Shown one piece after another: positions 1 to 64,000 of a stretch of 64,000 nucleotides of DNA (within the stretch, counting starts at the first letter, position 1; the number at the start of each line of letters is the position of its first letter). The notes under the pieces were generated by a model that was given only the letters and a program-made list of their open reading frames with translations, did not search any database and had not been told where the DNA came from. This DNA comes from Massilia oculi (lineage in GTDB: Bacteria > Pseudomonadota > Gammaproteobacteria > Burkholderiales > Burkholderiaceae_D): assembly GCF_003143515.1 (NCBI RefSeq), contig NZ_CP029343.1, positions 4,588,001-4,652,000 of the forward strand. Direction: 5' to 3'. Position numbers and translations under genes: made by a program.

Positions 1-2
1 AA

Positions 3-242
3 TATAAGGGGCCGATGTACGGCCTGTTCGAGACCGAGTTCGGCACGCGCATGATCCGCGCGACCGAAAAGATCCGCGCGGTGTCGGCCGATGCGACCAC
101 GGCCGAGCACCTGAAGGTGGCGCCCGGCACGCCGCTGCTGTTGGGCGAGCGGGTGTCGTTCACCTATGGCGACAAGGCCGTCGAGCTGCGCCGCGAGCTG
201 TACTCGACCGCGAAACACCATTATTTGAACGAATTGTCGTAA
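3..242 (+). CDS. GntR-family transcriptional regulator, C-terminal part (partial, 5' end outside window)
   Basis: Only about the last 79 codons are present; the gene enters from the left edge and ends at TAA 240-242. The visible part resembles the end of a UTRA effector-binding domain as found in HutC-type GntR regulators: a strand with GTPLLLGERV, a following RRELY strand and a terminal HHYLNEL. The DNA-binding domain is not in the window, so the family call rests on the UTRA-like tail and on position. It lies directly upstream of and in the same direction as the succinate dehydrogenase genes, which makes it a candidate local regulator of them (inference). Confidence 0.7.
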   Translation, partial: YKGPMYGLFETEFGTRMIRATEKIRAVSADATTAEHLKVAPGTPLLLGERVSFTYGDKAVELRRELYSTAKHHYLNELS

Positions 243-512
243 GGAGCGTCAAGCGGGAAACAGCCGAGTCAATATTCTCTGTTTTCTGTCTTTTCGAATA
301 GTTCGGAAAAGAGCCAAATGGGATAAAACTCCCCTCTGCGGCAATCGTGCGAATGCGATTAAAATATATTGGTTTTGGGTACGCGACGGACATGACCCGG
401 TTCGCCGCTCGCTGTCCCGCTGGTTTGGTCCCACTTTCCCGGACCGGGCCGTGAAATCGGCAAGAATGCAGGGTTCATACAAAAATTTGTCATAAATGGG
501 AGGTGTACCATC
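243..512. promoter_or_regulatory. sdh upstream region
   Basis: This 270-bp stretch has no convincing gene. It is clearly more AT-rich than its flanks, especially 260-380, and contains a TATATT at 365-370 that could be a -10 box, but I see no good -35 at the right distance. A strong Shine-Dalgarno GGGAGG at 498-503 serves sdhC. It probably holds the promoter and operators of the sdh operon. Confidence 0.45.
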
Positions 513-938
513 ATGTCGGAAGCCGTGAGAGAAGCAAGCAAGAAAGGGCGGCCGGTGTATCGCAACGTCGGATTCGGCGATATCACGACGAAATATCGCA
601 TGCCGCCGTCGGCGATCGTGTCGATCCTGCACCGCGTCAGCGGCGCCGGAATGTTCCTGCTGCTGCCGTTCCTGCTGTATTTGTTCCAGCAGAGCCTGCT
701 GTCGGAATCGACGTTCGGCTACTTCGCCGGCATCGTGTCGCACCCGCTGGTCAAGATCATCCTGCTGGGCCTGTCCTGGGCTTACCTGCACCACTTCACC
801 GCCGGCATCCGCCACCTGTTCATGGACAATCACTTTGCCCTGGATAAGGACGCCGCCCAGAAGACCGCACGCTGGGTGCTGATCATCAGCCTGCTGCTGA
901 CCGCCCTGGTCGGCCTGAAACTGTTCGGAGTGTTTTAA
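513..938 (+). CDS. sdhC: Succinate dehydrogenase, cytochrome b556 subunit
   Basis: One of the two membrane anchors of complex II; with SdhD it binds heme b and ubiquinone in the inner membrane. The 141-residue product has the family N-terminal R-P-V-Y segment, a PPSAIVSILHRVSG stretch before helix 1, three hydrophobic helices (about residues 45-65, 80-100 and 118-138) and the HHFTAGIRHL segment that carries the axial heme histidine in this family. Length is normal. The start is fixed by GGGAGG at 498-503. It is first in a tight sdhCDAB operon, with sdhD beginning 3 nt after the stop. Confidence 0.96.
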   Translation: MSEAVREASKKGRPVYRNVGFGDITTKYRMPPSAIVSILHRVSGAGMFLLLPFLLYLFQQSLLSESTFGYFAGIVSHPLVKIILLGLSWAYLHHFTAGIRHLFMDNHFALDKDAAQKTARWVLIISLLLTALVGLKLFGVF

Positions 939-941
939 ATC

Positions 942-1310
942 ATGGCAACCAAGAATAATATCGGACCACGCCGCATGGTCGTCGGCGCCCACTACGGCTT
1001 CCGCGACTGGCTGGCGCAGCGCGTCACCGCCATCGTCATGGCGATCTACACGGTCGTCCTGCTGGTCTCCTTCCTGACCGGCCAGAATTTCACCTATGAA
1101 GGCTGGGCCGGCCTGTTCGCCCAGCAATGGTTCAAGCTGTTCTCGCTGGTGACTTTCCTGGCGCTGTACTACCACGCCTGGGTCGGTATCCGTGACATCT
1201 GGATGGACTACGTCAAGAACGCAGGCCTGCGCCTGCTGCTCCAGCTCGCAACGATCTTCTGGCTGATCGCTTGCGCCGCCTGGACCGTGCAAATTCTGTG
1301 GAGTGTGTAA
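942..1310 (+). CDS. sdhD: Succinate dehydrogenase, hydrophobic membrane anchor subunit
   Basis: Second membrane anchor of complex II, completing the heme b and quinone pocket. The 122-residue protein begins with a soluble stretch containing [12 protein letters not shown], then the [11 protein letters not shown] helix, and shows the SdhD signature [15 protein letters not shown] with the likely heme histidine, followed by a C-terminal helix. It sits 3 nt after sdhC and its TAA at 1308-1310 is 2 nt before the GTG start of sdhA, so translation is probably coupled through the operon. Confidence 0.95.
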
Positions 1311-1312
1311 TC

Positions 1313-3091
1313 GTGGCAGCAATCAAAACTGCAATCCCAACCCGTCGCTTTGACGCGGTCATCGTTGGCGCCGGCGGTTCCGGCATGCGCGCTTCGCTGC
1401 AACTGGCCGAAGCCGGTCTGAACGTCGCAGTCCTGTCGAAAGTCTTCCCGACCCGCTCGCACACCGTCGCGGCGCAGGGCGGCATCGGCGCCTCGCTGGG
1501 CAATATGAGCGAGGACGACTGGTACTGGCACATGTTCGACACCGTCAAGGGTGGCGACTACCTGGGCGACCAGGATGCGATCGAATTCATGTGCCGCGAA
1601 GCACCGAAGGTCGTCTATGAGCTGGAACACTTCGGCATGCCGTTCGACCGCAATCCCGACGGCACCATCTACCAGCGCCCATTCGGCGGCCACACCGCGA
1701 ACTTCGGCGAAAAGCCGGTCCAGCGCGCCTGCGCCGCGGCCGACCGTACCGGCCACGCGCTGCTGCACACCCTGTACCAGCGTAACGTCCGCGCCCGCAC
1801 CCACTTCTTCGTCGAGTGGATGGCCCTGGACATCATCCGCGACGCCGATGGCGACGTGGTCGGCGTGATGGCCCTGGAAATGGAAACCGGCGACGTGATG
1901 ATCCTGGAAGCGAAGACCACCATCTTCGCCACCGGCGGCGCAGGCCGCATCTTCGCCGCATCGACCAACGCCTTCATCAACACCGGCGACGGCATGGGCA
2001 TGGCGGCGCGCGCCGGCCTGCCACTGCAAGACATGGAGTTCTGGCAGTTCCACCCAACGGGTGTCTCGGGCGCCGGCGTCCTGATCACCGAAGGTGTGCG
2101 CGGCGAGGGCGGTATCCTGATCAACTCGAACGGCGAACGCTTCATGGAGCGCTATGCGCCGACCCTGAAGGACCTGGCGCCGCGCGACTTCGTGTCGCGT
2201 TCGATGGACCAGGAGATCAAGGAAGGCCGCGGCTGCGGTCCGAACAAGGACCACGTGCTGCTGGACCTGCGCCACATCGGCAAGGACACCATCGAGAAGC
2301 GCCTGCCGTCGATCCTGGAAATCGGCCACAAGTTCGCCAACGTCGACGCGACCAAGGAACCGATCCCGGTCGTCCCGACCATCCACTACCAGATGGGCGG
2401 CATCCCGACCAATATCCACGGTCAAGTGGTCGCGCCTGACGGTACCGGCGGCCAGAAGATCGTCAACGGCCTGTACGCGATCGGCGAATGCGCCTGCGTC
2501 TCGGTCCACGGCGCGAACCGCCTGGGCACGAACTCGCTGCTCGACCTGGTGGTGTTCGGCCGCGCGGCCGGCAACCACGTGGTGGCGTCGAACCTGAAGC
2601 AGAAGTCGAACAAGCCGCTCCCGAGCGACGCGGCCGACTTCGCGCTGGCGCGCCTGAACAAGCTCGAGACCTCGACCGGTGGCGAAAAGGTGCAGCACGT
2701 CGCCAACGACATCCGCGCCACGATGCAGAAATACTGCGGCGTGTTCCGTACCCAGGAACTGCTGGATGCGGGCGTCAAGGAAATCATGAAGCTCGACGAG
2801 CGTCGCAAGCACGTGTCGTTCCAGGACAAGTCGAAGGTGTTCAACACGGCCCGCGTGGAAGCGCTGGAACTCGACAACCTGATCGAGACCGCCAAGGCGA
2901 CCATCGTGTCGGCAGCGGCCCGTCCGGAATCGCGCGGCGCCCATGCGCACAGCGACTACCCGAACCGCGACGACGAGAACTGGATGAAGCACACCCTGTG
3001 GTTCTCGGATAACAACCGCCTCGAGTACAAGCCCGTGGTGCAAAAACCGCTGACCGTCGACACCTTCAAGCCGAAGGCCCGTACTTTCTAA
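1313..3091 (+). CDS. sdhA: Succinate dehydrogenase flavoprotein subunit
   Basis: Oxidises succinate to fumarate with covalently bound FAD. I chose the GTG at 1313, giving 592 residues, the usual family length; the longer open frame from 1271 would overlap sdhD and adds an atypical leader. Visible are the Rossmann motif GAGGSG (about residues 19-24), SHTVAAQGG with the histidine (about residue 50) that carries FAD, the substrate-loop stretch FWQFHPTG, and [14 protein letters not shown] near the active site. The C terminus ends in the normal family way. The FAD is attached with help of SdhE, coded 1 kb downstream. Confidence 0.97.
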
Positions 3092-3142
3092 TATTGACTG
3101 GGCCGGGGCATCGCGCCCCGGCCAGATACAACAGGTAATCAA

Positions 3143-3853
3143 ATGGCACGCACCGTCCAACTGAAAATCTACCGCTACGATCCGGACAAGGATTCGAAGC
3201 CATACATGCAAGACGTGACCGTCGAGCTGAAAGACACCGACAAGATGCTGCTGGACGCACTGCAGCGCATCAAGTCGGACGTCGACGATTCGCTGGCCCT
3301 GCGCCGCTCCTGCCGTGAAGGCGTGTGCGGCTCGGACGCGATGAACATCAACGGCAAGAACGGCCTGGCCTGCACCACCAACCTGAACGAGCTGACCCAG
3401 CCGATCGTGCTGCGTCCTCTGCCGGGCCTGCCGGTGGTGCGCGACCTGATCGTCGACATGACCAACTTCTTCAAGCAGTACCACTCGGTCAAGCCGTACC
3501 TGATCAACGATTCGATCAAGCCCGAGAAAGAGCGCCTGCAGTCGCCGGAAGAGCGCGAAGAGCTCGACGGCCTGTACGAATGCATCCTGTGCGCCTGCTG
3601 CTCGACCTCGTGCCCGTCGTTCTGGTGGAACCCGGACAAGTTCGTCGGCCCGGCCGGCCTGCTGCAGGCCTACCGCTTCATCGCCGACTCGCGCGACGAA
3701 GCGACCAACGACCGCCTGGACAACCTGGAAGATCCTTACCGCCTGTTCCGCTGCCACTCGATCATGAACTGCACGGACGTGTGTCCGAAGGGCCTGAATC
3801 CGAACAAGGCGATCGGCAAGATCAAGGAATTGCTGGTTCGTCGCGCCATCTGA
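3143..3853 (+). CDS. sdhB: Succinate dehydrogenase iron-sulfur subunit
   Basis: Carries electrons from SdhA to the membrane anchors. The 236-residue protein has three cluster motifs in order: CREGVCGSDAM plus a later Cys for the [2Fe-2S] cluster, CILCACCSTSCPS for the [4Fe-4S] cluster, and CHSIMNCTDVCPKGLNP for the [3Fe-4S] cluster. All expected cysteines are present. The gap of 51 nt after sdhA is the only sizeable one within sdhCDAB. It is followed by an unusual set of hairpins before sdhE. Confidence 0.97.
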   Translation: MARTVQLKIYRYDPDKDSKPYMQDVTVELKDTDKMLLDALQRIKSDVDDSLALRRSCREGVCGSDAMNINGKNGLACTTNLNELTQPIVLRPLPGLPVVRDLIVDMTNFFKQYHSVKPYLINDSIKPEKERLQSPEEREELDGLYECILCACCSTSCPSFWWNPDKFVGPAGLLQAYRFIADSRDEATNDRLDNLEDPYRLFRCHSIMNCTDVCPKGLNPNKAIGKIKELLVRRAI

Positions 3854-3861
3854 TGGCCGCG

Positions 3862-4021
3862 TAACGCATGCAACGCCGTCGTGTGGCGTTGCATGCGGTT
3901 AGTCCGGTATGCAGACGTGCGTCGAGCTCGCACGCGTTCGACGCACGTGTGCATACCCCGTTCGGCATGTGAATATGCCGAAGCAATACAGTAAAAGTAC
4001 CGTACTGCCGAATCGCGGCAG
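3862..4021. other. Array of four consecutive hairpins between sdhB and sdhE
   Basis: Four inverted repeats fill this gap. Hairpin 1 (3862-3901) has a stem of about 16 bp with one bulge and a 7-nt loop. Hairpin 2 (3907-3956) has 19-bp arms with one mismatch around a 12-nt loop. Hairpin 3 (3961-3982) has 8-bp perfect arms TTCGGCAT/ATGCCGAA. Hairpin 4 (4005-4021) has CTGCCG/CGGCAG arms. None is followed by a run of T, so they are not classical terminators. They may protect the sdhCDAB message from 3' exonucleases and set a lower level of sdhE and gltA (inference). Confidence 0.7.
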
Positions 4022-4057
4022 CCGGAGTATGATGTCGAACCAACAACGGACTCTAGT

Positions 4058-4336
4058 GTGAAACCTAGTGCAAACGCGCATCAATCCGATCCCGCCAACC
4101 GTGCCCGCCTGCGTTGGCGCGCACGCCGGGGATTGCTCGAGAACGATCTGATTCTCACGCGCTTCCTCGACGCGCACGAAGAAGAACTGACCGACGAAGA
4201 GATCGATGCGCTGACCCGTCTGCTCGATCTGGCGGACAACCCGTTGATGGACCTGCTGCTGGGACGCTCCGAGCCTTCCGGCGAAGTCGACCTGCCGCAT
4301 GTGCGTGCCTTGCTGGCGCGGTTGCGGCAAGCGTAA
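4058..4336 (+). CDS. sdhE: FAD assembly factor SdhE
   Basis: Small soluble helper that promotes covalent attachment of FAD to SdhA. The 92-residue product has the family signature RGLLENDLIL (the RGxxE motif, about residues 24-33), an acidic DEEIDALTRLLDLADNPL helix and the compact all-helical length of the YgfY family. The GTG at 4058 is the only reasonable start in frame; the nearby ATG codons at 4029 and 4032 are in another frame. No clear Shine-Dalgarno is seen, which fits low expression. The location between sdhB and gltA is usual in beta-proteobacteria. Confidence 0.9.
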   Translation: MKPSANAHQSDPANRARLRWRARRGLLENDLILTRFLDAHEEELTDEEIDALTRLLDLADNPLMDLLLGRSEPSGEVDLPHVRALLARLRQA

Positions 4337-4432
4337 GCGAAATTGGGCATCCGGTCTGTCTCGCGGGCTGGTCGCGGCGCCCTCCGGTTTCGTTTTATTT
4401 TGTAGAACCCACTCCCACAAGAAGGAAGTGCC

Positions 4433-5734
4433 ATGAACATCTCTGATACCAAAGCCACCCTGTCGTTCTCGGACGGCAGCCCGTCGGTCGACATGCCAAT
4501 CTACAAGGGCACCATCGGCCCGGACGTCATCGACATCCGCAAGCTGTACGGCCAGACCGGCAAGTTCACCTACGACCCTGGCTTCATGTCGACCGCCTCG
4601 TGCAACTCGAGCATCACCTACATCGACGGTGACAAGGGCGAGCTGCTGTACCGCGGCTATCCGATCGAGCAACTGGCCGTCAACTGCGACTTCCTGGAAA
4701 CCTGCTACCTGCTGCTGAACGGCGAGCTGCCGAACGCCCAAGAAAAGGCGAAGTTCAGCGACACCGTGACCAAGCACACGATGATCCACGAGCAGATGAA
4801 CTTCTTCTTCCGTGGTTTCCGCCGTGACGCGCACCCGATGTCGGTGCTGGTCGGCACCGTCGGCGCGCTGGCCTCGTTCTACCACGACTCGCTGGACATC
4901 AACGATGCCAAGCAGCGCGAGATCTCGGCGATCCGCCTGATCGCCAAGCTGCCGACGCTGGCCGCGATGGCCTACAAATACTCGATCGGCCAGCCGTTCA
5001 TGTACCCGCGCAACGACCTGTCGTACAGCGCCAACTTCATGTACATGATGTTCGGTAACCCGTGCGAAGAATACAAGGTCAACGACGTGCTGGTGCGCGC
5101 CCTGGACCGCATCCTGATCCTGCACGCGGACCACGAGCAGAACGCATCGACCTCGACCGTCCGCCTGGCCGGTTCGTCGGGCGCCAACCCGTTCGCCTGT
5201 ATCGCAGCCGGCATCGCCTGCCTGTGGGGCCCTGCCCACGGCGGCGCCAACGAAGCGGCGCTGAACATGCTGAAGGAAATCGGTTCGGTCGAGAACATCC
5301 CTGCCTTCATCGAGAAGGTCAAGGACAAGAACTCGGGCGTGAAGCTGATGGGCTTCGGTCACCGCGTGTACAAGAACTTCGACCCACGCGCCAAGCTGAT
5401 GCGCGAAACCTGCCACGAAGTGCTGAACGAACTGGGCCTGCAGGACGACCCGCTGTTCAAGCTGGCGATGGAACTGGAAAAGATCGCCCTGAACGACGAA
5501 TACTTCGTGTCGCGCAAGCTGTACCCGAACGTCGACTTCTACTCGGGCATCGTGCAATCGGCCCTGGGCATCCCGACCTCGATGTTCACCGGTATCTTCG
5601 CGATGGCCCGCACCATCGGCTGGATCGCCCAGTGGAACGAAATGATCGCCGATCCGGAACAGAAGATCGGCCGTCCACGTCAGCTGTTCATCGGTTCGCC
5701 GGTGCGCGACGTGCCGGCGATCGACAAGCGCTGA
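4433..5734 (+). CDS. gltA: Citrate synthase
   Basis: Condenses acetyl-CoA and oxaloacetate to citrate, the entry step of the TCA cycle. The 433-residue length and the sequence fit the large type-II (hexameric, NADH-sensitive) bacterial citrate synthases. Motifs seen include [17 protein letters not shown] near residue 65, the [19 protein letters not shown] segment, [10 protein letters not shown] with a catalytic histidine, and [14 protein letters not shown] with the second catalytic histidine. A Shine-Dalgarno AAGGAAG lies just upstream of the ATG. The gene closes the sdh-gltA block and ends at a strong terminator. Confidence 0.97.
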
Positions 5735-5755
5735 TCACAGCGCGGCGTTGTCAAG

Positions 5756-5781
5756 AAGCGGGCTTCGGCCCGCTTTTTTTT
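5756..5781 (+). terminator. Rho-independent terminator after gltA
   Basis: An 8-bp perfect stem AAGCGGGC/GCCCGCTT closes a TTCG tetraloop (5756-5775); its last two T bases begin a run of eight T (5774-5781). It sits 22 nt after the gltA stop and should end the sdh-gltA transcript. Confidence 0.93.
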
Positions 5782-5919
5782 CGTCTAACTAGCGCGATCA
5801 TAACAAGCGGATCCGACCTGACCCCCGATTTGCGGTTTGCGCGACCCGTATAAACCGGCAGCCGCAGCATGAAAAAGTATTAATCTCGCCTTCGTCCACT
5901 TATTTGCCGAAGGAAAGAT

Positions 5920-6582
5920 ATGCGTCTTGTGCGTTTTTCCCTGATCGCGGCCGCCCTGGCTGCGGGTGTCGTTAACGCGTCGCCCACCGACCCACGCACC
6001 GGCGCCGAATTCACGACCCTGGCAGCGCCGCAGGCGACCCAGGCGAGCGGCAAGAAGGTCGAGGTGATCGAGTTCTTCGCCTATCACTGCGGCGCCTGCA
6101 ACGCGTTCGAGCCAACCCTCGTCAACTGGACGAAGAAGCAGGGCGACAATATCGTCATGCGCCGCATTCCGCTACCGTTCCAGGGTCCGCTCGACCCGGA
6201 AGCGCGTCTGTTCCTGACCTTGGAAGCGATGGGCAAGCCCGACGCATACCACCATCGCGTGTTCCGCGCCGTGCACGTCGAGCGCAAGCGGCTGATGAAG
6301 GAAGACGACATCATCGCCTGGGCTGTGGCCAATGGCCTGGACAAGGCGAAATTCATGGAAGCGTGGAACTCGTTCGGCGTGCAGACCAGGCTCAAGCGCC
6401 TGTCCCAGATCGCCGACGCCTACAAGGTGAGCGGCACGCCGACCGTGGTCATTGACGGCAAATATGTCGTGTCGCCTGATGCAATACGGCAAGCCAACAA
6501 GATCCAGGATATGGGCCAGCTGATGACGGCGACCGGCCAGGTGCTCGACGCACTCGTGGCCAGGGTGGCCGCTCGAAAATAA
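5920..6582 (+). CDS. DsbA/DsbL-like thiol:disulfide oxidoreductase with CGAC active site
   Basis: Predicted periplasmic thioredoxin-fold oxidoreductase of 220 residues. A signal peptide covers about residues 1-20 (RLVRFSLIAAALAAG, cleavage near VNA-SP). The thioredoxin strand VEVIEFFAYHC leads into Cys57-Gly-Ala-Cys60, where DsbA proteins normally have CPHC. The cis-proline loop is intact in SGTPTVVIDGKYVVSP. The changed dipeptide should alter the redox potential, so it may have a special substrate or act in another direction (inference). It stands alone after the gltA terminator; Shine-Dalgarno AAGGAAAG precedes the ATG. Fold and location are firm, the exact role is not. Confidence 0.85.
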   Translation: MRLVRFSLIAAALAAGVVNASPTDPRTGAEFTTLAAPQATQASGKKVEVIEFFAYHCGACNAFEPTLVNWTKKQGDNIVMRRIPLPFQGPLDPEARLFLTLEAMGKPDAYHHRVFRAVHVERKRLMKEDDIIAWAVANGLDKAKFMEAWNSFGVQTRLKRLSQIADAYKVSGTPTVVIDGKYVVSPDAIRQANKIQDMGQLMTATGQVLDALVARVAARK

Positions 6583-6951
6583 GCACGGGTGTATCGGCTT
6601 TGCCGTTTGACGGCTTGTCGGTGCCTGTTTTGGGATGATGTCTTCCGGGGAGTGGCATTGTTAGAAGCCATGGAGTCAATCCCCGGATTACATGCAGCTG
6701 TGTAGAGCCTGCGCACCATGTTTTTTTATAAACTGCGCCCTCGCGGAGATTTGCATTTTTGCCGGTTCTGGCGCAAAAATACGACAGTTTATTTGATTTA
6801 TTGCAAATATTTTAGTTGCCATTCTTTGTTTCTCTCGCCCAATCTTTTCATGAGCAGTATCCTTTTCCTGCCTGGAAACAAGTCGAGTATATGCTCGCGA
6901 CGTCCTGGGCTATATCGGGTTCAAAAAATCTACAAGGGATAACAACGACAA
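6583..6951. promoter_or_regulatory. AT-rich leader of the surface-protein locus
   Basis: This 369-bp gap holds no supported gene; the small open frames in it have no family features. From about 6720 to 6930 the base composition drops to roughly 33-45 percent GC, far below neighbouring genes. It includes an inverted repeat ATTTTTGC (6755-6762) and GCAAAAAT (6773-6780) that could be an operator or a hairpin in the leader. The sharp shift suggests transfer or strong silencing-type regulation of the downstream locus (inference). Confidence 0.5.
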
Positions 6952-7803
6952 ATGAAGAAACTGTCCAAACCGATCGCCGCAATGCTTGCACTGAGCAGCG
7001 GCTTGGGCCTGGCGTCCTGGACGCCCGCCGCCCACGCCTGCTCATACGAGCCCGTCATGGCCAGCATGTGCCTCATGGCCTTCCCGCCGGGCGTACGTTT
7101 CCAGACGTTCAACCAATCGTTCATGCTGGCGCAGGGCCAGACCATGAACGTCAGCCAGTACACCGCGCTGTATTCGCTGATCGGCGTCACCTACGGCGGT
7201 AATGGCAGCACCACCTTCCAGCTGCCCGACTTGCGCGGCAAGGTCGTCGTTGGCTACAACCCGGCCAATCCACTGTTCAATACCGGCGTCAGCGGCGGCT
7301 CGGCCACGATCAAGCTGTCCGTGGCCCAACTTCCGCCCCACGCCATGCTGGTGAACTTGCAGGTGCCGATGACCGGCGTGACGGCCACCACCACGCTGAG
7401 CAGTCTGGCGGCGACCGCCGACCTGTCGGGCGTGACGATCTCTGGAGAGCCGAGCGGTCTCACCATCAAGGCATCCTCTTCGTCGACAGGCAATGTGGTT
7501 CTGCCAACGAACAATTACCTCAGCCGGCCCGCGCTCGCAAACGCCGCCATCTACAATTCCGCGACGCCTGACGTCACCCTCAACTCTGGTTCAATCGGCG
7601 GCACGCTTTCCCTGACCGTCGGCAAGGGCGTCACGGCGCCGGTCACGGTCAGCGGCAATGCCGCCACAACCTTGACGGGCAATGCGACCGTCAGCGGCGC
7701 AACGAGCATCATCGGTACCGGGGCCGACATTCCCGTCATGCCGCCGTATATCGCGATGCCGTATTACATCGCTGTCACCGGTCTCTACCCAAGCAGCGAT
7801 TAA
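6952..7803 (+). CDS. Secreted tail-collar domain protein
   Basis: Protein of 283 residues with a clear signal peptide (KK start, hydrophobic core, cleavage after AHA at about residue 29), then Cys30 and Cys40. Residues about 43-100 match the phage tail-collar family as in microcystin-related MdpB proteins: a FPPGVRF start, a LAQGQTMNVSQYTALYSLIG core and the GNGSTTFQLPDLRGKV motif. The rest is rich in Ser, Thr, Gly and Val with repeating beta-strand-like TVSG/TLTG segments, like a fibre shaft. No other phage genes are near, so it is not part of a prophage. It likely acts outside the inner membrane with the secretion locus that follows; the role is unknown. Confidence 0.75.
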   Translation: MKKLSKPIAAMLALSSGLGLASWTPAAHACSYEPVMASMCLMAFPPGVRFQTFNQSFMLAQGQTMNVSQYTALYSLIGVTYGGNGSTTFQLPDLRGKVVVGYNPANPLFNTGVSGGSATIKLSVAQLPPHAMLVNLQVPMTGVTATTTLSSLAATADLSGVTISGEPSGLTIKASSSSTGNVVLPTNNYLSRPALANAAIYNSATPDVTLNSGSIGGTLSLTVGKGVTAPVTVSGNAATTLTGNATVSGATSIIGTGADIPVMPPYIAMPYYIAVTGLYPSSD

Positions 7804-7888
7804 GCAGACCTCGCATCGCAAGGATCTCCGCAGCAGTTCGGGCGCGAAATCCTCGCGATGTCGTTTGACTATCTAAGGAAAATATACT

Positions 7889-8857
7889 GTGCGAATTATC
7901 GTGTTGACCATATCTCTGTTGCTAGCAGCACAGGTGCACGGACAGGGTTTGCAACAGGATGTGAGCAAGCAACTGCAGGCGGGCCAGCGCGCGCTGGCCG
8001 CTGGCGATTACGCGACCGCGCACCGTGAATACGCGCGCTACGCGTCCGACAACCCATTGGCGCAGTTCACGCTGGGCCTGTTCGAGCGTGAAGGCTGGGG
8101 ACGTCCCGCCGATCCCGCTGCCGCCTGCCGCTGGTTCGACAAGGCTGCCCATGCCAATGTTCCGGCCGCCCAGCAGTTCCTGGGAGATTGCCTGGCGCAG
8201 GGCGTCGGACGACCGGTCGACGGCGCAGCCGCGGTCAAGTGGTACCTCAGCGCAGCGGACAAGGGCGTGGCCATCGCTTTGTGCAATGCCGGAGAACTCT
8301 ATATTTCTGGGAAGATCGTCGGGAGGGACGTCCCCAAGGGCCTGACCCTGTGCGCCAGGGCGGCGCAGGCGGATTCGTCGCCCGCGATGGTGCTGTTGGC
8401 GAACTATTATCGTGAAGGCACGCAGGTCCCGCAAAACCTGGCGCTGGCGCGCTACTGGTACGACCAGGCAGCCCAGCGGCATGACCGCGAAGCGCAGTTT
8501 CGCCTTGGCCTGATGCTCAGCGAGGGCGAGGGTGGGCCGGCCGATATCGCGCAGGCGCTGTTCTGGCTCGAACATGCGGCCGCGGAAGGCTACGCCCCTG
8601 CCTACCTGCCGACCGCCATCCTGTACGCAAACGCCCCGGTGGACGCGCAGACCGGCGCGCTCGCAGCCCAGGATCTCGCCAAGATCTATATGTGGAACAG
8701 CGCAGCCAGGGCCCGCACTACCAACCCAGCGCAACTGGCCGAAATCGCGCGTATCGAAACGCTGTTGGATGCAGTCATGCCGGCGCAATGGAAGAACGAT
8801 CTGGACCGCAAGGTAGCCGATCACCTCGCCAAATATCCCGTTATCACCCCGATCTGA
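7889..8857 (+). CDS. Sel1-like repeat protein, exported
   Basis: A 322-residue protein with an N-terminal signal sequence (about residues 1-19, ending VHGQ) and five to six Sel1-type TPR repeats from about residue 45 to 285, seen in units such as AQFTLGLFEREGWGRPAD, AQQFLGDCLAQGVGRPVD and AQFRLGLMLSEGEGGPAD. Such repeats form a curved scaffold for protein binding. The GTG start at 7889 is set by AAGGA at 7875-7879. It lies between the tail-collar gene and the exoprotein gene, all in one direction, so it may help assembly or stability of one of them in the periplasm (inference). Confidence 0.8.
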   Translation: MRIIVLTISLLLAAQVHGQGLQQDVSKQLQAGQRALAAGDYATAHREYARYASDNPLAQFTLGLFEREGWGRPADPAAACRWFDKAAHANVPAAQQFLGDCLAQGVGRPVDGAAAVKWYLSAADKGVAIALCNAGELYISGKIVGRDVPKGLTLCARAAQADSSPAMVLLANYYREGTQVPQNLALARYWYDQAAQRHDREAQFRLGLMLSEGEGGPADIAQALFWLEHAAAEGYAPAYLPTAILYANAPVDAQTGALAAQDLAKIYMWNSAARARTTNPAQLAEIARIETLLDAVMPAQWKNDLDRKVADHLAKYPVITPI

Positions 8858-8893
8858 CCGGCTTCGCCGTCATCGCTCTCGAAGGAAAACACC

Positions 8894-11800
8894 ATGCATC
8901 GCCACGCCTCGCTCAACAGGATCTATCGTCTGGTCTGGAGCCACGTCCATCGGACCTGGGTGGTCGTCTCCGAAACCTCGCGCGGACGCGGCAAACGCGC
9001 AAGCCGCAAGCTGCTGCTGGCGACAGCGGCGCTGGCGACGGCGGGCCTTGCCCTTGCCGGGCCGACAGGTGGGCAGGTCACGGCGGGCAATGGCAATATC
9101 GCGCAGTCGGGCGGCACTACGACCGTGAACCAGAACAGCCAGAACCTGTCGCTGACGTGGCATAGCTTCGACACGAGCTCCGCCGAGTCCGTCAATTTCG
9201 TGCAGCCGTCGAGCAGCGCGATCGCAGTCAACCGCATCCTGGACAGCAACGGCACCCAGTTCATGGGCAAGCTCAATGCCAATGGCCAAGTGTTCGTGAT
9301 CAATCCGAACGGCGTGCTGTTCGGCGCTGGCGCGCAAGTCAACGTCGGCGGCTTGGTAGCCTCGACCCTCGACATCGATGACCGCGACCTCGACGGCGCG
9401 GCGCGCCGTTTCAGCGGCGCCGGCGTGGGCAGCATCGTCAACCACGGCAGCATCGTGGCGGCCGAAGGCGGCTACGTCGCTTTCATCGGCAACAAGGTCG
9501 GTAACCAGGGCGACATCAGGGCCGCTGGCGGCGCGGTGGCGCTGGGCGCCGGCAGCGACGTCACCTTGTCCTTCGCAGGCAACAGCCTGGTCAACATGCA
9601 GGTCAACCAGAGCACACTCGACAACCTGGCCGAAAATGGCGGGCTGTTGCGCGCCGATGGCGGCGCAGTGCTTCTGTCGGCCGGCGCGCGCGACGCCGTG
9701 CTGGCCAGCGTCGTCAACAATACCGGCGTGATCGAGGCGCGCGGCGTGCGCAACGTCGGCGGCACCATCGTGCTCGAGGGCGGCGCGCATGGCAGCGTGA
9801 GCAATGCTGGTACGCTCGACGCGTCCGGCCGTGAGGGCGGTGCGCAGGCCGGCGCCGTGAGGGTGCTTGGCGAGCAGGTAGCGCTCGAAGCAAGCAGCCG
9901 GATCGACGTGTCGGGCAGCGCTGGCGGCGGGACGGCCTATGTGGGCGGCAATTTCCTTGGAGTGGGTCCGGAGCGCAATGCGCAAAACACGAGCGTTGCC
10001 GCCGGCAGCACCATCGTGGCCGATGCCATCGATTCAGGCGATGGCGGCAAGGTCGCCGTGTGGTCCGATGGCGTGACGCAATTCCACGGATCCATCAGCG
10101 CACGTGGCGGCGCGCAGCGCGGCAATGGCGGCGAGGTCGAGACTTCCGGCGCGAAGCTGAAGGTTGGCACGACGGGGTCGGTGACCACCAGCGCGCGCAA
10201 TGGACGCAGCGGCAACTGGCTGCTCGATCCGAACGACATCACCATCGGCTCGGTTACCCTGTTCGGAGCGGACAAGGTCGACGTCGATTCGGTGGCGTTA
10301 ACCAATGCGCTGAATAATGGCGATGTCACGATCAAGACGACGAAGAATGGTGCTTGCAGTGGAGCGTCGTGCACAGGGGATATTACTGTGCTCGACACCA
10401 TCGGTTTTGCATTTTTTTCACAACCAGGCCAAGGTGAAACGCCCGTGTTCTGGGATCGGCACGATCATACCCTGACACTGAGTGCGTATCGCGACATCGT
10501 GTTTGGATATATGCCAGGTGTCGAGGCAGCGGGCGGTGCTGTCGCTGGGGGAATCGAACTGTCCGCCAATCCGGATGGTGGCCGCGTGATTCTGCGGGCC
10601 GATAATGGTGCAACGGGCACGGGGCTGGTCAGGAGGGTCGATCCGGGAATGAACTTTTTCAGTCTCGGTGAGCGGAGTCAGGTCAAGATCTACTATTCTC
10701 CGCAATCCTATAGTGCACCTGTCGACTACAGCGAATATCTTGTTTTCGGCAACCTAAGCCAGTTGACATCTTACATGGCAGTCAACATCGCCGCCACGAT
10801 TGCCGGCAAGACCTATGACGGGGGCACCAGTGCCGATCTGACGGGCTTGACTCCGCGGGACGCGCTCCCTTCCGGCCTCGGCTTGTCAGTCGGCAGCCAG
10901 CGTGCCACCTTCGTGGACAAGAATGCAGGCGCCGACAAGGCCGTGATCATCGACGGCGTCAACTTCGCCGGCGGCGGTACCGAGATCACGCATAACGGCA
11001 ATAATTACTATATCAACGGACTCGACAGCCAGACGGCCACCATCGCCAAGCGCAACGTGCAGCTGACCGATATCTCCGCCAGCAACAAGACCTATGACGG
11101 CACTGCGAACGCTACCGTGACGGGCACCGCACGCCTGGTCGGCGCGATCGGCGGCGACACGGTCAACGTCGGCGGCAGCGGCGCCGGCAGCACGTTCGCG
11201 GACAAGAACGCCGGCGTCGGCAAGGCCGTCACCGTGCGCGGTTTCAACCTGACCGGCGGCGATGCAGGCAACTATGAACTGGTGATGCCCACCGGGCTGA
11301 CCGCCACCATCGACAAGGCGCAGGTGAACGTCACCAACGTCACGGTCAACAACAAGACCTACGACGGCACCACGACCGCCTTCCTGTCCGGCACCCCGAC
11401 CATTGCCCGCTTCGGCAGCGACAACGTCACCGTCAGCGGCGGCAGCGCCGCCTTCGCCGACCGCAACGCCGGCGCCGGCAAGACGGTCACGGTCACCGGG
11501 TACGTGCTCGGCGGCAGCGACTCCGGCAACTACACGCTGCTGCAGCCAACCGGCCTTACCGCCACCATCGACAAGGCCGGCCTGGCGCTGGCGGGCCTGA
11601 GCGTGGCCGACAAGGTGTACGACGGCACCCGCGCGGCCACCCTGAGCGGTACCGCCAGCGTGACCGCCCTCGGCAGCGACCAGGTGAGCGTGAGCGGCAG
11701 CGGCACGGCGCTGTTCGCCGACAAGAACGCCGGCGCCGGGAAGACGGTGGCGGTGAGTGGCTACACGCTGTCCGGCGACGACGCGGGCAACTACACGATC

Positions 11801-14800
11801 CTGCCGTCGGGCGGCCTGAGCGCCACCATCGGCAAGGCCGACCTGTTCCTGGAAGGCTTGACGGCGCATGCCAAGACCTATGACGGTGGCGTAGGGGCAA
11901 CGCTCAGCGGCGTCCCCACGGTCAGGCCCCTCGGCAGCGATGTGGTGACGCTCGGCGGCAGCGGCGGCGGCGTCTTCGCCGACAGGAACGCCGGCAGCGG
12001 CAAGGCAGTCACGGTCTCGGGCTACGTGCTTGGCGGCACCGACGGCGGCAACTACAACCTGCGTAGCCAGATCGGCCTGAATGCCGATATCCTGCGCGCC
12101 AGCGTGGCTGTCCAGGGCATGAGCGCCAGCAACAAGACCTATGACGGCGGCACCGCGGCCATGCTGACCGGATCCGCCTATGTAACGGGCCTGGGCGGCG
12201 ATCAGCTGATCGTCGGCGGCAGCGGCGTGGCGAGCTTCGTCGACAAGAACGCGGGCGCCGGCAAGGCGGTCCTGGTCAGCGGCTTTACGCTGGGCGGCGC
12301 CGACTCGGGCAACTACGAGCTCGTGCAACCCAGCGGACTGACCGCCAATATCGCCCGGGCGGGCCTGGCGCTGGAAGGCTTGACCGTTGCCGACAAAGTG
12401 TATGACGGCACCACGGCCGCCACACTGAGCGGCAACGTCAGCGTGCGCGGCATCGGCGCCGACCAGGTCAGCGTGAGCGGGAGCGGCACGGCGTCCTTCG
12501 TCGACAAGCGCGCCGGCGCTGGCAAGGCCGTGACGGTCGCCGGCTTCACGCTGTCGGGCGACGACGCGGGCAATTACATGATTCTTCCGTCAGGCGGCCT
12601 GAGCGCCACCATCGGCAAGGCCGACCTGGTCGTGCGCGGCTTGACGGCGCTGAACAAGACCTATGATGGCGGCACGCTGGCCTCGTTGTCCGGCACCGCC
12701 AGCGTGACCGCGCTGAACAGCGATGTGGTCGCGGTCGGCGGCGCCGGCAGCGGCGTGTTCGCGGACAAGAACGTGGGCAGCGGCAAGGCCGTGGCTGTCT
12801 CCGGCTACCACCTGACCGGCGCCGACGCCGGCAACTACAACCTGGTGTTCCCGTCGGACCTGAGCGCCAGCATCACCAAGGCCACCGTGAACGTCACCGG
12901 TGTGACCGCGATCAACAAGACCTATGACGGCAACACCGTCGCCACGCTGTCCGGCAACGCCACGGTGGCTACCTTTGGCGCCGATCAGGTCACGGTTGGC
13001 GGCGCCGCCAGCGCGACCTTCGCCGACAGGAATGCCGGCGCCGGAAAGGCCGTCACCGTGAGCGGCTATGTGCTCAACGGCGACGACGCCGGCAACTACG
13101 ACCTGGTGCAGCCGAGCGGCCTCGCCGCCGACATCGGCAAGGCCGGCCTGGCGCTGGCAGGCCTGAACGTCGCCGACAAGGTGTACGACGGCACCACAGC
13201 CGCGACCCTCACCGGCAACGCCAGCGTGCAGGGTTTCGGCGCCGACCAGGTGAGCCTGAGCGGCAGCGGCACGGCGACTTTCGCCGACAAGCGCGCCGGC
13301 ATCAACAAGGCGGTGGTGGTCGGCGGCTATACGCTCACGGGCGATGACGCGGGCAACTACATGATCCTGCCGTCGGGCGGCCTGACCGCCTCCATCAGCA
13401 GGGCCAACCTGATCCTGACCGGCCTGACGGCGTTGGACAAGACCTATGACGGCGGCACGACGGCAGGCCTGACCGGCATAGTCAGCGTCGCCCCGCTCGG
13501 TAACGACGTCGTCTCGGTGAGCGGCGCCGGCGTCGGCGCCTTCGTCGACAAGAACGTCGGTAGCGCAAAATCGGTCACGGTGTCGGGTTATGCCCTCGCC
13601 GGCGCCGACGCCGCCAACTACCAGCTGGTGATGCCGGGCGACTTGACCGCCAGCATCGGCAAGGCCAGCGTGAGCGTGACCGGCGTGAGTGCGGTGGACA
13701 AGACCTATGACGGCAGCACGGCCGCCATGCTGTCCGGCGCCGCAGCGGTCACCGGCCTGGGAGGCGACCGGATCTCGGTGGGCGGCGCTGGCACGGGCGT
13801 CTTCGCCGACCGCAACGCCGGAGCCGGCAAGGCGGTCACGGTCAGCGGCTATACGCTCGGTGGCGAGGATGCCGGCAACTACAATCTGGTGCAGCCGAGC
13901 GGCCTCGCCGCCTCGATCGGCAAGGCCGGCCTGGCGCTGGAAGGACTGAGCGTGGCCGACAAGGTTTACGATGGCAATACCACCGCCACCCTGAGCGGCA
14001 GCGCCAGCGTGCGCGGCTTCGGCGCCGACCAGGTCAGCGTGAGCGGCAGTGGCGCCGCCGTCTTCGCCGACAAGCATGCCGGCGTCGGCAAGGCGGTCGC
14101 GGTCAGCGGCTTCACGTTGTCGGGCGCCGATGCCGGTAACTACACGATCCTGCCGTCCGGCGGCTTGAGCGCTACCATCGGCAAGGCCGACCTGGTTCTG
14201 TCCGGCCTGACCGCGGGCAGCCGCAGCTATGACGGCACCACTGCGGCGGCGCTGTCCGGCACCGCCAGCGTCAGCCCGATCGGCGCCGACTCGGTGACCG
14301 TCGGCGGCGTCGGCCTCGGCTCTTTCGCCGACAAGAACGTCGGCAGCGCCAAGGCGGTGACCGTATCCGGCTATACGCTGTCGGGCCTCGACGCCGGCAA
14401 CTATCGCCTCGTCGGCCCCGCCGGCCTGAGCGCCGACATCACCAAGGCCAGTATCAAGGTTTCGGGAATCGTTGCTCGCGATAAGGTGTTCGACGGCACG
14501 ACCGCCGCCACCGTCGACACCACGGGCGTGGTCTTCGAGGGACTGTTCGGCGCGGATCGACTCACGGTCGCCTCGCTTGGCGCTTTCGACGATGCCGCCG
14601 TGGGCGCCGGCAAGACCGTTACGCTGACCAATACCTATGGTGGCGCCGACATCGGTAACTACGAGATCGTCACCGACCAGGCGACGACGCTGGCGAGCAT
14701 CACCGCGGCTCCAGTGATCCCGGAGCCCCCGGTGCAGCCCGAGCCACCGGTGCAGCCGCCGGTGCAGCCGCCGGTGCAGCCCGAGCCGCCAGTGCAGCCC

Positions 14801-15235
14801 GAGCCGCCAGTGCAACCTCCGGTACAGCCCGAGCCGCCAGTGCAACCTCCGGTACAGCCCGAGCCGCCAGTGCAACCGCCGGTACAGCCCGAGCCGCCGG
14901 TGCAACCTCCGGTACAGCCCGAGCCGCCGGTGCAGCCGGAGCCGCCTGTCACGCCGGGAGCGCAGGCGCCGGAAGAGGTGCGCAGCATCCTGGCGCAGGT
15001 GCAGTCAATGGTCTTGCCGCCCCAAGCGGGTGCTCGTCCAGGTGCGCTCGGCCTGTCGTCCACGCTGCAGGTCTCGTCGGGTGAAGGCGAACCGGCGTCC
15101 GGAGGGCAAACGGACCAGGCTGCACCCGCTCCGTCGATCATTACGACGGTCGGGAACGGCGTCGGTGCGCCGCGTCTCCAGATCCAGAACGGCGGCATGC
15201 TGCTGCCGCCCCTGGCTTCCGTCACCACTGAATAA
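8894..15235 (+). CDS. Filamentous-haemagglutinin-type TpsA exoprotein with YDG repeats
   Basis: Very large surface or secreted protein (2113 residues) of the two-partner secretion type. The N terminus has an extended signal peptide region (RIYRLVWSHVHRTWVVVSE, about residues 9-27), a hydrophobic core ending ALAG near residue 56, then the TPS domain with NPNG at 137-140. A beta-helix-like part runs to about residue 470. Fifteen YDG repeats of about 87 residues fill residues 635-1940, each with TYDGT/VYDGT, FADKNAGAGKAVTVSGY and GNY motifs. A proline-rich PEPPVQP tail and a short C-terminal end follow. Its partner transporter starts 8 nt downstream. Shine-Dalgarno AAGGA precedes the ATG. Ligand unknown; adhesion or biofilm is likely for the family. 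Confidence 0.92.
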   Translation: MHRHASLNRIYRLVWSHVHRTWVVVSETSRGRGKRASRKLLLATAALATAGLALAGPTGGQVTAGNGNIAQSGGTTTVNQNSQNLSLTWHSFDTSSAESVNFVQPSSSAIAVNRILDSNGTQFMGKLNANGQVFVINPNGVLFGAGAQVNVGGLVASTLDIDDRDLDGAARRFSGAGVGSIVNHGSIVAAEGGYVAFIGNKVGNQGDIRAAGGAVALGAGSDVTLSFAGNSLVNMQVNQSTLDNLAENGGLLRADGGAVLLSAGARDAVLASVVNNTGVIEARGVRNVGGTIVLEGGAHGSVSNAGTLDASGREGGAQAGAVRVLGEQVALEASSRIDVSGSAGGGTAYVGGNFLGVGPERNAQNTSVAAGSTIVADAIDSGDGGKVAVWSDGVTQFHGSISARGGAQRGNGGEVETSGAKLKVGTTGSVTTSARNGRSGNWLLDPNDITIGSVTLFGADKVDVDSVALTNALNNGDVTIKTTKNGACSGASCTGDITVLDTIGFAFFSQPGQGETPVFWDRHDHTLTLSAYRDIVFGYMPGVEAAGGAVAGGIELSANPDGGRVILRADNGATGTGLVRRVDPGMNFFSLGERSQVKIYYSPQSYSAPVDYSEYLVFGNLSQLTSYMAVNIAATIAGKTYDGGTSADLTGLTPRDALPSGLGLSVGSQRATFVDKNAGADKAVIIDGVNFAGGGTEITHNGNNYYINGLDSQTATIAKRNVQLTDISASNKTYDGTANATVTGTARLVGAIGGDTVNVGGSGAGSTFADKNAGVGKAVTVRGFNLTGGDAGNYELVMPTGLTATIDKAQVNVTNVTVNNKTYDGTTTAFLSGTPTIARFGSDNVTVSGGSAAFADRNAGAGKTVTVTGYVLGGSDSGNYTLLQPTGLTATIDKAGLALAGLSVADKVYDGTRAATLSGTASVTALGSDQVSVSGSGTALFADKNAGAGKTVAVSGYTLSGDDAGNYTILPSGGLSATIGKADLFLEGLTAHAKTYDGGVGATLSGVPTVRPLGSDVVTLGGSGGGVFADRNAGSGKAVTVSGYVLGGTDGGNYNLRSQIGLNADILRASVAVQGMSASNKTYDGGTAAMLTGSAYVTGLGGDQLIVGGSGVASFVDKNAGAGKAVLVSGFTLGGADSGNYELVQPSGLTANIARAGLALEGLTVADKVYDGTTAATLSGNVSVRGIGADQVSVSGSGTASFVDKRAGAGKAVTVAGFTLSGDDAGNYMILPSGGLSATIGKADLVVRGLTALNKTYDGGTLASLSGTASVTALNSDVVAVGGAGSGVFADKNVGSGKAVAVSGYHLTGADAGNYNLVFPSDLSASITKATVNVTGVTAINKTYDGNTVATLSGNATVATFGADQVTVGGAASATFADRNAGAGKAVTVSGYVLNGDDAGNYDLVQPSGLAADIGKAGLALAGLNVADKVYDGTTAATLTGNASVQGFGADQVSLSGSGTATFADKRAGINKAVVVGGYTLTGDDAGNYMILPSGGLTASISRANLILTGLTALDKTYDGGTTAGLTGIVSVAPLGNDVVSVSGAGVGAFVDKNVGSAKSVTVSGYALAGADAANYQLVMPGDLTASIGKASVSVTGVSAVDKTYDGSTAAMLSGAAAVTGLGGDRISVGGAGTGVFADRNAGAGKAVTVSGYTLGGEDAGNYNLVQPSGLAASIGKAGLALEGLSVADKVYDGNTTATLSGSASVRGFGADQVSVSGSGAAVFADKHAGVGKAVAVSGFTLSGADAGNYTILPSGGLSATIGKADLVLSGLTAGSRSYDGTTAAALSGTASVSPIGADSVTVGGVGLGSFADKNVGSAKAVTVSGYTLSGLDAGNYRLVGPAGLSADITKASIKVSGIVARDKVFDGTTAATVDTTGVVFEGLFGADRLTVASLGAFDDAAVGAGKTVTLTNTYGGADIGNYEIVTDQATTLASITAAPVIPEPPVQPEPPVQPPVQPPVQPEPPVQPEPPVQPPVQPEPPVQPPVQPEPPVQPPVQPEPPVQPPVQPEPPVQPEPPVTPGAQAPEEVRSILAQVQSMVLPPQAGARPGALGLSSTLQVSSGEGEPASGGQTDQAAPAPSIITTVGNGVGAPRLQIQNGGMLLPPLASVTTE
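10780..14710 (+). repeat. Fifteen YDG-domain repeats, with a 783-bp three-unit higher-order repeat
   Basis: Each unit is about 87 codons (261 bp). From 11609 the units are organised as triplets: the GAC codon that starts the DKVYDG motif recurs at 11609, 12392, 13175 and 13958, exactly 783 bp apart. The three linkers within each triplet keep their own identities (AGLAL, then AxL, then Axx before the YDG motif). The last unit, FDG instead of YDG, is degenerate. Confidence 0.93.
14728..14945 (+). repeat. Proline-rich PEPPVQP coding repeat
   Basis: Tandem codons for P-V-Q-P-E-P-P-V-Q-P. From about 14820 the DNA shows about four copies of a 30-bp unit beginning CCGGTACAGCCCGAGCCGCC. The peptide should form an extended polyproline stalk or wall-spanning linker. 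Copy number changes would keep the reading frame. Confidence 0.85.
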
Positions 15236-15243
15236 AGACACGC

Positions 15244-16938
15244 ATGAATCCTGTATCCAAGCCACGTTTGATGTTGAAACCCCTCGTCGCCGCGCTGGCA
15301 CTGGCGTCGCTGCAGGCCCAGGCGCAGGTGCAGCAGGGCGTGCCCAATTCGGGCACGATCCTGCAGCAGGTGCAACCGGCGCTGCCGCCGGCGCCGCCAT
15401 CGAAGGCACCGACCCTGCAGGTCGCACCCCAGGCACAGGGCGGCTTGCCGGCATCGGCGCCGTTCCAGGTCGACGCCATCCGCATCGTCGGCAATACCGC
15501 GTTTTCTACCGAAACCCTGCATGCGCTCGTCGCCGAGGCCGAAGGCAAGAGTGTGACCTTGCCTCAGCTCGAAGCGCTGGCCGCGCGCATCACCGCGCAT
15601 TATCAGCGCAACGGCTTCCCGCTGAGCCGGGCTGTGATCCCGGCGCAGACGATTGCCGGCGCCAGCGTGACGATCCAGGTGCTGGAGGCGCGCTATGGCG
15701 CGGTTCGCGTGAACAATAGCAGCCAGGTCGGCAATCCCTTGCTGGACGCGACCGCTGCGGGGTTGCAGGGCGGGCAGGGCATCGGCGAGCGCGGCCTTGA
15801 CCGCACCCTGCTGCTGCTCTCGGACATCCCGGGCGTGGGCGTGAATGCGATCCTCAAGCCTGGAACCGACGTCGGCACGTCCGACCTCGATATCGTCACC
15901 AGCCATAATCCCGCCGCTTTCGCCAACCTGGCGCTGGACAATGCCGGTAACCGCTACATCGGCCGGGCGCGCCTGAGTGGCTCGGTCAACCTGTTCAATC
16001 CGCTGCACCGGGGCGACATCCTGAACGCGACCGTGGTCAGCACCGGCGAACGCATGAATTACGGTCGCCTCAGCTACGACACGCTCATCAACGGCGCAGG
16101 CACCCGCGCCGGCGCGGCCTACTCGGCGGTGCGCTACAAGCTGGGCGACCAGGTGCGCGCCCTGGACGCCAACGGCACGGCGGACGTCGCCAGCGCCTGG
16201 GTCAAGCATCCGTTGATCCGTGCCAGGCAGGCCAATCTGTACGTCCAGTTGCAGTACGACGACAAGCAGCTGCGCGACCGGGTCGACCTGACCGGTGTGC
16301 GCACCGATCGCGACCTGGCGAATTGGGTGCTAAGCCTGAACGGCGACATGCGCGACGGCTTGCTGGGCGGCGGCGTGAGCAGCTGGAGCCTGTCGTGGAC
16401 CGCCGGCGACGTCGATTTCGAGGACGCGGCAGCGCGCGCCGCCGATGCGCGCTCTGCCGGCACCGAGGGCAGTTACGCGAAATGGAATGCCAACTTCTCC
16501 CGCATCCAGGCCCTGGGCCAGCGTAACGTGCTGTCCCTGAACCTGGCCGGCCAGTGGAGCGATGGCAACCTCGATTCGGCCGAGAAGCTGAGCATCGGTG
16601 GTCCGTACATGGTGCGCGCCTATGACGTCGGCGCATTGTCGGGCGACACCGGCTACTTCGCATCGATCGAGCTGCGGCACGATCTGGGCTTGTTCGCCGC
16701 AGGCCGCTGGCAGGCGACCGCCTTCGTCGAAAGCGCCCGCACCAGGATCAATCGCGATGCCTGGATCCGCGGCGAGAACCGCGCTACGCTCTCGGGCGCC
16801 GGCGTCGGCCTGGCCTGGGACGGTCCGGACCAGTGGCGCGCAAGCCTGTCGCTTGCCACGCCGATCGGCGGCGAGTCGCCATTGGTGGCGTCGCAAGCCT
16901 CGGCGCGCGCTTGGCTTGTCGCGAACAAGGCCTTCTGA
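15244..16938 (+). CDS. TpsB outer-membrane transporter (ShlB/FhaC/HecB family)
   Basis: Exports the TpsA protein across the outer membrane. The 564-residue product has a signal peptide (ending about residue 27, SLQAQAQ), a proline-rich linker, a POTRA domain (from FQVDAIRIVGNTAF, about residue 75, through NGFPLSRAVIP), a second POTRA-like region (about 150-225) and a C-terminal 16-strand barrel part. The conserved L6-loop motif, VRGY in FhaC, reads VRAY here (YMVRAYDVG). Last residue is Phe, as expected for recognition by the BAM machine. It starts 8 nt after tpsA, so the two are one operon. Confidence 0.92.
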   Translation: MNPVSKPRLMLKPLVAALALASLQAQAQVQQGVPNSGTILQQVQPALPPAPPSKAPTLQVAPQAQGGLPASAPFQVDAIRIVGNTAFSTETLHALVAEAEGKSVTLPQLEALAARITAHYQRNGFPLSRAVIPAQTIAGASVTIQVLEARYGAVRVNNSSQVGNPLLDATAAGLQGGQGIGERGLDRTLLLLSDIPGVGVNAILKPGTDVGTSDLDIVTSHNPAAFANLALDNAGNRYIGRARLSGSVNLFNPLHRGDILNATVVSTGERMNYGRLSYDTLINGAGTRAGAAYSAVRYKLGDQVRALDANGTADVASAWVKHPLIRARQANLYVQLQYDDKQLRDRVDLTGVRTDRDLANWVLSLNGDMRDGLLGGGVSSWSLSWTAGDVDFEDAAARAADARSAGTEGSYAKWNANFSRIQALGQRNVLSLNLAGQWSDGNLDSAEKLSIGGPYMVRAYDVGALSGDTGYFASIELRHDLGLFAAGRWQATAFVESARTRINRDAWIRGENRATLSGAGVGLAWDGPDQWRASLSLATPIGGESPLVASQASARAWLVANKAF

Positions 16939-17313
16939 CACCGTCGCCGTGGCGGCGCCGCGCCCCTGAGCGCCGTCGCAGCGGTTGACGCAGCGGTTGA
17001 CGCAGCGGCGGGGCGGGCTATACTGGACGACTCGCAGCCATAGCCCGTCATGAACCATTATTGCCAGTTACAGTCACACGCCGGCTTCCGCCTGATCCCA
17101 GGTGGCGACGGCGCGCATGCGCGCCATGCGCCTGCATCGGTGGCCCGCTTTCGTATCGGCCGACTCGCCCGGCTTTCCCTGGCTCGGTGAGGAAACGGCA
17201 GGCCAGCGCCTGCCTATCCTCCCGGGCCGCTCCATCGCACCGCAACGCCGCGCCGACAGCCTGGCGCTGCCATCTAGTCACTGGCTGCATCCAGCCATCT
17301 CGTGGAGAAAATA
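16939..17313. promoter_or_regulatory. Gap before rnk with a promoter candidate
   Basis: A 375-bp stretch. A 12-bp direct repeat CAGCGGTTGACG begins it (around 16979-17002). The second copy gives a -35 TTGACG (16997-17002), 16 bp from TATACT (17019-17024), a good sigma-70-type pair. A 46-codon open frame (ATG 17050 to TGA 17190) lies in the leader but has no Shine-Dalgarno and no recognisable features. Nothing else is supported. Confidence 0.5.
16997..17024 (+). promoter_or_regulatory. Promoter candidate for rnk
   Basis: -35 TTGACG and -10 TATACT with a 16-bp spacer. Predicted start of transcription is near 17031, giving a leader of about 280 nt before the rnk ATG. Confidence 0.5.
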
Positions 17314-17721
17314 ATGAAACCATCCATCGTCGTATCCTGGCTCGACCTCGAGCGTCTCGAACGCATCCTTGACCGCCTTCCCGCCGCGCAAGCCAATGCG
17401 CGCGACGCCCTGCTGAGCGAACTCGGGCGTGCTGAAATGGTCGAGCCGTGGGACATGCCGCCCGACGTCGTCACCATGAATTCGCGCGTGCGCTTCCGCT
17501 TCGCCGGCTCCGACGAAGACGTCACCATGACCCTCAGCTATCCGAAGGACATGAAGGACAGCGGCGAGCAATTGTCCGTGCTGACGCCGGTCGGCACGGC
17601 CCTGCTGGGCCTGCGCGTCGGCGCCAGCATCACCTGGCAACGCCCGGGCGGCGGCACCTTCGAGGCCACCGTGCTGGACATCGACTACCAGCCGGAGCGG
17701 GCAGGGGAGCTGCACCGATAG
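17314..17721 (+). CDS. rnk: Nucleoside diphosphate kinase regulator Rnk (GreA/GreB superfamily)
   Basis: Small RNA-polymerase-binding protein of the Gre family, known in other species for affecting nucleoside diphosphate kinase levels. I chose ATG 17314 (135 residues) because GGAG at 17304-17307 is correctly spaced; a GTG at 17302 would place the start inside that site. N-terminal helices (DLERLERILDRL) are short compared with GreA, and the C-terminal FKBP-like GreA domain shows MNSRVRFRF, ISVL-like SVLTPVGTALLGLRVG and the ITWQRPGG turn. The ndk gene it may influence is also in this window, at 51.8 kb. Confidence 0.85.
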   Translation: MKPSIVVSWLDLERLERILDRLPAAQANARDALLSELGRAEMVEPWDMPPDVVTMNSRVRFRFAGSDEDVTMTLSYPKDMKDSGEQLSVLTPVGTALLGLRVGASITWQRPGGGTFEATVLDIDYQPERAGELHR

Positions 17722-17801
17722 CAGGAGCCGAGCGTGGTGTGTTGTTCGCACATTTGCATGTGTACAATAACTGCGCTCACACTCTATCGAAGGGACTTTT
17801 C

Positions 17802-18293
17802 GTGAAACGCTTCCTGACCGCCTGCTTGCTGTGCCTGGGCCTGATTGGCGCCGCCAATGCCGCCACCGATGCCGAACTGACGAAGCAGGTCAATGCCTTC
17901 GTCGACGGATGGCATGACGACGCAGCCAATACGCGGATGGCCTATTTCGACAAGATCGCCAAGGACGGTGTCTATATCGGCACCGACCGCAGCGAGCTGT
18001 GGACCCGCGACGAATTCACGGCCTGGTCGAAGAAGTACTTCGATGCCGGGTCGGCCTGGACTTTCAAGGCGACCCGCCGTAACGTCTATGCGTCCGCCGA
18101 CAAGTCGCTGATCTGGTTCGACGAATTGCTCGACACAAAGAACATGGGTCACGCGATGGCGAGCGGCGTGATACGCAAGACGCCGAAGGGTTTCGAGATC
18201 GTCCATTACCAGCTGTCGCTGGCGGTGCCGAACGAGGTGATCGACCAGGTCACCGGCATCATCGCCGGGCACGAAAAGAAGGCCAAGAAATAA
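17802..18293 (+). CDS. Exported NTF2-like (SnoaL-fold) protein
   Basis: A 163-residue protein with a signal peptide (KRFLTACLLCLGLIGAANA, cleavage about residue 20) and one NTF2-like cone domain: an initial helix ELTKQVNAFVDGWHDDAA, then the AYFDKIAKDGVYIGTDRSELWTRDEF strand-helix pattern typical of the nuclear transport factor 2 family. The start is GTG 17802; the much longer open frame upstream is a shadow of rnk. The family includes enzymes and binding proteins and no catalytic residues stand out, so function cannot be assigned. Its stop is 4 nt before the first possible start of gluQ. Confidence 0.75.
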   Translation: MKRFLTACLLCLGLIGAANAATDAELTKQVNAFVDGWHDDAANTRMAYFDKIAKDGVYIGTDRSELWTRDEFTAWSKKYFDAGSAWTFKATRRNVYASADKSLIWFDELLDTKNMGHAMASGVIRKTPKGFEIVHYQLSLAVPNEVIDQVTGIIAGHEKKAKK

Positions 18294-18297
18294 GCCA

Positions 18298-18370
18298 GTG
18301 AGCCAACCCTCAGTGAGCCAACCCTCAGTGAGCCAACCCTCAGTGAGCCAACCCTCAGTGAGCCAACCCT
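18298..18370 (+). repeat. 15-bp tandem repeat carrying alternative GTG starts of gluQ
   Basis: Four full copies of GTGAGCCAACCCTCA plus a 13-nt fifth copy. Each copy is five codons, V(M)-S-Q-P-S, and each begins with a GTG in the gluQ frame, so gain or loss of copies keeps the frame and one start always remains. No copy has a normal Shine-Dalgarno in front. Confidence 0.95.
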
Positions 18371-19287
18371 ATATCGGCCGCTTCGCCCCATCGCCCACCG
18401 GCCCGCTGCACGCCGGTTCGTTGGTGGCGGCGCTGGCCAGCTACCTCGACGCGCGCTGGCACCAGGGCGTCTGGCTGGTGCGCATCGAAGACATCGACGA
18501 AGGCCGCAGCGTGGCCGGCGCCGCCGAGGGCATTCTTGCGCTGCTGGATGCGCTGGGCATGCATGCCGACGGCGAGATCGTCTGGCAGAGCCGGCGCAAG
18601 GACCTGTACCAGGCGGCGGCGGAGCGCATCCAGCCAGATACCTATCCCTGCGGCTGCAACCGGCGCGAGATCGCCGATTCGCGCCTGGGCTTCGCACCCG
18701 ACGGCGCGGCCATCTATGCCGGCACCTGCCGCCATGGCCTGGGACCGGGCCGCGGCATGCGCAGCCTGCGCGTGCGCGTGCCCGAGGCCGGCCTTGATGA
18801 GATCACCTTCGTCGACCGCTTCGCGGGCACGGTCACGCAGCACCTGGCGCGCGACTCGGGCGACTTCCTCCTGAAGCGCGCCGACGGCTTCTGGGCCTAC
18901 CAGCTGGCGGTGGTGGTGGACGATGCCGAGCAGGGCGTGACCGACGTCGTGCGCGGCGCCGACCTGCTCGATTCGACGCCGCGCCAGATATTCCTGCAGC
19001 GCCTGCTGGGCGTGCCGACGCCGCGCTACCTGCACGTGCCGGTGGTGCGCAACGAGAACGGCGAGAAACTGTCGAAGCAGACTGGCGCGCTGGCGGTGAC
19101 GGCGGGGGACGAACCCGCCGCCGTCGCCGCGCTGCTGGCATCGGCCCGCTTCCTCGATCTCGACCTTGACATGACCAGCGCGCCGCCGCATACGCGCGAC
19201 GCCTTCTGGCAGGCTGCAATCCCCGCCTGGGGCCGTCTGCTGGCGCGCCGCGCCGCCGGGCAATCCCGGCAATCAGAGCAAAGGTAA
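18298..19287 (+). CDS. gluQ: Glutamyl-Q tRNA(Asp) synthetase
   Basis: Attaches glutamate to queuosine at position 34 of tRNA-Asp. The protein is a GluRS catalytic core without the anticodon-binding domain, as usual for GluQRS. It has IGRFAPSPTGPLHAGSL (the HIGH-type motif), a zinc-site pattern with CGC near residue 118 and YAGTCRHG, the DLLDSTPRQIFL segment and KLSKQTGA as the KMSKS motif. The first GTG gives 329 residues; the last GTG (18358) gives 309. The repeat at the start makes the true N terminus uncertain. Translation is probably coupled to the preceding gene 4 nt upstream. Confidence 0.92.
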   Translation: MSQPSVSQPSVSQPSVSQPSVSQPYIGRFAPSPTGPLHAGSLVAALASYLDARWHQGVWLVRIEDIDEGRSVAGAAEGILALLDALGMHADGEIVWQSRRKDLYQAAAERIQPDTYPCGCNRREIADSRLGFAPDGAAIYAGTCRHGLGPGRGMRSLRVRVPEAGLDEITFVDRFAGTVTQHLARDSGDFLLKRADGFWAYQLAVVVDDAEQGVTDVVRGADLLDSTPRQIFLQRLLGVPTPRYLHVPVVRNENGEKLSKQTGALAVTAGDEPAAVAALLASARFLDLDLDMTSAPPHTRDAFWQAAIPAWGRLLARRAAGQSRQSEQR

Positions 19288-19307
19288 GGCGGAAAGTCGT
19301 CGCCGAT

Positions 19308-19772
19308 TCACTGAGGCTGACGCAGGATGCTGATCTGCCCGTCCGCTTCGAGGAAGGCGCATTTCATGTCCGGACGGGGGCAGTCGGCCTCGCGCAGCGC
19401 CACTTCGACGTCGCTGTCGGAGAGACGGCAGCGTTTCATGACCTTGTCGAAGAACACGCCGTCGCGGCCGATTAAAACGGGGCTGCCCTCGATGAGCTCC
19501 TCGAACTTCTTGCTGCGTGAAGTGACGAAGGCGAACAGCACGGTCAGCGCGACCAGCGTCGCAGCGATGATCAGGCCACCGAACAGCGATTCGTCGCCGC
19601 CCGTCATCGAGTTGGAGACCGCCTCCGACAGCAGCATCACCACCAGCAGGTCGAACGGTGTGAACTGGCCCACGGTGCGGCGGCCGGACAGGCGCATCAT
19701 GATGAGCAGCGCGCAATACACGATGGCGCCACGTGCAATCAGTTCCCACCATGGAAGATCGAGACCAAACAT
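19308..19772 (-). CDS. DUF421 (YetF/YcaP-like) membrane protein
   Basis: A 154-residue inner-membrane protein. It begins MFGLDLPWWELIARG and has three hydrophobic helices (about residues 10-30, 40-55 and 63-85), including the family pattern RLSGRRTVGQFTPFDLLVVMLLSEAVSNSM. The cytosolic C-terminal DUF421 domain has SKKFEELIEGSPVLIGRDG, DVEVALREAD and ends at a short ILRQPQ. Biochemical role is not established. It is convergent with gluQ (20-nt gap) and stands alone. Confidence 0.85.
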   Translation of the reverse strand: MFGLDLPWWELIARGAIVYCALLIMMRLSGRRTVGQFTPFDLLVVMLLSEAVSNSMTGGDESLFGGLIIAATLVALTVLFAFVTSRSKKFEELIEGSPVLIGRDGVFFDKVMKRCRLSDSDVEVALREADCPRPDMKCAFLEADGQISILRQPQ

Positions 19773-19834
19773 GAGCCCTCCGCAGGCATGACACGGTTCA
19801 GCTCATTGTAATCAATCTATTAACATTGCGACTT

Positions 19835-20008
19835 TCAGTTGGCCGGCCCTTGCGCCGCTTCCCACGCCGCGAGTGCGGCTTCATGGCGCGCCAGCGCGTC
19901 CTCGTACAGGTCGAACACGCAGGGCACGCAGCCGCTGCGGCAGCAATCGTCGAGGTCGGGCGCGACGGGCGGTTCAGGGCGGGGGCTGGTCGGGGCGGGT
20001 GACGTCAT
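19835..20008 (-). CDS. Oxidoreductase-like domain small protein
   Basis: A 57-residue protein starting at ATG 20008. After a proline-rich lead (PEPPVAPDLDD) it has the short oxidoreductase-like N-terminal motif, with Cys pattern DCCRSGCVPCVFDLYEDAL, found alone in many proteobacteria and fused to enzymes in eukaryotes. The CC-x(3)-C-x(2)-C set could bind a metal or cofactor. The much longer frame reaching 20413 overlaps the next gene and is not used. Function unknown. Confidence 0.75.
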   Translation of the reverse strand: MTSPAPTSPRPEPPVAPDLDDCCRSGCVPCVFDLYEDALARHEAALAAWEAAQGPAN

Positions 20009-20049
20009 TTGCCCAGCATAGACGATGCCGGGCCTGGCGTCGACCGCGC

Positions 20050-20382
20050 TCAATCCGCGCGATGGTAGCTGCGCAGGTGAAACACCATCTTGCCGCCCTC
20101 GTTCTCGCACACGCCGCCCATGCCTTCGCCGGGACGCATGGTCAGGTTCAGCCGGGCGCCGTCCTGCTTGCCCTCGCAGGCGGCGTGGAAGGCAGCGGGA
20201 ATCTCGGGCAGGTCGATTTCCGGCGGCGCCGGCGGTGCGGGTGGAGCGGGAGGCGGAGGCGGCACTGGCGGCTTGGGGCACTTGCCGCGCGCCGCTTCGC
20301 ACGCGTAGTGGATGCCGGCGTCGGCGGTGGTTGCGCCCAGCGCGAGCAGGGCGGCCAGGATCAGCGGGATGGTTCTTTGCAT
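20050..20382 (-). CDS. Small secreted proline-rich protein
   Basis: A 110-residue product with a signal peptide (about residues 1-22, LILAALLALGATTADA). Mature part: Cys28 and Cys35, a polyproline block at about residues 36-62 made of PPVPPPPP and APP repeats, then a C-terminal part with Cys69 and Cys92 that could form disulfides. No family recognised. It lies 67 nt after, and in the same direction as, the sensor kinase/regulator pair; the kinase carries a similar APP-rich block in its periplasmic loop, which suggests a shared ligand or contact (inference). An AGGAGAAAAA ribosome site precedes the ATG. Confidence 0.65.
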   Translation of the reverse strand: MQRTIPLILAALLALGATTADAGIHYACEAARGKCPKPPVPPPPPAPPAPPAPPEIDLPEIPAAFHAACEGKQDGARLNLTMRPGEGMGGVCENEGGKMVFHLRSYHRAD

Positions 20383-20449
20383 GGTTTTTCTCCTCGGTGG
20401 CGATGAGCACCATCGTGTATCCCGAATGTGGAGAAAAAATGGAGGTCAG

Positions 20450-21112
20450 TCAGAAATCGCAGCGATAACCGAGTCCATAAATCGAGCGGATCGGTTCCAG
20501 GCCTGGAGCGACGGCGTCGATCTTGCGCCGCAGGTTCTTGACGTGGCTGTCGATGGCGCGGTCGGTGGCGTCGAGGTGGTCGGCGCTTGCCGCGTCAAGC
20601 AATTGGGCGCGCGACAGCACCTGGCCGGGACGACGCGCGAGGGCGGCCAGGATCGCATACTCGCTTGGTGTCAGTTCGAGCGCCTGGCCGTGCAGTGCGA
20701 CCCGGCGCGCAGTCTCGTCCAGGGCCAGCACAGGAGCAGCCTCCGGCATGCCGCTGCGGCGCAGGATGGCCTTGATGCGCGCCATCAGCTCGCGCGGGCT
20801 GAACGGCTTGCACAGGTAATCGTCGGCGCCCGTTTCCAGGCCCAGCAGGCGGTCGACTTCTTTCACCCGCGCCGTCACCATCACGATCGGTACGCTGGAG
20901 AAGGCGCGCACCGCGCGGCACAGGGCCAGGCCGTCCATTCCTGGCAGCATCAGATCGAGCACGACGAGGGCAGGCGGTGCGCGCCGGATCGCGGCCAGCG
21001 CCTGCGCACCGTCGCCGAACACGGCCGGTGCATAGCCCGCAGCCTGCGCGTAGTCGGCGATGACGGATGCCAGCTCGGGCTCGTCCTCGACGATCATGAT
21101 GGCGGCGCTCAT
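20450..21112 (-). CDS. OmpR-family response regulator
   Basis: A 220-residue two-component regulator. Receiver domain (residues 1-118) has the acidic pair at D10-E11, the phosphorylation site D53 in VVLDLMLPG, and the lysine in LCKPFSPRELMARI. The C-terminal winged-helix DNA-binding domain shows LTPSEYAILAALARRPGQVLSR and ends RSIYGLGYRCDF. Resemblance is to BaeR/CpxR-type regulators. ATG 21112 overlaps the kinase stop by 4 nt (ATGA), so the pair is translationally coupled; upstream Met codons in the open frame are shadows of the kinase. Confidence 0.92.
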   Translation of the reverse strand: MSAAIMIVEDEPELASVIADYAQAAGYAPAVFGDGAQALAAIRRAPPALVVLDLMLPGMDGLALCRAVRAFSSVPIVMVTARVKEVDRLLGLETGADDYLCKPFSPRELMARIKAILRRSGMPEAAPVLALDETARRVALHGQALELTPSEYAILAALARRPGQVLSRAQLLDAASADHLDATDRAIDSHVKNLRRKIDAVAPGLEPIRSIYGLGYRCDF

Positions 21113-22605
21113 GTGTTTTTCTTTCCGTCCAAAGGGAGCGACATGGTCACGCGCAGGCCGCCAAGCGGTGAATGGGCGAAGGCGAGCGCGGCGCCCTGCG
21201 CCTCCAGCAGTTGCCGGCACAGGGCCAGCCCGAGTCCGGCGCCGCCATGTTCACGGCTGCGCGAGGCGTCGACGCGGTAGAAGCGCTCGGCCAGCCGGGC
21301 CAGCGCTTCGTCCGGCACGCCGGGCGCGCTGTCATCGAGCAGCAGGTGAAGGCGGCCGCAGTCGGCATGCGCCATGAGGCGCACCGCGCCACCAGCCGCG
21401 GTATAGCGCAGGCTGTTCTCGAACAGGTTGGCGAATACCTGGCGCATGCGGTCCGGGTCGGCCGGCACCCGCGACTCCGTGGGCGCAGCGGCAAGGTCGA
21501 GCGCAATCCCGGCCGCCTGGAAACGCGCGGCGAAGGCGCCGGCCTCGCTGGCCGCCAGCGCCCACAGGTCGAGCGCTTCGCGCCGGCATTCGAGTGCGCC
21601 GACGTCGGCGCGCGCCAGCGCGTACAGCTCGTCGATCAGCCTGGTCAGGGACCTCACCTGGCGTCCCATGGCGTCGATGGCTTCCGGCGTGGCCTGGCGC
21701 ACGCCGTCCTGGATCGCTTCCAGCTGGGCGCGCAGCACGGCCAGCGGGGTGCGCAATTCGTGCGATGTATCTGCCACCCACTGGCGGCGCGCCGTTTCGG
21801 CGCCGTCGAGGCGCTCGGCCAGCACGTTGAAATGGCGTGCCAGCGCGCCCAGTTCGTCGCTGCGCGTGTCGGGCAGGCGCACGCCGTAGTCACCGGCGGC
21901 GAGCGTGGCGGCGCCGCGCGCGAGCTGGTCGATCGGATGCCGGAAGTGGCGCGCCAGCAGGATCGCGGCCACGGCGCTGAGCACGACGGCGACGGCGCCG
22001 ATCAGCCACAGGCTGTGCTGCAGCTCGGACAGGAAGGCGTAGGCCATCGCATCGCTCGGCCGCGGGCTGCGCGCCACGCCGAGGTAGCCGACGGTGCGGC
22101 CGTCTACCTCGATCGGGCGCCGCGCCAGCGGCAGCGTGCCGGGCGGACGCCCGGCCAGGTAGCCGCCCGCGGCGTCGAGCAGGGTGGTGCGCGCGTGCAG
22201 GTCCTGGGTGACGCCGGTCGGCGCGGGTGGCGGCAGTGGGGGAAGCGGCGGCGCCGGTGGCGCGGGAGGGGCCGGGGCCGCCGGCATGGCAGGCGGAGCG
22301 GGCGGCGCCGGCGCGACCGGCATCACCGGCGCGACGACACGGCTCGTCTGCAGGCGCGCCAGTTCCTGTGTGATCCAGCCGCGCCGCGCGTCGCCGCCAG
22401 GCACGAAACGCCAGCCGCCATGCTCCCGGTACTGGCGCGCCACGGCGTTCGACAAGCCGTCCAGCCGGTCGAGTTCGATGCCGACGGCGTAGTCGCCGAA
22501 ACTGCCCAGGACCTTGTGCCGAAGTAATAAAACACCTGCGCCGGCCACAGTGAGAATGGCGAGCAGGACGGCGATGAACAGACGGTGTCCGATGCCGATT
22601 TTCAT
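21109..22605 (-). CDS. Membrane sensor histidine kinase with proline-rich periplasmic loop
   Basis: A 498-residue kinase that phosphorylates the coupled OmpR-type regulator. Order: TM1 (about 8-28), periplasmic region 29-195, TM2 (about 197-218), HAMP (about 219-272), DHp with H282 in DTSHELRTPLAVL, then ATPase boxes NLFENSLRYT, DDSAPGVPDE and GGAGLGLALC. The periplasmic part contains an unusual Pro/Ala block at residues 93-129 (repeats of APP), followed by DLHARTTLLDAAGGYLAG. Overall design is BaeS-like. Signal is unknown. Confidence 0.92.
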   Translation of the reverse strand: MKIGIGHRLFIAVLLAILTVAGAGVLLLRHKVLGSFGDYAVGIELDRLDGLSNAVARQYREHGGWRFVPGGDARRGWITQELARLQTSRVVAPVMPVAPAPPAPPAMPAAPAPPAPPAPPLPPLPPPAPTGVTQDLHARTTLLDAAGGYLAGRPPGTLPLARRPIEVDGRTVGYLGVARSPRPSDAMAYAFLSELQHSLWLIGAVAVVLSAVAAILLARHFRHPIDQLARGAATLAAGDYGVRLPDTRSDELGALARHFNVLAERLDGAETARRQWVADTSHELRTPLAVLRAQLEAIQDGVRQATPEAIDAMGRQVRSLTRLIDELYALARADVGALECRREALDLWALAASEAGAFAARFQAAGIALDLAAAPTESRVPADPDRMRQVFANLFENSLRYTAAGGAVRLMAHADCGRLHLLLDDSAPGVPDEALARLAERFYRVDASRSREHGGAGLGLALCRQLLEAQGAALAFAHSPLGGLRVTMSLPLDGKKNT

Positions 22606-22866
22606 ATCGCCGCAAAGAGAGATGGATGGCTCGACGTAGCCAGTCTTTCCCGCAACGCTGCCATTTTAATCATTATCATTCTACAAACTGGCAAATTCAT
22701 ATCTGCTTTTTCTTTCAGTATGCCAGTCCAGACGCATCAGCCAGTGGGGCGGCGTCCTACAGGATCACTGCCGGTTTTTGGTGTTCAGCGCGCTTTCAGG
22801 TGGCTACGATGGAGTTCTTCGAGTCAGCACCGCTGACATTTTGTTCACGATGAAACGGAGTCAATC
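22606..22866. promoter_or_regulatory. Divergent promoter region between the two-component system and the KGG gene
   Basis: No gene seen. The part at 22660-22725 is AT-rich and contains a Fur-like AATCATTATC at 22668-22677. Further right, GGCTACGATGG (around 22802-22812) could be a stationary-phase-type -10 for the KGG gene; this is weak. A Shine-Dalgarno-like ACGGAGT lies just before ATG 22867. Confidence 0.35.
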
Positions 22867-23211
22867 ATGGCAAACAATTCGCGTAACAACAACCCACAGG
22901 GCAACAACCAGCACTCGCAGCAAGGCAATAGCCAGAGCGGCAACCAGGGTAACCAGGGTAGCGGCAAGCAGGGTTTCGCATCGATGGATCCGGAGCGCCA
23001 GCGTGAGATCGCCAGCCAGGGCGGCCGTGCGTCGCATGGGTCGAGCAACCGGCAGAGCGGCAACAACCAGGGTAGCCAGCAGAGCAACCTGGACCAGGGC
23101 AGCCAGCAAAGCGGCCGTAGCCAGGGCAGCCAGCAGAAGGGCGTCCAGGGCGGCACGCCGGAGCAGCACGCCGAAGCAGGGCGTCAAAGCCACAAGAACG
23201 ACAAGCGCTGA
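22867..23211 (+). CDS. KGG-motif general stress protein, N/Q/G/S-rich
   Basis: A 114-residue, highly hydrophilic, disordered protein rich in Asn, Gln, Gly and Ser. It keeps the KGG-type repeat seen in YciG/GsiB stress proteins twice: the FASMDPERQREIASQGGRASHG segment region (about residues 37-58) and a second GGTPEQHAEAGRQSHKND at the end. In the family these motifs are linked to desiccation and stationary-phase stress. The low-complexity centre is built on SQQSG/GSQQ repeats. It ends before a bidirectional terminator shared with the flavodoxin reductase gene. Confidence 0.85.
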   Translation: MANNSRNNNPQGNNQHSQQGNSQSGNQGNQGSGKQGFASMDPERQREIASQGGRASHGSSNRQSGNNQGSQQSNLDQGSQQSGRSQGSQQKGVQGGTPEQHAEAGRQSHKNDKR

Positions 23212-23241
23212 CGCTGTCGTCATGCAGTACAGTTGATCGAT

Positions 23242-23262
23242 ACCGCCGGCATTGCCGGCGGT
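23242..23262. terminator. Bidirectional terminator
   Basis: Perfect 9-bp stem ACCGCCGGC/GCCGGCGGT with an ATT loop, followed on the plus strand by TTGTCTGTCT. It lies between two convergent genes (KGG protein and flavodoxin reductase). Confidence 0.75.
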
Positions 23263-23270
23263 TTGTCTGT

Positions 23271-24614
23271 CTAGTACACGTCGCGCCGATAGCGCCCGTC
23301 GCCCATCATGGCCTCGACCGTATCGAGTCCGAGCGCCGACACGAGCGCATCGTGCACGCCGCCGGCCATGCCTTGCAGGCTGCCGCAGACATAGATTGCC
23401 GCGCCATCCGCGACCCAGCGGCGCAGTTCTTCCTGGTGCACCTCCACCAGATGCTGCACGTAGCGGGCCTGGCCCCCGTCGCGAGAAAACGCCAGATCGA
23501 GCCGCGCCAGCACGCCGCCATCACGCCATGCTTCCAGTTCCTCGCGGCATAGATAGTCGTGGGCCGCATTGCGCTCGCCGAACAGCAGCCAGTTGCGCTC
23601 CGTGCCGGCATCGATGCGCGCCTTGAGCAGCGACCGCAGGCCCGCCAGGCCGCTCCCGTTGCCGATCGCGATCAGGGGCCGTCCCGCATTCTCACCCAGC
23701 CGGAAACGCGCATGGGCGCGCACGCGCAGGCGGATCGTGTCGTCCGGGTGCGCGCACGCGCACAGCCAGCCGGACGCCGCGCCCGGCGTGCCGTCCTCGC
23801 GCGTCTGCAAACGCACCAGCAGTTCGAGCCGGCCTTCGCCCGGCACCGAAGCGATCGAGTACTCGCGCGGATGGTCCGGGTCGAGCGGCGCGCTGACCTG
23901 GGCCAGGTCGCCTGCCTCCCACGCGGGCAGCAGGCCATCGCGCGGCACCAGGCCGATACGGTACAGCGGCGCGCCGGCGCTGCCGGGGTTCAGCCGGATG
24001 CGGCTGGCGATGCGCCATTCGCCGTAGGCCGGCGCTTCCCAGTCCGGCGCATCGCTGGTGCCGGCCAGGTGGCTCAGGTGGTGCTGCCAGGCGGCCAGCG
24101 CTTCGGGCGCGCCGCGGTCGACGTCGATCCGGTCGAACAGCGGCGTGGCGCCGCGCTCGCGCAGCCAGGCATCCAGCGCGCGGCCGAAGCCGCAGTAATT
24201 GGCATACGTCGCGTCCCCCAGCGCCAGCACGCCATAGTGCAGCTGCGACAGGTCGAGCGCTTCGCCCATCGTCCGGCCGGCGAAGCGCGCGCCGGTATCC
24301 GGCGCATCGCCTTCGCCATAGGTGCTGCAGATGAACAGCACGCGCGAGGCGGCGGCCAGCTGCGCGGCGTCCACGGTCGACATGCAGGCGGCGCGTGCAT
24401 CGAGGCCGCCCAGGGCCAGGGTGGCGGCGGTGCGTTCGGCCAGGAATTCGGCGCTGCCGGTCTGGCTGGCGTGGACCACGAGCCAGTCGGCCGCGCCGCC
24501 GGTGGCACTGGTGCGCGCCAGGCGGCTGCGCCAGATGCCGAGGCACATGGCGAGATAGGCGCCGGACAGCGCGAGGGCGCCGCCCCAGCGCAGGGGTTCG
24601 ATCGTCAACATCAT
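23271..24614 (-). CDS. Membrane-anchored flavodoxin/ferredoxin-reductase-type flavoprotein
   Basis: A 447-residue electron-entry protein. One N-terminal helix (WGGALALSGAYLAMCLGIW, about 10-28) anchors it. A flavodoxin domain follows with ASQTGSAEFLAERTA for FMN and CSTYGEGDAPDTG, then a FAD domain with REYSIAS and an NAD(P)H domain with IGNGSGLAGLRSLL and YVCGSLQGMAG. It resembles sulfite reductase alpha or P450 reductase with a shortened connecting domain. The start at 24614 overlaps the apbE stop by 4 nt (ATGA). As last gene of the operon it should pass NAD(P)H electrons to the PepSY membrane protein (inference). Confidence 0.85.
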   Translation of the reverse strand: MMLTIEPLRWGGALALSGAYLAMCLGIWRSRLARTSATGGAADWLVVHASQTGSAEFLAERTAATLALGGLDARAACMSTVDAAQLAAASRVLFICSTYGEGDAPDTGARFAGRTMGEALDLSQLHYGVLALGDATYANYCGFGRALDAWLRERGATPLFDRIDVDRGAPEALAAWQHHLSHLAGTSDAPDWEAPAYGEWRIASRIRLNPGSAGAPLYRIGLVPRDGLLPAWEAGDLAQVSAPLDPDHPREYSIASVPGEGRLELLVRLQTREDGTPGAASGWLCACAHPDDTIRLRVRAHARFRLGENAGRPLIAIGNGSGLAGLRSLLKARIDAGTERNWLLFGERNAAHDYLCREELEAWRDGGVLARLDLAFSRDGGQARYVQHLVEVHQEELRRWVADGAAIYVCGSLQGMAGGVHDALVSALGLDTVEAMMGDGRYRRDVY

Positions 24615-25621
24615 TGCAATAAGGCGCGCCAGGCGCCGGACGTCGTCTCGAGCAGGCCGCCCGGTGCGCGCACCAGGAAGCGCGCCGCGATGCCGCGCGC
24701 CTCGGCGAAGGCGAGGCCGTCGCCGGGACCCAGCACGGTGAGCGCGGTGGACAGGGCATCGGCCGCCATGCAGGTGGACGCCAGCACGGTCACCGAGGCG
24801 ACGCCGCCCGCAACCGGGTAGCCGCTGCGCGGATCGAGGGTGTGCGCGGCGCGCCGCGCGCCGTGTTGAAAGTAGCGGCGGTAGTCGCCCGAGGTGGCGA
24901 TCGCCAGCCCGTGCAGGGCGACCACGGCCTGGGTGGCCGAGCCGTCGGCATCCGGCACCCCTTCGATCTCCACCCACCACGGCTCGCCATTGGCCTTGGC
25001 GCCGGCGCCGCGCAGCTCGCCGCCGGCCTCGACCACGTAATGGCGCACGCTGCGCTGCTCCAGGCAGCGCGCCATGCAGTCGACCGCATAGCCCTTGGCG
25101 ACGGAAGAAAGATCGAGGAGGGCGCCGCCCGGCTGCAACAGGCGGCGCGTGGCGCGGTCGAGTACCGGTTGACTGGCGCCGCGTTGCGCCAGCGCGGCGC
25201 CGATCGCGGCCGCGTCAGGGGCGTAGAAGCCGGCCTGGTCGTAGCGCCGGGTGGCGCCGAAGCCCCACAGGTTCACCAGCTGCCCTCCGGCCGGATCGTA
25301 GGCGCCGCCGCTGTCTTCGTGCACCCGCAGCGCGTAGTCGGCGACCTCGAAGAATTGCGGCGGCAGCGCATGCCAGCTGCCAGCCGGGGCGCCGTTATAG
25401 CGCGACAGCACGGAGTCGGGCTCCCAGTGGCTCATCTGCGCGACGATCTCGTCCAACTCACGCTGCAGGGCCAGCGTCAGGGCGGCGCCGTCGGCGCCGG
25501 GCGGCAGCATCAGCCGCGCCGACCAGCTGGTGCCCATCGCGGCGCCGGCAGCCGTGTACAAGGTGCTGCCGCCGGGTGGCAACGCCATGTCGACTTCCAG
25601 CGGAACGAGAACGTCGCGCAT
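24611..25621 (-). CDS. apbE: FAD:protein FMN transferase
   Basis: Attaches FMN from FAD to a Thr or Ser in target proteins outside the cytosol. The 336-residue protein shows the family core: AMGTSWSARL at the start, LSSVAKGYAVD, HTLDPRSGYPV and the metal/flavin segment TCMAADALSTALTVLG. No classical signal peptide is obvious, though the first 25 residues are moderately hydrophobic; a second possible start lies at 25588 (residue 12). It sits between DUF4198 and the flavodoxin reductase. Its likely substrate is the DUF2271 protein two genes upstream, which has a matching D-G-V-S-G-A-T motif. Confidence 0.93.
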   Translation of the reverse strand: MRDVLVPLEVDMALPPGGSTLYTAAGAAMGTSWSARLMLPPGADGAALTLALQRELDEIVAQMSHWEPDSVLSRYNGAPAGSWHALPPQFFEVADYALRVHEDSGGAYDPAGGQLVNLWGFGATRRYDQAGFYAPDAAAIGAALAQRGASQPVLDRATRRLLQPGGALLDLSSVAKGYAVDCMARCLEQRSVRHYVVEAGGELRGAGAKANGEPWWVEIEGVPDADGSATQAVVALHGLAIATSGDYRRYFQHGARRAAHTLDPRSGYPVAGGVASVTVLASTCMAADALSTALTVLGPGDGLAFAEARGIAARFLVRAPGGLLETTSGAWRALLQ

Positions 25622-25626
25622 CGTAC

Positions 25627-26442
25627 TTATTGCGGCAGGACTTCGAGCGTGGCCGCGTAGCTGTAGCGCTTGGCGCCCGGCTGCGGTTTGCCCTCGCCGA
25701 ACGGGAAGCCGGCGCTGAGCCAGTACATATTCGCCGCCGGAACGGTGAACGAGGCTTCACCCTTGGCGTCGGTGGTCAAGCGCTGCTCGCCCGAGGAGCC
25801 GCGGTATTTGACGGTGCCCTGCACGATGCTGAACGGCAGGTTGGCGACCGGCTTGCCGTCGAGGTGGAAGCGCACGCGGATCGGCTCGCCGACGCGCAGG
25901 TCGGACGGGTTGGTCAGCGGGATCATTTCCAGGCCTTCGCCGACCGGCTTCAGGGCCGTGTCGCTGAGCTTGTTGGCCGAGACGAAGGTCTCGTTGCGCG
26001 AGTGGACGGCGGTGGTCTGCACCTCGGTGGCGCCGGCGGGGATCGCCACCGCCGGGCTGCCGGCGGCGCCGCGGAAGCGCTTGGTCTCGCTGTTCAGCTT
26101 GTAGCTGCCCGTCAGGTTATTGTTGACGATCGCCAGGCGATAGGTGCCGTCCTTCGGCAGGCGCAGGTCCAGCGTGCTGCGGTACTTGCCGACCACGGCG
26201 CCTTCGGCCCTGGCTTGCACGCCGTCCGGATCGGTGATCACCAGGTTGTCCAGGCGCAGCGGGTGGTGGTTGAACTCGAACACTTCGTTCGAGATCGCGG
26301 CATCGATCGTGACCCAGGCTTCCTTCGAATCGACCATGGCGGTGTTCGGCAGGATCCAGGCGCGGTGGGCCTGGGCCGTCATTGAGGCGCCGGCGAGCAT
26401 CAGGCCGACGATGGCGGCCTTGTAGAATGTGTTCTGTTGCAT
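25627..26442 (-). CDS. DUF4198 periplasmic protein
   Basis: A 271-residue exported protein with a signal peptide ending SMTAQA-HRAW at about residue 25. The family N terminus HRAWILPNTA places a His at the mature start, often a metal ligand in this family and in related nickel-uptake NikM/CbiK-like proteins. Two beta-rich halves follow, the second resembling a carboxypeptidase-regulatory or Ig-like fold (GEPIRVRFHLDGKPV, TTDAKGEASFTVP). It belongs to the PepSY/DUF2271/ApbE operon and is 5 nt from apbE. Role unknown; metal or siderophore handling is a reasonable guess. Confidence 0.85.
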   Translation of the reverse strand: MQQNTFYKAAIVGLMLAGASMTAQAHRAWILPNTAMVDSKEAWVTIDAAISNEVFEFNHHPLRLDNLVITDPDGVQARAEGAVVGKYRSTLDLRLPKDGTYRLAIVNNNLTGSYKLNSETKRFRGAAGSPAVAIPAGATEVQTTAVHSRNETFVSANKLSDTALKPVGEGLEMIPLTNPSDLRVGEPIRVRFHLDGKPVANLPFSIVQGTVKYRGSSGEQRLTTDAKGEASFTVPAANMYWLSAGFPFGEGKPQPGAKRYSYAATLEVLPQ

Positions 26443-26466
26443 GGGGTTCTCCTGATTGTCTTGTCG

Positions 26467-26979
26467 TTATTGGATCTGGAGCGACACGGCGCCCAGCTCT
26501 TCCTTGCCCGCCGCGTTCGCCGCCAGCTTGCCCTTGCCCGTCCAGGTGAACGGCACCTTGACCACTTCGCGTCCGCCCGCCTCGCGCGCCGCTTCCACCA
26601 CCAGCTTGTAGTCGCCGGCCGCCAGCTTGTCGATGCCGAATCTGGCGCCGCCGAACTTCATGGTGTGGGTGCCGGGCGCGCGGGTGGCGCCGCTGACGCC
26701 GTCGATCGGCAGGGTGGCGTCGCGGCCCGCCTTGCGCCACCAGGTGCGCAAGTCCTTGACCCATTTCTCGCCGCCCTTGTCCTTCATCTTGAGGTCGTAC
26801 AGCACGGCCAGGTTGGAAGCGACGTTCTGGTCGGCATTCTCGATCCAGATCGCCACATAGGGCTTGTGGTATTCGGCCACGTTCAGCTGCGGCAGGTCGA
26901 ACTTGACGGACAGGTCGGCGCCCATGGCCCAGCCGGATGCGAGCGGGAGGGTGAGGGCGAGCGAATGGGACAGTTTCAT
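26467..26979 (-). CDS. DUF2271 periplasmic protein, predicted covalently flavinylated
   Basis: A 170-residue exported protein with signal peptide about residues 1-20 (cleavage near AMG-AD). The mature part is one DUF2271 domain with YVAIWIENADQN and DLRTWWRKAGRD. Residues 93-99 read D-G-V-S-G-A-T, matching the ApbE target pattern D-x-x-(S/T)-G-A-T known from NqrC and RnfG, so T99 (codon 26683-26685) is the predicted FMN site. ApbE is coded in the same operon. The protein would shuttle electrons on the periplasmic side between the PepSY membrane protein and an unknown acceptor (inference). Confidence 0.85.
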   Translation of the reverse strand: MKLSHSLALTLPLASGWAMGADLSVKFDLPQLNVAEYHKPYVAIWIENADQNVASNLAVLYDLKMKDKGGEKWVKDLRTWWRKAGRDATLPIDGVSGATRAPGTHTMKFGGARFGIDKLAAGDYKLVVEAAREAGGREVVKVPFTWTGKGKLAANAAGKEELGAVSLQIQ

Positions 26980-27004
26980 TCTTGGTCTTCTCTCGGTTGA
27001 TGGA

Positions 27005-27676
27005 TCAGTGGACGAACAGGAGGGCCAGCACGATCGGCAGCACGATGCCGAATCCGACCACTGGCCAGGTCGACGGCCGTTTGGCCGCGTGGTACTTCAG
27101 GATCAAAAAGCCGGTAATGCAGAACACCACGCAGGCGATGGCGAAGATGTCGATGAACCAGCTCCACACCGCGCCCGTGTTGCGGCCCTTGTGCATATCG
27201 TTGAGCCACGAGATCCAGCCGCGGTCGGTCTTCTCGAATTCGGCGCTGCCGTCGACGGCGATGCGCAGCCAGGCGTCGCCGCCGGGGCGGGGCAGGGCGA
27301 CGTAGGCGTCCTCTTCGCTCCATTCGGCGCGCTTGCCGCGCACGTCGACCGGGAAGGCGGCATTGGTCCAGTCCGCGATCTCGCTCGGCAGCGGCACTTC
27401 GGCGTCGGCGTGGTCTTCGGCATAGGCCTGCAACTGGGCCCGCAGCGGCTCGGGGAGCGTCGCCTTCAGGCGCGTGACGACGGGCCTGGCCTCGATCAGG
27501 GTGGCATTGTTCAGGGTCAGTCCGGTAAAGCTGAACAGCAGCATGGCCATCAGGCAGATGGCCGAACTGATCCAATGCCACTGGTGCAGCTGCTTGAGCC
27601 ACATGGCGCGGCTGGCGCCGGGCAGGGCGCTTTCAGTCGCGGATTTGTTCTTGAGAGGAGTTGCAGTAGAAGACAT
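27005..27676 (-). CDS. PepSY-associated transmembrane protein
   Basis: First gene of the iron-regulated operon, 223 residues. It has TM1 with LHQWHWISSAICLMAMLLF (about 29-50), a periplasmic PepSY-like part (about 60-150, ending in DRGWISWLNDMHKGRNTG), TM2 (about 155-180, WSWFIDIFAIACVVFCITG) and TM3 (about 195-221). Histidines in the LHQWHW and NDMHKG segments are candidate heme ligands. PepSY membrane proteins are thought to carry electrons across the inner membrane, for example in siderophore iron reduction. ATG 27676 lies only 3 nt from a Fur box and has no Shine-Dalgarno. Confidence 0.85.
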   Translation of the reverse strand: MSSTATPLKNKSATESALPGASRAMWLKQLHQWHWISSAICLMAMLLFSFTGLTLNNATLIEARPVVTRLKATLPEPLRAQLQAYAEDHADAEVPLPSEIADWTNAAFPVDVRGKRAEWSEEDAYVALPRPGGDAWLRIAVDGSAEFEKTDRGWISWLNDMHKGRNTGAVWSWFIDIFAIACVVFCITGFLILKYHAAKRPSTWPVVGFGIVLPIVLALLFVH

Positions 27677-27679
27677 CCA

Positions 27680-27702
27680 TAAATGATAACGATTATCATT
27701 TA
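27680..27702. promoter_or_regulatory. Fur box
   Basis: A perfect inverted repeat: 10-nt arms TAAATGATAA (27680-27689) and TTATCATTTA (27693-27702) around CGA. It closely matches the Fur consensus built on GATAATGATAATCATTATC and covers the -10 of the promoter for the PepSY operon, so iron-loaded Fur should block transcription. Confidence 0.93.
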
Positions 27703-27711
27703 CATGGTCAA
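27683..27711 (-). promoter_or_regulatory. Promoter of the PepSY-DUF2271-DUF4198-apbE operon
   Basis: On the minus strand, -35 TTGACC (27711-27706) and -10 TATCAT (27688-27683) are separated by exactly 17 bp. The expected transcription start is about 27676, which is the A of the PepSY ATG, so the message may be leaderless. The -10 lies inside the Fur box. Confidence 0.7.
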
Positions 27712-27912
27712 CTCGGCAATGTGTTCATCGGCACGATGAATGCCAAAAGTGCGACACAGAGAAACACATTTTGTAATAAATAATTTCTTGGACCAGGGTC
27801 TGCCTTGGTCAAGATCATGCGTTACAATAATGTGCGCAAATTGGCAGGATTTTGCACACGTATTTTGGTACCGAACAGTCCTTCCCCCACAACTTGATGT
27901 CTTGAAGTGCAA
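27703..27912. promoter_or_regulatory. odhA upstream region, 5' part
   Basis: No gene seen. Part is AT-rich. TACAAT at 27823-27828 is a fair -10 candidate for odhA, with only a weak CTGCCT (27800-27805) as -35. An imperfect inverted repeat CTTGGACCA / TGGTCAAG spans 27788-27813 next to it and may be an operator. Confidence 0.35.
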
Positions 27913-27997
27913 TCCGCTAACCGGTCAGGCCGTGTCGCGGAAGGTTTTAAACAACCCGCCCAAACCTCGCGAAGCGCGAAAAGAAAGGTGAGCAAGA
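27913..27997 (+). ncRNA. Structured odhA/sucA leader, candidate cis-regulatory RNA
   Basis: Stem TCCGC/GCGGA (27913-27917 with 27937-27941) is followed by two mutually exclusive pairings. AGGTTT (27942-27947) can pair with AAACCT (27962-27967). The ACCT of that same arm (27964-27967) can instead pair with AGGT (27986-27989), which contains the Shine-Dalgarno; a CGCG/CGCG mini-stem (27968-27978) stacks inside. This is a switch-like layout controlling access to the ribosome site. A conserved sucA RNA motif is known upstream of sucA in Burkholderiales; I could not test the match to its model. Confidence 0.5.
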
Positions 27998-30853
27998 ATG
28001 ATGCAACAATATAACGCCAACTCCTACCTGTTCGGCGGCAATGCCCCGTACGTGGAAGAGTTGTACGAGGCCTATCTGGACAATCCGACGGCGGTGCCCG
28101 AAAACTGGCGCGCCTACTTCGACCAGATGCAACACGTGCCGGCAGTCGACGGCTCGAACCGCCCCGACGTGGTGCACTCCTCGGTGGTGGCCTCGTTCGC
28201 GGAACGCGCCAAGCAGGGCCCGATCCGTACCGTCGTCGCTTCGGCCGACTCCGAACTGGGCCGCAAGCGCGTCGCCGTCACCCAGATCACCGCCGCCTAC
28301 CGCTACCTCGGATCGCGCTGGGCCAACCTCGACCCGCTGCAGCGCCAGGAACGCCCACCCCTCCCAGAGCTCGACCCCGCCTTCTACGGCTTCACCGAAG
28401 CCGATCTCGACACCGTTTTCAATATCAGCAACACCTATTTCGGTCAGGAAACCGCGCCGCTGCGCGACATCCTGAACATGTTGCGTGATACCTATACCCG
28501 TTCGATCGGCGCCGAGTTCATGTACATCAGCGATCCGACCGAAAAGCGCTGGCTGCAAGAGCGCCTGGAATCGATCCGCTCGACCCCGACCTTCAGCGCC
28601 GAGAAGAAGAAGCACATCCTCGAGCGCCTGACCGCGGCCGAAGGCCTGGAGCGCTACCTGCACACCAAGTACGTCGGCGCCAAGCGTTTCTCGCTGGAAG
28701 GCGGCGAATCGTTCATCGCCTCGATCGACGAAGTGATCCAGCGCGCTGGTGAAAAAGGCATCCAGGAAATCGTGATCGGCATGGCCCACCGCGGCCGCCT
28801 GAACGTGCTGGTCAACACTCTGGGCAAGAGCCCGGCTGACCTGTTCGAAGAATTCGAAGGCAAGCATGCCGACGACCTGCCGGCAGGCGACGTGAAATAC
28901 CACCAGGGCTTCTCGAGCGACATCTCGACCCCGGGCGGTCCGGTCCACCTGTCGCTGGCGTTTAATCCTTCTCACCTCGAGATCGTCAACCCGGTCGTCG
29001 AAGGCTCGGTCAAGGCGCGCATGATGCGTCGCGGCGACAAGAAGGGCAAGGAAGTGCTGCCGATCCTGGTGCACGGCGACGCTGCGTTCGCCGGCCAGGG
29101 CGTGGTCATGGAAACCCTGAACCTGGCGCAGACCCGCGGCTACGGCACCGGCGGCACCGTCCACATCGTCATCAACAACCAGATCGGCTTCACCACGTCG
29201 GATCCGCGCGACGCGCGCTCGACCCTGTACTGCTCGGACGTCGTCAAGATGATCGAAGCGCCGGTGCTGCACGTGAACGCCGACGATCCTGAAGCCGTCG
29301 TGCTGGCCAGCCAGATCGCCCTCGACTACCGCGCCGAGTTCGGCAAGGACGTCGTGGTCGACATCATCTGCTACCGCAAACTGGGCCACAACGAGCAGGA
29401 CACCCCAGCGCTGACCCAGCCGCTGATGTACAAGAAGATCGCCAAGCACCCGGGCACCCGCAAGCTGTACGCCGAGAAGCTGGCCGCGCAGGGCACGATC
29501 GAAGCCGACGGCGGCGACAAGCTGGTCGCGGCCTACCGCGACGCCATGGACGCCGGCAAGCACACGGTCGATCCGGTGCTGACCAACTTCAAGGGCAAGT
29601 ACGCCGTCGACTGGGCGCCGTTCCTGAACAAGAAGTGGACCGACGCCGCCGACACCGCCGTGCCGGTCACCGAACTGAAGCGCCTGGCCGAACGCATCAC
29701 CAAGGTCCCTGAAGGTTTCAAGCCGCACTCGCTGGTCGACAAGGTGCTGGCCGACCGCGCCGCCATGGGCCGCGGGGAGATGAACCTCGACTGGGGCATG
29801 GGCGAGCACCTGGCCTTCGCCTCGCTGCTGGCGTCGGGCTACGCGATCCGCCTGTCGGGCCAGGATGCCGGCCGCGGCACCTTCGTGCACCGCCACGCCG
29901 TGCTGCACGACCAGAACCGCGAGCGCTGGGACCAGGGCATCTACCTGCCACTGGCCAATGTCTCCGACAATCAGGCCGACTTCACCGTGATCGACTCGGT
30001 GCTGTCCGAAGAAGCAGTGCTGGGCTTCGAATACGGCTTCTCGACCGCCGAGCCGAACACCCTGACCATCTGGGAAGCCCAGTTCGGCGACTTCGTCAAC
30101 GGCGCGCAAGTCGTCATCGACCAGTTCATCGCCTCGGGCGAAGTGAAATGGGGCCGCGCCTCGGGCCTGGTCATGATGCTGCCGCACGGCTACGAAGGCC
30201 AGGGTCCGGAGCACTCGTCGGCCCGTATCGAGCGCTTCCTGCAACTGTGCGCCGACAACAATATGCAAGTGGTCCAGCCGACCACGGCTGCCCAGATCTT
30301 CCACCTGCTGCGCCGCCAGATGGTGCGCCAGTTCAGGAAGCCATTGGTGATCTTCACGCCGAAGTCGCTGCTGCGTAACAAGGACGCCGGTTCGTCGCTG
30401 ACCGACCTGACCAAGGGCGGCTTCCAGACCGTCATCGGCGAATGCGACGACAAGATCGACGCAGGCAAGGTCAAGCGCGTGATCGTGTGCTCGGGCAAGG
30501 TGTATTACGACCTGGTCAACGCACGCAAGGCACGCAGCAGCGCCGACACCGCGATCATCCGTATCGAGCAGATGTACCCGTTCCCGCACAAGTCGTTCGC
30601 CGCCGAACTCAAGAAGTTCCCGAACGCGACCGAGGTGGTGTGGGCGCAGGACGAGCCGCAGAACCAGGGTCCGTGGTTCCAGATCCAGCACAACATCTTC
30701 GAAGGCATGGAAGATGGCCAGCGCCTGGCCTACGCCGGTCGCGCCGCGTCGGCATCGCCGGCGGTGGGTTATGCGGACAAGCACATCGCACAGCAAAAAG
30801 AACTGCTGGAGACCGCGTTCTCGAAACTCAAGGGTTTCATCCTGACCAAATAA
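27998..30853 (+). CDS. odhA: 2-oxoglutarate dehydrogenase E1 component
   Basis: Thiamine-diphosphate enzyme (also named sucA) that decarboxylates 2-oxoglutarate and passes the succinyl group to the E2 lipoyl arm. The 951-residue product starts with the E2-binding type N terminus (SYLFGGNAPYVEELYEAYLDNP). It has the GMAHRGRLNVLVN motif, the HGDAAFAGQGVVMET thiamine-binding segment with FNPSHLEI, YGTGGTVHIVINNQIGFTT, and the C-terminal half with LPHGYEGQGPEHSS. Shine-Dalgarno AAAGG sits 9 nt before the ATG and can be masked by leader structure. First gene of the odh block. Confidence 0.97.
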   Translation: MMQQYNANSYLFGGNAPYVEELYEAYLDNPTAVPENWRAYFDQMQHVPAVDGSNRPDVVHSSVVASFAERAKQGPIRTVVASADSELGRKRVAVTQITAAYRYLGSRWANLDPLQRQERPPLPELDPAFYGFTEADLDTVFNISNTYFGQETAPLRDILNMLRDTYTRSIGAEFMYISDPTEKRWLQERLESIRSTPTFSAEKKKHILERLTAAEGLERYLHTKYVGAKRFSLEGGESFIASIDEVIQRAGEKGIQEIVIGMAHRGRLNVLVNTLGKSPADLFEEFEGKHADDLPAGDVKYHQGFSSDISTPGGPVHLSLAFNPSHLEIVNPVVEGSVKARMMRRGDKKGKEVLPILVHGDAAFAGQGVVMETLNLAQTRGYGTGGTVHIVINNQIGFTTSDPRDARSTLYCSDVVKMIEAPVLHVNADDPEAVVLASQIALDYRAEFGKDVVVDIICYRKLGHNEQDTPALTQPLMYKKIAKHPGTRKLYAEKLAAQGTIEADGGDKLVAAYRDAMDAGKHTVDPVLTNFKGKYAVDWAPFLNKKWTDAADTAVPVTELKRLAERITKVPEGFKPHSLVDKVLADRAAMGRGEMNLDWGMGEHLAFASLLASGYAIRLSGQDAGRGTFVHRHAVLHDQNRERWDQGIYLPLANVSDNQADFTVIDSVLSEEAVLGFEYGFSTAEPNTLTIWEAQFGDFVNGAQVVIDQFIASGEVKWGRASGLVMMLPHGYEGQGPEHSSARIERFLQLCADNNMQVVQPTTAAQIFHLLRRQMVRQFRKPLVIFTPKSLLRNKDAGSSLTDLTKGGFQTVIGECDDKIDAGKVKRVIVCSGKVYYDLVNARKARSSADTAIIRIEQMYPFPHKSFAAELKKFPNATEVVWAQDEPQNQGPWFQIQHNIFEGMEDGQRLAYAGRAASASPAVGYADKHIAQQKELLETAFSKLKGFILTK

Positions 30854-30897
30854 ACCGTTGGGGCCGAACATTGCACGTTCGGCTCCTGACCAAATAA
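30841..30897 (+). repeat. 13-bp direct repeat flanking a hairpin at the odhA 3' end
   Basis: CCTGACCAAATAA occurs at 30841-30853 (last codons and stop of odhA) and again at 30885-30897. The 31 bp between contain a hairpin GCCGAAC/GTTCGGC (30863-30869 with 30877-30883). A second small hairpin CCCGCG/CGCGGG follows at 30922-30940. The gap to odhB is 123 bp. Confidence 0.85.
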
Positions 30898-30976
30898 TGG
30901 CCGGGTAAGTAAAACCACGCTCCCGCGTCTCGTGCGCGGGGGTACTTGCAAAGAATAATCACTGGAGTTTTAAAAA

Positions 30977-32242
30977 ATGGCACAAATCGAAGTCAAGGTA
31001 CCTGTTCTGTCGGAATCCGTTGCTGAAGCAACCCTGCTGTCGTGGCACAAGAAAGTCGGCGAATCCGTGTCGCGCGACGAAAACATGATCGACATCGAGA
31101 CCGACAAGGTGGTCCTGGAACTGCCAGCGCCAAGCGCCGGCGTGATCGTGCAACTGCTGAAAGCCGACGGCGATACCGTCGTCGCGGGCGAAGTCATCGC
31201 AATCATCGATACCGAAGCATCGGCGCAGACCAGCCCGATCGCCGTCAAGGCCGTCCCATCGGCAGCGCCGAACGCATCGATCTCGGCCGCGCCTGCAGCC
31301 GCCCCGGCTGCAGACCAGTCGAAGGCCGGCGTCGCCATGCCGGCCGCCGCCAAGATCCTGGCCGACAACAATATGAGCGCGTCGAACGTCGAAGGCTCGG
31401 GCCGCGACGGCCGCGTGACCAAGGGCGACGCCCTGGCCGCCGTCGGCAACAAGCCGGCCGGCGCTGCGCCAGCCGCCGCGCCTGCTGCGCCGAAGGCCGC
31501 GCTGCAACAAGTCGCTGCTCCTGCACCGGCCAACCTGGGCGACCGCCCTGAAGAGCGCGTGCCGATGAGCCGCCTGCGCGCCCGTATCGCCGAGCGCCTG
31601 CTGCAATCGCAATCGACCAACGCCATCCTGACCACCTTCAACGAAGTGAACATGGCTCCGGTCATGGAGCTGCGTAACAAGTACAAGGACAAGTTCGAGA
31701 AAGAACACGGCGTCAAGCTGGGCTTCATGTCCTTCTTCGTCAAGGCCGCCGTTGCCGCGCTGAAGAAATACCCGATCCTGAACGCCTCGGTCGACGGCAA
31801 CGACATCATCTACCACGGCTACTTCGACATCGGCATCGCCGTCGGTTCGCCACGTGGCCTGGTGGTGCCGATCCTGCGCAACGCCGACCAGATGTCGATC
31901 GCCGAAATCGAGAAGAAGATCGGTGAGTTCGGCCAGAAAGCCAAGGATGGCAAGCTGACCCTGGACGACCTGTCGGGCGGTACCTTCTCGATCTCGAACG
32001 GCGGCGTGTTCGGCTCGATGCTGTCGACCCCGATCATCAACCCACCGCAGTCGGCGATCCTGGGCGTGCACGCGACCAAGGACCGCGCCGTCGTCGAGAA
32101 CGGCCAGATCGTCATCCGTCCGATGAACTACCTGGCGATGTCGTACGACCACCGCATCATCGACGGCCGCGAAGCCGTGCTGGGCCTGGTCGCGATGAAG
32201 GACGCGCTGGAAGATCCGGCCCGCCTGCTGCTGGACCTGTAA
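30977..32242 (+). CDS. odhB: Dihydrolipoyllysine succinyltransferase, E2 of 2-oxoglutarate dehydrogenase
   Basis: Core enzyme (also named sucB) that transfers the succinyl group from its lipoyl arm to CoA. The 421-residue protein has one lipoyl domain (residues about 1-78) with the lipoylated lysine in [13 protein letters not shown], an Ala/Pro-rich hinge, a peripheral-subunit-binding domain ([28 protein letters not shown], in pieces about 115-150), a second hinge and the catalytic domain ending with [13 protein letters not shown], which holds the catalytic His and Asp. Length is normal. Confidence 0.97.
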
Positions 32243-32254
32243 TTCTCGTCACGT

Positions 32255-32280
32255 GCCGGCGCCGTCATGACGGCGCCGGC
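32255..32280. terminator. Perfect 26-bp palindrome after odhB
   Basis: A 13-nt arm GCCGGCGCCGTCA is followed directly by its complement, giving an 11-bp GC-rich stem with a 4-nt loop. It is followed by TTGCTGTTT, not a clean T run, so it may only reduce read-through into the PspC-like gene and lpdA. Confidence 0.5.
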
Positions 32281-32302
32281 TTGCTGTTTGCCGGAGAACG
32301 CC

Positions 32303-32656
32303 ATGTTGTCAGACGAAATCAAGCGGCTGCACGAGCTGCACCAGGCCGGCGCGCTGTCGGATGCCGAGTTCGAGCAGGCCAAGGCGCGCATCCTGTCGGG
32401 TGCGTCGACCGTCAGCCTCAGCAAGGAACCGCCAACCACCGAGCGGATTTCCTTCGACCAGCACCGCGACGACCTGTTGAGCGGCCTGCGCCGTTCGCGG
32501 CTCGACCGCTGGCTGGGCGGCGTGTGCGGCGGCCTGGCGCGCACCTACGGTCTCGAATCGTGGGTCTGGCGCCTGATCTTCGTGCTGTTCGTCCTGACGT
32601 TCGGCTTCGGCATCCTGATATACCTGCTGCTGTGGGTATTCATTCCGGAAGAATAA
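32303..32656 (+). CDS. SHOCT and PspC domain protein
   Basis: A 117-residue protein placed between odhB and lpdA. Residues about 1-33 form a SHOCT-type helical pair (IKRLHELHQAGALSDAEFE), and about 68-117 a PspC domain: RWLGGVCGGLARTYGLESW followed by a single transmembrane segment and an ending LLLWVFIPEE. PspC proteins sense or respond to membrane stress; here the soluble part is N-terminal. ATG 32303 is chosen because GGAG lies at 32293-32296; the longer open frame runs into the palindrome. Why it is inside the odh block is unknown. Confidence 0.85.
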   Translation: MLSDEIKRLHELHQAGALSDAEFEQAKARILSGASTVSLSKEPPTTERISFDQHRDDLLSGLRRSRLDRWLGGVCGGLARTYGLESWVWRLIFVLFVLTFGFGILIYLLLWVFIPEE

Positions 32657-32671
32657 AAAGGAATCAAAGTA

Positions 32672-34108
32672 ATGAGCGATAAACAATTTGACGTCGTCGT
32701 GATCGGCGGCGGTCCTGGCGGCTACATCGCCGCCATCCGCGCTGCCCAGCTGGGCTTCAAGACCGCCTGCATCGACGAGTGGAGCAACGCCGCCGGCAAG
32801 CCTGCCCCGGGCGGCACCTGCACCAACGTCGGCTGCATCCCGTCGAAAGCGCTGCTGCAATCGTCGGAGCACTTCGAGCACGCCGGCCACGCCTTCGCCG
32901 ACCACGGCATCAAGGTGTCGGGCCTGGAACTCGACCTGGGCACCATGCTCAAGCGCAAGGACACCATCGTCAAGCAGAACAACGACGGCATCCTGTTCCT
33001 GTTCAAGAAGAACAAGGTCACCTTCTTCCACGGCCGCGGCGCCTTCGCCGGCAAGCTCGAGGCCGATGCGGGCTACACCATCAACGTTTCGGGCCCGACC
33101 ACCGATACCATCACCGCGAAAAACGTGGTGGTGGCGACCGGTTCGAACGCACGCCAGCTGCCAGGCGCTGAATTCGACGAGAAGCTGATCCTGTCGAACA
33201 CCGGCGCACTGGCGATCGACGCCGTGCCGGGCAAGCTCGGCGTGATCGGCGCCGGCGTCATCGGCCTGGAAATGGGCAGCGTGTGGCGCCGTGTCGGCGC
33301 CGACGTCACGGTGCTGGAAGGCCTGCCGACCTTCCTGGGCGCGGTCGACGAGCAGATCGCCAAGGAAGCCCACAAGCTGTTCACCAAGCAGGGCCTGAAG
33401 ATCAACCTGGGCTGCAAGATCGGCGCGATCACCAAGGGCGCCAACGACGTCACCGTCGAATACGCCGATTCGACCGGCGCGGAACAGAAAGCGACTTTCG
33501 ACCGCCTGATCATCTCGATCGGCCGCGTGCCGAACACCAACGGCCTCGGCATCGAGACCGTCGGCCTGCAGTTGGATGAGCGCGGCTTCGTGGTGGTCGA
33601 CGACGAATGCCGCACCAGCCTGCCTGGCGTGTGGGCGGTGGGCGACGTCGTGCGCGGCCCGATGCTGGCGCACAAGGCCGAGGAAGAAGGCGTGGCGGTT
33701 GCCGAGCGCATCGCCGGCCAGCACGGCCACGTGAACTTCAACACCATCCCCTGGGTCATCTACACCTCGCCAGAGATTGCATGGGTCGGCAAGACCGAAC
33801 AGCAGCTGAAGGCAGAAGGCGTGCAGTACAAGGCCGGCACCTTCCCGTTCATGGCCAACGGCCGTGCGCGCGCGCTGGGCGACACCTCGGGCATGGTCAA
33901 GTTCCTGGCCGATGCCACGACCGATGAAATCCTGGGCGTGCACATCGTCGGTCCGATGGCGTCCGAGCTGATCTCGGAAGCCGTGGTCGCGATGGAGTTC
34001 AAGGCCTCGTCGGAAGACATCGCCCGCATCTGCCACGCGCACCCGTCGCTGTCGGAAGCGACCAAGGAAGCCGCGCTGGCGGTGGACAAGCGTTCGCTTA
34101 ATTTTTAA
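32672..34108 (+). CDS. lpdA: Dihydrolipoyl dehydrogenase
   Basis: E3 enzyme that reoxidises the dihydrolipoyl arm of E2, passing electrons through FAD to NAD. The 478-residue protein shows the FAD motif [17 protein letters not shown], the redox disulfide in [16 protein letters not shown], the NAD motif [13 protein letters not shown], an ATP-like [19 protein letters not shown] segment and the dimer-interface [15 protein letters not shown] with the catalytic histidine. It is 15 nt after the PspC-like gene. Last member of the odh block; a REP-like element follows. Confidence 0.97.
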
Positions 34109-34122
34109 GTAGTAGCAATGTG

Positions 34123-34223
34123 GGGTGGACGGCTCTGCCGTCCACGCGTTCAACCAACGGCGCCGTGCCACTTGCGTGGCGATGGACGCACGGGTTGAAC
34201 GCGTGGACGGGGACCCGTCCACC
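34123..34223. repeat. REP-like inverted pair between lpdA and zapE
   Basis: Two related units in opposite orientation. Unit 1 (34123-34155) contains a hairpin GTGGACGGC/GCCGTCCAC with TCT loop (34125-34145) and then GCGTTCAACC. Unit 2 (34193-34223) begins GGTTGAACGC and then has a GTGGACGGG/CCCGTCCAC hairpin. This layout matches bacterial interspersed mosaic (REP-pair) elements. It may come from many copies in the genome. Confidence 0.75.
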
Positions 34224-34256
34224 CTGCGTTTTTGGGCAACACTTAGCGGCAATGAT

Positions 34257-35354
34257 ATGAACGTCCAAGAGTATTACCAGCACGCGCTGAACGAGCGCGG
34301 CTTCAAGTCCGACCCGGCGCAACAGATGGCGGTCGACCGCCTGCAACAGGCGTACGACGACTGGGTCCACTACAAGGCCCAGCGGTCGTCCGCTTTCAAG
34401 CGCCTGATCAACCGGCCCGACGTGCCCAGGGGCGTGTACATGTGGGGCGGGGTGGGGCGCGGCAAATCCTTCCTGATGGATTCGTTCTACCTGGTGGTGC
34501 CGGTGGTGCGCAAGACGCGCCTGCACTTCCACGAGTTCATGCGCGCCGTCCATGGCCAGCTGGATGAACTGAAGGGCGTCGCCGATCCGCTCGACGAGGT
34601 GGCCAAGCGCATCGCCAAGAAGTATCGGCTGATCTGCTTCGACGAATTCCACGTCTCGGACATCGCCGATGCGATGATCCTGTACAACCTGCTCAAGGCC
34701 TTGTTCGACAATGGCGTCAGCTTCGTGATGACCTCGAACTACGAGCCGTCGACCCTGTATCCGGACGGCCTGCACCGCGACCGCATGCTGCCCACCATCG
34801 CGCTGTTGAAGGACAAGCTGGATGTGCTGAACGTCGACGCCGGCAACGATTACCGCAAGCGCGCGCTGGAGCAGGTCGAAGCTTATTACATGCCGCTCGA
34901 CGCAGCCTCCGACAAGGCGCTGCGCGACGCCTATGCCAAGGTGGCCGATACCGCCGACGAAACGCCGGTGGTGACCATCGAAAAGCGCGAGATCCGCGCG
35001 TTGCGCCGCGCTGGCGGCGTGATCTGGTTCGATTTCGCCACCCTGTGCGGCGGCCCGCGCTCGCAGAACGATTACCTGGAACTGGCCAGCCAGTTCCACA
35101 CCGTGATCCTGTCCGGCATCCCGGCGATGTCGGCCTCCCAGTCGTCGGAGGCGCGCCGCTTCACCTGGCTGATCGACGTGTTCTATGACCACAAGGTCAA
35201 GCTGATCATGTCGGCGGCGGTCGAGCCGGAAGAGCTGTACACCACGGGCCAGCTGGCGAACGAATTCCACCGGACCGTATCGCGTATCATCGAGATGCAG
35301 TCGCGCGAGTACCTGCTCGCCGAACGGCGCGGCGCGGCCGACGCCATTGCATGA
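34257..35354 (+). CDS. zapE: Cell-division ATPase ZapE (AFG1 family)
   Basis: A 365-residue AAA-type ATPase. The AFG1/ZapE family affects FtsZ ring behaviour in E. coli. It has an N-terminal QQMAVDRLQQAYDDW helix, the Walker A GGVGRGKSF (about residue 62), the Walker B ICFDEFHVSDIADAMIL, the SNYEPSTLYPDGLHRDRMLP sensor region in parts, and a C-terminal RRFTWLIDVFYDHKVKL stretch. ATG 34257 is chosen since the longer frame would run through the REP-like element. The stop overlaps an ATG of the next gene (ATGA at 35351). Confidence 0.93.
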   Translation: MNVQEYYQHALNERGFKSDPAQQMAVDRLQQAYDDWVHYKAQRSSAFKRLINRPDVPRGVYMWGGVGRGKSFLMDSFYLVVPVVRKTRLHFHEFMRAVHGQLDELKGVADPLDEVAKRIAKKYRLICFDEFHVSDIADAMILYNLLKALFDNGVSFVMTSNYEPSTLYPDGLHRDRMLPTIALLKDKLDVLNVDAGNDYRKRALEQVEAYYMPLDAASDKALRDAYAKVADTADETPVVTIEKREIRALRRAGGVIWFDFATLCGGPRSQNDYLELASQFHTVILSGIPAMSASQSSEARRFTWLIDVFYDHKVKLIMSAAVEPEELYTTGQLANEFHRTVSRIIEMQSREYLLAERRGAADAIA

Positions 35355-35368
35355 GCGAAAGGAACACC

Positions 35369-36067
35369 ATGACAAGACATCCGATGCTGCGCCTCACCGC
35401 AATCGCCGCCACCATCTCCCTGACGCTGCTGCTGGGCGCTTGCTCGAACACGGAGTTGGCGCAGGAAGAAGCGCCGCCAACGCCGAGCACGTCGCCCGAA
35501 CAGGCCGAACAGCGCCTGGCGGCGGTCGCTCTTGAGCGAGCCGCGATCGAGGCGCGCTTCGCCGAGCGCGAAGTGGTTTGCTACGACAAATTCTTCGTCA
35601 ACCGCTGCCTGGACGAAGCCCGCGAAGTGCGGCGCGCGGCCCTGGTGACGCAGCGCGCGATCGAGATCGAAGCCTCGCGCTACCTGCGCCGCCTGAAGGT
35701 CGAGGAGCGCGACAAGGCGATCGCCGAGGCCGACGCAGCCTATGCGCAAGAAGAAGCCAAGCTGGCGGCCGAGCCGCCGCCGGTGAAGGAGCCGGCCAGC
35801 ACCGCGCTGCCGCCGCCGCGCACCAAGGCAGGCGAACCGCGCGTGGTGCGCAGCCAGCAGCGCGCCCAGGAAAGGGCGGCGGACGCCGAGAAGGAAGCCG
35901 CCGAACGCGCGGCCAATGTCGCAGCCTATGAAGAGCGCCGCCGCAAGTCGGAAGAGCGCCAGAAGGAAGTGGCGCGCCGCGTGGCCGAACGCGAAGCCAA
36001 GGCGGCCCAGCGCGCGGCCGACGAGGCCAGGCGCGCGAACGGCAACGGGCCGGCGCCGACCAACTAG
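35369..36067 (+). CDS. Coiled-coil lipoprotein of unknown function
   Basis: A 232-residue protein. ATG 35369 is favoured because AAAGGA precedes it at good spacing; ATG 35351 would add six residues. A lipoprotein signal ends in LLLGAC (Cys about residue 24). The remainder is highly charged and rich in Ala, Glu, Arg and Lys, with a predicted long helix or coiled coil broken by a proline-rich piece (EPPPVKEPASTALPPPR). Short CYDKFFVNRCLDEAREVRR is the only part with cysteines. No known family recognised; a periplasmic structural role like TolA-type rods is possible. Likely co-transcribed with zapE. Confidence 0.7.
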   Translation: MTRHPMLRLTAIAATISLTLLLGACSNTELAQEEAPPTPSTSPEQAEQRLAAVALERAAIEARFAEREVVCYDKFFVNRCLDEAREVRRAALVTQRAIEIEASRYLRRLKVEERDKAIAEADAAYAQEEAKLAAEPPPVKEPASTALPPPRTKAGEPRVVRSQQRAQERAADAEKEAAERAANVAAYEERRRKSEERQKEVARRVAEREAKAAQRAADEARRANGNGPAPTN

Positions 36068-36074
36068 GGCGCGT

Positions 36075-36860
36075 TCACCCCGGGCCGGCGGAGGACCCGT
36101 CCTGCGCCGGCTTGACCAGCTTGACGATGGCCATGGTGCAATTGCCGCCTTTGCCTTGCGAGCGTTCGGTGGCCTTGTTGATGAGCATTTCGGACGCCTG
36201 GCGCGGCGTCGTCCTGGCGGTCACGGCCGCCAATTCGGCGTCGGTGAAGAAATGCCAGAGGCCGTCCGAGCACAGCAAGAAGCTGTCGCCGGCCGCCAGC
36301 CCGGTGTGGCTGCCGGTCGTGACGAAGGGTTCCTTGCGACTGTTTCCCAATACATTGAGCAAGAGCTTGGAACGGCGGTGGTTGCGCGCCGCCTCCGGCG
36401 GCAGGCGGTCGCTGGCGACCAGGTGCTCGACGTAGGCGGCATCGCTGGTGCGGACCGCGCACTTGCCGTGCTCGAAGCGGTAGAGACGCGAGTCGCCCAC
36501 GTGGGCCCAGACCGCTTCGCCGTGCGGGCTGATCAAGAGGCCGACGAAGCTGGCGTGGATCTCGGCCTGCGTGGCCACGGCGTTCATCTTGATCACCGTG
36601 TGGGTCTCGCTGATCATCTCGTGCAGCAGCTGGGCCAGGCGTTCGATGCCGGGGCGGTCGCCGGGCTTGAATTGGTCGAAGACCTGGCGCGCCGTATGCA
36701 GCACCTGGTCGGCCCCGGCCGGGCTGGCGACCCCGTCCGACAGCACCGCCAGCACGTAGCCGGGGGCGCGGGCGCCGGTGAACAGGGCTGCGCGGTCGTT
36801 CTGCTGGGGGCGGTTCCCGATGTGTTGCGCAGTGCCCGCTTCGATCTTGTAAGAAGTCAT
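36075..36860 (-). CDS. PP2C-family serine/threonine phosphatase
   Basis: A 261-residue metal-dependent protein phosphatase. It has the PP2C pattern: NRPQQNDRAAL near residue 17 with a metal-binding Asp, LAVLSDGV near residue 39, AHVGDSRLYRF near residue 121, and LLCSDGLWHFFTD near residue 198, followed by GGNCTMAIVKL with the final metal Asn. Like bacterial Stp/PrpC it probably reverses Ser/Thr kinase signalling, but no kinase is in the window. It is convergent with the lipoprotein gene (7 nt between stops). Confidence 0.9.
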   Translation of the reverse strand: MTSYKIEAGTAQHIGNRPQQNDRAALFTGARAPGYVLAVLSDGVASPAGADQVLHTARQVFDQFKPGDRPGIERLAQLLHEMISETHTVIKMNAVATQAEIHASFVGLLISPHGEAVWAHVGDSRLYRFEHGKCAVRTSDAAYVEHLVASDRLPPEAARNHRRSKLLLNVLGNSRKEPFVTTGSHTGLAAGDSFLLCSDGLWHFFTDAELAAVTARTTPRQASEMLINKATERSQGKGGNCTMAIVKLVKPAQDGSSAGPG

Positions 36861-37041
36861 AAATCCGTGTTTTCCAGGACGCTAACGCCAATCTTTGTTG
36901 GCGGCAACCTCCGCCTCGATTAAACTATGCACTGAGAAGCCATCAGCTTGCAAGTTAATCTTGTAGCAACAATAGTGCAAAATCCCGAGCGCCCGTCCTA
37001 GCCGGCGCTTTTCGCCATTCTTTCCCGTAACTGCATCCACC

Positions 37042-37242
37042 ATGACCGACGTCCAGGACATCCAGCGCCGTATTATCGAACTCGATGTGGAACACCGCGA
37101 CCTCGACGCGGTCATCTCCCTGTTGACGGCGGACGGACATGCCGACCAGTTACAACTGCGCCGCCTCAAGAAGCGTAAACTGCAGCTCAAAGATCATATT
37201 ACGCTGCTGAAGATGCAGCTGGTACCCGATATCCCCGCCTGA
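37042..37242 (+). CDS. DUF465 (YdcH-like) small protein
   Basis: A 66-residue, highly charged helical protein of the DUF465 family: VQDIQRRIIELDVEHRDLD, then a loop and QLQLRRLKKRKLQLKDHI. It should form a two-helix coiled coil. Function is not known. The 181-bp gap upstream has a possible promoter, TTGCAA (36948-36953) with AATAGT (36971-36976) at 17 bp. The helicase gene follows 31 nt later. Confidence 0.9.
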   Translation: MTDVQDIQRRIIELDVEHRDLDAVISLLTADGHADQLQLRRLKKRKLQLKDHITLLKMQLVPDIPA

Positions 37243-37273
37243 TGCATTCACAGGCCCAACGAAACCACGTATT

Positions 37274-39322
37274 TTGACCGACCAACCTTCTGCTTCTCCG
37301 GATGCGGTGGAGACCATTGCTCCCGCAGACCCGGCAATCCAGGCTCCCGCCGGCAAATACGACGCCGACGTCGACCGCCTGTTCGGTGCGGGCGGCCCGC
37401 TCGCGCCGGCCGTCGGCACCTTCAAACCGCGCCAGTCGCAGACCGAGATGGCCAAGGCCGTCGCCCAGGCCATCGCCGACCAGCAAGTGCTGATGGCCGA
37501 GGCCGGCACCGGCACGGGCAAGACCTTCGCCTACCTGGTGCCCGCGCTGCTGTGGGGCGGCAAGACCATCGTCTCGACCGGCACCAAGAACTTGCAAGAC
37601 CAATTGTTCCTGCGCGATATCCCGACCGTGCGCGCGGCCCTGCGCGCGCCGGTCTCGGTCGCCCTGCTCAAGGGCCGCTCGAACTATGTCTGCCATTTCC
37701 ATCTCGAGCGCACCCTGCAGAACGGGCGCCTGACCTCGCGCGACGACGTCGGCCACCTGCGCGAGATCTCGCGCTTCATCAAGATGACGAATTCGGGCGA
37801 CAAGGCCGAGCTGGCCAAGGTGCCGGAGACCGCCACCGTGTGGAACCTGGTCACGTCGACCCGCGACACCTGCATGGGCGCCGAGTGCCAGTATTACCAG
37901 GACTGCTTCGTCATGAAGGCGCGCAGGGAAGCACAGCAGGCGGATGTGGTGGTGGTCAACCACCACCTGTTCTTCGCCGACGTGGCGCTGAAGGATACCG
38001 GCGTGGCCGAGCTGCTGCCGTCGGCCAATACCATCATCTTCGACGAGGCGCACCAGTTGCCCGACGTCGCGACCCTGTTCTTCGGCCAGTCGGTGTCGAC
38101 CTCGCAAGTACTGGAACTGTGCCGTGACGTGCTGGCCGAGGGCCTGGCCCATGTGCGCGGCGGCCCGGACTGGGCCAAGGTCGTGACCGTGGTCGAAAAG
38201 GCCGCGCGCGACCTGCGCCTGTCCTTCGGCGACGGCAACCTGCGCCTGTCGCTGCCGCAGATCATGCCGACCTCGCAGTTCTTCCCGGCACTTGAAAATC
38301 TGAAAGAACAGATCGCCGGCATGATCACGGTGCTGGAAGAACATTCTGCGCGCGCGGAGACGATCGAAGCCTGCCGCGTGCGTGCGCACGAACTGGCTGC
38401 TTCCTTCGACGCCTGGAAGCCCGACCACAAGGCGCCGGCCAACGAGCAGGCGGTGCTGTGGGCCGAGGCCTTCTCGTCGTCGCTGCAGTTGCACAAGACG
38501 CCGTTGTCGATCGCGCCGATCTTCGCCAGCCAGAGAGAAGGTACGCCGCGCAGCTGGATTTTCACTTCTGCCACGCTGGCGGTCAAAAACGATTTCAAAC
38601 ACTTTTCCGACCAGCTGGGACTGACGGGCGAGCCGGCCAAGACCTGGCCCAGCCCGTTCGACTACCAGAACCAGGGCATCCTGTACGTGCCGACCGGCCT
38701 GCCCGAGCCGCAAGCCGCCGTGTACACCGACGCCGTGGTCGATGCCGCCCTGCCGGTGATCGAGGCGGCCGGTGGCCGCACCTTCTTCCTGTGCACGACG
38801 ATCCGCGCGGTCAATAAAGTGGCCGAACGCCTGCGTACGGAGTTCGCCGAACGCGGCTGGGATTTCCCGCTGTTCGTGCAGGGCGAGCGCGGCCGTACCG
38901 AATTGCTCGATTCGTTCCGCAATGCCGGCAATGCGGTGCTGGTCGGCAGCCAGAGCTTCTGGGAAGGCGTCGACGTGCGCGGCGAGGCGCTGTCGCTGGT
39001 CATCATCGACAAGCTGCCGTTCGCGCCGCCCGACGATCCGGTGCTGGCCGCGCGCATCGAGGTGATGGAAAAGCAGGGCATGAACGGCTTCATGCACCAC
39101 CAGCTGCCCGAGGCGATCATCACCCTGAAGCAGGGCGCCGGACGCCTGATCCGCGACGTCGACGACCGCGGGGTGCTGATGATCTGCGATCCGCGCATCA
39201 TCACCAAGCCCTACGGCCGCCGCATCTGGCAGAGCCTGCCGTCGTTCAAGCGCACCCGGGTGCAGGAAGAAGTGATCCAGTTCTTCCGGCCGGTCGAAGA
39301 GGCGGGCGAGAACGTCGGCTGA
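37274..39322 (+). CDS. DinG/YoaA-family ATP-dependent DNA helicase
   Basis: A 682-residue XPD-like superfamily-2 helicase for DNA repair. Walker A is AGTGTGKTFAYLVPALL (about residue 78). An iron-sulfur domain has Cys in NYVCHFHLER and three more in DTCMGAECQYYQDC. The DEAH box is IIFDEAHQLPD, and motif V/VI stretches are GSQSFWEGVDVRGEAL and TLKQGAGRLIRD. The start is TTG 37274, the only option that leaves a normal N terminus; the next in-frame Met (EMAKAV) is too late for the ATP-binding region. Its stop abuts the convergent oxidoreductase gene. Confidence 0.9.
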   Translation: MTDQPSASPDAVETIAPADPAIQAPAGKYDADVDRLFGAGGPLAPAVGTFKPRQSQTEMAKAVAQAIADQQVLMAEAGTGTGKTFAYLVPALLWGGKTIVSTGTKNLQDQLFLRDIPTVRAALRAPVSVALLKGRSNYVCHFHLERTLQNGRLTSRDDVGHLREISRFIKMTNSGDKAELAKVPETATVWNLVTSTRDTCMGAECQYYQDCFVMKARREAQQADVVVVNHHLFFADVALKDTGVAELLPSANTIIFDEAHQLPDVATLFFGQSVSTSQVLELCRDVLAEGLAHVRGGPDWAKVVTVVEKAARDLRLSFGDGNLRLSLPQIMPTSQFFPALENLKEQIAGMITVLEEHSARAETIEACRVRAHELAASFDAWKPDHKAPANEQAVLWAEAFSSSLQLHKTPLSIAPIFASQREGTPRSWIFTSATLAVKNDFKHFSDQLGLTGEPAKTWPSPFDYQNQGILYVPTGLPEPQAAVYTDAVVDAALPVIEAAGGRTFFLCTTIRAVNKVAERLRTEFAERGWDFPLFVQGERGRTELLDSFRNAGNAVLVGSQSFWEGVDVRGEALSLVIIDKLPFAPPDDPVLAARIEVMEKQGMNGFMHHQLPEAIITLKQGAGRLIRDVDDRGVLMICDPRIITKPYGRRIWQSLPSFKRTRVQEEVIQFFRPVEEAGENVG

Positions 39323-40297
39323 TCAGGGTGCGATGATGACCTTGCCGATGACCTTGCGCGCCGCCATGTCCTGCAGCGCCTGCGCGGTCTCGGCCAGCCG
39401 ATAGCGCCGCGACACCAGCGGTTTCAGTGTTCCTTCCGCGATCCAGCCGGTGATGCGCGCCATCGCCGCCAGGTGCGCATCCCTTTCCTTGCGCGTGAAG
39501 TCGCCCCAGAACACGCCCACCACCGACGCCCCCTTCAGCAGCATCAGGTTCCACGGCAGGCGCGGGATCTCCCCTGCCGCGAAGCCCACCACCAGGTGGC
39601 GCCCGCGCCAGGCGATCGAACGCAGGGCCGGCTCGCTGTACTTGCCGCCGACCGGATCGTAGATGACCTCCGGGCCGTTGCCGTCGGTGGCGGCGCGGAT
39701 CGCTTCGCGCAGGTCCTCGGTTTCATAATTGATCAGCGCGTCGGCGCCGTGCGCCTTGCACGCCGCCAGTTTTTCGTCGCTGGAAGCGGCCGCGATCACG
39801 CGCGCGCCGAGGGCCTTGCCGATCTCGATCGCCGCCAGTCCGACGCCGCCGGCCGCACCCAGCACCAGCATCGTTTCGCCCGGCTGCAAGGCGCCGCGGT
39901 CGACGACCGCGTGGTACGAGGTGCCGTAGGTGAGCGTGATGGCGGCGGCGACGTCGAAGTCCATGTCGTCGGGCATGGGGAGGAAGGCGCTGGCGGGCGC
40001 CACGGCCTGCTCGGCGAAGGCGCCGGTGCGGGTGAAGCCGATCACGCGCTGGCCGGGAACGAAGCCGTCCACGCCCGCGCCGACCGCGCGCACCACGCCC
40101 GCGAACTCGTTGCCCGGCGTGAAGGGAAGGGGAGGGCGCACCTGGTACTTGCCCTGGACCGTCAGCACGTCGGGGAAGTTGACGCCGGCCGCCTTCACGT
40201 CCACCACGACGTCGCCGGGGCCGGCGACCGGTTCCGGCAAGTTGTCGAGCACCAGGCTGTCTGGCGGTCCCCAAGCGGTGCAGCGTACGGCTTTCAT
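39323..40297 (-). CDS. NADPH:quinone oxidoreductase-like zinc-independent MDR protein
   Basis: A 324-residue medium-chain reductase of the quinone oxidoreductase group. It has the GroES-like N domain (AAGVNFPDVLTVQGKY, PFTPGNEFAGVV), the NADPH motif AAGGVGLAAIEIGKALGARVIAAASS and the ALINYETEDLREAIR segment. The cysteines that bind structural zinc in alcohol dehydrogenases are absent, as expected for this branch. Substrate is unknown. It is single and convergent with the helicase. Confidence 0.88.
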   Translation of the reverse strand: MKAVRCTAWGPPDSLVLDNLPEPVAGPGDVVVDVKAAGVNFPDVLTVQGKYQVRPPLPFTPGNEFAGVVRAVGAGVDGFVPGQRVIGFTRTGAFAEQAVAPASAFLPMPDDMDFDVAAAITLTYGTSYHAVVDRGALQPGETMLVLGAAGGVGLAAIEIGKALGARVIAAASSDEKLAACKAHGADALINYETEDLREAIRAATDGNGPEVIYDPVGGKYSEPALRSIAWRGRHLVVGFAAGEIPRLPWNLMLLKGASVVGVFWGDFTRKERDAHLAAMARITGWIAEGTLKPLVSRRYRLAETAQALQDMAARKVIGKVIIAP

Positions 40298-40474
40298 TGC
40301 TTCCTCACAGATTATTGGCGGAGTTATTGGCGGGGCGAATTATGCCCTAAGAAAGAGAGCGGCTCTTCGCCCGCCAGGCCCGTGTCCGCTTGTCCGTCCG
40401 CAAAGCCGGCAGGGGGCTGCGCGCTAGAGTCTTGGGATGTGGACGCCGCGCGCGCCCAGCACAAGAGGACAAGC

Positions 40475-41083
40475 ATGGCAATCCGTTACGGTTGTTTCTT
40501 CAGTTATGCCCACGGCCGGCACGCGCTGATGCAGCGCTTCAAGTCGGCCCTGGCCGACGCCCTGCGCTGCTATCTCGAACCCTACTTCGACAACGAAGAC
40601 GAACTGTTTATCGATACCGAGCAGCTGGGCGGCGGCGACGATCTCGACCGCAAGATCGCACGCGCGATGTGCGAGAGCGTCTGCATGATCCTCATCTACA
40701 CGCCCAAGTACGAGGCCCACGCCTACACGCGGCGCGAGTACGAGGCCATGCGCCTGATCGAAGCCGAGCGCGGCAAGTGGTACACGCTGCCGAGCCGCCT
40801 GATCATCCCGGTCGTCATGACGCGCCACCCCGAGTCGCTGCCGCCCCAGATCAGCGATGCGCGCTTCTACGTCGACTTCTCGCACTACACGATGGCCACG
40901 CCCGATCTCATGTCGAATCCAGACTTCTTGCCGGACATTGACAAGATGGTCAAGCGGATCGCGGCCAATTATGCATGTCAAAAAAAGCATACCCCGCTCG
41001 ACCACGACTGCAACCAATTCGTGCTTCCCGCTGTCCCACCAGAATGGCGCGATGTTCCAGAACCGATGTTTCCAAAAGAATGA
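40475..41083 (+). CDS. TIR-domain protein
   Basis: A 202-residue protein. TIR domain covers about residues 1-135: box 1 reads CFFSYAHGR, followed by an AB-loop-like region with DELFIDTEQLGGGDDLDRKI, the strand MILIYTPKY and the helix YTRREYEAMRLIEAE, where E88 aligns with the catalytic Glu of TIR NADases. A C-terminal tail of about 60 residues follows. The start ATG 40475 is set by AGAGGA a few bases upstream; the long open frame to 39473 is a shadow. The ATPase/TPR gene begins 8 nt after its stop, so both form one unit. Confidence 0.88.
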   Translation: MAIRYGCFFSYAHGRHALMQRFKSALADALRCYLEPYFDNEDELFIDTEQLGGGDDLDRKIARAMCESVCMILIYTPKYEAHAYTRREYEAMRLIEAERGKWYTLPSRLIIPVVMTRHPESLPPQISDARFYVDFSHYTMATPDLMSNPDFLPDIDKMVKRIAANYACQKKHTPLDHDCNQFVLPAVPPEWRDVPEPMFPKE

Positions 41084-41091
41084 GGAGCCAT

Positions 41092-43620
41092 ATGGACCAA
41101 CAAGGTATCTCGCTCCAGCCGCTGGCCATGCCCGGCGCGGTGACGAGCTTCTATGCCTACGAGGGCGGCGCGGCGCGCAATGCCGTGCTGGCGGCGCTGG
41201 CGCTGCAGCTGGCGGGTGGGGACGCCGAGGCGCCGGTGCTGGTGATCGACTGGGATCTCGAGGCGCCGGCGCTGCACCGTCATTTCGCCGTGCCGGCCCA
41301 TGAACCGCTTGCCGTCATGCCGGTCGCCGGGCCGGCGTCCGCACCCGTAGCGTCGCTTCCGGGCGCGCATGCATTCGACGACGAAGCGGGCGACGCGGTC
41401 CGGCCAGGGCTGCTCGAATTCCTCGAGGCCTGCCGCGCCCGCCTGCGCAATACCTCCGGCCGCGGCGAGGAGCTGGCCGACCGCGTGATCGACGGCGTCG
41501 GCTGGCAGGCCTATCTCGAACGCGCCGACGGCCGCCGCCCGCTCTACCTGCTGCGCGCCGGCCGCTTCGACGGCAGCTATGCCGAACGCGCCGGCCGGCT
41601 TGACTACCCGGCCCTGTTCGACGCCTGCCCGGCGCTGTTCCGCCGCTTCGCGGCGCGCCTGGCGCAGCATTTCAGCCATGTGCTGGTCGCCACCGCCGGC
41701 GGCCGCTCGGCCGCCGTCAGCGTGTGCTCGACCCTCGTGCCCGACCGCCTGGTGGGCCTGTTCACGCCCGCGCCGGGCAGCATCGAAGGCATCGAGGGCG
41801 TGTTGCGGCGTGCGATCGATTACCGCTGCACCCATGAAGACGAACAGCGTCCGCTGCTGTTCTACCCGCTGGCCTGCAGCGCCGACGGCGCGCGCAGCGA
41901 TCCGCATGCGCGCTGGCGGCGCGGCGATGCTCGCCATGGCTTGCCTGGCTACCAGCCGCGCTTCGAGGCGCTGCTGCGCACCAGCTATGGCTGGTCGCGC
42001 GTCAACCTCGACAGCTGGTTCGACGAGACCCAGCTGGCGCTGGCCGACGCCTTGTCCACCGCCGGCCCGGCCGGCGACCGCCGTGCGCTGGCGCGCCAGG
42101 CGGCGCTGATGGCCGAATGGCTGGCGCCGGGCCGCTTCCCCTGGCAATCGCTGGCCGAAGTGCGCCTGCGCGCTGCAGTCGCGCAGGCGCGCCGGCTGGG
42201 CGCCGACGACGAGCTCGGTTCGCCGCAGCTGGCCGAAGGCCTCGTCCGCCTGGGCGAGCTGTGCCGCCGCGAGCGGCGCCGCGACGAAGCCCGCGCCTGT
42301 TTCGAAGAAAGCCTGGTCCTGCGCGAGCGCCTGCTCGGCGACGACCACACGGCCACGCGCCTGGGCCGCGCCGCGCTGGCCGCGCTCCTGCTCGACAGCG
42401 GCGCCGTGCAAGAGGCGCGCCGCCACTACGAGCTGCTGGTCCAGGCCTGCGCGCGCAAGGCCGGCGCGGAAGCTGCCGAGACGCTGGCGGCGCGCTCGCA
42501 GCTGGCGCGGGTGCTGGCCGCGCTGGGAGAGGGCGAGCGGGCGCTGGCGCTGCACGAGCAGGTGGTGTCCACCTGCGAACGCGCGCTCGGCGCCGAGCAC
42601 CTGGCCACGCTCGACTGCCTCGAAGACCTCGCGCACAGCCTGGTGCGGCAGCGCGAACTCGAACGCGCCCGCATCGTGGTCGAGCGGGTGCTCGACGCCC
42701 GTCGCCGGCGCCAGGGCAGCGAGCATGCCGACACCCTGCGCTGCGGCCAGCGACTGGCGCTGCTGCTGGGCGAGACGGGCGAACTGGGCAATGCGCGGCG
42801 CATCCTCGAGTCGGTGTTGCGGGCCCACGAACGGCATGACGGCCTGGACGCCGCCGGCACGCTGTCGGCGCGCGAGGCGCTGGCCGAGATCCTGGCCGCC
42901 CAGGGCGACCTGGCGGCGGTGCGCAGCATCCAGGAATCGCTGGCGCGCACGCGCGAGCGGCACCTTGGGGCCGGCCATCCCGACACGCTCAATATGCAGT
43001 TGCGGCTGGCCTCGACCCTGGGCCAGCAGGGTGAGGCCGAGGCCGCGCGCCGCCTGCGCGAACAGGTGGCCGAGCTGCGCCAGCACTTGCGCGAAGTCGA
43101 AGGCGCGCCGGCGCCCGGCGGCGCTCTTGACGATGCCGTGCAGGCGCAGAGGATGGAAGAGATGGGGGGGCAGATGCGGGCGCAGGCCGGGGCAGGCTTT
43201 GCCAGCCCGTCGCCGGGCGGCCTGGCGCCCGGCCTGCCATCGTCGGCGCCGTCGCGCGCCGGCCTGCCTGCGGCGGACGGCATGGCGGCGCACGGCCAGC
43301 ACGAACTTGCGGCGTCGCGCGAGCACGTCGAAGCCAGTCATGCGGCCGACAACCTGGGCCACAAGCTCACCCAGTTGCAGAACCTGATCGACAGCCGCAG
43401 TCCCGAGGAGGCAAGGGCGCTGGCCGACAGCCTGCGCACCTCGGTGCTGGGGCCCAGCGCCGCCCATCCGCTGCGCCGGCGCGGCGCCGCCATGATCAAG
43501 CAGGTATATCTGCAAGAGGGTGACAAGGATGCGTTGCTGTCCTTCACCCAGGACGAAGTATCGCTGCTCGAAGGCGCCTTGATCGAAGCGGCGCGTGACA
43601 ACCCGATGGCGATGCGCTGA
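41092..43620 (+). CDS. MinD-like KGGVGR-variant ATPase with kinesin-light-chain TPRs
   Basis: An 842-residue protein. The N-terminal P-loop domain (about residues 15-330) resembles KGGVGR-variant MinD-like ATPases: FYAYEGGAARN replaces YKGGVGRS, and IDWDLEAPAL (residues 52-61) matches the VDWDLEAPGL motif. The normal lysine is Glu24, so nucleotide hydrolysis may be lost or changed. About residues 380-670 hold six TPR units of about 42 residues with LG-x-x-H-x-x-TL spacing, as in kinesin light chain and NLR-type sensors. A disordered Gly/Ser-rich linker and a short C-terminal helical part follow. GAGGAG precedes ATG 41092. It pairs with the TIR gene. Confidence 0.85.
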   Translation: MDQQGISLQPLAMPGAVTSFYAYEGGAARNAVLAALALQLAGGDAEAPVLVIDWDLEAPALHRHFAVPAHEPLAVMPVAGPASAPVASLPGAHAFDDEAGDAVRPGLLEFLEACRARLRNTSGRGEELADRVIDGVGWQAYLERADGRRPLYLLRAGRFDGSYAERAGRLDYPALFDACPALFRRFAARLAQHFSHVLVATAGGRSAAVSVCSTLVPDRLVGLFTPAPGSIEGIEGVLRRAIDYRCTHEDEQRPLLFYPLACSADGARSDPHARWRRGDARHGLPGYQPRFEALLRTSYGWSRVNLDSWFDETQLALADALSTAGPAGDRRALARQAALMAEWLAPGRFPWQSLAEVRLRAAVAQARRLGADDELGSPQLAEGLVRLGELCRRERRRDEARACFEESLVLRERLLGDDHTATRLGRAALAALLLDSGAVQEARRHYELLVQACARKAGAEAAETLAARSQLARVLAALGEGERALALHEQVVSTCERALGAEHLATLDCLEDLAHSLVRQRELERARIVVERVLDARRRRQGSEHADTLRCGQRLALLLGETGELGNARRILESVLRAHERHDGLDAAGTLSAREALAEILAAQGDLAAVRSIQESLARTRERHLGAGHPDTLNMQLRLASTLGQQGEAEAARRLREQVAELRQHLREVEGAPAPGGALDDAVQAQRMEEMGGQMRAQAGAGFASPSPGGLAPGLPSSAPSRAGLPAADGMAAHGQHELAASREHVEASHAADNLGHKLTQLQNLIDSRSPEEARALADSLRTSVLGPSAAHPLRRRGAAMIKQVYLQEGDKDALLSFTQDEVSLLEGALIEAARDNPMAMR

Positions 43621-44101
43621 ATCCATGGCGCCGGCGCCGCGCCAGCCTTGATGCGCGGCGGCCCTTGGGGCAGGTGCCTGCGCCGGCGCCCATATTCTCG
43701 CACCCGTACGCCTGCGCCCGTATGCCTGCGTCCGTATGCCGGCGTCCATATGCCTGCGCTCGTACGCCGGCGCTCGTACGCCGGCGCCCGTATGCCGGCG
43801 CCCGTATGCCGGCGCCCGTATGCTCACGCCGGATCGCTGGCCTCCAATCCGCCAGCCTGCCAACCTGGCGGCAGTGGACCGCCACCAACCGTGCGGCGCC
43901 GCGACTTGATCTCGTGACAATCAACTTGCCAGGACGGCATTGGCCGATTGCGGTCGCGCTTGTCAGCCTGTCCAGTAAACTGTCGCATGGTCGCCGCACT
44001 GTTATCAGACGTTCCATCGAGCGTCCCGGATTATGAAATCCGGGCGTGAATTTCTGCTGCCGGGCGTCGATACGGGCGTTGCTTCAGGTAAAATCTCCGC
44101 C
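43621..44101. other. Gap with tandem repeats before surE
   Basis: 481 bp without a supported gene. It begins with a GC-rich palindromic part (43625-43640), then the 14-bp tandem array, then a hairpin CCGCCA/TGGCGG (43849-43871). The rest up to the surE ATG shows no clear promoter; TAAACT at 43976-43981 is a possible -10 with no matching -35. Short open frames here follow the repeat and are not convincing. Confidence 0.6.
43701..43826. repeat. 14-bp tandem repeat, nine copies
   Basis: Nine head-to-tail copies of CGCCCGTATGCCGG or close variants. Copies 7 and 8 are identical to it, and copies 5 and 6 are identical to each other (CGCTCGTACGCCGG). The other copies differ at one to four positions. 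There are no spacers, so it is a minisatellite and not a CRISPR array. Confidence 0.95.
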
Positions 44102-44851
44102 ATGCGAATCTTGATCAGTAACGATGACGGTTATCTGGCGCCTGGACTGCAGGCGCTGGCGGACGCGCTCGCGCCGATCGCCGACATCGTCGTCGTCGCA
44201 CCCGACAGCAATCGCTCGGGCGCCTCGAATTCGCTGACCCTGGACCGGCCGCTGTCGGTCTTCAAATCGTCCAACGGCTTCTATTTCACCAATGGCACGC
44301 CGACCGATTGCGTGCACATCGCACTGACCGGCATGTCCGATGCGCCGCCCGATCTGGTGGTTTCCGGCATCAATAACGGCCAGAATATGGGCGACGACAC
44401 CCTGTATTCGGGCACCGTCGCCGCCGCCACCGAAGCTTTCCTGTTCGGCCTGCCGGCAATCGCCTTCTCGCAGGTGCATGGCGGCTGGGCCCATGTCGAT
44501 TCGGCCGCCCGCGTGGCGCGCGACATCGTCGAGCGTTTCGCCGCCGGCGGCTTCGACATGCTGCCCAAGCCTTTCCTGCTGAACGTGAACATCCCGAACC
44601 TGCCGTACGAGGACATCGGCCCGCTGACGCCGACCCGCCTCGGACGCCGGCACCAGGCCGAGCCGGTGATCCGCGCGCAGGATCCGCGCGGCCGCGAGAT
44701 CTTCTGGATCGGCGCCCCCGGCGCCTGCCGCGATGCGGGCGAGGGCACCGACTTCCACGCGACCGCGCAAGGCCGCGTGTCGATCACGCCGCTGCAGATC
44801 GACCTGACCCACAAGACCCAGCTGGCGCTGCTGGCGGGAGGCCTGGCATGA
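44102..44851 (+). CDS. surE: 5'/3'-nucleotidase SurE
   Basis: Nucleoside-monophosphate phosphatase linked to stationary-phase survival. The 249-residue protein has the family N terminus [10 protein letters not shown] (start chosen at 44102) with metal-binding Asp-Asp, [24 protein letters not shown], the [22 protein letters not shown] active-site segment and SWHR-like C-terminal [16 protein letters not shown]. Its TGA overlaps the ATG of pcm (ATGA), a conserved arrangement with pcm-nlpD-rpoS. Confidence 0.95.
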
Positions 44852-45702
44852 AGGATGCGCGCCCGAATTTCCCCCTGCCGCTGTCGTCGGTGACGAGCGG
44901 CGTGCGCAAGCCCGGCACCCCGGCGCCGGTGCAGACGCCGCAGACCGCCACCCGCAACGCCACCACCTATACCGGCGCCAGGACGCCGCCGTCCCCGAGC
45001 CCGGCGCCACGCACGCCCAGCTATGTGCAGGTGGCCGGCAGCGCCCCGGCAGCCCAGCGTTCCGACCTGGCGGCGACCGAGGCGGTGCGCCGCGCAATGG
45101 TGGGCCGCGTGGCGCGCCAGGGCGTGAGCGACCCGCAGGTATTGATGGCGATGGAAATCGTGCCGCGCCACCTGTTCATCGAACCGGCCATGTCGGGCCA
45201 GGCGTATGTCGACGCCTCGCTGCCGATCGGCCATAACCAGACGATTTCGCAGCCCTATATCGTCGCCCGCATGATCGAAGCCATGCGTGCCGGCGGCGCG
45301 CTGGGCAAAGTGCTCGAGATCGGCACCGGCTGCGGCTACCAGGCCGCGGTGCTGTCCTTCGTCGCCAAGGACGTGTATTCGATCGAGCGCATCAAGCCTT
45401 TGCACGAGCTCGCCAAGACCAATCTGCGACCGCTGCGGATATCGAACCTGCGTTTGCAGTATGGGGATGGTATGCTAGGCTTGCCGCAGGTCGCGCCTTT
45501 CGATGGCATCATCCTCGCCGCTGCCGGACTCGAGGTGCCCCGGGCCCTGCTCGAGCAGCTGGCCATCGGCGCGCATCTCGTGGCGCCGGTCGGCGCCCAG
45601 GTGCAGCACCTGCACCGTATTACCCGCACCGGCAAATCCGAGTGGACCAGCGAAACGCTGGAAGCGTGCCACTTCGTGCCGCTGCGCCCGGGCACCATCT
45701 AG
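44848..45702 (+). CDS. pcm: Protein-L-isoaspartate O-methyltransferase with N-terminal extension
   Basis: Repairs damaged proteins by methylating L-isoaspartyl residues with S-adenosylmethionine. The 284-residue protein is about 70 residues longer than E. coli Pcm: the first 72 residues are Pro/Thr/Ala-rich and look disordered ([26 protein letters not shown]). The enzyme part starts near [17 protein letters not shown] and has [12 protein letters not shown], the active-site [17 protein letters not shown], and the SAM motif [16 protein letters not shown]. Start overlaps surE by 4 nt. Confidence 0.95.
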
Positions 45703-45751
45703 AAACCCAAGAGGGGCCGCCAGGCCCGCCGTACGCCGATAAGACAATAGA

Positions 45752-46627
45752 ATGCCAATGACACAAGCACCGCGTTTAGCCCTCCTGACGATCCTCATCG
45801 GCCTCGTGGCCGGTTGTTCCACCACTACCCGCCAGGCGCCGGTCGTCGAGCGCCCCGTTACCGCTGCCCCGGTCCGTCCAGCCCCGACCAAGGTCGAAGA
45901 AACGCCGAAACAGGACGAGCGCGGCATGTACACCGTGCGCAAGGGCGACACCCTGCTGCGCATCGCGCTCGATTTCGGTGAAAACTACCGCGACCTGGTG
46001 GCCTGGAACAACCTGGCCAATCCGGACGACATCAAGGTCGGCCAAGTGCTGCGCGTGAGCCAGCCGGGTGGCGAACGGACCGCCAATGTCCAGACCCAGC
46101 CGGTGCCGATGCCGCCGTCGGCCAGCGTGCCGCGCAAGACCGAGCCGCGCGCCGACAAGACCCCTTACAACGAAGGCAAGGTGGCCACCACCACGCCGCC
46201 GGCCACCACGCAGCCTGCCACGCCCGCGGCACCCGCCGTCCCGGCTGCCGGCGACGAAGCACGCCTGAGCTGGATGTGGCCGTCGGAAGGGCGCGTCATC
46301 GCCACCTTCGACGATGGCCGCAACAAGGGCATCGACATCGCCGGCAAGATGGGCCAGCCAGTCGTCGCCGCCGGTTCGGGCAAGGTAATGTATGCTGGCA
46401 GCGGCATCCGCGGTTATGGTAATCTCGTCATCGTCAAGCACAGCAACAGCCTGTTGTCCGCCTATGCCCACAACCGCAAGATCGTGGTCAAGGAGGGCGA
46501 CAACGTCAGCCGTGGCCAGGTGATCGCCGAGATGGGCGACTCCGATGCCGATGCGGTCAAGTTGCACTTCGAGATTCGTCAGCAGGGCAAGCCGGTCGAC
46601 CCGACGAGGTTCTTGCCCGTTCGTTAG
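45752..46627 (+). CDS. nlpD: NlpD-type LysM/M23 lipoprotein, amidase activator
   Basis: Outer-membrane lipoprotein of 291 residues that in E. coli activates the cell-wall amidase AmiC during division. Lipobox LVAGC lies near residue 22. A LysM domain covers about 60-104 ([29 protein letters not shown]). After a Pro/Thr-rich linker the C-terminal LytM domain has [24 protein letters not shown] and ends [22 protein letters not shown] (in part). The zinc-binding His of active endopeptidases is absent (KGID instead of H-x-x-x-D), as in NlpD, so it is a regulator, not an enzyme. Confidence 0.94.
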
Positions 46628-46634
46628 GAACGGT

Positions 46635-47657
46635 ATGACGCAGCCGCCGCACTCGCTGGACCAGGACGATAGGGACGAGTTTCCGGATGAGCCGGAAAGC
46701 GAGCGCGTGCATGCTGATGACGATATCGACCGTGCAGACGGCGCGGCGGCCGAGGAAGGCATCGCGCGCCACGCCAGCGCCGACACGGTCGACGAGCTGC
46801 GCAAGGTCTTGCAGGCCGAGCTCGCAACCGATACCACCCAGCACTACCTGAACCAGATCGGCGCCAGGCCGCTCCTCACGGCCGGCGAGGAAGTCCACTA
46901 CGCCACCCAGGCCAAGGCCGGCGACTTCGGCGCGCGCCAGAAGATGATCGAGCATAACCTGCGCCTGGTCGTCTCGATCGCCAAGCACTACATCAACCGC
47001 GGGGTGGTCCTGCTCGACCTGATCGAAGAGGGCAATATCGGCCTGATGCGCGCCATCGACAAGTTCGAGCCCGAGCGCGGCTTTCGCTTCTCGACCTATG
47101 CCACCTGGTGGATCCGCCAGAGCATCGAGCGCGCCATCATGAACCAGGCCCGCACCGTACGCCTGCCGGTGCACATGGTGCGCGAGCTCAACGGCGTGCT
47201 ACGCGCCAAATACCACCTCGAGGCCCAGAAGCACGACGGCAAGGAAGCCTCGAGCGAGGACATCGCCAGCCTGGTCGGCCGTCCGGTGGAGGAAGTGCAG
47301 GACATACTGACCTTGTCCGAGCACGCGACCTCGCTCGATGCGCCGCTCGACAATGATCCGCAATCGAGCCTGATGGACATGCTGCCCGACGACGGCGACG
47401 GCAGCCCCGACGCTCACGCCGAGCAGCAGGAGGTAGCGCTGCTGGTGCGCGACTGGCTGACCCGGCTGCCCGACAAGCAGCGCCTGGTCGTCACCCGCCG
47501 TTTCGGCCTCGACAACGACGATCCGGCCACCCTGGAAACCCTGGCCGAAGAGATGGGCGTGACGCGCGAGCGGGTACGCCAGATCCAGCAGGAAGCGCTG
47601 GTCAAGCTCAAGCGCGCGATGGCGGCGCGCGGCGTGGTGCGCGACTCCTTGTTGTAA
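46635..47657 (+). CDS. rpoS: RNA polymerase sigma factor RpoS
   Basis: Stationary-phase and general-stress sigma factor, 340 residues. Start ATG 46635 lies 7 nt after the nlpD stop; the longer frame is a shadow of nlpD. Acidic N terminus, then region 1.2 ([18 protein letters not shown]), region 2 with [35 protein letters not shown] and [18 protein letters not shown], region 3, and region 4 with [19 protein letters not shown] for -35 contact. In E. coli the main rpoS promoter is within nlpD and the message depends on Hfq, which is also coded in this window; whether that holds here is unknown. Confidence 0.96.
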
Positions 47658-47804
47658 CGACAATCCCGCCGGTAGCGTCCACTTCGATTCCTTGCTATCA
47701 TGCCCGCCGGGCCGTTTCGGCCATTTTTTCTTTTTGCGCGGCCGTTGAAGCATGCGCCGCCGGCCAGGGCCAGCTCCCTGCCTTCACCCCACTTTCTCAT
47801 CACC

Positions 47805-49217
47805 ATGCAAGAAATCTTCATCGACATCAAATCCCTCGACATGGACGGCCGCGGCGTGGGCCACCTCGAGAACGAGGACGGCTCGCCAGGCAAGGTGATC
47901 TTCGTCGAAGGCGCGCTGCCGGGCGAACGCGTCAGCTTCGAGACGACGCGCAAGAAAAAGAATTGGGAAGCGGGCCGCATGTTCACCCTGCAGCGCGCCT
48001 CGTCGATGCGGGTCGAGCCGAAGTGCCAGCATTTCGGCTACTGCGGCGGCTGCTCGATGCAGCACCTGGAGCCGGGCGCGCAGGTGGCCATGAAGGGCCG
48101 CGTGCTGGAAGATAACCTGTGGCACCTCGGCAAAGTGAAGGCCGAGATGATCATGCGCCCGATGTATGGCCCGACCTGGGACTATCGCTACCGCGCGCGC
48201 CTGTCGGTGCGCCACGTGGCGAAGAAAGGTGGCGTCCTGGTGGGCTTCCACGAGCGCGCCTCGTCCTACGTGGCCGACATCACCACCTGCGAGATCCTGC
48301 CGGACCACGTCGCGCGCTTGCTGGTGCCGCTGCGCGAGCTGGTCGGCGGCCTGTCGATCTACAACCAGATGCCGCAGATCGAGGTGGCGATCGGCGAAGA
48401 GACGACGGTACTGGTGCTGCGCATCATGGCGCCGCTCTCCGCTGCCGACGAGACCCTGGTGAAAGCCTTCGCCGACCAGTGGGGCATCCAGTGGTGGCTG
48501 CAGCCGAAGGGTCCGGACACCGCCTATCCGTTCTACCCCTTGGGCAAGGAGCTGTACTACACGCTGCCCGAGTTCGGCATCCGCATGCCGTTCAAGCCGA
48601 CCGACTTCACCCAGGTGAACCACCACATCAACCGCGTGCTGGTGTCGAAGGCCCTGCGCCTGCTGGAAGTGCAGAAAGACGACCGCGTGGCGGACCTGTT
48701 CTGCGGCCTGGGCAATTTCACCCTGCCGCTGGCAACCCAGGCGCGCGAGGTGGTCGGCATCGAGGGCAGCACGGCGCTTACCACGCGCGCGCTGGACAAT
48801 GCGAAGGCGAACGGACTGGCCGGGAAGACTTCGTTCTCGACCCGCAACCTGTTCGAAGTCACCAGGGACGACCTGGTGGCGCTGGGCAAGTTCGATCGCA
48901 TGCTGATCGACCCGCCGCGCGACGGCGCCATGGTGCTGGCGCTGGCGCTGGCCGAACTGCGCCAGACCCACGAAGACCTGATGCCACAGCGCATCGTCTA
49001 CGTCTCCTGCAGCCCGTCGACGCTGGCGCGCGATGCCGGCATCCTGGTGCACAAGGCGGGCTATGTGATGAAGAAGGCAGGCGTGGTGAACATGTTCCCG
49101 CACACCTCCCACGTCGAGTCGATCGGCGTGTTCGAGCTGGGCGCCAAGCCCGTGCCGGCATCCGATGGCGCCGCCTATGTGCCAGCCGACGTGCCGGCCT
49201 CGGACGCGGCGGCCTGA
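47805..49217 (+). CDS. rlmD: 23S rRNA (uracil-1939-C5)-methyltransferase
   Basis: Makes m5U1939 in 23S rRNA. The 470-residue protein has a TRAM-like start (IFIDIKSLDMDGRGVGH), then the [4Fe-4S] pattern CQHFGYCGGCSMQHL with the fourth Cys in ITTCEILPD, the SAM-binding VADLFCGLGNFTLPLA and DPPRDGA, and the catalytic Cys in VSCSPSTLARD. ATG 47805 is used; the longer frame upstream has no family match. The C terminus has a short Ala/Asp-rich extension. The next gene starts right after its TGA. Confidence 0.93.
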   Translation: MQEIFIDIKSLDMDGRGVGHLENEDGSPGKVIFVEGALPGERVSFETTRKKKNWEAGRMFTLQRASSMRVEPKCQHFGYCGGCSMQHLEPGAQVAMKGRVLEDNLWHLGKVKAEMIMRPMYGPTWDYRYRARLSVRHVAKKGGVLVGFHERASSYVADITTCEILPDHVARLLVPLRELVGGLSIYNQMPQIEVAIGEETTVLVLRIMAPLSAADETLVKAFADQWGIQWWLQPKGPDTAYPFYPLGKELYYTLPEFGIRMPFKPTDFTQVNHHINRVLVSKALRLLEVQKDDRVADLFCGLGNFTLPLATQAREVVGIEGSTALTTRALDNAKANGLAGKTSFSTRNLFEVTRDDLVALGKFDRMLIDPPRDGAMVLALALAELRQTHEDLMPQRIVYVSCSPSTLARDAGILVHKAGYVMKKAGVVNMFPHTSHVESIGVFELGAKPVPASDGAAYVPADVPASDAAA

Positions 49218-50810
49218 GTGAAGAAGCCCGGTCGCCACGCGGCAGCCCTGCTGGCTGCCGCCGTCGCGACCGGGATGGTCGCCAGCCTGGTGCAAACCCA
49301 GGTCAATCTCGGCGAACTCACCGCGCTCGGCGCGTCGATTCCGCCGTCGCTGCGGGCCTGGACCACGCTGCAAGACCTGGCGGGCTTCGGCCCGGTGATG
49401 ATCGGGATCTCCTTCGCGGCGCTGCTGCCCGCCATGCTGGCCGCGCACGCGATCGGACGCGCGGCCGGGCCGGCGCGCCGCGCGCCGCTGTTCGCCGCGG
49501 CCGCCGTCGCCGGCCTGTGGGCGGCATTCTGGCTGATGCTCAACGTCATTCCCATGCCGGCGATCGCCGCGACCCGCGGTGGGATCGAGCACGCGCTGAT
49601 GGCCATGAGCGGGATTGCCGGCGGCCTGGTCTATGCCCGCATGACCTCGCCGTCGCGACAAGCTGAACAGTCACGGCGCCAGGTGCTGGCGGCGGCGCTG
49701 ATGGTCCTGGCTCCGGCGGCGCTTTTCCTCATCACCTCTCCCGGCGCGGCCGACAAGCTCGATGCGGTCGATCCCGCCACGTACCGGATCGAGACCGTGG
49801 CGAAGGGACTCGATCGGCCATGGGCGCTGGCCTTCCTGCCGGATGGTCGCCTGCTCGTCACCGAGATGGCAGGGCGCCTGCTGGTCATCGGCACGGATGG
49901 CGCGAAGACGCCGATCGCCAGCGGCGGCCTGCCGCCCGTGTTCCAGCGCGGCGGCACCATCGGCCTGATGGACGTCGCGATCGACCCCGCATTCGCGCGC
50001 AATGGCTTGCTGTACCTGACGATGGGCCATGGCGAGGAGGGCGCCAATGGCACGCGCCTGGTGCGCGCCAGGCTGGAGAATGACCGGCTGGAGGACGTCC
50101 GCGTGCTGTTCAGCTCCACGCCGAAGCCGCGCGCCGGCAATAACGGCGGCCGCATCGCTTTCCTGCTAGACGAGACGCTGGTGCTGACGGTCGGCGACGG
50201 CAACTGGCGCCGCGAAGAGGCGCAGAACGTCGCCAACCACCTCGGCACCGTCGTCCGGCTCGACCGCGACGGCAAGGCGCCGCCCGACAATCCCTTCGTC
50301 AAGCGTCCCGGCGCCGCGCCCGAGGTCTACAGCCTCGGCCACCGCAACCCGCAGGGCATCGCCGTCGATCCGGTCACGGGCGAGCTGCTGCTTACCGAGC
50401 ACGGCGCGCGCGGCGGCGACGAGATCAACCGCATCGTGGCAGGCAAGAACTTTGGCTGGCCGCTCGTCACGGCCGGCATCGATTATCCGTTCGGCCGCGT
50501 GACGCCATTCAGCCGCCTGGCCGGCTTCGAAGCGCCGCTGCTGGAATGGACGCCGTCGATCGCACCGGCCGGACTGGCGGTCTACCGCGGCGACGGGTTC
50601 CCCGATTGGCGTGGCGACCTGCTGGTGCCGGCACTGCGCGGCCGCGCCCTGCACCGCGTCGTACGCGATGGCGGCAGGATCGTCGGCCAGCAGACGCTGC
50701 TGGCAGAACTGAATCAGCGCATGCGCGACGTCAAGTCCGGCCCGGACGGCGCGATCTATGTCCTTACGGATGGTGTCGACGCCAGCCTGCTGCGTTTGAC
50801 GCGCCCATGA
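49218..50810 (+). CDS. PQQ-dependent sugar dehydrogenase with N-terminal membrane domain
   Basis: A 530-residue protein starting at a GTG that directly follows the rlmD stop. Residues about 1-165 contain four or five hydrophobic helices (for example SLRAWTTLQDLAGFGPVMIGISF to LLPAMLAA and AAVAGLWAAFWLML in parts). From about residue 183 it is a six-bladed soluble glucose dehydrogenase/YliI-type propeller: ETVAKGLDRPWALAFLPDG, GLMDVAIDPAFARNGLLYL, YSLGHRNPQGIAVDP and TEHGARGGDEINRI, which hold the PQQ/active-site region. Likely it oxidises a sugar on the periplasmic side and sends electrons into the membrane (inference). Confidence 0.85.
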   Translation: MKKPGRHAAALLAAAVATGMVASLVQTQVNLGELTALGASIPPSLRAWTTLQDLAGFGPVMIGISFAALLPAMLAAHAIGRAAGPARRAPLFAAAAVAGLWAAFWLMLNVIPMPAIAATRGGIEHALMAMSGIAGGLVYARMTSPSRQAEQSRRQVLAAALMVLAPAALFLITSPGAADKLDAVDPATYRIETVAKGLDRPWALAFLPDGRLLVTEMAGRLLVIGTDGAKTPIASGGLPPVFQRGGTIGLMDVAIDPAFARNGLLYLTMGHGEEGANGTRLVRARLENDRLEDVRVLFSSTPKPRAGNNGGRIAFLLDETLVLTVGDGNWRREEAQNVANHLGTVVRLDRDGKAPPDNPFVKRPGAAPEVYSLGHRNPQGIAVDPVTGELLLTEHGARGGDEINRIVAGKNFGWPLVTAGIDYPFGRVTPFSRLAGFEAPLLEWTPSIAPAGLAVYRGDGFPDWRGDLLVPALRGRALHRVVRDGGRIVGQQTLLAELNQRMRDVKSGPDGAIYVLTDGVDASLLRLTRP

Positions 50811-50812
50811 AA

Positions 50813-50834
50813 AAACCGGCCCGCAGGCCGGTTT
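50813..50834. terminator. Bidirectional terminator
   Basis: Stem AAACCGGCC/GGCCGGTTT (9 bp) with loop CGCA, flanked by a run of A on the left and TTTCTT on the right. It lies between the convergent sugar dehydrogenase and Bax-inhibitor-type genes and should work for both. Confidence 0.88.
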
Positions 50835-50856
50835 CTTGTCGAGAAGCAGCGATCGA

Positions 50857-51543
50857 TCAGTCGTCGCCGCCCACGATGCCCAGCAGGCGCAGCAGGCTGC
50901 TGAAGATGTTGAACACGTTCAGGTAGATCGACAGGGTGGCGGTGACGTAGTTGGTCTCGCCGCCGTTGACGATGCGGTGCACGTCATACAGGATGAAGGC
51001 CGAGAAGATACCGATCGCCAGGACCGAGATCACGATCGACAGCACCGACATCTGCAGGAAGATGTTGGCGACGACCGCCAGCAGCAGGACGACGACGCCG
51101 GCCATCAGCCAGCTGCCCATGCCCGAGAAGTCGCGCTTGGTGGTGGTGGCGATGCTGGCCATCACGGCGAACACGACGGCGGTGCCGCCGAAGGCGGTCA
51201 TGATCAGGCTGGCGCCGTTCGAGTAATTGAGCGTGTGGGTCAGCAGCGGGGCCAGCATCATGCCCATGAAGAAGGTGAAACCGAGCAGCAGGGCGACGCC
51301 CAGGCCGGAATCCTTGTTCTTCTCGATGGCCCACATGAAGCCGAAGGCGACCGCGAGGAAGATCACGAAACCCATGATGCCGGTGAAGGCGATGCCCAGG
51401 GACATGCCGGCGACCGCGCCAAGCACGGTCGGGATCATCGACAGCGCCAGCAGCCAATACGTGTTGCGTAACACTTTGTTACGCGTGGCCTGACCACCTT
51501 TGCTCAGGTCGATGGTACTTTGCTGTTGGGTACTAGGGTACAT
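50857..51543 (-). CDS. Bax inhibitor-1/YccA family membrane protein
   Basis: A 228-residue integral membrane protein with seven hydrophobic helices from about residue 28 onward, e.g. YWLLALSMIPTVLGAVAG, FMWAIEKNKDSG loop, FMGMMLAPLLTHTLN, and ending in the family segment SAFILYDVHRIVNGGETNYVTATLSIYLN (in parts), with the DxxxI and YLN pattern of BI-1 proteins. Members act as pH-gated calcium leak channels or FtsH modulators. ATG 51543 is chosen because GGAGG lies just upstream on the minus strand. Single gene. Confidence 0.9.
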   Translation of the reverse strand: MYPSTQQQSTIDLSKGGQATRNKVLRNTYWLLALSMIPTVLGAVAGMSLGIAFTGIMGFVIFLAVAFGFMWAIEKNKDSGLGVALLLGFTFFMGMMLAPLLTHTLNYSNGASLIMTAFGGTAVVFAVMASIATTTKRDFSGMGSWLMAGVVVLLLAVVANIFLQMSVLSIVISVLAIGIFSAFILYDVHRIVNGGETNYVTATLSIYLNVFNIFSSLLRLLGIVGGDD

Positions 51544-51798
51544 ATAGTGCCTCCGGTTAAATAAATGGTACGTGCGCGTGTTACGCAAGGTCCGTCATCT
51601 TGATCATATCGCATCATTCTTAACGGAAGATGAAGAAAGGATCATTGGACGGACTTTTGCCGCCACTGTAACACCATGCTTGCCGCTACCGCAATATCGG
51701 ATATCTGGGGCAGGTATGGTAAAATTAAAGGTTGATTGAGTCCTAAAGTTCAAACGAATTTCTCAGTTCAAAACCTTACTTTTATTGGAGTTTTTCTC

Positions 51799-52224
51799 AT
51801 GGCAATCGAACGCACCCTGTCCATCATCAAGCCTGACGCAGTTGCAAAAAACGTGATCGGCAAAATCTACAGCCGTTTCGAAGAAGCCGGCCTGAAGATC
51901 GTGGCTGCCCGCATGGTGCAACTGTCGCGCGCTGAAGCCGAAGGCTTCTACGCAGTGCACGCTGCGCGTCCGTTCTTCAAGGACCTGGTCGACTTCATGA
52001 TCTCGGGTCCGGTGATGATCCAGGTGCTGGAAGGCGAAGGCGCGATCCTGAAAAACCGCGACCTGATGGGCGCTACCGATCCGAAGAAAGCCGACGCCGG
52101 CACCATCCGCGCCGACTTCGCCGACTCGATCGACGCCAACGCCGTTCACGGTTCGGACGCTGCCGAAACCGCCGCTGTGGAAATCGCTTACTACTTCCCG
52201 GCGCTGAACGTCTACTCGCGTTAA
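51799..52224 (+). CDS. ndk: Nucleoside diphosphate kinase
   Basis: Balances nucleoside triphosphate pools by transferring phosphate through a histidine. The 141-residue protein has [15 protein letters not shown], the substrate-binding [17 protein letters not shown] and the active histidine in the [13 protein letters not shown] motif. Size is canonical. ATTGGAG sits just upstream of ATG 51799. The 255-bp region before it contains TAAAAT at 51720-51725 as a possible -10. A stem-loop follows the gene. Confidence 0.96.
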
Positions 52225-52280
52225 TTAGTAAGGGGGAGCGCAGTCCGGGCGTTCCCCGGATCGATTCCCCCGGACTAATT
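52222..52280 (+). other. Stem-loop between ndk and rlmN
   Basis: Outer arms AATTAGT (52222-52228) and ACTAATT (52274-52280), then GGGGGA (52231-52236) with TCCCCC (52266-52271), and an inner TCCGG/CCGGA. It begins at the ndk stop. The short T content after it makes it a poor classical terminator, but it could protect the ndk 3' end or end transcription weakly. Confidence 0.6.
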
Positions 52281-52289
52281 TAAATGAGT

Positions 52290-52329
52290 AACCTGCTCGC
52301 CTGCGCCCGCGGGGCGATGCGAGCAGGTT
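52290..52329 (+). promoter_or_regulatory. Strong hairpin in the rlmN leader
   Basis: Perfect 11-bp arms AACCTGCTCGC (52290-52300) and GCGAGCAGGTT (52319-52329), extended by CGCCC/GGGCG inside. It ends 19 nt before the rlmN ATG and is not followed by T, so it is more likely a regulatory or stabilising element than a terminator. Confidence 0.65.
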
Positions 52330-52348
52330 CGGAATATAGGAATACACC

Positions 52349-53517
<1,169 letters not shown>

Positions 53518-53518
<1 letters not shown>

Positions 53519-54339
53519 TGAAATTCGCCGCCGGCTGGCTCGCATTCGCATCGACCCTGTCCCTCGCTGTGCTGGCCGGTTGCGCCGGCACGGGGTCGGG
53601 CGGCGCGGCGACCGCGCGCGACGGCGAACTCAGGACCGCCTCGGACCAGACCGCGCTGGAAAAGCGCGCCTCGATCCGGGTGCAGCTGGCGGTCGGCTAC
53701 TACCAGGAGGGCAAGCACGAGATCGCCCTCGACGAAGTCAAGCAGGCGCTGGCGGCCGATCCGAACTACGCCGACGCCTACGGCCTGCGGGCCCTGATCT
53801 ATACCTCGATGGGGCAGTTCCCGCTGGCCGACGAGAACCATCGCCACGCGTTGCAACTCGAACCGGGTAATCCCGAATTCGCGAACAACTACGGCACCTT
53901 CCTGTGCCAGTCGGTGAACAAGCCAGTCGAGGCCTTGCGTTATTTCGATGCCGCGCTCAAGAATCCCGCCTATCAGACGCCGCTTTCCGCGCTGATCAAT
54001 GCGGGTGCGTGCAGCATCAAGAACGGGAATATCGACGGGGCCGAGCGCTACCTGCTCGAGGCCCTGCGCTTGAACCCGTCGCTGCCGGCCGTGAATGCCG
54101 GCCTGGCGCGGGTGTACTACGAGCGGCGCGACATGCAGCGCGCCGGTTTTTTCGTGAATCGCCTGATCGAGACGGCAAGCATCGAGACTCTGCCGGCCGA
54201 TGCGCTCTGGCTCGCGCTGCGCGTACAGCGCAAGCTGGGCGACCGGACCCACGAGGCGACGCTTGCGGCCCAGCTGCGGCGGCGTTTCCCCGGTTCGCCC
54301 GAATACGCGGCGTTCGAGCGCGGCGCTTTCGACGAGTAA
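53518..54339 (+). CDS. pilW: Type IV pilus biogenesis/stability protein PilW
   Basis: Outer-membrane lipoprotein pilotin for the type IV pilus secretin (also called PilF). The 273-residue protein has a lipobox VLAGC near residue 21 and about six TPR motifs: IRVQLAVGYYQEGKHEIAL, DAYGLRALIYTSMGQFPLA, FANNYGTFLCQSVNKPVEAL and later units. Gene order rlmN-pilW is widely conserved. Start shares one base with the rlmN stop. Other pilus genes are not in the window. Confidence 0.92.
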
Positions 54340-54388
54340 GCCCAAAAACAAGCTCAACTAGAAGCTCACACGGACAAGGACGAGGACA

Positions 54389-55441
54389 ATGAACGAGCAA
54401 GCAGATCAGCCGGCTACGCCGGGCAACCAGCCCGGCATCCCTGGCAAGACCCTGCAATCCCAGCGCGAAGCGATGGGCTGGAGTGTGGAACAGGTGGCGG
54501 ACCAGCTCAAGCTGGCCCCGCGCCAGGTGGTGGCGCTGGAAGCGGGCGATTACGCCGCGCTGCCTAGCCCGGCCGTGACTCGCGGCTTCGTGCGCGCCTA
54601 TGCCAAGCTGCTCAAGATCGACGCCGCGCCGCTGGTGTCGATGATCGAACTGAACATGCCGCCGGAAGCCCAGGCCGGCGCTCCCATCAATGCCGGCGCC
54701 GTACGCCGCGAACAGCGTCCGGCCACGTTCTCCGAGACCCGCTTTCCCATGGGCGGCAAACGCAACCGCCTGCCGCTGGGCTGGATCGCCGCCGCCGTGG
54801 TGGTGGCCGGCGCCGCCCTCGCGGCCTGGCAGTTCGACCTGATTCCGAACCTGCAGCGCGATGACCAGGCGGGCGACGCCACGGTGCTCGAGAATCCTGC
54901 CGCCGGCGTCGTTGCGCCGGGCACGGCGCCTGCGACTGGCGCCTCCCCAGGCCTGATCAATCCGTCGGTGCCGCTGATCTCGGTGCCGGCGCCGGCCGGA
55001 GAAAGTGCAGCGCCGGCTGCAGCGCCGGGATCGGCGCCGGGCGCCGCACCGGCGACGCCGACCGCACCGGTGCCGGCCGTGCCGCCGCCGGCCACCGCAC
55101 CCGCAGCGGGAACGCCGACCGCCGCCGCGCCTGGCGCAAACCTGGCTCCTACTGTCTCGACCGCCGCCGCGCCGGTCACCGCCGTGGCGCCGGTCGCCGG
55201 CGCCAATACCCTGGTGCTGAACGTGCGCGAGGATTCCTGGATCGAAGTGCGCCCGAGCGCCGGCGGCCGTCCGCTGATCTCGCGCCTGGTCAAGGGCGGC
55301 AGCACCGAGTCGATCGAGCTGGCCGGCCCCGCGACCCTGGTGGTCGGCGCGCCGGGCGGCGTGACCGCGACCCTGCGCGGCGCCGAAGTCGCGCTGCCGC
55401 AGCAGCCGGGCCGCACCATCGCGCGCGTGGCGCTGAAATAA
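54389..55441 (+). CDS. rodZ: RodZ-like HTH membrane protein
   Basis: A 350-residue cytoskeletal adaptor. The N-terminal helix-turn-helix domain (about residues 20-90) has LQSQREAMGWSVEQVADQL, and in RodZ this part binds MreB. A single transmembrane helix lies at about 128-147 (PLGWIAAAVVVAGAALAAW). A long Pro/Ala/Thr-rich periplasmic linker (about 170-270) and a C-terminal DUF4115 domain (LNVREDSWIEVRPSAGG) complete it. Placement before ispG is typical. Acts in cell-shape control with MreB. Confidence 0.87.
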   Translation: MNEQADQPATPGNQPGIPGKTLQSQREAMGWSVEQVADQLKLAPRQVVALEAGDYAALPSPAVTRGFVRAYAKLLKIDAAPLVSMIELNMPPEAQAGAPINAGAVRREQRPATFSETRFPMGGKRNRLPLGWIAAAVVVAGAALAAWQFDLIPNLQRDDQAGDATVLENPAAGVVAPGTAPATGASPGLINPSVPLISVPAPAGESAAPAAAPGSAPGAAPATPTAPVPAVPPPATAPAAGTPTAAAPGANLAPTVSTAAAPVTAVAPVAGANTLVLNVREDSWIEVRPSAGGRPLISRLVKGGSTESIELAGPATLVVGAPGGVTATLRGAEVALPQQPGRTIARVALK

Positions 55442-55462
55442 GCTGAAGCTGGAATAGACCAA

Positions 55463-56797
55463 ATGAATTCGTTGAACGAAACCCGCACCCCAGAGCCTAC
55501 GCCGGCCGCAGCCATTCCCTCGGGCCCGCTGGCGCGCCGCGCCAGCCGCAAGGTGGCCGTCTCGCATGGCGCCCGCACCGTGTGGGTGGGCGGCGACGCC
55601 CCGGTGGTGGTGCAGTCGATGACCAATACCGATACCGCCGACGCGATCGGCACCGCGATCCAGATCAAGGACCTGGCGCGCGCCGGTTCCGAGATCGTGC
55701 GCATCACGGTCGATACCCCGGCCGCGGCTGCGGCCGTGCCGGCGATCCGCGAACAGCTCGACCGCATGGAAGTCGACGTGCCGCTGGTCGGCGACTTCCA
55801 CTACAACGGCCACCTGCTGCTGCGCGACTATCCCGAATGCGCGCAGGCGCTGTCGAAATACCGCATCAATCCGGGCAATGTGGGGCAGGGCGCCAAGCGC
55901 GACACCCAGTTCGCCCAGATGATCGAGATCGCCGCCAAATACGACAAGCCGGTCCGCATCGGCGTCAACTGGGGCAGTCTGGACCAGTCGCTGCTGGCCC
56001 GCATCATGGACGAGAACGCCGCGCGCGCCAATCCATGGAGCGCCCAGGCGGTGATGTACGAAGCCCTGATCACGTCGGCGATCGAGAACGCCGTGCGCGC
56101 CGAAGAAGTCGGCCTGGCGCGCGACAAGATCATCCTGTCGTGCAAGGTGTCGGGCGTGCAGGACCTGATCGCGGTCTACCGCGAACTGGCGCGCCGCTGC
56201 GACTATCCGCTGCACCTGGGTCTGACCGAGGCCGGCATGGGCAGCAAGGGCATCGTCGCCTCGACCGCGGCGCTGTCGGTGCTGCTGCAAGAGGGCATCG
56301 GCGACACCATCCGCATCTCGCTCACGCCGGAACCGGGCGGCGACCGCACCCGCGAGGTGGTGGTCGGCCAGGAAATCCTGCAGACGATGGGCCTGCGCAA
56401 GTTCACCCCGATGGTGATCGCCTGCCCGGGCTGCGGCCGTACGACCTCGACCGTGTTCCAGGAACTCGCCGACAACATCCAGAGTTTCCTGCGCGAGCAG
56501 ATGCCGGAATGGAAGAAAACGTATCCGGGCGTGGAGGCGATGAACGTGGCCGTGATGGGCTGCATCGTCAACGGTCCGGGCGAATCGAAGCACGCGAACA
56601 TCGGCATCAGCCTGCCCGGCACCGGCGAATCGCCGGCCGCGCCGGTGTTCGTCGACGGCCAGAAATTCGCGACGCTGCGCGGTGAGCGCATCGTCGATGA
56701 ATTCAAGACCATCGTGCTCGATTATGTGAAGAAGAATTACGGGCGAGCCGGGGTTGCGAGCGACATGCCGCTCGCCGGCGCAGCGACCCGGGCGTAA
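55463..56797 (+). CDS. ispG: 4-hydroxy-3-methylbut-2-en-1-yl diphosphate synthase (flavodoxin type)
   Basis: Iron-sulfur enzyme of the MEP pathway to isoprenoids, converting MEcPP to HMBPP. The 444-residue length and an inserted central region suggest the larger GcpE type. Motifs: [11 protein letters not shown] near residue 52, [36 protein letters not shown], the cluster cysteines in [11 protein letters not shown] and the third Cys in [14 protein letters not shown]. It starts 21 nt after rodZ and is 66 nt from hisS. Confidence 0.96.
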
Positions 56798-56863
56798 GCC
56801 TGGGGCTGGGAGAGCTGGCTGACCCGCGCCAACGAGCAGCGCCAAGAATTGAGAAAGAAAACC

Positions 56864-58216
56864 ATGTCCAAACCAGAAAAAATCGTCGCCATCAAAGGCA
56901 TGAACGACATCCTGCCGCAAGATGCGCCGCTGTGGGAGCTGTTCGAGAACACCACCGAGACGATCCTCAAAAGCTACGGCTACCAGAAGATCGTGACGCC
57001 GATCGTCGAGCAGACCGGCCTGTTCTCGCGCGCCATCGGCGCCGTCACCGACATCGTCGAGAAGGAAATGTATTCCTTCGAAGACGCGATGAACGGCGAC
57101 CAGCTGACCCTGCGTCCGGAAGGCACGGCCAGCGTCGTGCGCGCCGTGCTCGAGCACAACCTGGTCTACGACGGCCCGCGCCGCCTGTGGTACAAGGGTC
57201 CGATGTTCCGCCACGAGCGTCCGCAGCGCGGCCGCTACCGCCAGTTCTTCCAGTTCGGCGCCGAAGCGATCGGCTTCTCGGGCCCGGACATCGACGCCGA
57301 GATGATCATGATGTCGCGCCGCCTGTGGGATGACCTGGGCCTGCAGAACGTGCGTCTGGAACTGAACTCGATCGGCAATGCCGAGGAGCGCAACCGCCAC
57401 CGCGCCGACCTGATCGCCTACCTGGAAAAACACGAAGACATCCTCGACGCCGAAGCCAAGCGCCGCCTGCACAGCAATCCGCTGCGCATCCTGGACACCA
57501 AGAACCCGGCGATGCAGGAGATGGTCAACGCCGCCCCGCGCCTGCTGGACTACCTGGGCGAGGAATCGCTGGCCCACTTTAACGGCGTCAAGGCGCTGCT
57601 GGACAAGAACGCGGTGCAGTACACCGTCAACCCGCGCCTGGTGCGCGGCCTGGATTACTATAACCGCACGGTGTTCGAGTGGGTCACCGACGAGCTGGGC
57701 GCCCAGGGCACGATCTGCGCCGGCGGCCGCTACGATCCGCTGATCGAGACCTTCGGCGGCAAGCCGACCCCGGCGGTCGGTTTCGCGATGGGCATGGAAC
57801 GCATCATCGAGCTCATGAAAGGACTGGGCGAACCGGCCGAGCCGAACGTGTGCGACGTCTACATGGTCCACCAGGGTGAAGAGGCGCAGCTGCAGTCCTT
57901 CATCCTGGCCGAGCGGATTCGGGATGCCGGCCTGGATGTTGTGTTACATTGCGCAACGCCAACGGGTGCGGGCAGCTTCAAGAGCCAGATGAAGAAGGCC
58001 GATGGCAGCGGCGCCGCCTTTGCCGTCATCATCGGCCAGGACGAGATCGCGAACAATGCCGCGCAAGTGAAAACGATGCGCGGCGAGATTGGCGAACAGC
58101 AGCAGGCCAGCGTGCCGTTCGAGGAAGTGGTCGACTATCTGGTCGACCAGATCGTCGGTGGACATGTACACGGCCCCGACTGCGACCACGACCACGACCA
58201 CGTGCACCGGCATTGA
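56864..58216 (+). CDS. hisS: Histidyl-tRNA synthetase with His-rich C-terminal tail
   Basis: Class II synthetase charging tRNA-His, 450 residues. Motifs: [14 protein letters not shown], motif 2 [29 protein letters not shown] (HisA region), [13 protein letters not shown] and motif 3 [13 protein letters not shown]; the anticodon domain follows ([13 protein letters not shown]). The last 19 residues form an unusual tail with about eight histidines, one Cys and several Asp ([18 protein letters not shown]). ATG 56864 is preferred to the upstream frame start since AGAAAG and the normal [11 protein letters not shown] terminus fit. Confidence 0.95.
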
Positions 58217-58264
58217 TCCCGGCACTGGCCACATTTTCGAACCACTCACTACAAGAATACGCAC

Positions 58265-58951
58265 ATGGCATACGATCACCAGGAACAGGAACAGCTTGAT
58301 TCCTTCAAGGCGTTCTGGTCGCAGTACGGCAATATCATCATCTGGGTCCTGATTCTCGCGCTCGGCTCCTACGCCGGCTGGAACTACTGGAAAACCCACC
58401 AGCGCAACAAGTCGGTCGAGGCGTCGGCGCTGTATGACGAGCTGCAGACCTCGCTGCTGGCGAACGACAATGCCAAGGTGCAGCGCGTCGCGGGCGACAT
58501 CCGCGCCAAGTACGAATCGTCGGCCTACGCGCCGATGGCGGCCCTGGCCGCGGCCAAGACCGCCTTCGAAGCGAACGACCTCAAGAGCGCCAAGGCGCAC
58601 CTGCAGTGGGCGGCCGAGCACGGCAACGACGAGTACAAGTCGATCGCCAGCCTGCGCCTGGCAGGCGTGCTGCTGGACGAGAAGGCGTTCGACGAAGCGC
58701 TGAAGGTCTTGAACGGCAAGTTCCTGCCGCAGTTCACCTCGGAAGTGAACGACCGCAAGGGCGACGTGCTGGTCGCGCAGAACAAGCTGAACGAAGCGCG
58801 CGCGGCCTATGTCGCGGCGATCGCCGCCATGGATCCGAATGCGCCTGGCCGCCAGCTGGTGCAGATCAAGCTGGAAGCGATCGGCGGCACTGTGCCGGCC
58901 GACAAGAAATCGGAACAAGAAAAAGCTGCCGAGAAAAAGGCAGCCGCGTAA
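58265..58951 (+). CDS. YfgM-type TPR membrane protein
   Basis: A 228-residue periplasmic-facing membrane protein that in E. coli works with the SecYEG-associated chaperone PpiD and with BamB. The N terminus is cytosolic (DHQEQEQLDSFKAFWSQYG), one transmembrane helix follows at about 24-44 (IIIWVLILALGSYAGWNYW), and TPR-like helices fill the rest (ALYDELQTSLLANDNAKVQ, HLQWAAEHGNDEYKSIASLR). It ends in a Lys/Glu-rich tail. Order hisS-yfgM-bamB-der is conserved across beta- and gamma-proteobacteria. Confidence 0.92.
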   Translation: MAYDHQEQEQLDSFKAFWSQYGNIIIWVLILALGSYAGWNYWKTHQRNKSVEASALYDELQTSLLANDNAKVQRVAGDIRAKYESSAYAPMAALAAAKTAFEANDLKSAKAHLQWAAEHGNDEYKSIASLRLAGVLLDEKAFDEALKVLNGKFLPQFTSEVNDRKGDVLVAQNKLNEARAAYVAAIAAMDPNAPGRQLVQIKLEAIGGTVPADKKSEQEKAAEKKAAA

Positions 58952-58967
58952 ACCTCCCCCATGAGAG

Positions 58968-58998
58968 GGCCCGCGCACGCCTGACGGCGGCGCGGGCC
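58968..58998 (+). other. Hairpin between yfgM and bamB
   Basis: Arms GGCCCGCGC (58968-58976) and GCGCGGGCC (58990-58998), with an inner CGCC/GGCG pair. Followed by TTGCGTCCTCTAT, not a T run. It may reduce read-through or stabilise the upstream message. Confidence 0.5.
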
Positions 58999-59035
58999 TT
59001 GCGTCCTCTATAGTCCAGGAACAAGGTAGAACAAA

Positions 59036-60190
59036 ATGCGTATTTGCAGCAAGCTTGTTGGTGTCGGCGTACTGGCCCTGATGACGGGTTGCTCGACCCT
59101 CAATTCGCTTAATCCATTCGCGTCGGAAAAGAAGGGCGACCAGCCGGCCAAGCTGGTCGAGCTGAAAGGCAGCATGGCCGTGCGTACCGCATGGAAACTT
59201 GATATCGGCAAGGCGCGCGGCTACACCTTCTCGCCCGCGCTGACCGGCAACACCGTGGTCGTGGCCGGCGGCGACGGCGCCATCGCGCGCGTCGAAGCCG
59301 AGAGCGGCAAGCAGCTGTGGCGCATCAAGGCCGACACCGAACTGTCGGCCGGCGTCGGCACCGACGGCAACCTGATCGTGGTCGGCGGCGAGAAAGGTCA
59401 GCTGCTGGCCTTCGACATGGATGGCAAGAAACTGTGGAACACCCAGCTGTCGAGCGAGATCCTGTCGGCGCCGGTGGTGTCGCAGGGCGTCGTCGTGGCG
59501 CGCTCGATCGACAACCGCATCGTCGGCATCGATGCCGCCAACGGCAAGACGAAGTGGACCGTGCAAAAAGTCGCGCCGCCGCTCACCCTGCGCAATGCGC
59601 CGGGCATGATCGTGGCCGGCGGCGACGTCATCGTGGCCCAGCCGGGCGGCAAGCTGTCGTCGATGATCCTGGCCACCGGCGCGCCGCGCTGGGACGTCGA
59701 AGTGGGCGTCGCGCGCGGCGCCACCGAACTGGAGCGCGTGACCGATATCGGCGGGGCGCCGGTGCTGTTCGAAAACGAGGTGTGCGCCGTGTCCTACCAG
59801 GGCCGCGTAGGCTGCTTCGACCTGGTCACCGGTTCGGCCAAGTGGACCCGCGACCTGTCCTCCAGCGCCGGCGTCGCCGTCGACCAGTTGTACGTGTTCG
59901 CACCGGACGACAAGGGCGCCCTGCATGCCTTCACCCGCGACACCGGTTCTTCCAGCTGGAAGAACGACAAGCTGGCCTTCCGCCGCCTGTCGACACCGCT
60001 GTCGTATGGCCGCGCCGTCGCGGTCGGCGACTTCGAAGGCTATGTGCACTTCCTGTCGCGCGAGGACGGATCTTTCCTGGCGCGCGCAGCGACCGATGGC
60101 AGCCCGATCATGGGCACGCCGCTGGTGGCCGGCACGAACCTGATTTTTCAAACACAAAATGGAACTGTGACCGCCATCGCGGTCGAATAG
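59036..60190 (+). CDS. bamB: Outer-membrane assembly lipoprotein BamB
   Basis: Lipoprotein of the BAM complex that folds outer-membrane barrel proteins, 384 residues. Lipobox LMTGC lies near residue 19. The body is an eight-bladed beta-propeller with PQQ-like repeats: VVVAGGDGAIARVEAESGKQLWRI, LLAFDMDGKKLWNTQL, VVGIDAANGKTKWTV-like, and VGCFDLVTGSAKWTRD in parts. Co-directional with yfgM and der (8 nt to der). TpsB and other barrels of this window would be its clients. Confidence 0.95.
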   Translation: MRICSKLVGVGVLALMTGCSTLNSLNPFASEKKGDQPAKLVELKGSMAVRTAWKLDIGKARGYTFSPALTGNTVVVAGGDGAIARVEAESGKQLWRIKADTELSAGVGTDGNLIVVGGEKGQLLAFDMDGKKLWNTQLSSEILSAPVVSQGVVVARSIDNRIVGIDAANGKTKWTVQKVAPPLTLRNAPGMIVAGGDVIVAQPGGKLSSMILATGAPRWDVEVGVARGATELERVTDIGGAPVLFENEVCAVSYQGRVGCFDLVTGSAKWTRDLSSSAGVAVDQLYVFAPDDKGALHAFTRDTGSSSWKNDKLAFRRLSTPLSYGRAVAVGDFEGYVHFLSREDGSFLARAATDGSPIMGTPLVAGTNLIFQTQNGTVTAIAVE

Positions 60191-60198
60191 AATAAAAC

Positions 60199-61536
60199 AT
60201 GAAGCCGGTAATCGCACTCGTAGGTCGTCCCAACGTCGGGAAATCGACCTTATTTAACCGCCTGACCCGTTCGCGTGACGCGCTGGTGGCCGACCTCCCT
60301 GGCCTGACGCGCGACCGCCACTATGGCGAAGGCCGGATTGGCGAACGGCCATTCCTGGTCATCGACACGGGCGGTTTCGAGCCGGTCGCCAAAGAAGGCA
60401 TCATGCATGAAATGGCGCTGCAGACGCGCCAGGCCGTGGCCGAGGCCGACGTGGTTGTGTTCATCGTGGACGGCCGCCAGGGCCTGACCCCGCATGACAA
60501 GACGATCACCGACTACCTGCGCAAGAGCGGCCGCAAGGTCATGCTGGTGGTGAACAAGTCGGAAGGCATGAAGTACACCTCGGTCACCGCCGACTTCTAT
60601 GAACTCGGCATGGGCGACCCCTACGTGATCTCCGCCGCCCACGGCGACGGCGTGCACGACCTGGTCAACGAGGCGCTCGACATCGCCTTCGCCCAGCGCC
60701 CGGACGAACCGGAAGAGCTGGAACCGGCCGACCACGGCTTCAAGATCGCCATTGTCGGCCGTCCGAACGTGGGCAAGTCGACCCTGATCAACACCCTGGT
60801 CGGCGAGCAGCGCGTGATCGCCTTCGACATGCCGGGCACCACCCGCGATGCGATCGAAGTGCCGTTCGAGCGCGACGGCAAGAAGTACACGCTGATCGAC
60901 ACCGCCGGTATCCGTCGCCGCGGCAAGATTTTCGAAGCCATCGAAAAGTTCTCGGTGGTCAAGACCATGCAGTCGATCTCGGATGCCAACGTCGTCATCC
61001 TGCTGCTCGACGCCCAGCAAGACATCTCGGAGCAGGATGCCCACATCGCCGGCTTCATCCTGGAGTCGGGCAGGGCGCTGGTGGTGGCCGTCAACAAGTG
61101 GGACGGCCTGCAGACCGACCAGCGCGACCAGGTCAAGAACGACCTCGACCGCAAGCTGGACTTCCTGGGCTTCGCCAAGACCCATTTCGTCTCGGCGCTG
61201 CGCGGCACCGGCATCAGCCAGCTGCTCAAGTCGGTGGAATCGGCCTACGCCGCCGCCACCGCCAACCTGTCGACGCCGCGCCTGACGCGCGCGCTGCAAG
61301 AGGCGGTCGAGAAGCAGGAGCCGAAGCGCAAGGGCACCTCGCGTCCGAAGATGCGCTATGCCCACCAGGGCGGACAGAATCCGCCGATCATCGTCATCCA
61401 CGGTAATGCTCTGGAGGGGATCACGGAACCCTATAAGCGCTATCTGGAAAAGCACTTCCGTGACACGTTCAACCTGGTCGGCACCCCCCTGCGAATCGAG
61501 CTGCGCAGCGGCAAAAATCCGTTTGCCAAGGACTGA
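60199..61536 (+). CDS. der: Ribosome-assembly GTPase Der (EngA)
   Basis: Double GTPase needed for 50S subunit assembly, 445 residues. Two G domains: the first with [20 protein letters not shown] and NKSEG (about residues 8-165), the second with [23 protein letters not shown] and NKWDG (about 183-355). A C-terminal KH-like domain contains [22 protein letters not shown] (in parts). Canonical length and position after bamB. Confidence 0.97.
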
Positions 61537-61705
61537 TCGACGAGAACGATTAAGCGGCTTTTAACCTTAGCAGTACGACAAAAACCCGCAAAACAGGTTA
61601 CAGTAGGCTTAGGGCTGCATTCGCTCACGCAGAATATGGCTCTAGCTACTTGAAAACCGGCAAATCGCCTCAAACTTTTAACTACAACAACATTACGGAG
61701 CTGTT

Positions 61706-61945
61706 ATGAGCAACAAAGGGCAACTGTTACAAGACCCATTCCTCAACGCCTTGCGCAAGGAACACGTCCCTGTCTCCATCTACCTCGTCAACGGTATCAA
61801 GCTCCAGGGTCATATCGAATCCTTCGACCAATACGTCGTCTTGCTTCGCAACACCGTGACTCAGATGGTCTACAAGCATGCCATTTCCACCGTCGTGCCG
61901 GCACGTGCCGTCAACCTTAACCTCGACTCCAACGAAGCCGAGTAA
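61706..61945 (+). CDS. hfq: RNA chaperone Hfq
   Basis: Hexameric RNA-binding protein that pairs small RNAs with target messages, 79 residues. It has the family start [31 protein letters not shown] (in parts), the Sm1 motif with FDQYVVLL and the Sm2 motif [12 protein letters not shown]. The short C-terminal tail (SNEAE region) is typical of beta-proteobacteria. ACGGAG precedes ATG 61706. It lies just upstream of hflX-hflK as in many proteobacteria. Confidence 0.97.
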
Positions 61946-61950
61946 GGCCG

Positions 61951-63189
61951 ATGGCTGACGCCCCCGGCACTCCAACCCTGCGCGCAGCGCTGGTCGGCAT
62001 CGACTTCGGGACTGGCGACTTTGCCGCCAGTCTCGACGAGCTGTCACTGCTTGCGCGCTCCGCCGGCGCCGATCCGATCACCACGATCACGGCGAAGCGC
62101 AGCAGCCCGGACCCCGCGCATTTCGTCGGCAGCGGCAAGGCCGACGAAATTGCCCTCGACGCCAAGGCACTTGGCGCCGAGATCGTCATCTTCAATCACG
62201 CTCTCTCTCCTGCCCAGCAGCGCAACCTGGAACGTCGCCTCCAGTTGCGCGTGATCGACCGCACCAGCCTGATCCTCGACATCTTCGCCCAGCGCGCCAA
62301 GAGCCACGAGGGCAAGCTGCAGGTTGAGCTGGCTCAACTGCAGCACCTGGCCACGCGCCTGATCCGCGGCTGGACCCACCTGGAACGTCAAAAAGGCGGT
62401 ATCGGCCTGCGCGGTCCGGGTGAAACCCAGCTCGAGACCGACCGCCGCCTGATCGGCGAACGGGTCAAGATGCTGCGCGCGCGCCTGGGCAAACTGCGCA
62501 AGCAGCACGAGACCCAGCGCCGCCAGCGCGGCCGCAACAAGACTTTCTCGGTGTCGCTCGTCGGTTATACCAATGCCGGCAAGTCGACCCTGTTCAACAC
62601 GCTGACGAAAGCCGGCGTGTACGTGGCGAACCAGCTGTTCGCGACCCTCGACACCACCAGCCGCCGCATGTACCTGAACGACGAGGTGGGCAGCGTCGTG
62701 ATCTCGGACACCGTCGGTTTCGTGCGCGAATTGCCGCACCAGCTGGTGGCGGCCTTCCGCGCCACGCTGGAAGAAACCATCCATGCCGACCTCCTGCTGC
62801 ACGTGGTCGACAGCGCCTCCCCGACGCGCATGGAACAGGTCGAACAGGTCAATGAAGTCTTGCGCGAGATTGGCGCAGATCATGTTCCGCAAATTTTAGT
62901 GTGGAACAAGATCGATGCCGCCGGCCTGGAACCTGGGGTCGAGCGTGATGAGTATGATAAGATCAACCGGGTTTTCATCAGCGCCCACAGTGGCGCCGGT
63001 CTGGATCTGCTGCGTTCGGCAATCGCCGAGGCGGCCAGCTCCGCGCCCGGCGCAGGCGGGTACTGCGACCCGGAAAACGAAGAGCAGGACGAAGCCTTCG
63101 GGCTCGTTGAGGACGACGCGTCGGTGGACGCGCACCCCGGCGGTCTTGCCGACAATATGCCAACTTCCACCCATGTCAGGCCCAACTAG
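61951..63189 (+). CDS. hflX: GTPase HflX
   Basis: Ribosome-splitting heat-shock GTPase, 412 residues. The N-terminal HflX domain (about 8-185) includes HFVGSGKADEIAL and FNHALSPAQQRNLER, with the GIGLRGPGETQLETDRR linker to the G domain. G motifs: GYTNAGKSTLFN, DTVGFVRELPHQLV and NKIDA. The C-terminal part ends in an acidic, Glu/Asp-rich tail. It begins 5 nt after hfq and is 4 nt before hflK. Confidence 0.95.
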   Translation: MADAPGTPTLRAALVGIDFGTGDFAASLDELSLLARSAGADPITTITAKRSSPDPAHFVGSGKADEIALDAKALGAEIVIFNHALSPAQQRNLERRLQLRVIDRTSLILDIFAQRAKSHEGKLQVELAQLQHLATRLIRGWTHLERQKGGIGLRGPGETQLETDRRLIGERVKMLRARLGKLRKQHETQRRQRGRNKTFSVSLVGYTNAGKSTLFNTLTKAGVYVANQLFATLDTTSRRMYLNDEVGSVVISDTVGFVRELPHQLVAAFRATLEETIHADLLLHVVDSASPTRMEQVEQVNEVLREIGADHVPQILVWNKIDAAGLEPGVERDEYDKINRVFISAHSGAGLDLLRSAIAEAASSAPGAGGYCDPENEEQDEAFGLVEDDASVDAHPGGLADNMPTSTHVRPN

Positions 63190-63193
63190 CCTA

Positions 63194-64000
63194 TGCTTGT
63201 TTCTCTACTAAAAAGATTCGGCGTCAAACTGTCGCTGAACGACCCACGCTGGGGACGCAACCCCGAAGACGACCGCAAGGCCCAGGATGGTCGCCGCCCC
63301 GGTGACGGTCCTCCCGACCTCGACCAGATGTGGCGCGATTTCAATGCGCGCCTGAATCGCATGTTCGGCGGCCGCGGCAACAATAACGGCGGCGGCGACA
63401 ATGGCGGCCCGCGCGGCGAAATGCGCGGCGCCGGCATCGGCGCCGGCGTGATCGCCATCATCGTCGGCTTCATCTGGCTCGCCAGCGGCGCTTTCATCGT
63501 GCAGGAGGGCCAGGTCGGCGTCGTGACCACTTTTGGTAAATACAGCCACACGACCACGCCGGGTTTCAACTGGCGCTGGCCGTATCCGTTCCAGGCCCAC
63601 GAGACCGTCAACACCTCGCAGATCCGCACTGCCGAGATCGGCTACCGCGCCAATGTGCGCAACAAGCAGCCGCAAGAGTCCTTGATGCTGACCGATGACG
63701 AGAACATCATCGACATCCAGTTCGCGGTGCAGTACACGTTGAAGGACCCAGTCGCCTGGCTGTTCAACAACCGCGACCAGGACGACAGCGTGCGCCAGAT
63801 CGCCGAGACCGCGATCCGCGAAGTGGTCGGCCGCAACAAGATGGACTTCGTCCTGTACGAAGGCCGCGAGAAGGTCGCCGCCGACGTGCATGCGATGATG
63901 CAGGCGATCGGCGACCGCTATGCGCTGGGCGCCCTGATCACCAACGTGACGATGCAGGGCGTGCAGCCGCCGGAGCAGGTGCAGAGCGCCTTCGACGACG
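63194..64000 (+). CDS. hflK: FtsH protease modulator HflK (partial, 3' end outside window)
   Basis: Membrane protein of the SPFH/prohibitin family that with HflC forms a cage around the FtsH protease. The first 269 codons are present. Start is ATG 63194. An N-terminal Gly/Asn-rich cytosolic segment (about 1-80, with DLDQMWRDFNARLNRMFGG) leads to one transmembrane helix (about 84-105) and the SPFH domain: FIVQEGQVGVVTTFGKY, TPGFNWRWPYPF and LMLTDDENIIDIQFAVQY. The frame is open at the window end. hflC is expected next. Confidence 0.95.

Follow-up and report, generated by a model that had tools for sequence, protein, structure and literature searches.

Closest described systems

ApbE-dependent flavinylation of a DUF2271 protein has been demonstrated for A. 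ursilacus (eLife 2021, PMC8238504), and the gene clusters described in the openly available part of that paper combine a PF16357/PF03929 membrane protein with DUF2271, DUF4198 and ApbE, show links to iron and share a conserved [S/T]GA[S/T] motif. An equivalent operon of another organism, Caulobacter crescentus CC_3059-3063 (CCNA_03155-03159), has the same families, listed in numerical order, under Fur control, and both Fur binding and a fitness phenotype with EDTA are recorded for it in the accessible parts of PMC3751524 and PMC12004947. In these sources CC_3059 is printed as a 'Transporter', the locus is said to include a PepSY-family protein, and the ApbE is printed as an Fe-S assembly/repair protein.

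Other systems share single components. According to the open sections of PMC7190382, Alteromonas encodes two iron-responsive proteins near TonB receptors in which a C-terminal DUF2271 is fused to pfam16357 (MASE_17435) or to COG1477 (MASE_18630), whereas these are separate genes in the Massilia operon described here. FoxB of Pseudomonas aeruginosa (PDB 7ABW) is likewise a PepSY-type membrane protein with conserved His, as far as the accessible text of PMC11334425 goes. The DUF4198 protein of Ideonella sakaiensis binds Ni (PDB 9GCB); the available text of PMC12537917 places it in nickel-related neighbourhoods and mentions neither ApbE, PepSY nor DUF2271. Finally, the ApbE of Klebsiella pneumoniae has no signal peptide, as does the Massilia enzyme, but its target, a soluble fumarate reductase, stays in the cytosol, while the presumed target in Massilia looks exported (PMC12052999, accessible part).

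A Fur-associated operon of the PepSY-like flavinylation class

The locus lies in a 64,000-nucleotide stretch of Massilia oculi DNA (the window), to whose positions all coordinates refer. An earlier note on this DNA had placed five same-strand genes here, and all five open reading frames were found on the minus strand at 23271..27676, behind a Fur box:

27684..27703, no strand assigned: predicted Fur box, near-palindrome TGATAACGATTATCA plus flank, from consensus matches and enrichment upstream of PepSY homologues
27683..27711, minus: sigma-70-like promoter TTGACC-17-TATCAT, 10/12 positions, a consensus match only, overlapping the Fur box
27005..27676, minus: PepSY_TM_like_2 membrane protein (PF16357; conservation; predicted structure)
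26467..26979, minus: DUF2271 protein (PF10029) with a Sec-like N-terminus, presumed ApbE substrate by its flavinylated homologue in PMC8238504
26683..26703, minus: DGVSGAT motif, DUF2271 residues 93-99, with Thr99 as the presumed FMN site by sequence
25627..26442, minus: DUF4198 protein (PF10670), signal peptide followed by the mature N-terminal His26, with fold matches to Zcp and 9GCB
24611..25621, minus: apbE, encoding an FAD:protein FMN transferase that lacks an export signal (PF02424; N-terminus; tree)
23271..24614, minus: flavodoxin-FAD/NADP reductase, CysJ-like, 447 aa, with one N-terminal hydrophobic stretch (PF00258, PF00175)

The Pfam matches were PF16357 (6.5e-78), PF10029 (1e-48), PF10670 (6.3e-51) and PF02424 (1.2e-76) for the first four genes, and PF00258 (2.7e-25) with PF00175 (8.5e-9) for the reductase. 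The description of these genes as overlapping or within a few bases of each other holds for the last three, with 5 bases between DUF4198 and apbE and a 4-base overlap of the apbE stop with the reductase start, but not for the PepSY-DUF2271 and DUF2271-DUF4198 gaps (25 and 24 bases). The membrane protein matches both PF16357 (261.7 bits) and PF03929 (43.9 bits) and has PF10029 and PF02424 neighbours, which is the composition of a PepSY-like flavinylation cluster. The operon is thus a further case of an already published class and not a novel one, since both the eLife 2021 clusters (PMC8238504) and Caulobacter CC_3059-3063 are in print.

A 19-base Fur consensus was matched once, at 27685-27703 and with 3 mismatches (expected number 0.00), and TGATAATNATTATCA was matched with one mismatch at 27684-27698, so that the predicted box lies at the predicted promoter, as in members of a Fur regulon. 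Fur-like sites matching at least 14/19 positions occur upstream of PepSY in 24/63 loci, compared with 14/630 random windows from those loci; ten of these 24 loci, namely the window and relatives from the genus Massilia, are not independent of one another. The proposed Fur control is supported at this level by the predicted box and by the enrichment at homologous loci.

In the predicted structure the PepSY protein has three long helices at the membrane, with a domain (57-163) between the first two, and FoxB was not among the fold matches listed for this model. Of six columns rich in His, just two, His34 and His162, are fully conserved in each of the two alignments; His196 is present in 47/64 rows, and His223 in 52/52 rows reaching it in the first alignment, but in the second four relatives (L073, L087, L111 and L117) end without it. 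The three-helix protein may carry heme, although the missing FoxB match and the small number of invariant histidines both count against the reading given below. The reductase is predicted to be the cytosolic electron input, and homologues in which its domains are fused to PepSY_TM (L089, L093, L098 and L121) lend support to the reductase-to-PepSY electron path that had been proposed.

DUF2271 is the likely substrate of the operon ApbE

The D93-G-V-S-G-A-T99 motif is present in DUF2271 exactly as had been described, and this is the sole occurrence of D-x-x-[ST]-[GAS]-[AP]-[ST] among the five operon proteins. The earlier note would have taken lack of motif conservation beside apbE as a refutation, and this did not come about: [ST]-x-[AP]-[ST] was found in 52/52 DUF2271 proteins adjoining a separate apbE, 40 of which have the strict [ST]GA[ST]. 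Across all 79 DUF2271 proteins the acceptor Thr/Ser is always kept and the strict form occurs in 49, including the window (SGAT99), so the motif is wider in our sample than the one given in the accessible text of PMC8238504. These counts exclude matches under the family cut-off (about 20-25 bits; among them loci L099 and L100) and one contig-end fragment above it (G333). Together with the flavinylated homologue (PMC8238504, as described in its open part), this conservation makes the assignment of DUF2271 as the target of the operon ApbE well supported. The motif also differs between ApbE arrangements: Pro stands at position 6 in 10/52 proteins with a private ApbE, 5/5 fusions and 0/22 without an adjacent ApbE, counts uncorrected for kinship.

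A signal peptide on at least one of ApbE, FMN_bind, DUF2271 and DUF3570 belongs to the definition of a PepSY-like flavinylation cluster. The N-terminus of the window DUF2271 protein, MKLSHSLALTLPLASGWAMGA-D, looks Sec-like by eye. Its peak hydropathy is only 1.29, among the lowest, and falls under the 1.7 threshold (the one applied to ApbE) passed by 38/52 DUF2271 proteins beside apbE; its own signal is therefore weak by this crude measure. The idea that DUF2271 proteins with a private ApbE have weaker signals, and hence slower export, was rejected: mean peak hydropathy was 1.87 (n=52) versus 1.98 (n=21), p = 0.35, in a comparison that left out L097 and the five fusions.

The operon ApbE has no export signal

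The residues His260, Asp288, Thr292, Lys176 and Ser244 of ApbE, which we take to be catalytic or metal-binding, are invariant in 58/58 rows (window counted twice), and the protein matches PDB 5mgy at 1.1e-57; by these conserved residues it is a predicted FMN transferase. The surprise in the operon is that this flavin-attaching enzyme has no export signal while its presumed target is apparently exported, a feature overlooked in the earlier note. No hydrophobic stretch follows any in-frame start, and neither the signal peptide nor the lipobox of the periplasmic lipoprotein type is present. The compartment of flavinylation may therefore not be the usual one.

The usual arrangement, in which DUF2271 is flavinylated in the periplasm and ApbE gets there by an unrecognised route or alongside a partner, has to be weighed first. 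ApbE is typically membrane-anchored and periplasmic according to the available part of a review (PMC12052999), and signal-like stretches were seen in 20/20 ApbEs examined from genomes whose DUF2271 operon has no apbE (drawn from 24 matches in 17 genomes, every genome represented; this check covered loci other than L007, L008, L009 and L012, which have no adjacent apbE). Against it, in 50/52 separate operon ApbEs none of the in-frame starts is followed by a hydrophobic stretch free of charges, the window apbE starts 5 bases past the stop codon of DUF4198 and encodes an N-terminus that is polar and includes proline, and 19 of the 27 genomes sampled show no further ApbE match, from tables read by hand. 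We consider periplasmic flavinylation unlikely.

The 52 operon ApbEs fall together as a single group in the tree (support 93/85, slightly short of the 95/80 that earns a star in the tool), so that the signal may have been lost once and not 50 times. A further 20 ApbEs, from genomes without DUF2271, were mostly the highest-scoring ones and not a random draw; the contingency counts, 43/43 versus 183/256, were read from tables by hand. The second ApbE of the same genome (L015) was considered as the maker of the modification and set aside; it too starts without a signal (MFHHTMGAMNTRF...), scores only 73 bits and is too short for the tree.

In describing the A. ursilacus pair, the methods of PMC8238504 mention a 'signal peptide-truncated cognate apbE'; this wording suggests that the A. 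ursilacus operon ApbE (WP_053936888.1) carries a signal, which counts against the picture of a leaderless ApbE. The operon ApbE of L112, which has a lipoprotein-like signal, counts against it as well. We found no discussion of signal-less ApbE in the accessible text of that paper, whereas the present operon ApbE is of this kind, and no statement that DUF2271-linked ApbEs are without export signals in open-licence PMC text; eLife Figure 4C may show it.

DUF4198 and the metal

In DUF4198 an AxA is followed by His26, and His occupies this column in 61/61 rows reaching it, with 4/65 falling short (window counted twice). A His would thus form the mature N-terminus after the signal peptide, as in 9GCB, and the fold alignment begins at residue 26 of the model and residue 1 of the chain. 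The model matches metal-bound structures, namely 9GCB and those of Zcp (PDB 9MHI-9MHN, by their titles), which supports the claim that DUF4198 handles metal; it is a probable periplasmic metal-binding protein. 9GCB was not reached by the DUF4198 sequence profiles, and there is no histidine at the ungapped offset of its second Ni ligand, His18; His59, present in 47/51 rows with a residue there, may not be equivalent to it.

These matches raise the question of whether the module acts, by reduction or in another way, on a non-iron metal, for instance on complexes of copper, nickel or zinc, and whether DUF4198 is the part specific to that metal. The nearest solved structures of the fold bear Ni (9GCB; PMC12537917, accessible part) or Cu, Zn and Co (Zcp), and the available text of PMC13038864 links CrpH, a PepSY_TM protein, to copper. 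However, a predicted Fur box stands at the window operon and at homologous operons, the Caulobacter operon shows Fur binding and an iron response in its partly available sources, and PMC8238504, in its open part, reports iron associations. We regard a non-iron role as distinctly improbable; Fur control and the Caulobacter fitness phenotype point to a ferric complex as the acceptor.

Discussion

The interpretation given in the earlier note is partly supported overall, and most of what it predicted had already been published. That the leaderless ApbE instead modifies a cytosolic protein, as the Klebsiella enzyme serves its fumarate reductase (PMC12052999, open part), while DUF2271 of these bacteria functions with no covalently bound flavin, is very improbable in view of the acceptor residue kept throughout the DUF2271 proteins, a motif that varies with the kind of ApbE and occurs in no other protein of the operon, and the flavinylated DUF2271 obtained when truncated forms were co-expressed in E. 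coli, as the accessible text of PMC8238504 describes.

Our main reading, to which we give a probability of about 0.75, is that these genes specify a module of the PepSY-like flavinylation class that is repressed by Fur and transfers electrons across the membrane, with FMN on DUF2271, ferric reduction and flavinylation in the cytosol. When iron is scarce, NADPH would reduce the flavodoxin-type reductase, which is tethered to the membrane and would work in the cytosol. The PepSY protein, probably by means of heme, would then take the electrons across the inner membrane to the FMN that periplasmic DUF2271 would hold covalently at Thr99, and they would finally reduce what is presumably a ferric complex. 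DUF4198, with its mature N-terminal His, may bind the metal or a metal-ligand complex, the fold being that of the model and the identity of the metal only presumed. FMN would most likely be put on DUF2271 in the cytosol, ahead of export, because the operon's own ApbE lacks such a signal. The operon thus probably serves ferric iron reduction outside the inner membrane.

We give even odds to a broader proposal, in which the leaderless ApbE lineage flavinylates an exported carrier in the cytosol before a Sec-type export, and relatives without apbE in the operon use a periplasmic, lipoprotein-like ApbE and have a shifted acceptor motif. With a private enzyme, the Gly of the motif would be nearly fixed and Pro allowed; without one, Gly, Ser or Ala would be accepted and Ala strictly kept. 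If this is true, FMN travels across the membrane attached to its protein, and a chain that already bears covalent flavin can pass through the export route.

The operon and its published relatives

The earlier note had described five genes on one strand, among them one for a DUF2271 protein carrying D93-G-V-S-G-A-T99, and ORFs and family matches confirmed this arrangement in a 5.84-Mb genome consisting of one contig and listed as 100% complete.

27998-34108, divergent from the operon: 2-oxoglutarate dehydrogenase genes (neighbours)
27684-27703: Fur box (consensus match), overlapping a sigma-70-like promoter
27676-27005, minus: PepSY membrane protein (ORF, family match)
26979-26467, minus: DUF2271 (ORF, family match)
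26442-25627, minus: DUF4198 (ORF, family match)
25621-24611, minus: apbE (ORF, family match)
24614-23271, minus: flavodoxin/NAD(P)-binding reductase (ORF, family match)
22867-23211, plus: small KGG-motif protein (PF10685), between a two-component pair and the flavin operon

Spacing along the run is 25, 24 and 5 bases, after which the apbE stop and the reductase start overlap by 4 bases. The interpretation placed on these genes was largely right, though in print already: since flavinylation, Fur control and iron response are reported for related operons in the available text of four papers, the central prediction, a Fur-controlled flavin electron chain with DUF2271 as ApbE target, is established for relatives (PMC8238504, PMC3751524, PMC12004947, PMC7190382). 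There, PMC8238504 names DUF2271 as an ApbE substrate, demonstrates that the Amantichitinum ursilacus protein is flavinylated and that a Thr-to-Ala change abolishes this, reports PepSY-like clusters containing DUF2271 (2833) and DUF4198 (1500), and proposes iron reduction. Caulobacter CC_3059-3063, listed as 'Transporter', DUF2271, DUF4198, ApbE and sulfite-reductase flavoprotein, is strongly induced by iron limitation or fur loss and bound by Fur in EMSA (PMC3751524), and CCNA_03155-03159, called a PepSY-like system, shows fitness defects with EDTA (PMC12004947). Iron-responsive Alteromonas genes encode DUF2271 fused to a pfam16357 or COG1477 domain (PMC7190382), whereas in the window DUF2271 is a separate gene.

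Fur-like sites were enriched 5' of PepSY homologues (24 of 63 loci versus 14 of 630 random windows), with 10 of the 24 belonging to the window and its Massilia-genus relatives. The best promoter match ends near the PepSY start codon (27676-27683), so that the mRNA would be almost leaderless; the actual start may be another. A second, weaker Fur-like site (22664-22678, two mismatches to TGATAATNATTATCA) lies about 60 bases 5' of a histidine kinase and response regulator adjoining the operon (22605-20450, minus); the regulator carries a Trans_reg_C domain.

The DUF2271 motif and its ApbE

Scores over the DUF2271 family cut-off came from 43 of 299 phylum-sample, 28 of 250 order-sample and 6 of 229 class-sample genomes, the last adding no new full-length protein. 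ApbE was present in all 43 of the phylum sample versus 183 of the 256 genomes without DUF2271 (hypergeometric probability 2e-6); it occurred elsewhere in 17/17 DUF2271 genomes lacking an adjacent apbE, and of 27 phylum-sample genomes in which a separate apbE adjoins DUF2271, 19 gave the operon gene as their single ApbE match. One DUF2271 and two ApbEs are present in the window's genome, and searching it for FMN_bind, NqrB/RnfD and DUF3570 gave no match, leaving DUF2271 as the sole one of the four substrate families found there. Its second ApbE (L015) is short and without signal peptide; two proteins encoded near it were named by eye, one as a Gfo/Idh-type oxidoreductase and one as DUF1080-like.

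The window's DUF2271 shares 96% identity with the Massilia arenae protein. Comparison of 78 loci (12 named loci included) plus the window, 79 DUF2271 sequences, bore out the conservation of D93 and T99: the acceptor is Thr/Ser in 79/79 and the Asp six residues N-terminal is retained in 71/79. Nor was the motif lost beside apbE, [ST]-x-[AP]-[ST] occurring in 52/52 proteins adjoining a separate apbE (strict [ST]GA[ST], 40/52), in 20/22 without adjacent apbE (strict, 9/22) and in 5/5 ApbE-DUF2271 fusions (strict, 0/5).

The motif also varied with the kind of ApbE. Beside a separate ApbE, position 5 is Gly in 48/52 and position 6 Pro in 10/52; where no ApbE is adjacent, Gly, Ser and Ala occupy position 5 in 11, 9 and 2 of 22 and position 6 is Ala in 22/22; in the fusions position 6 is Pro in 5/5. 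These differences gave p = 1e-4 and 0.03, kinship not being corrected for. Such covariation is the pattern expected of a dedicated enzyme-substrate pair, but shared descent could also be its source. A sister class of 13 loci (L089-L096, L098, L120-L123) has a motif ending in GAS; a leaderless apbE is nearby in 11, the exceptions being L094 and L095, where no apbE lies within 5 kb.

The predicted electron path

The reductase is CysJ-like (1.8e-42 to PDB 6efv), and the alignment has common RxYS and SRD stretches, which serve in FAD and NADPH binding. Arg residues follow the hydrophobic stretch at its N-terminus, which predicts that the reductase domains lie on the cytosolic side. In all four GAS-class loci scanned (L089, L093, L098, L121), PepSY_TM, flavodoxin and NAD-binding domains form one protein, encoded between DUF2271 and apbE, which argues that reductase and PepSY act together.

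PepSY His34 and His162 are invariant (64/64 rows, the window counted twice) and His196 is retained in 47/64; His223 is present in 52/52 rows reaching it, yet four relatives in another alignment end without it. In the PepSY model (pLDDT 92.2), residues 19-56, 168-197 and 203-221 form helices, and a mixed domain separates the first helix from the second. Histidines close to both sides of the membrane would be compatible with two hemes, but FoxB, the Pseudomonas aeruginosa comparison system, was absent among the fold matches listed.

Compartment of flavinylation

The operon apbE encodes no signal peptide: its ORF begins MRDVLVPLEVDMALPPGGSTLYTAAGAAMGT right after the DUF4198 stop, with no in-frame ATG, GTG or TTG further 5'. 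An ApbE was flagged if, after any in-frame start, it had 12 uncharged residues in a row with a mean hydropathy of at least 1.7. This flagged 7 of 57 operon ApbEs, namely the five fusions (L088, L116, L117, L118, L119, all with Pro at position 6), L112 (lipoprotein-like signal) and L086 (doubtful), leaving 50/52 separate operon ApbEs unflagged. Stand-alone ApbEs were flagged in 20/20 cases where DUF2271 lacks an adjacent apbE and in 19/20 from genomes without DUF2271 (operon versus stand-alone, Fisher 2e-22, kinship ignored). A tree of 97 ApbEs placed the 52 operon proteins in one group (support 93/85, slightly below the tool's star) and the fusions in a separate one (100/100); the signal may thus have been lost in a single event and the loss retained across wide divergence.

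A Sec-like N-terminus is present on DUF2271, and the window's protein lacks twin arginine there. Only 38/52 DUF2271 proteins adjoining apbE reach the 1.7 threshold, and the window's (1.29) falls below it; the idea that these signals are weaker where the ApbE is private failed (p = 0.35).

From the leaderless ApbE and the Sec-like DUF2271, the simplest inference is that FMN would be attached inside the cell, ahead of export. In the available text, flavinylation was still shown in E. coli with both signals removed from ApbE and DUF2271 (PMC8238504). Counting against attachment before export, the phrasing of that paper implies that the A. ursilacus ApbE carries a signal; moreover, ApbEs are generally described as periplasmic, and the cytosolic ones known act on a cytosolic target (PMC12052999). 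What we propose to add to the published picture of this family is the compartment of flavinylation.
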